The notes under the pieces: model-generated
The model's input: the letters and a program-made list of their open reading frames with translations, nothing else
Told to the model about the DNA's origin: nothing
Databases searched by the model: none
Source: Clostridiales bacterium
GTDB lineage: Bacteria; Bacillota; Clostridia; Lachnospirales; Lachnospiraceae
Assembly: GCA_021201035.1 (NCBI GenBank)
Contig: JAJQFQ010000069.1
Span: 1-34,328, forward strand
Direction of reading: 5' to 3'
Length of the DNA: 34,328 nucleotides
Position numbers and translations under genes: made by a program
In this document: positions 1 through 34,328 of the stretch, one piece after another
Layout of the letters: each line of letters opens with the position of its first letter
Numbering within the stretch: position 1 is the stretch's first letter

Positions 1-748
1 TAAGGAAATGCTGCTGAACTACTGCAAGGCGAAGGGAATCAACGCTGCGGATATCAGCAAAACTGTTTATAAGGAAAAAGTTCAGAAGAAATACGGCTTT
101 AGGGACTGGGATTCCGTGCTGGCTGCCGTAGGACACGGCGGACTCCGGGAGGCTCAGATTATTAACCGTATGGTGGAGGAACAGAAAAAAGAAATCCGGG
201 TCAATGTGACAGATACGGAGATTCTGGAGAATGCGGGTGACAATCGGGAAAAGCTTCCGACGGAAAGCAATTCAAAGAAAAAAAGCGGTATCATTGTGAA
301 AGGCATAGCGGATGTGGCGGTACATTTTTCCAAGTGCTGCAGTCCGGTGCCCGGTGATGAGATCGTCGGCTTTGTGACCAGAGGAAGAGGAGTTTCGATT
401 CACCGCACGGACTGTATGAATATTATTCAGCTCCCGACGATGGATCGGGATCGTCTGATCGACGCGGAATGGCAGAACGGAGCGGCTGACGAGGAGACAG
501 GGCACGGAAATTACCTTGCCGAGCTGAAAATCTTTGCGAACAATCGAACCGGTCTTCTGGTGGATATCTCAAAGATATTCACGGAACGCGGGATTGATAT
601 TGTGACGATCAACTCTCGGACGAGCAAAAAGAATGTTGCGACAATCACAGTTTCATTTCACACGAAGGGGAAGGATGAACTGACTTCCCTGACGGAGAAA
701 CTGCGGCAGATCGAGAATATCTTTGATATAGAGAGAACAACGGCGTAA
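1..748 (+). CDS. relA: RelA/SpoT family (p)ppGpp synthetase/hydrolase, C-terminal part (5' truncated by window edge)
   Basis: Frame is open to the left edge. Contains the conserved C-terminal region (KSGIIVKGIADVAVHFSKCCSPVPGDEIVGFVTRGRGVSIHRTDC) followed by an ACT-like domain (AELKIFANNRTGLLVDISKIFTERGIDI). Confidence 0.93.
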   Translation, partial: KEMLLNYCKAKGINAADISKTVYKEKVQKKYGFRDWDSVLAAVGHGGLREAQIINRMVEEQKKEIRVNVTDTEILENAGDNREKLPTESNSKKKSGIIVKGIADVAVHFSKCCSPVPGDEIVGFVTRGRGVSIHRTDCMNIIQLPTMDRDRLIDAEWQNGAADEETGHGNYLAELKIFANNRTGLLVDISKIFTERGIDIVTINSRTSKKNVATITVSFHTKGKDELTSLTEKLRQIENIFDIERTTA

Positions 749-807
749 CGATATTTGTCTGGCAGGGTATTTTGTGCTGCCTGACGGTTTGATGAGGAGG
801 AATATTT

Positions 808-1563
808 GTGGAGCAGAAAGAAGTACGGGGACTGCTTGAAGAGGTGGCTGCGGGCAGTCTCGATGTGGAGCAGGCGATGCTCCGGCTCAAAGGAGCTCCT
901 TTTGATGATCTGGGATTCGCAAAGCCGGATTATCACCGCGCATTGCGGCAGGGGATCGCTGAGGTGATTTACGGTGCGGGAAAGACCCCGGCACAGATCG
1001 TGCAGATTGCTTCTCATATGCGCAGCCGCGGACAGGAAACGATATTGATTACACGAATGAGCGGGGAGACCGCGGCACTGGTGCGCCGTGAGCTTCCTCT
1101 TCAGTATGATGAACAAAGCCGCGTCGGTGTCATCGGAGAACAGCCGGAGCCGGACGGAGTCGGCAGGATCGTGGTCGCGACCGGGGGTACCAGCGACATA
1201 CCGGTGGCGGAGGAAGCGGCCCGCACGGCAGAGACTTTCGGGAACGAGGTTGTTCGTTTGTATGATGTGGGCGTAGCCGGGATTCATCGTCTGTTTGCCT
1301 GTCGGGAGGAGATCATGTCCGCGAGAGTGATCATCGCGATTGCGGGGATGGAAGGCGCACTTGCGTCCGTGATCGGGGGGATGGCGGACTGCCCGGTCAT
1401 CGCGGTGCCGACCAGTGTCGGCTACGGCGCCAGCTTCGGCGGTCTGTCGGCGCTGCTGTCCATGCTCAATTCCTGCGCGAGCGGAGTCAGCGTTGTAAAT
1501 ATCGATAATGGGTTCGGCGCCGGATATCTGGCGAGTATGATCAATCATCTGAGAGAAAAATAA
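808..1563 (+). CDS. larB: LarB, nickel pincer cofactor biosynthesis (AIR carboxylase-like)
   Basis: GTG start after GAGGAGG. Sequence [33 protein letters not shown]...[13 protein letters not shown]...[47 protein letters not shown] is typical of LarB. Confidence 0.92.
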
Positions 1564-1641
1564 GCCGTAGGCTTCTGAACTGAGCACGGCAGGTTTTTGT
1601 TCAATGATAACAGAGTCAGCAGGAAGGGCGGTGATCAGGTC

Positions 1642-2514
1642 TTGTTAAAATATGAGGGGGCGGTGTACCGGCCGCCCAGTGAGGCGAGAAGTCTTATTGT
1701 GCAGCTGACAATCGGATGTTCGCATAACCGTTGTACGTTTTGCACCATGTATAAGGATAAGAGATTTCGGATTCGTTCTTTGGCGGAGATAAAAGCGGAT
1801 TTTACAGAGGCGAAAGCGTATTACGGCGGTCATGTCAGAAGAATTTTCCTGGCGGACGGAGATGCGCTGGTCATGCGTACACCGGATCTTCTGGAAATCC
1901 TGGATTTTGCGAAAGGCTGTTTCCCTGATGCGGAGCGGATCACTTCTTATGGTACACCGGCTGATATCAATCGGAAAAGCGAGGATGAGCTTGTACAGCT
2001 GCGCCGGGCGGGTCTTGAGATGATTTATCTGGGAGCGGAATCGGGAGATGCCGTGACGCTCGAAAATGTCTGCAAAGGTGCGAGCAGGGAAGAGATCATA
2101 GCGGCCGGACGCAAACTGCGGGTATGCGGGATCAAAAGCTCAGTGACCCTGATCTCCGGCCTGGGAGGCAGGGAACGCCTGACGGAACATGCTGTTGAAT
2201 CAGCGGATCTGATTTCACAGATACAACCGGATTATGTGGGATTTTTGACACTTATGCTGGAGCGGGATGCTATGATTATGGAAGAGATCAATGCCGGGAG
2301 GCTGACGCTGTTGCAGGCGGAGGATGTGGTGGAGGAGATGCGGCTGTTCCTGCAGAATGTGGATGCGGAGGGGACGGTGTTCCGTTCGAATCATGCTTCG
2401 AACTATATCGTTCTGAAAGGCACGTTGAACGAAGATATTCCGCATATGCTGAGGTATCTGGATGAAATAAAGGAACAGAATCGGTTTCACCCGGAGCGGG
2501 CGCGGCGCTTGTAG
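1642..2514 (+). CDS. Radical SAM protein
   Basis: CxxxRCxFCxMY-type cluster motif (GCSHNRCTFCTMYKDKRF) and SAM barrel features (YLGAESGD). Longest ORF begins at 1597; a TTG at 1642 is the likelier start. Confidence 0.85.
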   Translation: MLKYEGAVYRPPSEARSLIVQLTIGCSHNRCTFCTMYKDKRFRIRSLAEIKADFTEAKAYYGGHVRRIFLADGDALVMRTPDLLEILDFAKGCFPDAERITSYGTPADINRKSEDELVQLRRAGLEMIYLGAESGDAVTLENVCKGASREEIIAAGRKLRVCGIKSSVTLISGLGGRERLTEHAVESADLISQIQPDYVGFLTLMLERDAMIMEEINAGRLTLLQAEDVVEEMRLFLQNVDAEGTVFRSNHASNYIVLKGTLNEDIPHMLRYLDEIKEQNRFHPERARRL

Positions 2515-2627
2515 CAGAGACGGTCTTTTCATCTTGTCTGCGGAATCCGGCTATCGATCGGAGGGAGTGTTGGATGCAGTGGATTTTATATTATAAATTC
2601 AATGACAAATCGGATATAAAGCGTTAA

Positions 2628-2681
2628 TATGATGAGGAGGATTGTGGCAGCACGAAGTGCGGAACAATCCTCAGGTATCAT
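2628..2681. other. Long imperfect intergenic stem-loop
   Basis: TATGATgagGAGGATTGTggcaGCACgaaGTGCggaACAATCCTCaggtATCATA: 9-bp perfect stem (2637-2645 / 2664-2672) with inner GCAC/GTGC and outer TATGAT/ATCATA arms; no T-tract follows. Confidence 0.6.
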
Positions 2682-2744
2682 AGGGGTCAAGTGCTTTGGC
2701 TTCAACATTATCCAGGTATATGTAAGATGAAGGGAGGCGGTCAT

Positions 2745-3179
2745 ATGTATCCTGTACTTGATAAGCACATGACCGGACGGCGTATTCGGAGACTCATGGA
2801 TTCCAGGGGGATTTCCGTAAAGGATGTACAGCAGTATCTTGGGCTTTCATGTGTGCAGAGTGTTTACCATTGGCTGGACGGTTCCAGCATGCCAACGCTT
2901 GACAATATCTATGCGCTGAGCGAGCTGCTTCAGGAGCCTGTTGATGCCATGCTGTGCGGGAACAGGACACTTTGCGAGCCGGCTGACGTTATGCTGTGCG
3001 GGGACGAGGGGGTTCAGGAACCGAATTCACTTTGTCGGTTTGGGACGTATGGCAGGTATGGCGGGTATGCGCGGAGATATTATTCGCTGCTGCAGAGCAC
3101 TGCAGGACTATCGGATGGCATATGTATGATTTGGTTCCCGCAGGCAGAACTGGATGTGTATATATCATCTGTTGCGTGA
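2745..3179 (+). CDS. Small XRE/Cro-like HTH protein with repeated Cys-containing tail
   Basis: AGGGAGGCGG RBS before ATG at 2745. HTH pattern GRRIRRLMDSRGISVKDVQQYLGLSCVQSVYHWLDGSSMPTLDNIYALSELL. Confidence 0.72.
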   Translation: MYPVLDKHMTGRRIRRLMDSRGISVKDVQQYLGLSCVQSVYHWLDGSSMPTLDNIYALSELLQEPVDAMLCGNRTLCEPADVMLCGDEGVQEPNSLCRFGTYGRYGGYARRYYSLLQSTAGLSDGICMIWFPQAELDVYISSVA

Positions 3180-3239
3180 TGCGATTACGAACAGATGAGG
3201 TATGATATTATCTGAGAAATATGCGTAGGAGGATTAAAA

Positions 3240-3767
3240 ATGAGGATTTTAGCGATTTCAGGGAGTCCGAGAAAGGGCGGCAACACAGATATCATGGTGG
3301 AGACTTTTGCGCAGGCGGCACAGAAGAAGGGACATGTCTGTCAGATTGTTTATCTGAGTGAGACACATCCGCAGCCCTGTCTGGCTTGCAATGCCTGTCG
3401 TAACCATCCGGACGGACGCTGTGTGCAGCAGGATGATATGCAGGGCATTTATGAGAAGATGCAGCAGTCGGACATGATCGTTCTGGCGTCTCCGCTCTAC
3501 TATTTTACGGTGTCAGCGCAGCTGAAGGCATTGATCGACCGTTTTTACGCGCCGGGCAGCAGAGGAAAGAGCATTAAAGCGGCCGCTCTTTTGATGGACT
3601 CCGGTTCACCGGGATATGACGGCGCGGTTTATCTGTACCGCCGCAGTGTGGATTTCCTTGGCTGGAAGGATATGGGCACGGTACTGATTCCGGGGATGAA
3701 AGAGAAGGGCGCGATGGCGCACTGTCCGCAGCTGCAGGAGGTTGTGGATTTTGCAGAGAGTTTGTAA
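3240..3767 (+). CDS. NADPH-dependent FMN reductase / flavodoxin family protein
   Basis: N-terminal MRILAISGSPRKGGNTDIMVETF, plus CLACNACRNHPDGRCVQQDDM and ASPLYYFTVSAQLKALIDRFY typical of iron-sulfur flavoprotein-like NADPH-dependent FMN reductases. Confidence 0.92.
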   Translation: MRILAISGSPRKGGNTDIMVETFAQAAQKKGHVCQIVYLSETHPQPCLACNACRNHPDGRCVQQDDMQGIYEKMQQSDMIVLASPLYYFTVSAQLKALIDRFYAPGSRGKSIKAAALLMDSGSPGYDGAVYLYRRSVDFLGWKDMGTVLIPGMKEKGAMAHCPQLQEVVDFAESL

Positions 3768-3867
3768 TCGCAGGTTGAACTCGTGCTCAAAGAAGATTTG
3801 TTTTTGCTTCAGATAAATCAGCCTGATGGCATCCCAAGAATAAATTCCCATATTTCGTGAGATTATT

Positions 3868-3912
3868 AAAAATCGCTCCAACGCCCGTATTCAAGGTCTG
3901 GAGCGATTTTTT
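3868..3912. terminator. Bidirectional Rho-independent terminator
   Basis: AAAAATCGCTCCA (3868-3880) / TGGAGCGATTTTT (3899-3911) perfect inverted repeat flanked by A and T tracts, between convergent genes. Confidence 0.85.
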
Positions 3913-3983
3913 AACTATACCAATTTCAAAGACAGGACTGTATGATAGATTACAGGTGGTTTTTACAAACTGTTTGGAGATCA

Positions 3984-4533
3984 TCATGATTCCATTTGTT
4001 TTCCGAGAAAACCGGCAGCGGTCTGAACAAGTTTTTCCTGTGTACTGCCGGATGTCTCCCGTTCTTCTCTGCTGTACATAATGACGGCGCCGACGGCGTC
4101 GCCTTCGCTGATGATGGTGCTGATGGCCTGTGTCTGATAATCAGAATGGTCGTCTGCGGTGATTTTTACAAAATTTTCGTCATTTTTTTGCGGCTACCCG
4201 ATGGATGCGGTTCTGTATCATTGATTCTAATTGCTGACTGATCTGTTTCCCGTCATAATCTTTTTTTCCGTTTCCGGCGGCGGCAATGATATGGTCGCGG
4301 TCGCTGATGCAGACGAGACAGCCCATAGTCTGGGCCAGACTTTCCGCGTACTGACCGGCAAATGCGGAGAGTTCTCCAATGGGAGAGTATTTTTTCAGGA
4401 TGATTTCACCCTCACGGTCGGTGTAGATTTCCAATGGGTCCCCTTCACGGATCCGCAGCGTGCGGCGGATCTCTTTTGGAACGACGACACGGCCTAAATC
4501 ATCGATGCGCCGCACGATTCCTGTAGCTTTCAT
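3984..4533 (-). pseudogene. spoVT: SpoVT (AbrB-family sporulation regulator), frameshifted at an A7 tract
   Basis: MKATGIVRRIDDLGRVVVPKEIRRTLRIREGDPLEIYTDREGEIILKKYSPIGELSAFAGQYAESL... from 4533. The frame hits TGA at 4182-4180 immediately after seven A's. Removing one A continues as NDENFVKITADDHSDYQTQAISTIISEGDAVGAVIMYSREERETSGSTQEKLVQTAAGFLGKQMES* ending at 3984, matching the SpoVT GAF-like C terminus. Confidence 0.85.
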
Positions 4534-4617
4534 AGTTGTTTCCTCCGTTTGCGATTTGTTATTCTCAATGATACTATTATCTGTAAACGGAGGAATTCTA
4601 TACCGGAGGTTTTTCAT

Positions 4618-4875
4618 TCAATGTCTAGTTGACGTAAATTCTTGACACGGCATCCGAAAGGGTATAATGTAAAAACAATCCGAGGGAACGTCGGCAAGAT
4701 GCGCTTTCATGTCCATATCAAAGAACTGCGCCATCTGAGCGCCCCACATTTCTTCGAACTCCGGTGTGCACTGCTCTGTCGGATTAAAACGGCAGGGTCC
4801 CTCATAGTAATACTTGTGAACAAGCCCGAGATAAATGGGACGGATGTTCAGTTTGATGTCAATACCTTTTTGAAT
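4618..4875 (-). CDS. Short, probably truncated protein fragment (86 aa)
   Basis: MIQKGIDIKLNIRPIYLGLVHKYYYEGPCRFNPTEQCTPEFEEMWGAQMAQFFDMDMKAHLADVP with a good RBS (GAAGGAGGAATCATTCATG). The C-terminal ~20 residues look non-native. Confidence 0.45.
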   Translation of the reverse strand: MQKGIDIKLNIRPIYLGLVHKYYYEGPCRFNPTEQCTPEFEEMWGAQMAQFFDMDMKAHLADVPSDCFYIIPFRMPCQEFTSTRH

Positions 4876-5017
4876 CATGAATGATTCCTCCTTCGTTTTT
4901 AAGTACATTCATTATAAATTGAGGAGGAAAAACCGGAAAGGTAAAGAATGTATCTGATTAAATTATGTTTTTTTGAAATAAGATACAAATTGTACCATAT
5001 GAAATTCCTTTTGGGAT

Positions 5018-5371
5018 TTATGCAGTCTGTTCGTGGCTCATATCCAACAGATCCAAAATTATATTGTCCGATACAGTTCCGTCAAGAAGAATGCTGAGCC
5101 AGTGTGTTTTGTTCATGTGATATGCCGGAAAGAATCCCGGTGACCGGCAGAGTTGGCTGATCATTTCCGGTTCACATTTTATATTCATGATTTCCGCAGA
5201 ACCGGATCCGGGCAGACCGAGTTTTTCTTTTGGGACATCCATAATAATACCGTACCATTTGTTGTTAGCCTGATGACGCAGCACGGCATAGGACGGATAT
5301 TTTACCCAGAGGTATTCCGGGTTTGTTTTGTGTTTTTTGTATACATAGTCAAAAATCTGTTGTCTGTTCAT
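5018..5371 (-). CDS. MmcQ/YjbR family protein
   Basis: MNRQQIFDYVYKKHKTNPEYLWVKYPSYAVLRHQANNKWYGIIMDVPKEKLGL...INIKCEPEMISQL-type pattern and HMNKTHWLSILLDGTVSD are characteristic. Confidence 0.9.
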   Translation of the reverse strand: MNRQQIFDYVYKKHKTNPEYLWVKYPSYAVLRHQANNKWYGIIMDVPKEKLGLPGSGSAEIMNIKCEPEMISQLCRSPGFFPAYHMNKTHWLSILLDGTVSDNIILDLLDMSHEQTA

Positions 5372-5497
5372 GGAAGTGCTTTCCGTAGTATCATACTATT
5401 TTGATGTTCAAATCATGTGATGTTCTGATTTTACTCTGAAATGACGGATGATTCAACAGAAAATCAGAGATAATTATGAAACAAATAGAAATAACAG

Positions 5498-5521
5498 AAA
5501 GTACCGGTTAAAGTACCGGTT
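5498..5521. repeat. Exact 12-bp tandem duplication AAAGTACCGGTT x2
   Basis: 5498-5509 and 5510-5521 are identical; each contains the palindrome ACCGGT. Lies 14 bp upstream of a -35-like element. Confidence 0.9.
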
Positions 5522-5535
5522 TAGAGAGACAGTCG

Positions 5536-5564
5536 TTGCCATTTGACAGGATATCGTGTATAAT
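5536..5564 (+). promoter_or_regulatory. Candidate sigma-A promoter of the metH operon
   Basis: TTGCCA (5536-5541), 17-bp spacer, TATAAT (5559-5564). Confidence 0.6.
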
Positions 5565-5612
5565 TCCGAAAAGAGCAATTTCCCTGACAGGGAATATACG
5601 GAGGAATATATC

Positions 5613-6278
5613 TTGATCACAGCGCGGATGCCTGATCTGAATTATAACGAAATACTGATGTACCTCGGCCACCGCGGGCAGGAGGTGACGCCGGAGATAG
5701 AGCGGCAGATACGGACCTGCATGGGAGAAGTGAGAGACGCAGCAGTTCCCCGACTGGTTTACAGTCGTCTGCCGGTGAAGGAAGGTCAAATCAACAATTT
5801 CCCGATGGAGGGACAGGATATCCGCGGGGTGCTGCATCCCTGTTGCGAGGCGGTGCTTTTGGCGGTGACAATCGGAGCCCGGGTAGAGCAGATTTTGATG
5901 CGGTATGAGGTGACAAATATGGCGGATGCGGTGATTATGGATGCCTGCGCCAGCGTAGCCGTGGAAAATGTCTGCGATCAGTTTGAGGAGGAGATGCGGG
6001 AACAGCTGGAAAACGAAGGGCTTTTTCTGACCAGTCGTTTCAGCCCCGGTTACGGGGATCTTCCGATTGATACGCAGATACGGATGTGCGAGGTTTTGAA
6101 TACTTCCCGCCGCATCGGCCTGACTGTGACGGATCGTTATATCATGGTTCCGAGGAAGTCGGTGACGGCCGTTATGGGTATTTCAAAGAAACCGCAGGAA
6201 TTGAGAAAACGCGGCTGCGAGGCATGCGGCATGTTTTTAAACTGCCCCTACAGAAAGAGAGGAATTGTCTGTGAATAA
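5613..6278 (+). CDS. Vitamin B12-dependent methionine synthase activation-domain protein
   Basis: TTG start preceded by CGGAGGAATATATC. Sequence ...SRFSPGYGDLPIDTQIRMCEVLNTSRRIGLTVTDRYIMVPRKSVTAVMGI matches the MetH activation-domain SAM-binding region (RxxxGY). Confidence 0.88.
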   Translation: MITARMPDLNYNEILMYLGHRGQEVTPEIERQIRTCMGEVRDAAVPRLVYSRLPVKEGQINNFPMEGQDIRGVLHPCCEAVLLAVTIGARVEQILMRYEVTNMADAVIMDACASVAVENVCDQFEEEMREQLENEGLFLTSRFSPGYGDLPIDTQIRMCEVLNTSRRIGLTVTDRYIMVPRKSVTAVMGISKKPQELRKRGCEACGMFLNCPYRKRGIVCE

Positions 6279-8658
6279 AGTTATGATACTGGATGGAGCC
6301 ATGGGAACGATGCTGCAGAACGCGGGCCTTGCGCTGGGAGACCGGCCGGAGGTGTTCGGCATGGAGCATCCGGAGATCCTGGAGCGGATCCAGCGGGAAT
6401 ATGTGAACGCAGGCAGTGATGTCATTTATGCCAATACATTCGGCGCGAATGCGCATAAATTACGCGGCACGGGTCATACGGTGCAGGAGTTGCTGGAAGC
6501 GAATGTGGCCGCAGCCCGGCGTGCGGCGGGTTCTCATGTGAGGGTAGCCCTGGATGTCGGACCGATCGGCGAATTGATGGAGCCGTTGGGGACGCTTTCT
6601 TTTGACGACGCATATGAGATATATAAGGAACTGGTTGTTGCCGGAGAGCGCGCGGGGGCGGATCTGATTGTATTTGAGACTATGACGGATCTGTATGAGG
6701 TGAAGGCAGCTGTGCTGGCGGCTCGAGAGAATACACAGCTTCCCGTCTGGGTGACCATGAGCTTTGAGGCGACCGGGCGCACCTTTACAGGTACATTGGT
6801 GTCCTCCATGGCGGCGACGCTGGATGGTTTGGGGGTGGATGCCATGGGCATCAACTGTTCGCTCGGACCGGATGAAATTTTCCCGTTAATTAAGGAAATG
6901 AAAAAATGGACGAACCGGCCGCTGATCGTAAAGCCGAACGCCGGATTGCCGGATCCGGCGACCGGAGAATATGATATGGGAGCGGAGGAGTTTGCGCAGC
7001 AGATGCGGCCGTTTCTGGAGCTCGGCATCTCGATGGCGGGCGGCTGCTGCGGGACGACGCCGGAGTTTATTGAGCGGCTTGCAGCAGTGGCGGCGGAGGC
7101 AGAGGAAGCTGCCGGAGATGAGACCGGACAGACGGATAAGGGGTGTCCGGCTGATGCGGACAAATCATTTCTTCGCCGCGGCGTCTGCTCCGCCGGGAAG
7201 ATGGTGGATTTCGACGGTGTGCGCGTCATCGGCGAGCGCATCAACCCGACGGGAAAAAAGCGTTTTGCCCAGGCGCTGCGTGAGCATGATCTGAACTATA
7301 TCATGGAGCGCGCCATTGAGCAGGCGGAGGCCGGGGCGGATATTCTGGATATCAATGTCGGCCTGCCGGGACTGGATGAGCCGCGGATGATGGTGGACGT
7401 GGTGCAGGCGGTACAGAGCGTGGTTGATCTGCCGCTGCAGATCGATTCCTCTGATCCGGCGGCGATTGAGGCGGGACTTCGCATGTGCAGCGGACGTGCC
7501 ATCGTGAATTCCGTGAACGCGGAGGATGAAGTTCTGGAGAATGTACTTCCGATCGTGAAAAAATACGGCGCGGCGGTGGTCGGACTGACAATGGATAAAT
7601 CCGGCATTCCGGACACTGCCGGACGACGATTTGAGTTGGCGGAGAAGATTCTGAAGGCGGCGCTTGCCATCGGCATTCCGCGGGAGGATGTGCTGATCGA
7701 CTGCCTGACGCTGACAATCTCAGCGCAGCAGGAGCAGGCGGCCGAGACTCTGAAAGCGGTGCGGATGGTGCATGAACGTCTGGGGCTTCATTGTGTGCTG
7801 GGCGTCAGCAATATTTCTTTCGGATTGCCGAAGAGGAATCATATCACGACCAGTTTTCTGACGCAGGCGATGCAGTGCGGACTGGATCTGCCGATCATCA
7901 ACCCGAATCAGGCGGAGATCATGGACACGGTTGTTTCTTTTCGTGCGCTTTCCGGCGAGGATGCGCAGTGTGCGGCTTATATCGAGAGGTTCGCCGGGGC
8001 AGAGGAGGATAAGAAATCTTTTCCGGCTGCGCCAAAGGAGATGACGGTGGAATCTGCCGTCCTTAAGGGGTTGAAGCAGGAAACCAGAGAACTGACCGCA
8101 AAGCTTCTGGAGACGATGAGTGAACTGGATGTGATCAATACAAAACTCATTCCCGCTCTGGATGTGGTGGGGGACAAATATGAAAAACAGCAGATTTTTC
8201 TTCCGCAGCTGATCAACTCCGCCAACGCGGCCTGTGCCGGATTTGATCTGATCAAGGAGCGGATCGCGAAGCGCGGTGGGGAGAGCGTTTCCAAAGGCAA
8301 GATCATCATGGCGACGGTCGAGGGTGATATTCACGACATCGGCAAAAATATCGTCCGTGTTGTATTGGAAAATTACGGCTACCGGGTGATCGATCTGGGA
8401 CGGGATGTGCCGGTGCAGAAGGTGGTGGATACGGCCATCGCGGAGGATGTGCGGCTGATCGGGTTATCAGCATTGATGACGACTACGGTGGTTTCCATGA
8501 AAAAGACGATTGAGGCGCTTCGCGCGTCGGGACATGACTGCAAGGTGTTCGTGGGAGGTGCGGTTCTGACGCCGGAATATGCGGAGGAGATCGGCGCGGA
8601 TTATTATACGAAGGATGCAAAGGCATCTGTGGATGTGGCAAAGGAGGTGCTGGGGTAA
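6271..8658 (+). CDS. metH: Cobalamin-dependent methionine synthase lacking its activation domain (Hcy, pterin-binding, B12-binding domains)
   Basis: MILDGAMGTMLQ, GINCSLGPDE, GGCCGTTPEF (Zn/Hcy domain); VIGERINPTGKKRF...DINVGLPG (pterin-binding); EGDIHDIGKNIVRVVLENYGY (DxHxxG B12 motif). Starts within the 3' end of the upstream gene. Confidence 0.95.
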   Translation: MNKVMILDGAMGTMLQNAGLALGDRPEVFGMEHPEILERIQREYVNAGSDVIYANTFGANAHKLRGTGHTVQELLEANVAAARRAAGSHVRVALDVGPIGELMEPLGTLSFDDAYEIYKELVVAGERAGADLIVFETMTDLYEVKAAVLAARENTQLPVWVTMSFEATGRTFTGTLVSSMAATLDGLGVDAMGINCSLGPDEIFPLIKEMKKWTNRPLIVKPNAGLPDPATGEYDMGAEEFAQQMRPFLELGISMAGGCCGTTPEFIERLAAVAAEAEEAAGDETGQTDKGCPADADKSFLRRGVCSAGKMVDFDGVRVIGERINPTGKKRFAQALREHDLNYIMERAIEQAEAGADILDINVGLPGLDEPRMMVDVVQAVQSVVDLPLQIDSSDPAAIEAGLRMCSGRAIVNSVNAEDEVLENVLPIVKKYGAAVVGLTMDKSGIPDTAGRRFELAEKILKAALAIGIPREDVLIDCLTLTISAQQEQAAETLKAVRMVHERLGLHCVLGVSNISFGLPKRNHITTSFLTQAMQCGLDLPIINPNQAEIMDTVVSFRALSGEDAQCAAYIERFAGAEEDKKSFPAAPKEMTVESAVLKGLKQETRELTAKLLETMSELDVINTKLIPALDVVGDKYEKQQIFLPQLINSANAACAGFDLIKERIAKRGGESVSKGKIIMATVEGDIHDIGKNIVRVVLENYGYRVIDLGRDVPVQKVVDTAIAEDVRLIGLSALMTTTVVSMKKTIEALRASGHDCKVFVGGAVLTPEYAEEIGADYYTKDAKASVDVAKEVLG

Positions 8659-8809
8659 AGTATTTCGTAACTGTTCAGTACCTTCACAGTTACGAGGAAA
8701 AGTCCATGTAAAATCGCTTCGCGATGGGACTTTTCCCTGTGTAATCTACGCTATCTGACGTACTTCGCAGCAAGTGCGAAGTACTGTCCTGAATAGTTAT
8801 AGTATTTCG
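8659..8809. mobile_element. MITE-like palindromic element with 9-bp target-site duplication
   Basis: AGTATTTCG at 8659-8667 and 8801-8809 flanks a 133-bp element with near-perfect terminal inverted repeats (TAACTGTTCAG / CTGAATAGTTA) and internal hairpins GGAAAAGTCC/GGACTTTTCC (8696-8705/8727-8736) and GTACTTCGCA/TGCGAAGTAC (8760-8769/8775-8784). Confidence 0.72.
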
Positions 8810-8882
8810 ACGTTTACACAGAAATAAAATTGTGTTGACAGAAGTATTTACGGATGAATACGGAATACCTGCCCGGGAATGT

Positions 8883-10658
8883 ATGATGGATATACGAGAA
8901 TATTTAAAGGAAAATATACTGCTTTTTGACGGCAGTATGGGAACTTATTTTTCCCAGAAAAACCATATGTCCGGCATGAGCTGCGAGATGGCGGTGCTGC
9001 GCCAGCCCGATTTGATCTCAGAGATACATAAAGAGTATCTGGAAGCGGGCTGTAAAGCAATCAAGACCGATACCTTTGCGGTAAACTGCGTGCAGTTTCA
9101 GGGCGATGAGGAGTTAGTACAGCGTGTAATCCGGGCTGCCTGGGAGCTCGCTTCCGCTGCGGCGGCGGAATACGACGCGTATGTCTTTGCCGATGTCGGA
9201 CCGCTCGGAGGACTGCCGGAAGAATTGAGCGCATTTGAAGAATACAGGTTTGTGGCCGATCAGTTTCTGGAACTGGGCGCGCGGCATTTTCTCTTTGAGA
9301 CGAATTCCGACACGGAAGGGCTGCGTGAGGCTGCAGAATATATCCGTGAAAAATCACCGGAGGCCTATATCATTGTCAGCTTCGCCGTGCAGGCGGACGG
9401 ATATTCCAGAGACGGAATCTGGGCGGCGGATTTATTCGAAGCGATACGCGGCTGCGCGGCGGTGGATGCTCTTGGATTAAACTGTGTCTGCGGCGCGCGG
9501 CATATGCTGGAGCTGGTGCAGGAGATGGATCACGAAGGTATCACGCTTTCTCTGATGCCGAACGCCGGTTACCCGACGGTGGTCAACAATCGGACATTTT
9601 ATGAGGGAGACCCTCATTATTTCGCATCGCAGTTGCAGGAGATGGCAGCCGAGGGCGCCGGCATTCTGGGCGGGTGCTGCGGTACGATGCCGGTTCATAT
9701 CGAGATGGTGCGGGAAGCGCTGCGGACGGGAAGTCAATTGAAGGCCGCGTCTGTCAGGACGACATCCGAGAAACTGCCCTGTGAGGAGGCCGCGGAAAGC
9801 CTTTTCTGGAACAAACTGCAGGCAGGCGAGAAGGTGTTTGCCGTGGAACTGGATTCCCCGGCGGACGCGAACATGGTTAAGTTTATGAAGGGCGCGTGGG
9901 AACTGAAGGGCGCGGGCGCGGACATCATTACAATCGCTGACTGCCCGATCGCGCGGGCCAGGATGGATTCCAGTCTGCTTGCGTGCAAGATCCGGCGGGA
10001 GCTGAATATGGACGCATTGCCGCATATGACCTGCCGGGATCGGAATCTGAACGCGACAAAGGCACTTTTGTTCGGGCTTTACGCGGAGGGAATACGGAAT
10101 GTTCTGCTGATCACGGGCGATCCGATTCCGACGGCGGAGCGCGACGAGGTGAAGAGTGTGTATCAGTTTAATTCCCGAAAGCTGGCGGCATTTGTTACCT
10201 CTCTCGGGAAGAAATCGCTGCCGGGGCCGTTCCATCTGTTTGGGGCGCTGAATGTAAACGCGCGGAATTTTGACGTGCAGCTTCGTCTCGCAAAGGAAAA
10301 GGCGGAGAAGGGCATGGTTGGTTTCCTGACGCAGCCCATACTGACCGAACAGGCTTTTGAGAACTTAAAGCGTGCCCGCAAGGAACTGGATGCCCGTATG
10401 CTCGGCGGCGTGATTCCGGTGGTGAGTGCCAGAAACGCCCGCTTCATGGACAGTGAGATCAACGGCATTAATGTAGATCCGAAGATCACAGAATTGTATG
10501 AGGGAAAAGACCGTGCGGAGGCGGAGCATCTTGCGACGGAGATTTCCGTGGAGATCATGCGGAGGATTTCTCCTTATGTGGACGGGTATTATCTGATGAC
10601 ACCGTTTGGACGGACAGGGCTGATCGCAGGGATACTGGAGGAGTTTCGAAATATATAA
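8883..10658 (+). CDS. Bifunctional homocysteine S-methyltransferase / methylenetetrahydrofolate reductase
   Basis: N-terminal Hcy domain (LLFDGSMGTYFSQ, GLNCVCGARHML, GGCCGTMPVH) fused to an MTHFR domain (VFAVELDSPADAN..., PHMTCRDRNLNATKALLFGLYAEGIRNVLLITGDPIP). ORF is open from GTG 8832; ATG 8883 chosen, start uncertain. Confidence 0.93.
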   Translation: MMDIREYLKENILLFDGSMGTYFSQKNHMSGMSCEMAVLRQPDLISEIHKEYLEAGCKAIKTDTFAVNCVQFQGDEELVQRVIRAAWELASAAAAEYDAYVFADVGPLGGLPEELSAFEEYRFVADQFLELGARHFLFETNSDTEGLREAAEYIREKSPEAYIIVSFAVQADGYSRDGIWAADLFEAIRGCAAVDALGLNCVCGARHMLELVQEMDHEGITLSLMPNAGYPTVVNNRTFYEGDPHYFASQLQEMAAEGAGILGGCCGTMPVHIEMVREALRTGSQLKAASVRTTSEKLPCEEAAESLFWNKLQAGEKVFAVELDSPADANMVKFMKGAWELKGAGADIITIADCPIARARMDSSLLACKIRRELNMDALPHMTCRDRNLNATKALLFGLYAEGIRNVLLITGDPIPTAERDEVKSVYQFNSRKLAAFVTSLGKKSLPGPFHLFGALNVNARNFDVQLRLAKEKAEKGMVGFLTQPILTEQAFENLKRARKELDARMLGGVIPVVSARNARFMDSEINGINVDPKITELYEGKDRAEAEHLATEISVEIMRRISPYVDGYYLMTPFGRTGLIAGILEEFRNI

Positions 10659-10750
10659 GGAACCTGTTTTATAGAAAATTTACAAAGTATATATTTTATT
10701 TCCGGGGTTTGACCCCATAAAAACCTAAACGGAGGAGGAAAATCGGGCGG

Positions 10751-12130
10751 TTGGGCAAGGAAAATTACAGATTAACTGCCGGAGCCGGAATCCCCATGCT
10801 GGGCGGCGGCGAAGCGGTTGTGGAGAAAGAGATTAATTTTAACGGACAGGGTTTCGTATATTTGGTGAAGTACCGGGGAAATGAATATGTCCTGAAATGG
10901 TATTTTTATGACAGATTGAATCATCCGGAAGAGTTTAGGAATAATCTGATACAGAATGTCAGGGATGGAGCCCCGGAGGGGAGCAGATGGTTTTTGTGGC
11001 CTAAGGATGTGTCCGGGTATTATATGGCAAACGGAGAGAAAAAAGCATTTGGCTGTCTGATGGACGTTCCGCCGACTGATTATACGGCGTTTGACGACTT
11101 GTGTATTGGATATCGCTGGAAAAAGTCTGCAGAAAAGGGAGCGAAGGCTGTCAAAGAGGAGTGCAGATTTGCTTCTCTGGAGGCCCGGGTGACTGCCGCA
11201 ATCAATATTGTGAAAGCGTTTCGTTCTTTGCATCGAACTGGAAAGAGTTATCAGACTCTGAACGGAGACCGGTTTCTTATAAATGCAAAAAATGGGGATG
11301 TGTTTTTAAAGGACTGCGATCTTGTGACATCGGACGGAGTATATTGGGGACTTGGCGGATTTCCGGGCTACATGGCGCCGGAAGTCGTTCGCGGTGAAGC
11401 AATGTCTGATGTTTTTACAGATCGGTTTTCCCTGGCAGTAGTTCTGTTTCGTTTGTTTTTTCGTGCAGATCCCCTGGAGGGGAAACGGGACTTCGAGCGT
11501 GCAGCGTTAGAGGAGACAAAGGAACTGCGGCAATACGGGACAGACCCGGTGTTTATTTATGACCCGGAAAATGATACGAATCGTCCTGTCCGTGGTGTAC
11601 ATGATAATGTCATAAAATTATGGCCCTTATATCCCTCCTGTTTGCGAGATGCTTTTACAAGAATGTTTACTGAAGGTATGACAGATCCGGAGAAACGTAT
11701 GACGGAAGAGTATTGGCTGAAGATTCTGTTTCGATTGCGATCAGACATAATCGATTGTCCGGGATGCGGGAAAAAGACCTTTTCTGCGATGTTTTATCAT
11801 GCAAAGCATCACATGTGCGTGTGCAAAACCTGTGGAACAAATTTTTACACATTGCAGATCAATGATATGGAGATTCCTCTTTATCCGGGATTAAAATTGT
11901 ACCGTTGCTATACGGAAAAGGCGGAGGATTATGAGACAATAACCGGGGAAGTAATCGAAAATAAAAACCATAAGGGTCTGTTTGGCATAAAAAATCTTTC
12001 TGAGAAATACTGGCAGGCCAGATTTCCGAGCGGTGATCTGCGTGAGATCAGACCGGGTGCGGGGGTGCCGATCTGGAAAGGATTAATGATTGATTTTGAA
12101 GATGATATAAAGGCCAGAGTATTGTGGTAA
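10751..12130 (+). CDS. Protein kinase-like (probable pseudokinase) with C-terminal zinc-ribbon
   Basis: Kinase-like core (EYVLKWYF; AAINIVKAFRSLHRTGKSYQTLNGDRFLINAKNGDVFLKDCDLV; GFPGYMAPEVVRGEAMSDVFTDRFSLAVVLFRLFF) and CPGCGKKTF...CVCKTCGTNFY zinc-ribbon; resembles kinases of the TerY/vWA-associated family. Confidence 0.72.
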   Translation: MGKENYRLTAGAGIPMLGGGEAVVEKEINFNGQGFVYLVKYRGNEYVLKWYFYDRLNHPEEFRNNLIQNVRDGAPEGSRWFLWPKDVSGYYMANGEKKAFGCLMDVPPTDYTAFDDLCIGYRWKKSAEKGAKAVKEECRFASLEARVTAAINIVKAFRSLHRTGKSYQTLNGDRFLINAKNGDVFLKDCDLVTSDGVYWGLGGFPGYMAPEVVRGEAMSDVFTDRFSLAVVLFRLFFRADPLEGKRDFERAALEETKELRQYGTDPVFIYDPENDTNRPVRGVHDNVIKLWPLYPSCLRDAFTRMFTEGMTDPEKRMTEEYWLKILFRLRSDIIDCPGCGKKTFSAMFYHAKHHMCVCKTCGTNFYTLQINDMEIPLYPGLKLYRCYTEKAEDYETITGEVIENKNHKGLFGIKNLSEKYWQARFPSGDLREIRPGAGVPIWKGLMIDFEDDIKARVLW

Positions 12131-12149
12131 GCTACATCATGAAGTTATA

Positions 12150-13238
12150 TTATTCCCATTTTGTACCTTCCAGCATAGTACCGCTGTTCATGGCATTTGA
12201 CATGTCAAAACCGCTTATGTCCAGTTCTTCCAGAGATGAGCAGTTTGCGAACATGTGATCCATGTCTATAACCTGTGATGTGTCAAACCCGCTTACATCC
12301 AGTGATTGAAGTGATGAGCAATCATAAAACATGTAGTACATATATGTAATCTGCGAGGTATCAAACCCGCTCACATCCAACTGTTCTAAAGAACTGCAGC
12401 CGGAAAACATGGTCATCATTCCTGTACCTGTGACGTTGGATGTGTTGAAACTGCTTACATCCAGTGATTTCAGCGTATAATCACCATAAAACATGCTTCT
12501 CATGGTTGTTACATTTGATGTGTCAAACCCGCTCAGATCCAACTCTGTTAACAACTCGCAGCCGGTAAACATAAACGACATATCCGTCACATCACCTGTA
12601 TAAAAGCAGTCATTAAAATTTATCGTCGATGGGCTGTAACTGTAAAACAGTGCACAGCTGTTGGGATTGGCGTCTACGCCGCCGTCTCCGGCGATATAGA
12701 GATCGAGATACATTCCATACCATTTCGTATATTTTTCTTCAAATGTCACTTCTTCCTGTGGATTTTCATTGCAGTACCATTCGAAAAAATCCTGAAAATC
12801 TGTTGTAAGATAAGTCCAGGCCATAACAGAACCATCCTGATTCTCCGAAACATCCCAGAGATTCACACATCCGTCCGGATTTTCTGTCGCATCAAAAGCG
12901 TCTACAGACATCTCAGGCATATCATCCAGACTGTCTAAAAATGTAACGTGCATGATCTGATATGCCGGGATATCACTTCCCAAAATGGATGTGTTCATTT
13001 CTGAGTTTATAATGGATTCATAATCTTCGCATAGCAGCACATTACCGCTCGGTTTTACGCCGGTTTCTGTCTTTTTATATGTGTTTACAACTGCTGCTGA
13101 TTCATCGCCTGCAGACGACCCGTCTTCATTGTCGGTTCCGATATCCGAAGTGGTTGTCATGTCTGCTGCCGAACCGCCGCAGGCAGCGAGACTGACTATA
13201 AAAATGGCGGAAAGTATTAATATGGTTAACCTTTTCAT
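12150..13238 (-). CDS. BspA-type (DUF285) repeat lipoprotein
   Basis: Lipobox signal MKRLTILILSAIFIVSLAACGG; five C-terminal ~26-aa repeats (MFxxCSSLxxLDVSGFDTSxVxxMxx). Confidence 0.88.
   Translation of the reverse strand: MKRLTILILSAIFIVSLAACGGSAADMTTTSDIGTDNEDGSSAGDESAAVVNTYKKTETGVKPSGNVLLCEDYESIINSEMNTSILGSDIPAYQIMHVTFLDSLDDMPEMSVDAFDATENPDGCVNLWDVSENQDGSVMAWTYLTTDFQDFFEWYCNENPQEEVTFEEKYTKWYGMYLDLYIAGDGGVDANPNSCALFYSYSPSTINFNDCFYTGDVTDMSFMFTGCELLTELDLSGFDTSNVTTMRSMFYGDYTLKSLDVSSFNTSNVTGTGMMTMFSGCSSLEQLDVSGFDTSQITYMYYMFYDCSSLQSLDVSGFDTSQVIDMDHMFANCSSLEELDISGFDMSNAMNSGTMLEGTKWE
12153..12572 (-). repeat. Five tandem ~26-aa DUF285 repeats
   Basis: MFTGCELLTELDLSGFDTSNVTTMRS / MFYGDYTLKSLDVSSFNTSNVTGTGMMT / MFSGCSSLEQLDVSGFDTSQITYMYY / MFYDCSSLQSLDVSGFDTSQVIDMDH / MFANCSSLEELDISGFDMSNAMNSG. 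Confidence 0.85.
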
Positions 13239-13334
13239 AATCTGTCTCCTGTTATCTATAATGGTCTGATTAAATATATACATTTTAAAAATTCTAACGT
13301 CAATAAGGTTTATTTTTACATTTTATATATCCGA

Positions 13335-13375
13335 AAGGTGAAAAATAACATTTTTCGACGGTTATTTTTTACCTT
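13335..13375. terminator. 15-bp inverted repeat (possible terminator or operator) between divergent genes
   Basis: AAGGTgAAAAATAAC (13335-13349) / GTTATTTTTTACCTT (13361-13375), 14/15 complementary, 11-nt loop. Confidence 0.45.
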
Positions 13376-13443
13376 ATTGTTTTCGACGGATACTCTGTGA
13401 TATGATGAAGCCGACATTTATTTGCCGGGGGATAATAAGAGTT

Positions 13444-13878
13444 ATGAAAAAATACACGGATGCACAGCTGCTCCGCTTTCTTGAGCAGGAACCGCAGAGG
13501 GGCATGGTTCTTCTTATGGAGTCTTTTACCGGCCTTGTCTGGAAGGTCGCTTCTCTTTATTTGTCTAATCCGGAGGACGTCAGAGAATGTACGAACGATG
13601 TTTTTGCGGAATTTTATTTTCATATGGATTCATATGACAGTGAGCAGGCGCCTCTGGCGGTCTGGCTGGCTGCGATTGCCAGAAATACAGCGATTTCCCG
13701 TTATCGAAAGGAATTGCGTCATCAGACGGATGTACGGGACGCGGAAGTCTCCGTTGACTGTGTGATGCTGGAATTCGCGGAGGCAAAAGCGGATCTTGCA
13801 CAGGCAATGGAAACGCTGCGTCCGGATGAACAGCAGATCATCCGGATGAAGTATTATGATAATATGACGATTGTCTGA
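13444..13878 (+). pseudogene. Sigma-70 family (ECF-like) RNA polymerase sigma factor, truncated in region 4
   Basis: MKKYTDAQLLRFLEQEPQRGMVLLMESFTGLVWKVASLYLSNPEDVRECTNDVFAEFYFHMDSY...WLAAIARNTAISRYRKE...LRPDEQQIIRMKYYDNMTI then V-stop; the sigma4 DNA-recognition helix is missing. Confidence 0.75.
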
Positions 13879-14441
13879 CTCGTTGAAGTGCTGCCGGCCG
13901 ATGTATTGTCTGCCGAAGCAGTATCTGCAGTTGCTGTGTCTGTCGTATCCTGTGCTGCGGGAGCACTGATGACGAACTCGTTGTTTAAATCGGAGGATGT
14001 GCTGGCAATTGCTTCCGGTTCCTGGCCATCAGCTGCCTGATACAGTGTGACAGACATATGTGAGGTATCTCCTGCTGCATTTGCAGGGAAATTAACCGTG
14101 GCATTAACCGTAATGGATTCGCCGGCTTTCAGCGTCGGAAGATTTACTTTTGCGCTGCTTGAAGCATCAATGCTCATACCGTCTGACAGGGTATACTGAA
14201 TAGTTTCTGTCCAGTTATTATCCAGTAAATTGGTCGGAACGCAGGATAAGAGCTGGAGTCCGGAGATATCCTGATCGGAATTGTTTGTGACAGTTACGGA
14301 AAAAGGATAATCCGTTCCGGTGGTCAACTGCGTCGGGTTGTTCCAGCTGAGGTTGAGACTGCAGCTTGGTTTCAGGAGGCCTGTCGGATTCTGGATGCCT
14401 GTTTTGCAGAGCGCGGGCATGAACGGCTGCGGTTTATGCAT
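13854..14441 (-). pseudogene. Fragment of an extracellular protein (CARDB/DUF11-like), lacking signal peptide
   Basis: SWNNPTQLTTGTDYPFSVTVTNNSDQDISGLQLLSCVP...LKAGESITVNATVNFPANAAGDTSHMSVTLYQA plus a Ser/Thr/Ala-rich tail. No signal sequence; its C terminus runs into antisense of the sigma gene. Confidence 0.5.
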
Positions 14442-14581
14442 TTTAAAGCGCAGGATTTATGAGCAGGACATTTTTTAATAATTCTTAATGTTTCTAACGT
14501 GTTTTAGTAAAAATTCTTATGTTATCCTTTCTTAATACAAATTAAATTCTATTTTGTCGTTTCCATATTTCGTAAAAACAG

Positions 14582-14609
14582 TTGTTTATACAGTGAATTG
14601 TGCTATGAT
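14582..14609 (+). promoter_or_regulatory. Candidate promoter of the two-component operon
   Basis: TTGTTT (14582-14587), 16-bp spacer, TGcTATGAT extended -10 (hexamer 14604-14609). Confidence 0.45.
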
Positions 14610-14629
14610 ACCGAGGGAGGTAGTTACGA

Positions 14630-15331
14630 ATGATTAATATATTAGTTTGCGATGATGACAAAGACATTGTAGATGCTATCGAAATATATCTGGCGCCTGA
14701 GGGGTATCATATTTTAAAGGCATATGACGGGATTCAGGCGATTCAGATGATTCAGAACTATGATGTTCAGCTTTTGATTCTGGATGTGATGATGCCGCGG
14801 ATGGACGGTCTGCGGGCAACGCTGAAGATTCGTGAAAAGTCGAATATTCCTATTATTATTCTTTCTGCGAAAACGGAGGATACGGATAAAATCTTCGGAT
14901 TGAACGTGGGCGCGGACGATTACGTGACAAAGCCGTTTAATTCACTGGAGCTGGTGGCGCGGGTGAAGTCCCAGCTGCGCCGGTACACGCAGCTTGGCAC
15001 GATCGCGGCGGAGAGCGCGGCGCAGATCTATCGGACCGGCGGTCTGGAGATCAACGATGATACTAAGCTGGTGACGGTGGACGGTGAGCCGGTGGAGAAG
15101 CTGACGCCGATTCAGTATAATATTTTGCTGTTCCTCACGAAAAATAAGGGACGGGTGTTTTCCATTGAGCAGATATATGAGAGCGTTTGGGGAGAGGCCG
15201 CCATCAATGCGGATAATACCGTGGCGGTTCATATCCGGCATATCCGGGAGAAGATTGAGATTAACCCGCGTGAACCGCGTTACCTGAAGGTGGTCTGGGG
15301 CGTGGGTTACCGGATTGAGGATATAAAGTGA
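14630..15331 (+). CDS. OmpR/PhoB-family response regulator (VanR-like)
   Basis: Receiver: ILVCDDDKDIVDAIEIYL...LLILDVMMPRMDG...PIIILSAKTEDTDKIFGLNVGADDYVTKPFNSLELVARVKSQLRR; winged helix: LTPIQYNILLFLTKNKGRVFSIEQIYESVWGE...VAVHIRHIREKIEINPREPRYLKVVWGVGYRIE. Confidence 0.95.
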   Translation: MINILVCDDDKDIVDAIEIYLAPEGYHILKAYDGIQAIQMIQNYDVQLLILDVMMPRMDGLRATLKIREKSNIPIIILSAKTEDTDKIFGLNVGADDYVTKPFNSLELVARVKSQLRRYTQLGTIAAESAAQIYRTGGLEINDDTKLVTVDGEPVEKLTPIQYNILLFLTKNKGRVFSIEQIYESVWGEAAINADNTVAVHIRHIREKIEINPREPRYLKVVWGVGYRIEDIK

Positions 15332-15439
15332 TTTTATGTGTTTAAGAAATGATTAAGAGTTCTTCTTTCATTTTCACAAGATTGTTTCGATATACTGTAT
15401 CATAGTATATCAAACATGATGGGAGGAGGAAGATTTCCT

Positions 15440-18304
15440 TTGAAGAAGAAAAGATTTTACGCAAAATGGGCGAAGCTTCTGGTGGTGGTTATCCTGTCTG
15501 CTGCTTCTTTTCTCGCAGGTCTGTCCGGAATGCGTATCGTGCAGGGGTTGCGTATCGGCATGACTTTTTCGGAGATTGTGCACGGCACGAGTTATGAGGA
15601 GAGTGATTCCGCGGCAGCATATCTGTATGAGGAGGGAGTTACCCTGCTGGATACATGGCAGAACCGGGATATATTCTGTTCCGGCGGCACCGCTTATGAT
15701 GAGACGATGACGATCGATATCGCAAATCTGAGCGCCGGAGTGGACAATGAACAGAAGGATCCGGACACGACCTATGCGCTGGCGGATCTGGCAGCGTTTT
15801 ACGGGTCGGAAAATTATTACCGGCTTATGTTTCTGACGGATTATGCGGTAGTGTATGCCTCGGAGTGGGGGGGGGAGAATGAAGTCGAGGAAGGGGCAGA
15901 GGATACTGACAGTTCAGACACGAATGTGGCGCCTGATACGGCAGCAACGGAGGCATCGGCGGATGCCGCGGGTGATGTTTTTACGGACGCGGATGCCGGG
16001 GAGATAGATCCGGATGCGACGGTTTACGAGACGGTGACGGTGTATCTGGAATACGGACTGACCGATGCGGATTACATGGTAGATGAGAGCGGTGAGGCGG
16101 GAGAGGCGTACCGGTTCCGGGTGTACAGTACCGAAGACAATATCCTGTATAATAACGGACTGGAGTTAGAGGAAGAGTCGATTCTGACCGCTTCCGGCAC
16201 GACGCTGGCGGAACTGGCGCGGACGACACAGGATACCAATTCGCCGGTCCTGCTTTGGGACAGTTATGTACAGCTGCTGGACGCGGCGGAACAATTGAAT
16301 GAATATTTTCTTTCACAGGACTCGGTTGATACGAATACGAATGCGATGCTGTATCTGAAAAATACTGACACGGGAGAGGTCTATACAAACATATCCGACT
16401 GGCAGAGTCTGGAGTTGTGGGAGATCCAGAATATTTACGGCAACGAGTACTATGATACCAATGATATGTTCGGCCTGTTTTGCAGTCTGACCTGTGATGA
16501 GGAAGGGAATCCGACATGGGAATGGTCGGGAACCCATATTGACGCTTACGGCAGTGATTTGCTGGACTACGCGGAAGAACTGTTCGGGGAGGGAAACTGG
16601 GAGATGTATCTGGCGTTGGATACAACCTGGCCGCTGACATCCAGCCAGTCCTACACAGATATGCAGCTGTATCAGTGGTGGAATGATATGTCGCCTTTTG
16701 GTCCGCTGAATACGGTGTTTGCCTTTTTCACGATGCTTGCACTGGCGGCAGTTATGCTGGTGCTGCTGTCCTGTCAGACAGGGCATCGGCAGGAAGATGC
16801 GGACATTCACCCGGCTCCGATGGATCGATTTCCGATTGAGATCATGATACTGATGGATATTCTGTTCTGGTTTATTCCGGTGTATATTGTTTATTCCGCT
16901 GTGGCAAATTCAAGCTGGTATTATTTTGAGGCGCCGGTTAATTACGGAGGCTATATCAAATTGATGATCGCCGGAGCGGCCGGCACCGTTCTCGGCGCGT
17001 TGCTTCTTGCGTGGGAACTGAAACGTTACGGCCGGCGCATTAAGGAACATTCTGTCAGAGGCAGTCTTGTGGTAAGAATTGCCGGAGGGATACGCAAATT
17101 GACGGAAATAGCCGGGAACACTATGCCGGAAATCCGTCGGATCAAGGTTAAATATCTCATCTTTGTCATCATTCAGTATGCGGTTCTGTTTCTGGCAGCC
17201 GGATTCTGGTGGCGTTGGTGGGGGTGGTGGTCAAACAAGGCATTTGCTGTTCTTTTGTGGGCAGGTCTGTTTTTCTTTGACCTGTATGTCTGGTGGAAGC
17301 TGATGCAGCGTGTCTCCGGACGGGAGATGATCAAAAGAGGGATGAAGGAACTCGGCGAGGGTAATCTGGATTATCAGGTGAATGCTGCTGTGCTACAGGG
17401 CGAAAACCGTGAGATGGCGGAGGTTTTGAATAACATGCAGGAGGCTGTCCGTCGTGCGGTGGAGGTCGAGATGAAGAGCGAACGCTTAAAGACGGACCTG
17501 ATTACCAATGTCTCTCACGATATCAAGACGCCCCTGACGTCCATCATCAACTATGTGGATATCCTGAAGCGGGAGCATCTGCCGGATGAACGGATTGCCG
17601 GGTACATCGAGATATTGGATCAGAAATCCCAGCGTCTGAAACAGCTGACGGACGATCTGGTGGAGGCGTCAAAGATCAGCTCGGGGGTTATCACGCTGGA
17701 TATGCGGGAGATTGACCTGAAACAGCTGATTAAGCAGGCGAGCGGAGAGCTCGATGATAAGTTTCAGAGCAGGAATCTGCAGCTTGTCCTGAATCTGCCT
17801 GATGAGGAGATGCGGATCCGCGCCGACGGGCGGCGCATGTACCGTGTGATTGAGAATCTTTTCAATAATGCGGCAAAATATGCCATGCCGGCTTCCCGCG
17901 TCTATGTGACCGGCAGTATCCGGGATAACCAAAACAGCAGATTCGGGGACAACAGAATCGAAAACGATGAAAGTCCCGGAAGCAAAAGGATTGGCGGTAT
18001 CGGCGATGCCGGCAATGGCAGAGCCGGAAATAACAGTATCTGCCGGAGCAGGGTTTCCTTTGAAATCAAGAACATGTCGGAGCATGAGTTGAATTTCAGC
18101 GCGGAGGAGCTGATGGAGAGGTTTGTGCGGGGGGATATCTCCCGGACGACGGAGGGAAGCGGTCTCGGTCTGGAGATCGCGAAGAACCTGACCACGATGC
18201 AGGGCGGTGATCTGGAGATTTATCTGGACGGTGATCTGTTTAAGGTGACGGTGATCTTTGACGCATTTATACCGGAAGAAACTGTTTCGGTTGAGCAGGT
18301 ATAA
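15440..18304 (+). CDS. Membrane sensor histidine kinase with large acidic extracellular domain
   Basis: HisKA (TNVSHDIKTPLTSIINYVDIL), N-box (VIENLFNNAAKYAM), G2 (EGSGLGLEIAKNL). One N-terminal and several central TM segments. TTG start after GGGAGGAGGAAG; longest ORF begins at 15416. Confidence 0.93.
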   Translation: MKKKRFYAKWAKLLVVVILSAASFLAGLSGMRIVQGLRIGMTFSEIVHGTSYEESDSAAAYLYEEGVTLLDTWQNRDIFCSGGTAYDETMTIDIANLSAGVDNEQKDPDTTYALADLAAFYGSENYYRLMFLTDYAVVYASEWGGENEVEEGAEDTDSSDTNVAPDTAATEASADAAGDVFTDADAGEIDPDATVYETVTVYLEYGLTDADYMVDESGEAGEAYRFRVYSTEDNILYNNGLELEEESILTASGTTLAELARTTQDTNSPVLLWDSYVQLLDAAEQLNEYFLSQDSVDTNTNAMLYLKNTDTGEVYTNISDWQSLELWEIQNIYGNEYYDTNDMFGLFCSLTCDEEGNPTWEWSGTHIDAYGSDLLDYAEELFGEGNWEMYLALDTTWPLTSSQSYTDMQLYQWWNDMSPFGPLNTVFAFFTMLALAAVMLVLLSCQTGHRQEDADIHPAPMDRFPIEIMILMDILFWFIPVYIVYSAVANSSWYYFEAPVNYGGYIKLMIAGAAGTVLGALLLAWELKRYGRRIKEHSVRGSLVVRIAGGIRKLTEIAGNTMPEIRRIKVKYLIFVIIQYAVLFLAAGFWWRWWGWWSNKAFAVLLWAGLFFFDLYVWWKLMQRVSGREMIKRGMKELGEGNLDYQVNAAVLQGENREMAEVLNNMQEAVRRAVEVEMKSERLKTDLITNVSHDIKTPLTSIINYVDILKREHLPDERIAGYIEILDQKSQRLKQLTDDLVEASKISSGVITLDMREIDLKQLIKQASGELDDKFQSRNLQLVLNLPDEEMRIRADGRRMYRVIENLFNNAAKYAMPASRVYVTGSIRDNQNSRFGDNRIENDESPGSKRIGGIGDAGNGRAGNNSICRSRVSFEIKNMSEHELNFSAEELMERFVRGDISRTTEGSGLGLEIAKNLTTMQGGDLEIYLDGDLFKVTVIFDAFIPEETVSVEQV

Positions 18305-18395
18305 GTCTGTCGCAAAAGCAACCGCTTGCGCGCGAAGTATCCACAGGGCAGACCTGCCGCAGAACGACACTTTATTTATTTGTTTGAAGAATAAA

Positions 18396-18427
18396 CGGGG
18401 TTTGTGTGAAATCGGCACAAACCCTGT
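18396..18427. terminator. Putative Rho-independent terminator
   Basis: GGGTTTGTG (18398-18406) / CACAAACCC (18416-18424), 9-bp stem downstream of the histidine kinase. Confidence 0.6.
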
Positions 18428-18554
18428 CGTAATTTTACGATGAGATTTCCTTGAGGACAGGCATAATTTCTTCTATACTGATGATGAAAGGGTCATGAAT
18501 GGACAGGCTATGGAATGTCTGCATGTCTGCGTAAAGAAGCGAGGAGGTTTGACC

Positions 18555-19220
18555 ATGGAAAAAGTGCGTTATATGATTTCTGACGCGGCCAACCTGATTC
18601 AGGTGGAATCGCATGTGCTGCGTTACTGGGAAGAGGAACTGGAACTGGATGTCCCGCGCAATGAGATGGGGCATCGCTATTATACAGAAGAAAACATCCG
18701 TCAGTTTGAACAGATTAAGAAACTTAAGGAGGAGGGGTTTCAGCTGAAAGCGATCCGGATGCTGCTTCACAACCCTCCTGCAGAGCAAGAATCAGCAGAT
18801 GACCTGCAAATCGATCTGGAAAAAGAAACGGCTTCCATGCTGCAGGAGGCAGATGATCCGGCCCGGTCAGAGGCTCCCGCGGCATGGAAGGACTCAGTAC
18901 GACCGGCGTTGGATGCGGAAACGATTGCGGCTGCACAGGAGCAGCCGCTCTCGAAACTGGAACAGTTTCAGATGATGATGAATGAGATCGTGAAAAATGC
19001 TATGACGGAAAATAATCATGCGTTAGGTGCGGAGATCAGTACACAGGTCGGGGAAAAGGTGCTCAAGGAGATGAATTACCTGATGCGCGAGCGCGAAGAA
19101 CAGGAGGAGGAACGCTTCCGCAAGCTGGATGAGACCATTCGAAGCCGCCAGAAACGGCCGAAAAAAGAAAAAAGAACTTTTTTTCGTACTTCCATTCACA
19201 AAGCAGAAGAAATGAGTTAA
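18555..19220 (+). CDS. MerR-family HTH regulator
   Basis: GAGGAGG RBS. YMISDAANLIQVESHVLRYWEEELELDVPRNEMGHRYYTEENIRQFEQIKKLKEEGFQLKAIRMLL. Confidence 0.9.
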   Translation: MEKVRYMISDAANLIQVESHVLRYWEEELELDVPRNEMGHRYYTEENIRQFEQIKKLKEEGFQLKAIRMLLHNPPAEQESADDLQIDLEKETASMLQEADDPARSEAPAAWKDSVRPALDAETIAAAQEQPLSKLEQFQMMMNEIVKNAMTENNHALGAEISTQVGEKVLKEMNYLMREREEQEEERFRKLDETIRSRQKRPKKEKRTFFRTSIHKAEEMS

Positions 19221-19238
19221 GATAAAGCATACATTGCT

Positions 19239-19278
19239 GCGAGCCGATGGCTCGCGAACCCGGCACGGCGGGGTTCGC
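19239..19278. other. Two adjoining GC-rich hairpins upstream of ddl
   Basis: GCGAGCC-gat-GGCTCGC (19239-19255) followed by GCGAACCC/GGGTTCGC (19254-19261 / 19271-19278); no T-tract. Confidence 0.55.
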
Positions 19279-19323
19279 GCATTGTGCATTGAGGAATTCA
19301 GATAAAAACAGGAGAATTTACAT

Positions 19324-20373
19324 ATGGACATAGTGGTTTTGGCCGGAGGGCTGAGTACGGAGAGGGATGTTTCACTGATCACCGGAAGTATGGTGACCAA
19401 AGCACTGCGCGGGCGGGGGCATCGCGTGGTGATGCTGGATGTATTTTTGGGATATGGGGAGGAGGAGACGGATATCGCTCATGTTTTTTCTCATTGTGCC
19501 GATGCGGATGAGGCAGTCAGTGCGATCTCAGCCCAGGCTCCCGATCTTACGCAGGTAAAAGCCATGCGAAAGGATTCTTCGGATTGCTTCTTCGGCCCGA
19601 ATGTGATCCGGATCTGTCAGGCAGCAGATATTGTTTTTATGGCGCTGCACGGAGAGAATGGAGAAAACGGCAAGATTCAGGCAGTATTTGATCTGTTTGG
19701 CATTCGATATACCGGAACCGGATATTTGAGCAGTGCTCTGGCTATGGACAAGGGCATTTCCAAGACTCTGTTTGAGTCGGCGGGTGTTCCGACACCGCAT
19801 GGTATATCCATGAAGAAACAGGCACAGATTCCTTTTTCGGAGACAGGGCTTTCTTTTCCCTGTGTGGTGAAACCCTGCTGCGGCGGTTCCAGTATCGGTG
19901 TGTCCATTGTGAGGAGTGAAGGAGATTTTGACGCGGCACTTGCGGAGGCTTTTCGGTATGAACAGGAAGTGATCGTGGAGGATTACATTGAGGGGCGTGA
20001 GTTTTCCGTGGGCGTAGTCGACGGTGAAGCGCTGCCGGTGATTGAGATCGCGCCGGTGGAAGGTTTTTATGATTATAAGAACAAATATAAGGCCGGGAGT
20101 GCGGTGGAGACCTGTCCGGCGGATTTGCCGGAGAAGATTGCGGCGCGGATGCAGGAGGTTGCCGTGCAGGTCTGCGACGTGCTCGGCCTGGATGCTTATT
20201 CCCGTATGGATTTTCTGCTGAATGACAGGGGTGAGATTTTCTGTCTGGAGGCTAACACTCTGCCGGGCATGACGCCGACGAGCCTGTTGCCGCAGGAAGC
20301 CGCGGCGGTCGGCATGGATTTCGGGACGCTTTGCGAGAAACTGATCCATATTTCTCAGGAGAAGTATGTATAA
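19324..20373 (+). CDS. ddl: D-alanine--D-alanine ligase
   Basis: ALHGENGENGKIQAVFDLFGIRYTGTGYLSSALAMDK, FPCVVKPCCGGSSIGVS, FYDYKNKY omega-loop, CLEANTLPGMTPTSLLPQEA. Confidence 0.95.
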   Translation: MDIVVLAGGLSTERDVSLITGSMVTKALRGRGHRVVMLDVFLGYGEEETDIAHVFSHCADADEAVSAISAQAPDLTQVKAMRKDSSDCFFGPNVIRICQAADIVFMALHGENGENGKIQAVFDLFGIRYTGTGYLSSALAMDKGISKTLFESAGVPTPHGISMKKQAQIPFSETGLSFPCVVKPCCGGSSIGVSIVRSEGDFDAALAEAFRYEQEVIVEDYIEGREFSVGVVDGEALPVIEIAPVEGFYDYKNKYKAGSAVETCPADLPEKIAARMQEVAVQVCDVLGLDAYSRMDFLLNDRGEIFCLEANTLPGMTPTSLLPQEAAAVGMDFGTLCEKLIHISQEKYV

Positions 20374-20449
20374 TACAGCGGGACGAAAAGTCAGATAGCC
20401 AGATATCTGCACCCGGCTGTCAGTTAATAGACACATGAAGGAGCACATC

Positions 20450-21940
20450 ATGAAACAGATGTCTTTACAGAATATTGCACGTGCCTGCGGCGGTACCTAT
20501 TACGGGGCGCGGGTATTTGCGGAACAGGAGATTTCCGGCGTGGTGATTGACAGCCGGCAGGTACAGAAGGGCGATCTCTATGTCGCTATGCGCGGAGAGC
20601 GCGTGGATGGCCATACATTTATTCCTGACGTTTTTGCGAAGGGGGCGGCGGCTGTTTTGTCCGAACAGATACTGGAGAACCCGGACGGACCGTATATACG
20701 TGTGGATTCCTGTCCGCAGGCGTTAAAGGATATCGCTGAGTTTTACCGTTCTACTCTGACGATTTCGATTGTGGGTATTGCCGGAAGTGTCGGCAAGACC
20801 AGTACGAAGGAGATGGTCTCCGCGGTTCTTGGGCAGAAGTACCGCGTGCTGAAGACAGAGGGAAATTTTAACAACGAGATCGGACTGCCACTGACGCTGC
20901 TTCGCATTCGTCCGGAGCATGAGGCTGCCGTGGTGGAGATGGGAATCTCTGATTTCGGCGAAATGCACCGGTTGGCGAAGATGGCGCGGCCGGATGTCTG
21001 TGTGATGACGAATATCGGGAAGTGTCATCTGGAGAATCTCATCGACAGGGACGGTGTTCTGCGGGCAAAGTCTGAGATTTTTGACTATTTAAAGCCGGAA
21101 GGCGTGATTGTTTTAAACGGAAATGATAATAAGCTTTCCACGATTGACGAGGTAAAAGGCATTCGCCCGATTCGTTATTTTGTGGAGGATCAGAGCGCGG
21201 TGCGCATGAATGATTCCTATTTTGTGACGGCTGATCATATCGAAAACCGTGGTTTGAACGGGATGGACGCCGTACTTCATTTTTGTACTGCGGACAGCGA
21301 AGATGATTTGGAAAAAGGAGAGCACGGCGGGAGCGGTTCCGTACAGGATGACTGTGGAAAAGGTTATCGCGTATGCGGGAAGGCGTGCGCGGGTTGGCCG
21401 ATCCATGAGCCAATCCCGGGCATTCACAATATTTATAATGCCTGTGCCGCGGCCTGCGTCGGCTATGTGCTCGGCATGAACTTTACACAGATCTGTGCGG
21501 GTATTGCAGCTGCGAGGACGATCACCGGACGGACGAATCTGATTCAGGCCGGGGATATCACAATCATAGATGATTGTTATAATGCCAATCCGGTTTCCAT
21601 GAAGGCATCTCTGGATGTGCTGGGACTTGCTGATGGAAGGAAGATTGCCGTGCTCGGAGATATGGGTGAGTTGGGGGAGAAGGAACGTGATCTGCACCGC
21701 GAAGTAGGTGCTTACGCTGCGAAAAAGGGGATTGATATTCTCCTCTGTACGGGGGAACTGTCGAAGGATCTGAAAGAGGCGGCGTCTGTCTGTTGTGAGA
21801 CTGAGTATTTTGAAACGCGCGGGGAATTGCTGCAGCGGCTGCTTTCTCTTGTAAAAAAAGGGGATGCCGTTCTCGTGAAGGCATCCCATTTCATGCAGTT
21901 TTCTGAAATTGTAGATGAATTGAAAAAAAAGTTTTCGTAA
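20450..21940 (+). CDS. murF: UDP-N-acetylmuramoyl-tripeptide--D-alanyl-D-alanine ligase
   Basis: GIAGSVGKTSTKEMVSAVLGQKYRVLKTEGNFNNEIGLPLTLLRI, DDCYNANPVSMKASLDVL, VLGDMGELGE. Confidence 0.95.
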   Translation: MKQMSLQNIARACGGTYYGARVFAEQEISGVVIDSRQVQKGDLYVAMRGERVDGHTFIPDVFAKGAAAVLSEQILENPDGPYIRVDSCPQALKDIAEFYRSTLTISIVGIAGSVGKTSTKEMVSAVLGQKYRVLKTEGNFNNEIGLPLTLLRIRPEHEAAVVEMGISDFGEMHRLAKMARPDVCVMTNIGKCHLENLIDRDGVLRAKSEIFDYLKPEGVIVLNGNDNKLSTIDEVKGIRPIRYFVEDQSAVRMNDSYFVTADHIENRGLNGMDAVLHFCTADSEDDLEKGEHGGSGSVQDDCGKGYRVCGKACAGWPIHEPIPGIHNIYNACAAACVGYVLGMNFTQICAGIAAARTITGRTNLIQAGDITIIDDCYNANPVSMKASLDVLGLADGRKIAVLGDMGELGEKERDLHREVGAYAAKKGIDILLCTGELSKDLKEAASVCCETEYFETRGELLQRLLSLVKKGDAVLVKASHFMQFSEIVDELKKKFS

Positions 21941-21944
21941 CCGA

Positions 21945-22817
21945 TTACCGATAACCGGCTGCCGGCGCTCTGCCGACATCGCCTGAAGATTTGGGTGTTC
22001 CCGGCGTGATGTCAGATGTTTTTACAGCAGTTTTGGCGGGAATGCTTTCAGGTGTCTTCCCGTTAAGCCGTGATGACGAACCGGACGGTGTATTTGCTTC
22101 CATATGATCCAACATCTCCTGAATGGCATTCTGCGTGATGCGGGCGAGAGCCTTTTTATCCTCCTTCGGGAGATCTCTGGTATAGATCGGTTTGCCGTAC
22201 TCAATGGTTACATGAGCCGGACAGACAACCGGGAAGTGGTCAGAGACGATGCTGCGTGTGTTGTAGATCGCGATTGGTACGATCGGACAGCCGGTTTTTT
22301 CCGCCATCTTCAGGCTTCCGCTCTTAAAAGGCATCATCTCGGTAGAATCACCGCGGGTACCTTCAGGGAAAATACAGACGGAAATGCCGTTTTTGATCTG
22401 TTCTGCTGCCTGCAGGATGATCTTCAGGCTTTGTTTTACATCGTTTCTGTCCATGAACAGGCAGTACAGCCGTTTCATCCAGATATTTAAAAGCGGAATC
22501 TTACCGATGGAATCCTTCGATATGTATCCGGTCAGACCGGGACACATAGAATAGGTAATGATGATGTCAAAGTAGCTGTTGTGATTGGCTACATATAATA
22601 CCGCTTCATCCCTTGGGATGTTCTCATAGCCGATGACATCGGCTTTTACACCGCAGATTTTCATGATCACGCGAAAAGCCCACTGTACCATGCGCAGACT
22701 GCTGATATCACGCTTCTGCGGATTCACTTTTCCAATCAGATATTCAATTCCCAGAACCGGGATTCCTACAATCAAATATAAGATCGCAAATCCAACTGCG
22801 AAAATAAATCTTAGCAT
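21945..22817 (-). CDS. plsC: 1-acyl-sn-glycerol-3-phosphate acyltransferase (PlsC family)
   Basis: NHNSYFDIIITYS (HX4D variant), FPEGTRGDSTEMMPFKSGSLKMAEKTGCPIVPIAIYNT. ATG 22817 follows GGAGGGTAAATGCA. Confidence 0.93.
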   Translation of the reverse strand: MLRFIFAVGFAILYLIVGIPVLGIEYLIGKVNPQKRDISSLRMVQWAFRVIMKICGVKADVIGYENIPRDEAVLYVANHNSYFDIIITYSMCPGLTGYISKDSIGKIPLLNIWMKRLYCLFMDRNDVKQSLKIILQAAEQIKNGISVCIFPEGTRGDSTEMMPFKSGSLKMAEKTGCPIVPIAIYNTRSIVSDHFPVVCPAHVTIEYGKPIYTRDLPKEDKKALARITQNAIQEMLDHMEANTPSGSSSRLNGKTPESIPAKTAVKTSDITPGTPKSSGDVGRAPAAGYR

Positions 22818-23007
22818 TGCATTTACCCTCCATAACATATCAGGTATTACTTTATCATATTACAGAAAATAAATCCAGTTTCAATGTAAATTTCATATCG
22901 GAAGTCCGGTAATTTTTTTGTTTCAGGCGCATTCTTTTAGAAAAATCCGGCATAATTACAGTGTTTTCTCATAGAATGGAACAAGGAATCATGAGGAAGA
23001 ATGATTC

Positions 23008-23418
23008 ATGGGAAAAAAACTGTGCTTTTTCAGCATGTTTGTACTGACAATTCTTCTGCTGTGCGGCTGCAGCCTGAAAACAGCGGGAACAGAGAAAATT
23101 CGTGATCTGGAGTACACCGTATTGGCTGAGTCGGAAATACCGGAGTCTTTGCTGCAGAAAATAGAAGAAGAAAAATCGGATGATCTGAAGCTGACCTGGC
23201 GTGATGGCGATGATCTGTACATTGTGCGGGGATTCGGTATGCAGGAAACAGGCGGATACAGTATACAAATGAAGGAATTTTATCTGACGGACAATGCTGT
23301 CTGCTTTAAGGCGGAGCTGATCGGTCCGGAGAACGGCGGGGATGCAAAAAAGGTGGTGAGTTATCCGTATATTGTGATAAAAACCGAGCGGTTAGAGGAA
23401 AACGTTATATTTGAATGA
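23008..23418 (+). CDS. PrcB-like lipoprotein
   Basis: Lipobox LLLCGCS; C-terminal GYSIQMKEFYLTDNAVCFKAELIGPENGGDAKKVVSYPYIVIKTER resembles the PrcB C-terminal domain. Confidence 0.75.
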   Translation: MGKKLCFFSMFVLTILLLCGCSLKTAGTEKIRDLEYTVLAESEIPESLLQKIEEEKSDDLKLTWRDGDDLYIVRGFGMQETGGYSIQMKEFYLTDNAVCFKAELIGPENGGDAKKVVSYPYIVIKTERLEENVIFE

Positions 23419-23452
23419 TATGATATCGTAATGTGAAATAAGGAGAACAGGA

Positions 23453-25018
23453 ATGGATTTTAACAGGACGCAGATTCAGATGGACAGAAGGAAGGGAACT
23501 GTATCAACGCAGGTAACCTTTGACGAGGCATATAACCTGTCGGACTATCTTCCGGATATATATTCTGTTATTTTAAGCGGCGGGGAAGTACGGATCGATG
23601 AGGTGAAAACGGGAACGGGTCATGTGATGGTGAGAGGTGCGGTACAGTTTCGCGTTTTATATAAGACGGATCAGAATGAGTGGAAAATCAGCAGTCTGGA
23701 AGGGGAGCTTGCGTTTCAGGAGACACTGTCCGCGCCGGACCTGTGTGAATTTGATATGGTGACGGTTGAACCGGTGCTGGAAGATCTGTCCTTTCGTATT
23801 TCTAATTCCAGAAAATTGAATATCCGTGCGCTTCTGGAATTGAGAGTGATGCTCCGGGAACGGTTCGATGCGGAGATCCCGACAGCGTTTGAGACGGAAA
23901 TTCAGCCGGAAGTAATGAAGGAGGAGTATGATTTCCTTGAGATGAAGTACTATGGCAAGGAAAACTGCCGTATTCATGAGGAAATACGGTTGCCCTCAAA
24001 TAAACCCAATATACAAAAGATGTTGTGGCAGCAGACGCAGGTTTTAGGAACGGAGGAACGCCTGTCTCCCGGCATGCTTGATATCCAGGGAGAACTGCAG
24101 ATCCTGATTGTTTATGTCGGCGAGGAAAACAGCAGCCTGCAATGGTTTGCGGCAAAAGTTCCGTACCGCTGTGAATTTGAAATTCCGGAAGCGGAGAGCA
24201 CGATGGTGCCGTATATCATCACGCAGGTTCAGAATCTGTCCTGCAGTCCGCAGAGTGATGAGGATGGGGAATCCAGAGTGATTCTAGCGGAAGGCGAGCT
24301 GCATGCGGATGTCCGCCTGTATAAAGAAGAAAAAAAGGAGCTGATTGCTGATGCATACGCGTTAGACCGACATCTGATTCTGAAAAAAGAAACCTGTATT
24401 TTCCCGGAACTGCGTATGAAAAACGAGTCTGAGTGCCGGGTAAACGATACGATAAACATACAAAATCAGGAAAGCGGTATCTTTCAGATATGTGCCGGTT
24501 TCGGTGAAGAAGAAATTGACCGGACGACAGTTACTGAGGAAGGCATTCTGGCAGAAGGGGCGGTTCGCATCCGGCTTCTTTATCTGACAGATCGTGATAA
24601 TACTCCGCTGGAAGCAGCGGAAGGGGTGGTTCCCTTTCAATATCTGATTGAGATACCGGGTATACTGTCGGAAGATGATGTGGAACTGCAGCATTCACTG
24701 GAAGCCTTGTCTTTTCTGATGAAAAACAGCGGGGAGGTTGAAATTCAGGCTGTTGTCTGCTTAAAGACCATGGTGACCGGTTCCCGTGAACTGGATGTGA
24801 TACAGGAGATACAGGAGGAGGATTTTAAGATTGAGGAGTTAAATACGCAGCCCTCGATCGTCGGACTGACACTGGCGCCGGGGGATTCTTTGTGGGAAAT
24901 TGCGAAAAAATATCACACGACGACCGGACAGATACAGCAGATCAATCAGCTGGAAAACAATAAAGTTTTCGGAGGCATGAAAATCCTTCTGATTAAACAA
25001 CTGCCGAAGAGGGCATAA
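23453..25018 (+). CDS. DUF3794 (SPOCS) and LysM domain protein, probable spore-associated
   Basis: SPOCS-type repeats and C-terminal LysM (PSIVGLTLAPGDSLWEIAKKYHTTTGQIQQINQLENNKVFGGMKILLIK). Confidence 0.88.
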   Translation: MDFNRTQIQMDRRKGTVSTQVTFDEAYNLSDYLPDIYSVILSGGEVRIDEVKTGTGHVMVRGAVQFRVLYKTDQNEWKISSLEGELAFQETLSAPDLCEFDMVTVEPVLEDLSFRISNSRKLNIRALLELRVMLRERFDAEIPTAFETEIQPEVMKEEYDFLEMKYYGKENCRIHEEIRLPSNKPNIQKMLWQQTQVLGTEERLSPGMLDIQGELQILIVYVGEENSSLQWFAAKVPYRCEFEIPEAESTMVPYIITQVQNLSCSPQSDEDGESRVILAEGELHADVRLYKEEKKELIADAYALDRHLILKKETCIFPELRMKNESECRVNDTINIQNQESGIFQICAGFGEEEIDRTTVTEEGILAEGAVRIRLLYLTDRDNTPLEAAEGVVPFQYLIEIPGILSEDDVELQHSLEALSFLMKNSGEVEIQAVVCLKTMVTGSRELDVIQEIQEEDFKIEELNTQPSIVGLTLAPGDSLWEIAKKYHTTTGQIQQINQLENNKVFGGMKILLIKQLPKRA

Positions 25019-25028
25019 TGTCACGATT

Positions 25029-25045
25029 ATTACAAAAATATTACA
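25029..25045 (-). promoter_or_regulatory. WalR-type binding box
   Basis: Reverse complement reads TGTAAT-ATTTT-TGTAAT, a perfect fit to TGTWAH-N5-TGTWAH, upstream of an NlpC/P60 hydrolase. Confidence 0.55.
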
Positions 25046-25083
25046 GAAAAATGTGAAATATTTCTGAAAAATGTCTTACTGTA

Positions 25084-25112
25084 TTGAAATCTGAAAGTAT
25101 TGATGTTATACT
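25084..25112 (+). promoter_or_regulatory. Sigma-A-type promoter of the NlpC/P60 gene
   Basis: TTGAAA (25084-25089), 17-bp spacer, TGtTATACT (hexamer 25107-25112), 62 nt before the ATG. Confidence 0.7.
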
Positions 25113-25174
25113 GTGAAAGCAATCTGATGATTATACAAACGATTTCGATAGAGAGACAGGAGCAGGGATATTTT

Positions 25175-26401
25175 ATGAAGAAGAGACTGATAGCGCTTGG
25201 CCTGGTGGTAGTCATGGTTTTCGGCGGCACACAGATGGTCGGCGCGACAGGTTTATCGGAGGCGAAGAGTAAGAAAAGCGAGGCACAGAGCAATCTGAAT
25301 TCGGTTCAGTCGCAGATCAGCAGTATCGAATCCCAGCAGGAAGAGCTGCAGGAACAGATTGACGCGTTGGATGCCGAGCTGGTTGAGGTGATTGTCAACA
25401 TTAACACGACAGAGACCGATATTGAGAATAAAAAGGTCGAGCTGGCAGCGGCACAGGCAGATCTCGAGGTTGCCAAAGAGACGGAAGAAGAGCAGTATGA
25501 GTCCATGAAGGAGCGGATCTGTTACATGTATGAGAACGGCGATTCTTCTTTCCTGACTGCGTTGATGGGGGCGGACAGTTTTGCGGATGTTCTGAATAAG
25601 CTGGAGAGTTATTCGACGGTATATGATTATGACAGAAGTCTGTTAGTTGAGTACCAGAATACGAAGCTGGAGGTTGAGAATCTGGTTGCCCAGGTAGAGG
25701 AAGAGGAAGCCCAGCTGGAAGAGATTCAGGCTACATACGAGGAACAGAAAGCAGAGCTGGAGACCATGAAGTCGGAGAAGAGCACCGAGCTGGAGGATTT
25801 CGATGCGAAGCTGGCTGAGGCCGAGAGCCTTGCGGCGCAGTATGAAGAGACGATTGCTGAGCAGAATGAGATCATTGCCGCGGCGCAGGCAGCGCAGGTG
25901 ACGACTACAGTGGGGTCTGTGACAAGCGGATCTTCCAGTGTGTCTTCGGGCAGCAGTTCTGTAAGCAGTACTTCGAGTAGCAGTTCTGCAAGCAGTACTT
26001 CGAGCAGCAGTAGTTCAGGCAGCAGTTCGAGCACTTCCACGGCGAGCGGTTCCGGATCGGCGGTTGCAAGTTATGCCTGCCAGTTCATCGGTAATCCGTA
26101 TGTATACGGCGGTACGAGTCTGACGAGCGGATGTGACTGTTCCGGATTTGTGATGAGTGTGTATGCGCATTTCGGCGTATCTCTTCCGCACAGTTCCAGC
26201 GGACTTCGTTCTGTGGGTTATGCCGTATCCGTATCGGATATGCAGCTGGGGGACATTGTGTGCTACAGCGGACATGTAGGTATTTATGTGGGAAATAATA
26301 CGATTGTGAATGCTTCCAACTCCAAGCCGTACCCGGCGGGGGGTATCAAGTATACGAGTGCGACCTACAAGTCAATCGTTGCTGTGCGGAGAATTTTCTG
26401 A
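25175..26401 (+). CDS. Coiled-coil NlpC/P60 cell-wall hydrolase (PcsB-like architecture)
   Basis: Signal peptide, long coiled coil, Ser-rich linker, NlpC/P60 domain (GNPYVYGGTSLTSGCDCSGFVMSVYAHFGVSLPHSSSGL...GDIVCYSGHVGIYVGNNTIVNAS). Confidence 0.93.
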   Translation: MKKRLIALGLVVVMVFGGTQMVGATGLSEAKSKKSEAQSNLNSVQSQISSIESQQEELQEQIDALDAELVEVIVNINTTETDIENKKVELAAAQADLEVAKETEEEQYESMKERICYMYENGDSSFLTALMGADSFADVLNKLESYSTVYDYDRSLLVEYQNTKLEVENLVAQVEEEEAQLEEIQATYEEQKAELETMKSEKSTELEDFDAKLAEAESLAAQYEETIAEQNEIIAAAQAAQVTTTVGSVTSGSSSVSSGSSSVSSTSSSSSASSTSSSSSSGSSSSTSTASGSGSAVASYACQFIGNPYVYGGTSLTSGCDCSGFVMSVYAHFGVSLPHSSSGLRSVGYAVSVSDMQLGDIVCYSGHVGIYVGNNTIVNASNSKPYPAGGIKYTSATYKSIVAVRRIF

Positions 26402-26429
26402 TAATAGAGTTAAATAAAGAACACAACAG

Positions 26430-26472
26430 TGCCGGTGCAGTTTTCAAAGTCTGCATCGGCATTCTTTTCTTC
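26430..26472 (+). terminator. Rho-independent terminator after NlpC/P60 gene
   Basis: TGCCGgTGCAG (26430-26440) / CTGCAtCGGCA (26451-26461) followed by TTCTTTTCTT. Confidence 0.8.
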
Positions 26473-26675
26473 TGCTCGATTTTGAATGCTATCAACGTAT
26501 ACGGGACATTTCCTCTTTCTTTTTACTTATTTATGTGCTATGATAATTTACGTATTTATTACTTTAACGCTTTAAAGCGGTTTTGCGATAAAATATATGA
26601 TCAGAATACGTCTTCAGATGCTGAACTCGTGGTATATAGAGGGGTGTGCCGGGGGATACATGGGAGGAGAAGTTT

Positions 26676-27860
26676 ATGATAGCGAAACGTTTGCGCAAGT
26701 CTTTGGATGCGGCGATTTGTATCCGGGATATTTTTGAAGAGGGAAAAAAGATGGCTGCCGTTTACGGCAGTGAGAATATTTTTAATTTTACGATTGGAAA
26801 TCCCAGCGTAGAACCGCCGACTGTTGTCAATGAATCTATGATCGAGATTCTGAGGGAGGAGAATTCACTGTCGCTGCACGGCTATCCGGCAAATGTCGGT
26901 TATCCGGAGGTGCGCGCGCATATTGCAGAGTATCTGAATCAGACTTTTGGCTGCAGTTATGATGAGAACGGCATTATCATGACCGTCGGTGCGGCATCAG
27001 CGATCGCCATGATCGCCAATACTTTGCTGGATCAGGGGGATGAGGTGGTTACGTTCGCCCCTTATTTCTGGGAGTATAAAAGCTATGTGGAGTCTTTTTA
27101 CGGAAAACTGGTTCCCGCTTACTGTAATATGGAGACACTGCAGCCGGATCCGGATACATTTGAGGCAGCCTTAAGTCCGCGCACCCGGTTTGTGCTGATC
27201 AATACGCCGAATAATCCGACCGGTGCCGTTTACACGGATGAGTCTCTTCGCACGGTGACGGATATTTTAAAGAAAAAGCAGGAAGAGTACGGGCATCCGA
27301 TTTATCTGGTGTCGGACGAACCTTACCGAAAGCTGGCTTATGATATAGATGTGCCTTATCTGACCCATTATTATCCGAATACAATTGTTGTGTATTCCTA
27401 CAGTAAGGCGCTTTCAATTCCCGGCGAACGGATCGGCTACATAGCAATGGAACCTTGTGTGCAGGACATGCGTGACCTGTATGCCGGTCTGACGGCTTCC
27501 ATGCGGTATCTCGGCATTGTCAATGCACCGACGCTTCAACAGAAAATGCTTCTGAAATGTGTAGATGCGTCGGTGGATATCAGCATTTATAAGAGAACCA
27601 GAGATATTCTGTATAAAGGTCTGAAAGAAATCGGTTATACCTGCATTCACCCGGACGGCGCGTTTTATCTGTTCGTGAAGGCGCTTGAGGAGGATGACGC
27701 CAGATTCTGTGAGGAGGCGAAGCAGGAAAGGATTCTTATGGCGCCCGGCACTGCGTTTTACGGACCGGGGTGGGTGCGTATTTCTTACTGCGTGCCGGAT
27801 GAGGTGGCGACGAGGAGTCTGCCGGCGTTTAAACGGCTGTATGAGCGTTATCGGGGTTGA
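26676..27860 (+). CDS. Pyridoxal phosphate-dependent aminotransferase (class I/II)
   Basis: GGGAGGAGAAGTTT RBS. NFTIGNPSVEPP, NTPNNPTGAVY, VSDEPYRKL, YSYSKALSIPGERIGYIA (PLP lysine). Confidence 0.93.
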   Translation: MIAKRLRKSLDAAICIRDIFEEGKKMAAVYGSENIFNFTIGNPSVEPPTVVNESMIEILREENSLSLHGYPANVGYPEVRAHIAEYLNQTFGCSYDENGIIMTVGAASAIAMIANTLLDQGDEVVTFAPYFWEYKSYVESFYGKLVPAYCNMETLQPDPDTFEAALSPRTRFVLINTPNNPTGAVYTDESLRTVTDILKKKQEEYGHPIYLVSDEPYRKLAYDIDVPYLTHYYPNTIVVYSYSKALSIPGERIGYIAMEPCVQDMRDLYAGLTASMRYLGIVNAPTLQQKMLLKCVDASVDISIYKRTRDILYKGLKEIGYTCIHPDGAFYLFVKALEEDDARFCEEAKQERILMAPGTAFYGPGWVRISYCVPDEVATRSLPAFKRLYERYRG

Positions 27861-27964
27861 ACTGATTCTCAGACAACAAGTCATTTTAAATCATTTGTGA
27901 GACTGTGAAATAATCATCCTGATTGTTATTTATGAAATAGAGAACGCTGCTGAAAATATACATA

Positions 27965-28489
27965 ATGAGAACAACGATATATTATTGTGACTGGGATAAA
28001 AAAAAGAAATCCTGCGAGCTGCTGCAGCTGGCCATCAGCCGGTATCTTGATCGGGAAATAGAAAGCATCACTGTTTGCCGGACAGAAGAACAGGGCAAAC
28101 CGTATGTGAGGGAATTGCCGGAGATACATTTCTCCATTTCGCATAGCGGGGGGATCTGGGTCTGTGCGGTCAGCAGCGCGGAGGTTGGCCTGGATCTGCA
28201 GGTTCGGTATGCGGGGGATGGTGAGAAGCTGGCGCGCAGATTCTTTCATCCGTCTGAGATTTGCTGGCTGGAAATCCATGGATTTGATCAGTTCAGCAGG
28301 CTGTGGACATACAAGGAGAGTTATGTCAAATATACCGGTGTCGGTTTAAAAGACGGGTTGGATTATTTTTCCGTCGTAGACGAACTGCCGGTTGCACAGC
28401 GGGAGATTCCGTTTCGGGAAGACTTTTGGATGGTGCTGACCGGCAGTAAGGATATGAGTCATGAAATTCCCCTGTGTTATCTGGAATAA
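27965..28489 (+). CDS. 4'-phosphopantetheinyl transferase superfamily (Sfp-type)
   Basis: FSISHSGGIWVCAVSSAEVGLDLQ...LWTYKESYVKYTGVGLKDGLD are the Sfp motifs. Confidence 0.9.
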   Translation: MRTTIYYCDWDKKKKSCELLQLAISRYLDREIESITVCRTEEQGKPYVRELPEIHFSISHSGGIWVCAVSSAEVGLDLQVRYAGDGEKLARRFFHPSEICWLEIHGFDQFSRLWTYKESYVKYTGVGLKDGLDYFSVVDELPVAQREIPFREDFWMVLTGSKDMSHEIPLCYLE

Positions 28490-28502
28490 CACAGGGGAAT
28501 TT
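28464..28502. terminator. Strong 17-bp stem-loop overlapping the stop codon of the PPTase gene
   Basis: AAATTCCCCTGTGTTAT (28464-28480) ctgga ATAACACAGGGGAATTT (28486-28502), perfect; stop codon TAA 28487-28489 is inside the 3' arm. Confidence 0.8.
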
Positions 28503-28551
28503 GTATGGTGCTTCTGCAAATGGATTAGTTTATAATGCTTTACAGTTTGTT

Positions 28552-30081
28552 TTATGACTGCACATCATAGAACTTTTTCTCCCCTTTTTCTAACGCTTCA
28601 TAAAATTCCCTGGAATCCTCCGGATCCTGATGCGTCAGCAGGCTTACAACGATCATACATATGAGTGAGCCCGCGAGTCCGAACGCTCCGTACCATGATC
28701 CGCCCAGATCCCACACAAAATAAGTCATCAGCACGAGAACCGTTCCAACGATAGTGGAGACGACAGCGGCCTGTTTGGTCGCTTTTTTCCAGTAGATGCC
28801 GAGTACGAGGATAGGAAACAGCGGCATGACGATGGCGATGGCAAACATGATCAGCGTGAAGATCAGATCCGGAGGATTGATGGCAAACAGGATGCTGATG
28901 AGTCCGACGGCCAGAATGACGAGGCGCACGGACAGCAGCTGTTTTTTTTCGTCCATTCTGATGCCGAACGTGTGGTGCAGCAGATCCTCCGAGATGATGG
29001 AGCCGGTTACAAGCAGAAAGGAATCTGCGGTGGAAATGCCAACGGCGACGGCACCGACAAAGAAACAGATCATCAGAACGACGGCCATGGTTGGGTGGAT
29101 GTTTTGGATAATATTCTGAATCAGGTAGGGGATGATGTACTCCGTTTCATCGGTGCTGAGGCCGGGCAGCAGGGCGATGCTGACCAGTCCGATCAGCATG
29201 GTGCCGGTCCAGACAAAGGCCTGCAGGATCGGTGTCAGGAACATCAGTTTGCGCTGTGTGTTCAGGTCTGAGCCTGAGTAACCGGAGCGGATAAATACAT
29301 GAGGCAGCATGACGGTCCAGCCGATGGCACAGCTTAAGGGATAGCCGAAGCGTGCGCTGTAGGGAACCCAGCCGTCCGGTCCGGGATAGGAGAACCAATC
29401 GTTCGTGTTTTCCCATATTGTGGATAAGGCGTTGCCGAGCGAACCGCCGAAGGCGGTGAACAGGCAGGCGAACACGATAATCCAGAGAATGGATATGTAG
29501 GCGAGTCCCTGAATGGTGTCTGTCAGCGCGATGGATTTCAGACCGCCGATCATGACATAGGCGATTATTACGATGCCGACGATGATCACAACCTGCTGGT
29601 ATGCGATCACACCGCCCGTGGCGATCTCCGCCGCTTTCGAGATGGCAATCAGGACACTGGCGATATAGGGGAAGGATGCGCTTAAAAAAATGAGTGCCAA
29701 CAGAACCCGCAGCAGAGGGCTTTTGAAGCGGTCATAGTAAAAATCTGCAGGGGTGGTGTATTTCCGTGTGTTGTTTGTGATCCATACCTTGTTCATGACA
29801 AAATGAACGATGACAGGGAACAGGCATATGTAGCTCAGTTCCGATGCCCAGTATCCGATACCGCCCCGGTAGTATGCGCCGGGACCTGCGAAAAAAACCC
29901 AGGTGCTCATCAGGGAGGCGATATATGTCATCACGAGGATCGGCCGTTTGATGCTGCCGCCTGCCGTGGCAAAGCCGCGGGCGCTTTTTTGCCTGGAACG
30001 CATATGTTCTGTCAGAGCGACGATCAGCAGAAAGGCAAGGTATAACAGGAATGCAAGCCATACAGTTGAACTTTTTAACAT
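28552..30081 (-). CDS. Sodium:solute symporter (SSS) family transporter
   Basis: About 13 hydrophobic segments; GGLKSIALTDTIQGLAYIS, GISTADSFLLVTGSIISEDLL. Confidence 0.92.
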   Translation of the reverse strand: MLKSSTVWLAFLLYLAFLLIVALTEHMRSRQKSARGFATAGGSIKRPILVMTYIASLMSTWVFFAGPGAYYRGGIGYWASELSYICLFPVIVHFVMNKVWITNNTRKYTTPADFYYDRFKSPLLRVLLALIFLSASFPYIASVLIAISKAAEIATGGVIAYQQVVIIVGIVIIAYVMIGGLKSIALTDTIQGLAYISILWIIVFACLFTAFGGSLGNALSTIWENTNDWFSYPGPDGWVPYSARFGYPLSCAIGWTVMLPHVFIRSGYSGSDLNTQRKLMFLTPILQAFVWTGTMLIGLVSIALLPGLSTDETEYIIPYLIQNIIQNIHPTMAVVLMICFFVGAVAVGISTADSFLLVTGSIISEDLLHHTFGIRMDEKKQLLSVRLVILAVGLISILFAINPPDLIFTLIMFAIAIVMPLFPILVLGIYWKKATKQAAVVSTIVGTVLVLMTYFVWDLGGSWYGAFGLAGSLICMIVVSLLTHQDPEDSREFYEALEKGEKKFYDVQS

Positions 30082-30467
30082 GATGAATCCTCCTTCCCGG
30101 TTTCGGTTTGCGAATGTGATAATTGTTTTCGGTCATCCCCGAATTGTCCTGATGGTGAATTTGTGCGTGATTCGGCTATCTTTGCAGCGGAGTTTTTTTC
30201 TGTTGCTGATTCGGAGTCTGTTCTCCAGAGACCGTTCTTATCTGACGAAGAACCGGTTATTGTATCCCGCGGATCGCGCAGCCGGTAGATCCGGCATACT
30301 TTTACCAGACCGATATAGACGGCAATCCAGAGAGGAATCAGTGTGATTAACCCATGAATCAAGGTTGCCTTTGCGTGGCCATAGGCCGGCACAAAGGGCA
30401 GGTTGTAACAGGCATAGAAGATGATGACGGCTGCAAGCCATATTTTTTCTGCTTTTGTTAATTTCAT
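30075..30467 (-). CDS. Small two-TM membrane protein, likely symporter-associated
   Basis: MKLTKAEKIWLAAVIIFYACYNLPFVPAYGHAKATLIHGLITLIPLWIAVYIGLVKVCRIYRLRDP followed by a hydrophilic tail; overlaps the SSS start by 7 nt. Confidence 0.72.
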   Translation of the reverse strand: MKLTKAEKIWLAAVIIFYACYNLPFVPAYGHAKATLIHGLITLIPLWIAVYIGLVKVCRIYRLRDPRDTITGSSSDKNGLWRTDSESATEKNSAAKIAESRTNSPSGQFGDDRKQLSHSQTETGKEDSSC

Positions 30468-30535
30468 GTAGATCTCCATTTCTTATCATCCGTCAGATTA
30501 TCCTGAGCACAAGGACAGATTGCAGATTCAGAGTT

Positions 30536-31969
30536 TTACTGCAGTTCTTCCGCGGCTCGTAATACGATGGCGTGAACCGCTTCCTTTGTTTCTTCATCCA
30601 GCATGCACGGAACAGGCAGTTTTTGAATTTTCTCATATTTTTCCAGAGCCCGGTCCAGAATGGTTTTTTCTTCATCATTGATACCGCGCAGATATCCTTT
30701 GTAGAACAGTTCCGGCCGGTGCGCGTCGCGCAGGTGATCCAGTGTATGGTCGCTCATCAGATACCCGTCCTCATCGTCTCCTTCCAGAAGCTCTTCAAAA
30801 TCGAGAGTCTCATCGTCGACGGCGAGACCGATGCGCAGACGCCGGGCAATGCCGAAAATTTCGTTGTCAATGATCAGCGTCAGCGGATTGATTGTTTTCG
30901 CGGTCTCCAGTTGGCCGGCGCCGCCCAGTACACTGGCATCCGACATGGCCATCATGTGAATGAGGGAAGTGCGCTCAATCATATTCTGTCCGTCGAGAGT
31001 CATGCTGTCTGTGCCGGTGCCGTAGGAATGGCAGGGAATGCCGTAGCCCTGCTCGAACACCTGCATGCAGATGAGGCGGCCGAAGGTGATCTCCGTGTTA
31101 GACTGCAGCGTGTAGGTTGTCTGCATATCCATGGAAAACAGGAGTGTGGTGGCGATGACCGGCAGTCCCGGGCAGAGCAGTTCAAGCATAACGATCTGCG
31201 CCAGCACGTCCGCGCAGGCCGCCAGCGCGGTGCCCTGCGCCGTGATCGGCGTATTGGCTCCGGCGGTCGGAAGCGCACAGGGTTGAACCGGAATGCCCGC
31301 TTTTGCACATTCATATAAAATCTCAGCATCCATGTATTTGAATTTTAAAACCGGAACACTGCAGGAGATAAAGCTGCAGATCGGTTTCTCGCGCAGATTA
31401 TCCGCATCGCCGACAGCGGCGGCACACATATCGATCAGATATTTTGTGTTTTCTGCTTCGTAAGGCTGAATCCAGATATGTTTTTTGGAAATCTGAAGTG
31501 CTTTTTCCAGTGTAAAAACATCAATGGCCTTTCCGGGAACGCTGTCGTCACAAGTGGACGGCAGTGCCACATAATCGATCTGATCCATCTCATTCACCAG
31601 ATGAAACCATTCCCCGGCATCTTCCAGAGTGACGTAATGCTTTTCGCCTTCTATTGGAAGATAATTCGGCGCACCGGTACAGGTTCTGGTGTAGAAGCTT
31701 CCTTCCGGATGGGGGAAAGTCATATTGTAAGTCTCATCCGGTGCGTACAGAGTAAATGTCTTCGGGACGGCGGCTAGTGCCCGGTTGATGATTGTTTTCG
31801 GGAAACGGACCGTGTCGCCTTCCACCGTGCATCCGGCAGCGGCAAGTTCTTCCTTCATCTTCGGATGATCTATGTGTGCGCCCCGCTCCGACAGGAGACG
31901 TTCTGTGCGATCTTTAAAAAGTGTAAGTTCTTCGGGTGACATGACGTTATATTTGATCCTTCCCTGCAT
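30536..31969 (-). CDS. Trimethylamine methyltransferase (MttB) superfamily protein, no in-frame amber codon
   Basis: LLSERGAHIDHPKMKEELAAAGCTVEGDTVRFPKTIINRALAAVPKTFTLYA...GAPNYLP...CALPTAGANTPITAQGTALAACADVLAQIVMLELLCPGLPVI...HSYGTGTDSMTLDGQNMIER. Confidence 0.88.
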   Translation of the reverse strand: MQGRIKYNVMSPEELTLFKDRTERLLSERGAHIDHPKMKEELAAAGCTVEGDTVRFPKTIINRALAAVPKTFTLYAPDETYNMTFPHPEGSFYTRTCTGAPNYLPIEGEKHYVTLEDAGEWFHLVNEMDQIDYVALPSTCDDSVPGKAIDVFTLEKALQISKKHIWIQPYEAENTKYLIDMCAAAVGDADNLREKPICSFISCSVPVLKFKYMDAEILYECAKAGIPVQPCALPTAGANTPITAQGTALAACADVLAQIVMLELLCPGLPVIATTLLFSMDMQTTYTLQSNTEITFGRLICMQVFEQGYGIPCHSYGTGTDSMTLDGQNMIERTSLIHMMAMSDASVLGGAGQLETAKTINPLTLIIDNEIFGIARRLRIGLAVDDETLDFEELLEGDDEDGYLMSDHTLDHLRDAHRPELFYKGYLRGINDEEKTILDRALEKYEKIQKLPVPCMLDEETKEAVHAIVLRAAEELQ

Positions 31970-32296
31970 AATGATGCTGTCCTTTCGGTTTGTATGTATT
32001 TTTGTTTTGTTGTATATAATTTCTATTTTACCACAGGTAAGGATAAATTCGTAGAGGGGATTTTTTCGGGTTTCAGTTAATCGAATATCATATCTTCTTC
32101 CAAATATTTTTATTGAATATAATCTTTATGTATGATATACTTCGGCTTATAAATCAGGACAGGTTCTTTTCTTACACTCATTCTGTTCGATTCGGATGTC
32201 TTGCAGGCATTCATTCTGATTTTTCATGACATTTCCGTCGGATAAAAATCAGCTTTACACTTTGACCTATTTTTTTTATAATGAAGGAGGAGTTAT

Positions 32297-33298
32297 ATGG
32301 AGCAAAGAAAAACTTTGCAGGAACTGACACTGTTAGACCGGTTTTTGTTTAACGAGACCATGGAAAAACCGGAAAATATGCAGGCGATGCTGGAGATTAT
32401 TCTGGGAAAAGAGATTGTACTGAAATACCTGCCCCAGTCGGAGAAAGAACAGTGTACATCCCCTGTTTTTCGATTTGTGAAGCTGGATGTGTGGACACAG
32501 GATACTGAGGATGTGATTTATGAGGTTGAATCCCAGCAGAGTAATACGGGAAACCTGCCGAAACGCAGTCGTTATTATCAGTCCGTGATTGACAGTAAGC
32601 TTTTGGAACCGGGCATTGATGATTTTAATGTGTTGAATCCTGTTTGCGTGATTATTATCACTCCGTTTGACCTTTTTAAAAAGAAGAAGTATTTGTACAC
32701 TTTTACCATGAGATGCAGGGAATCAACTGATATAGATCTGAATGACGGAGCAGTGCGGATTTTCCTGAATACACATGGAAATGATGATGAAGGAATCAGT
32801 CAGGATTTGAAGGAACTTTTATATTTTATAGAGCACACGAATGATCAGAATAAGATTTTTCAGAGTGAAAAAGTCAATCAGATCAGGCAGAGTGTCCGGG
32901 TGATTCAGAATAACGAGGAGGTGAGTTTGCGCTATATGCAGGAATGGGAAGAAAAATTGATATTTAAGCGAGAAGGGTTGCGAGAGGGCAGAGAAGAAGG
33001 AAGGAAAGAAGGAAGAAAAGAAGGAAGAAAAGAAGGAAGGAAAGAGGGCAGAGAAGAAACTTTGAAAGAACTTCAGCCAAAGCTTGATAACGCAGAGCGT
33101 GGACGAAAGGAAGCGGAGCGCAAATGGAGCGAGGCGGAAAAGGAAAAAAGCAGGTTAGAACATGAAGCATATGAACGAGAGGTACAGATTTTTCTGAATT
33201 TACTTCATAGTGGATTATCGCAGGAGAAGGTTCAGTGTTATATGAATAGCAGAGAGGACATTGCAAAAGAAGCAATGGAGAGATTTCGGACAGAGTGA
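32297..33298 (+). CDS. Rpn family / PD-(D/E)XK nuclease-transposase-like protein
   Basis: LQELTLLDRFLFNETMEKPENMQAMLEIILGKEI; nuclease-like core FVKLDVWTQDTEDVIYEVESQQ; NVLNPVCVIIITPFDLFKKKKYLYTF; EGR(K/E) repeats. Confidence 0.85.
   Translation: MEQRKTLQELTLLDRFLFNETMEKPENMQAMLEIILGKEIVLKYLPQSEKEQCTSPVFRFVKLDVWTQDTEDVIYEVESQQSNTGNLPKRSRYYQSVIDSKLLEPGIDDFNVLNPVCVIIITPFDLFKKKKYLYTFTMRCRESTDIDLNDGAVRIFLNTHGNDDEGISQDLKELLYFIEHTNDQNKIFQSEKVNQIRQSVRVIQNNEEVSLRYMQEWEEKLIFKREGLREGREEGRKEGRKEGRKEGRKEGREETLKELQPKLDNAERGRKEAERKWSEAEKEKSRLEHEAYEREVQIFLNLLHSGLSQEKVQCYMNSREDIAKEAMERFRTE
32984..33055 (+). repeat. Six 12-bp in-frame repeats (EGR[E/K]) in the order A-B-C-C-B-A
   Basis: GAGGGCAGAGAA GAAGGAAGGAAA GAAGGAAGAAAA GAAGGAAGAAAA GAAGGAAGGAAA GAGGGCAGAGAA. 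Confidence 0.95.
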
Positions 33299-33391
33299 TA
33301 AGTGATATGTTTGGTAATCGATGATTTATCTCGGAAAAGTATTTTTTGTATAAGAACAATGCTGAAATCATGATATATCAGGAGGTGCTAT

Positions 33392-33823
33392 ATGAGAGAC
33401 GATAACTGTATTTTTTGCAAACTGGCATGCGGAGATATACCAGCTAACGTGATTTATGAGGATGAGATGTTTACGGTTATTCTGGACGCCAGTCCTGCGA
33501 CGAAGGGTCATGCGTTGATTCTGCCGAAGACGCATGCCGCAAATATTTACGAACTTCCGGATGATTATGCGTCCAAAGTGTTTGTATTGGCGAAAAAGCT
33601 GGCGGCGCGTATGACGGAAATCTTAAAATGTGACGGTTTTAATGTCGTGCAGAACAACGGCGAGGTGGCGGGACAGACTGTATTCCATTTCCATATGCAT
33701 CTGATTCCCCGCTACATCGGGGACGGCAACGAGGAGAAGCTTGGCTGGAATCACGCGGAACTGAGTGCGGATGAGATCGCGGAAATCGCGAAAATGCTGG
33801 ATATGAGAACTTCTGCAAGGTAG
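33392..33823 (+). CDS. HIT family protein
   Basis: CIFCKLACGDIPANVIYEDEMFTVILDASPATKGHALILPKTHAANIYEL...GQTVFHFHMHLIPRY (HxHxH motif). Confidence 0.95.
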   Translation: MRDDNCIFCKLACGDIPANVIYEDEMFTVILDASPATKGHALILPKTHAANIYELPDDYASKVFVLAKKLAARMTEILKCDGFNVVQNNGEVAGQTVFHFHMHLIPRYIGDGNEEKLGWNHAELSADEIAEIAKMLDMRTSAR

Positions 33824-33838
33824 GTTGTTTCGGATGAA

Positions 33839-33905
33839 AATGCGCCGCGTTTCAGCAGTCGTCGTTCCTTACTATAGAACGGCATGCTGTCGAAATCGGC
33901 GCATT
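33839..33905. terminator. Long imperfect hairpin between convergent HIT and murG genes
   Basis: AATGCGCCG (33839-33847) / CGGCGCATT (33897-33905) with further matching arms (TTTC..CAG / CTG..GAAA; CGTTC / GAACG). Confidence 0.6.
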
Positions 33906-33911
33906 GGTATA

Positions 33912-34328
33912 TCAAATTCGTTTATTTTTCCTTAATTCTTCAATCAGGCCGACAATGATTTCGATAGCGTCTGTTTTCTGACTTTCTTTCATGGCAGAGA
34001 TATAGGCCTTTTTGTTTTCCCATACAGAAGAAATGGCTTCCGAGAGAGTTAGGTCTGAGAGGTTTTCCTCCTCAAGCACATAGCTGAACCCCTGTTTCTC
34101 AAAAGATTTTGCGTTCAGAATCTGATCGCCCCGGCTGGCGGCTTTGGACAGCGGAATCAGGATGTTCGGTTTCGCGAGTGCCTGCAGTTCACAGATTGCG
34201 TTTGCTCCGGCACGCGAAATAACCAGATCAGCGGCGGCGAACAAATCAGCGAGCTCCTCATTAATATATTCATACTGTTCATAACCGGCGGTGTGCTTGA
34301 TGGCCTGTTCGTCGATGCCGTTTCCGCG
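33912..34328 (-). CDS. murG: UDP-N-acetylglucosamine--N-acetylmuramyl-(pentapeptide) pyrophosphoryl-undecaprenol GlcNAc transferase, C-terminal part (runs off window)
   Basis: EELADLFAAADLVISRAGANAICELQALAKPNILIPLSKAASRGDQILNAKSFEKQGFSYVLEEENL is the MurG C-terminal donor-site region; frame stays open to the edge. Confidence 0.88.
   Translation of the reverse strand, partial: RGNGIDEQAIKHTAGYEQYEYINEELADLFAAADLVISRAGANAICELQALAKPNILIPLSKAASRGDQILNAKSFEKQGFSYVLEEENLSDLTLSEAISSVWENKKAYISAMKESQKTDAIEIIVGLIEELRKNKRI

Follow-up and report, generated by a model that had tools for sequence, protein, structure and literature searches.

Is the frameshift in the spoVT gene of this Lachnospiraceae genome (G000) a mutation of the living organism, an error of the assembly or a device of gene expression? 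The gene is located on the minus strand of the window, the 34,328-nucleotide stretch of DNA analysed here, and reads ATG AAA GCT ... GTA GCC GCA AAA AAA TGA CGA. The earlier note had described an interruption by one extra A in an A7 tract, a length of about 182 amino acids after removal of that A and a downstream frame free of further stops. All three statements were borne out. The zero frame comprises 116 codons and ends at a TGA directly after the run. The C-terminal 65 codons (DENFVKITADDHSDYQTQ...TAAGFLGKQMES) continue in the +1 frame, in which the first stop is a TGA at 3986-3984. No start codon was seen in the C-terminal frame near the break. The program-made ORF of 145 amino acids (4617-4180) has 28 additional codons ahead of position 4533, where SpoVT starts.

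The NCBIfam model TIGR02851 (spore_V_T) matches both pieces, with profile positions 1-109 on the first and 116-180 on the second. A match of TIGR01439 at residues 8-49 (52.5 bits) places the AbrB-type domain at the N-terminus. The SpoVT_C domain (PF15714) is divided between two frames and does not lie as a whole in the frame of the N-terminal domain. The joined product of 182 amino acids aligns end to end with SpoVT from Bacillus subtilis (PDB 2w1t; query 1-181, E=1e-54). The two are collinear over 181 of 182 residues if both frames are read, and share the start MKATGIVRRIDDLGRVV. In contrast to the B. subtilis gene, spoVT of G000 carries one extra A, and its last third is out of frame. Judged by these matches, the locus is a spoVT gene, though not an intact one. 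The product of 116 amino acids has lost most of the C-terminal domain and is presumably non-functional (Table 1).

Table 1. Coordinates in the window of the spoVT gene, its parts and its A-runs.
Feature	Position	Strand	Basis
spoVT, frameshifted, 182 codons if continuous	3984..4533	-	TIGR02851 in two frames; PF15714 split matches; PDB 2w1t
A7 run abutting the in-frame TGA (4182-4180)	4183..4189	-	A6 in relatives with the same codons
Truncated product, 116 aa: AbrB-type DNA-binding domain and first part of the C-terminal domain	4183..4533	-	TIGR01439, TIGR02851
Orphaned C-terminal frame	3984..4190	-	TIGR02851 116-180; low dN; frame analysis
Second A7 run of spoVT, in frame (GGA AAA AAA GAT)	4261..4267	-	Homologous run in G007 is A6 and frameshifted

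Three further features were recorded in the window. A short ORF on the minus strand directly upstream of spoVT (4618-4908) has no match in Pfam or NCBIfam and may be a gene remnant. A G9 run (15867-15875) lies in frame inside an ORF for a histidine-kinase-like protein of 962 amino acids (15416-18304) and is a candidate for length variation. An ORF on the plus strand (32297-33298) contains repeats of the (REGRKEG)n type and resembles Rpn-family nucleases/transposases.

The named relatives most similar in spoVT suggest that the organism is a gut member of the Lachnospiraceae. The gene was compared among 20 genomes of the genus including G000, with one genome per species. A spoVT match was found in 16 of the 20 genomes (G000 counted) and none in the other four. 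It is open throughout in 14 of the 16, that is in 14 of the 15 matches outside G000, and broken only in G000 and in G007, where a different run is affected. The comparison with orthologs proposed in the earlier note revealed no stop at the G000 break site in the genus genomes with a match. Relatives with the same codons at this site (GCA AAA AAC/AAT) have A6, namely G018, G007 and L028. In G013 the register differs (GAA AAA AAC) and the run is an A7 that stays in frame; a length of seven is therefore not abnormal per se. The remaining relatives have interrupted runs, e.g. AGA AAT or AAA GAC. G007 keeps A6 at the break site of G000 and has lost one A elsewhere, where GGA AAA AAA became GGA AAA AA. 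Different A-runs were hit in the two genomes, which indicates that spoVT was broken twice and independently.

In the orphaned C-terminal half of the G000 gene, dN is 0.10-0.21 versus a near-saturated dS of about 1 or above. The control pair G018-G017 has a dN of 0.083, and low dN is retained in both halves of the G000 gene. By these substitution rates, the orphaned half still bears the mark of purifying selection. Few amino acid changes despite near-saturated synonymous change suggest a recent break. Three origins had been offered for the interruption, an assembly indel, a very recent mutation and slippage or phase variation. The constrained orphan half and the intact relatives best support the very recent mutation; slippage or phase variation found no support as a means of decoding.

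Such decoding would imply that spoVT is still expressed in full, by transcriptional slippage on the A7 run or by +1 ribosomal frameshifting at AAA UGA C. A +1 shift yields exactly the C-terminal frame, and a C follows the UGA stop, a weak stop context which is used in prfB. However, a rescue needs the loss of one A or the gain of two, and transcription in Escherichia coli mainly inserts and rarely deletes bases in A/T runs (PMC5574713). Shifted by -1, the ribosome would add only MTKIL before a stop. Re-initiation was considered for an ATG in AAAATGACG, which lies in the -1 frame and leads to the same short peptide. No obvious Shine-Dalgarno-like stimulator was found upstream of the break (CATCGGGTAGCCGC), and nothing resembling a programmed +1 signal was seen. 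Relatives possess an ordinary, single continuous frame, and neither an interrupted architecture nor a shift motif is conserved. The view of the A-run before the stop as a site of transcriptional slippage found no support, given the rare deletion slip that it needs, the short -1 product and the poorly conserved run. Decoding rescue of spoVT is unlikely, to a degree that leaves it hardly any weight.

Gene comparisons drew on ~584 kb of G000, about a quarter of the genome, and ~930 kb of G007. They revealed that spoVT is not the only frameshifted gene of G000. The sigE gene (G000:C18 4654-5402, L105) has changed from A7 to A6 and is intact in all four congeners examined. On contig C157 (L226), spoIID carries a T7 to T8 change at ~5553, and an unnamed gene a T6 to T7 change at ~890. 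A serine recombinase is frameshifted from T7 to T8 and the polyphosphate kinase gene ppk1 from T8 to T7. An oxidoreductase-like gene just upstream of mutS (L275 ~130) shows T5 for T6 relative to G003 and to the frame of G018. The latter lesion and that of mutS itself are located on a contig reached by targeted search. Altogether, eight lesions including spoVT were found, all of them single-base gains or losses in A/T runs and four of the eight in sporulation-related genes. No clear nonsense mutation was seen among the examined G000 genes.

Untargeted comparison yielded five A/T-run frameshifts in ~184 kb of G000 coding DNA and none recognised in ~148 kb of mutS-intact congeners (p about 0.05, a small sample). 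Six split alignments in the congener set were judged by position, and only L249 was fully resolved: the T-run split first placed on this G003 locus is actually a lesion of G000. Other candidates were discarded. The split alignments L106, L129, L139, L166, L198, L206, L231 and L243 represent antisense, upstream or intergenic extensions, as judged by position and by the lack of family matches. An apparent frameshift in spoIIE has its break upstream of the likely start.

As a separate observation, sigK of G000 is apparently present in two pieces (C234 1977-2255 and C201 3150-3452). The pieces are on different contigs, and the serine recombinase adjoins the N-terminal one, as in skin elements. G004 and G007 appear to have the same arrangement.

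Among the lesions, that of mutS lies in a mismatch-repair gene. The gene (G000:C165 8412-11025; L266, L275) has expanded from A5 to A6 at GAGAGCAAAAAATAA, which creates AGC AAA AAA TAA where relatives read AGC AAA AAT. The remaining frame of 767 codons is open. Most congeners have an open mutS. Besides G000, it is frameshifted in G007 (A8 to A7) and in G009, there outside an A/T run. G004 carries a mutL interrupted at an A8 run (C96 ~13621-13774, L264). A broken mutL was also reported for G000 and rejected: the TAG in question sits between mutS and the start of mutL, and the 492 codons seen are open. The mutS or mutL breaks of G000, G007 and G004 occur at different places and are hence independent. 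In the mutS tree these three genomes group together with G003, which is intact and whose pairing with G000 is weakly supported.

Fifteen genomes were readable for both genes. Among these, spoVT is broken in two of the three with a broken mutS versus none of the 12 with an intact mutS (p = 3/105 = 0.029, for a pairing picked after seeing the data). Both genomes with a broken spoVT, G000 and G007, have a frameshifted mutS, and 12 of the 13 other testable genomes are intact at both genes. G009 has a broken mutS, yet its spoVT is intact. The pairing of broken spoVT with broken mutS in these sequences is suggestive.

A real and recent A6 to A7 expansion which inactivated spoVT in a mismatch-repair-deficient lineage with dispensable sporulation is, on balance, the probable explanation, and we hold it with restrained confidence. 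The loss of mutS by its own frameshift (A5 to A6) would have switched off mismatch repair. Slippage at A/T runs would then go uncorrected, and single-base frameshifts would build up because repair is broken. They would be fixed where their cost is low, and sporulation genes would be natural victims in a gut lineage: repeated losses of sporulation are documented for gut Firmicutes, Lachnospiraceae included (Browne et al., 2021, PMC8340488), and two species of the genus, G006 and G014, lack all the sporulation genes that were tested. The spoVT lesion would be tolerated since gut bacteria may dispense with sporulation. With sigE and spoIID frameshifted as well, the cells should not form spores. 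The assembled sequences show the lesions, their distribution and the intact relatives; from these we infer that the organism truly carries the lesions in its DNA, has lost mismatch repair in life and makes no spores. Several points speak against the mutator lineage. Single-base changes in A/T runs without nonsense mutation are also expected from errors of the homopolymer consensus. The numbers are small, and each species is represented by one genome. In addition, G009 combines a broken mutS with an intact spoVT, and most of the spore genes examined in G000 are intact.

An assembly or consensus error is the main rival, because the evidence consists of assembly sequence from one genome per species. 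Wrong homopolymer lengths in a metagenome-assembled genome would mean that spoVT, sigE, spoIID, ppk1 and mutS are intact in the organism. All confirmed lesions consist of one base gained or lost in an A/T run, both gains and losses occur, and no clear nonsense mutation was seen. The G000 assembly comprises 235 contigs and is 92% complete. The many short contigs suggest a short-read assembly, which argues against such errors. Short-read assemblies usually call runs of A6-A8 correctly. Other findings point in the same direction. No lesions were found in essential genes: trpS, rpoD, dnaG and tilS have A/T runs of 7-8, all of them in frame in G000, a set too small for statistical power. The sporulation-related share of the lesions is one half (stated without a p-value), and the ~148 kb of mutS-intact congeners contain no recognised frameshift of this kind. 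None of this evidence against an artefact is decisive; the artefact is unlikely, with a weight that still has to be reckoned with.

Decay of sporulation could also proceed in a lineage with functional mismatch repair. Ordinary spontaneous indels in A-runs would then pile up under relaxed selection. Within the genus there are examples of loss: G006 and G014 have an intact mutS and lack every sporulation gene tested, namely spo0A (as a full match), spoVT, spoIVA, sigG and spoIIE. Both are probably non-sporulating species. However, decay alone leaves the broken mutS in both spoVT-broken genomes unexplained, as well as the lesions in ppk1, the oxidoreductase and the unnamed gene. We regard it as improbable.

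The state of the sporulation genes in G000 differs from that of established losses. The likeness to the published cases (PMC8340488) is that spore genes are lost in host-associated lineages. Unlike those cases, G000 represents an early stage with single-base lesions in otherwise intact genes, plus a lesion in mutS. Intact genes include spoIVA, spoIIE, spoIIGA and a SipL-like gene. With most of the examined sporulation genes intact, the loss is not advanced. The window itself encodes an intact SipL/SPOCS and LysM protein of the spore coat morphogenesis type (23453-25018, plus strand), and the spore set is partly whole. No spo0A, spoIVB or sigG gene turned up in G000; their expected places are beyond contig ends. 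Their absence was rejected as a sign of loss. The recN gene, which lies next to spoIVB-spo0A on the upstream side in G007, is found right at the terminus of contig C60, and contig C180 ends before the position of sigG. Frameshifted sporulation genes in sequenced spore-formers, real or due to sequencing error, have been described, and the part of that work considered here makes no link of such frameshifts with mismatch repair (Galperin et al., 2012, PMC3533761).

The A-runs of spoVT, and those of sigE and mutS, might instead be contingency tracts which toggle sporulation, perhaps via a switchable mutator state. Consistent with this, spoVT was broken independently in two species at two different A-runs, and mutS or mutL was struck at A-runs in three related species. 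All changes amount to one base, and the frames beyond them are still open. Homopolymer switching occurs in this phylum: swrA of B. subtilis contains an 8-nt run (PMC13228054), and a one-base slip inactivates the gene as in spoVT of G000. The swrA run is known for slippage, whereas the A6/A7 run of spoVT is poorly conserved and shows no sign of reverting. A contingency locus would usually have longer runs than these of 5-7, and the run at the spoVT break site lacks the conservation across the genus expected of an unstable repeat. Contingency tracts are very improbable. Equally remote is a broader scheme, in which A-run slips in mutS or mutL repeatedly disable mismatch repair and the resulting mutator silences sporulation genes, potentially in a reversible manner. 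If true, slippage would control whether the bacteria spread as spores or grow as residents.

A frameshifted spoVT on its own is ordinary. The lesions in mutS, sigE and spoIID, together with the mutS/spoVT pair in a second species, suggest a testable route of sporulation loss in gut Firmicutes, in which a mutator phase comes first and A/T runs in coding sequence then slip. Verdicts on sporulation from gene presence alone would overlook genes broken in this way.
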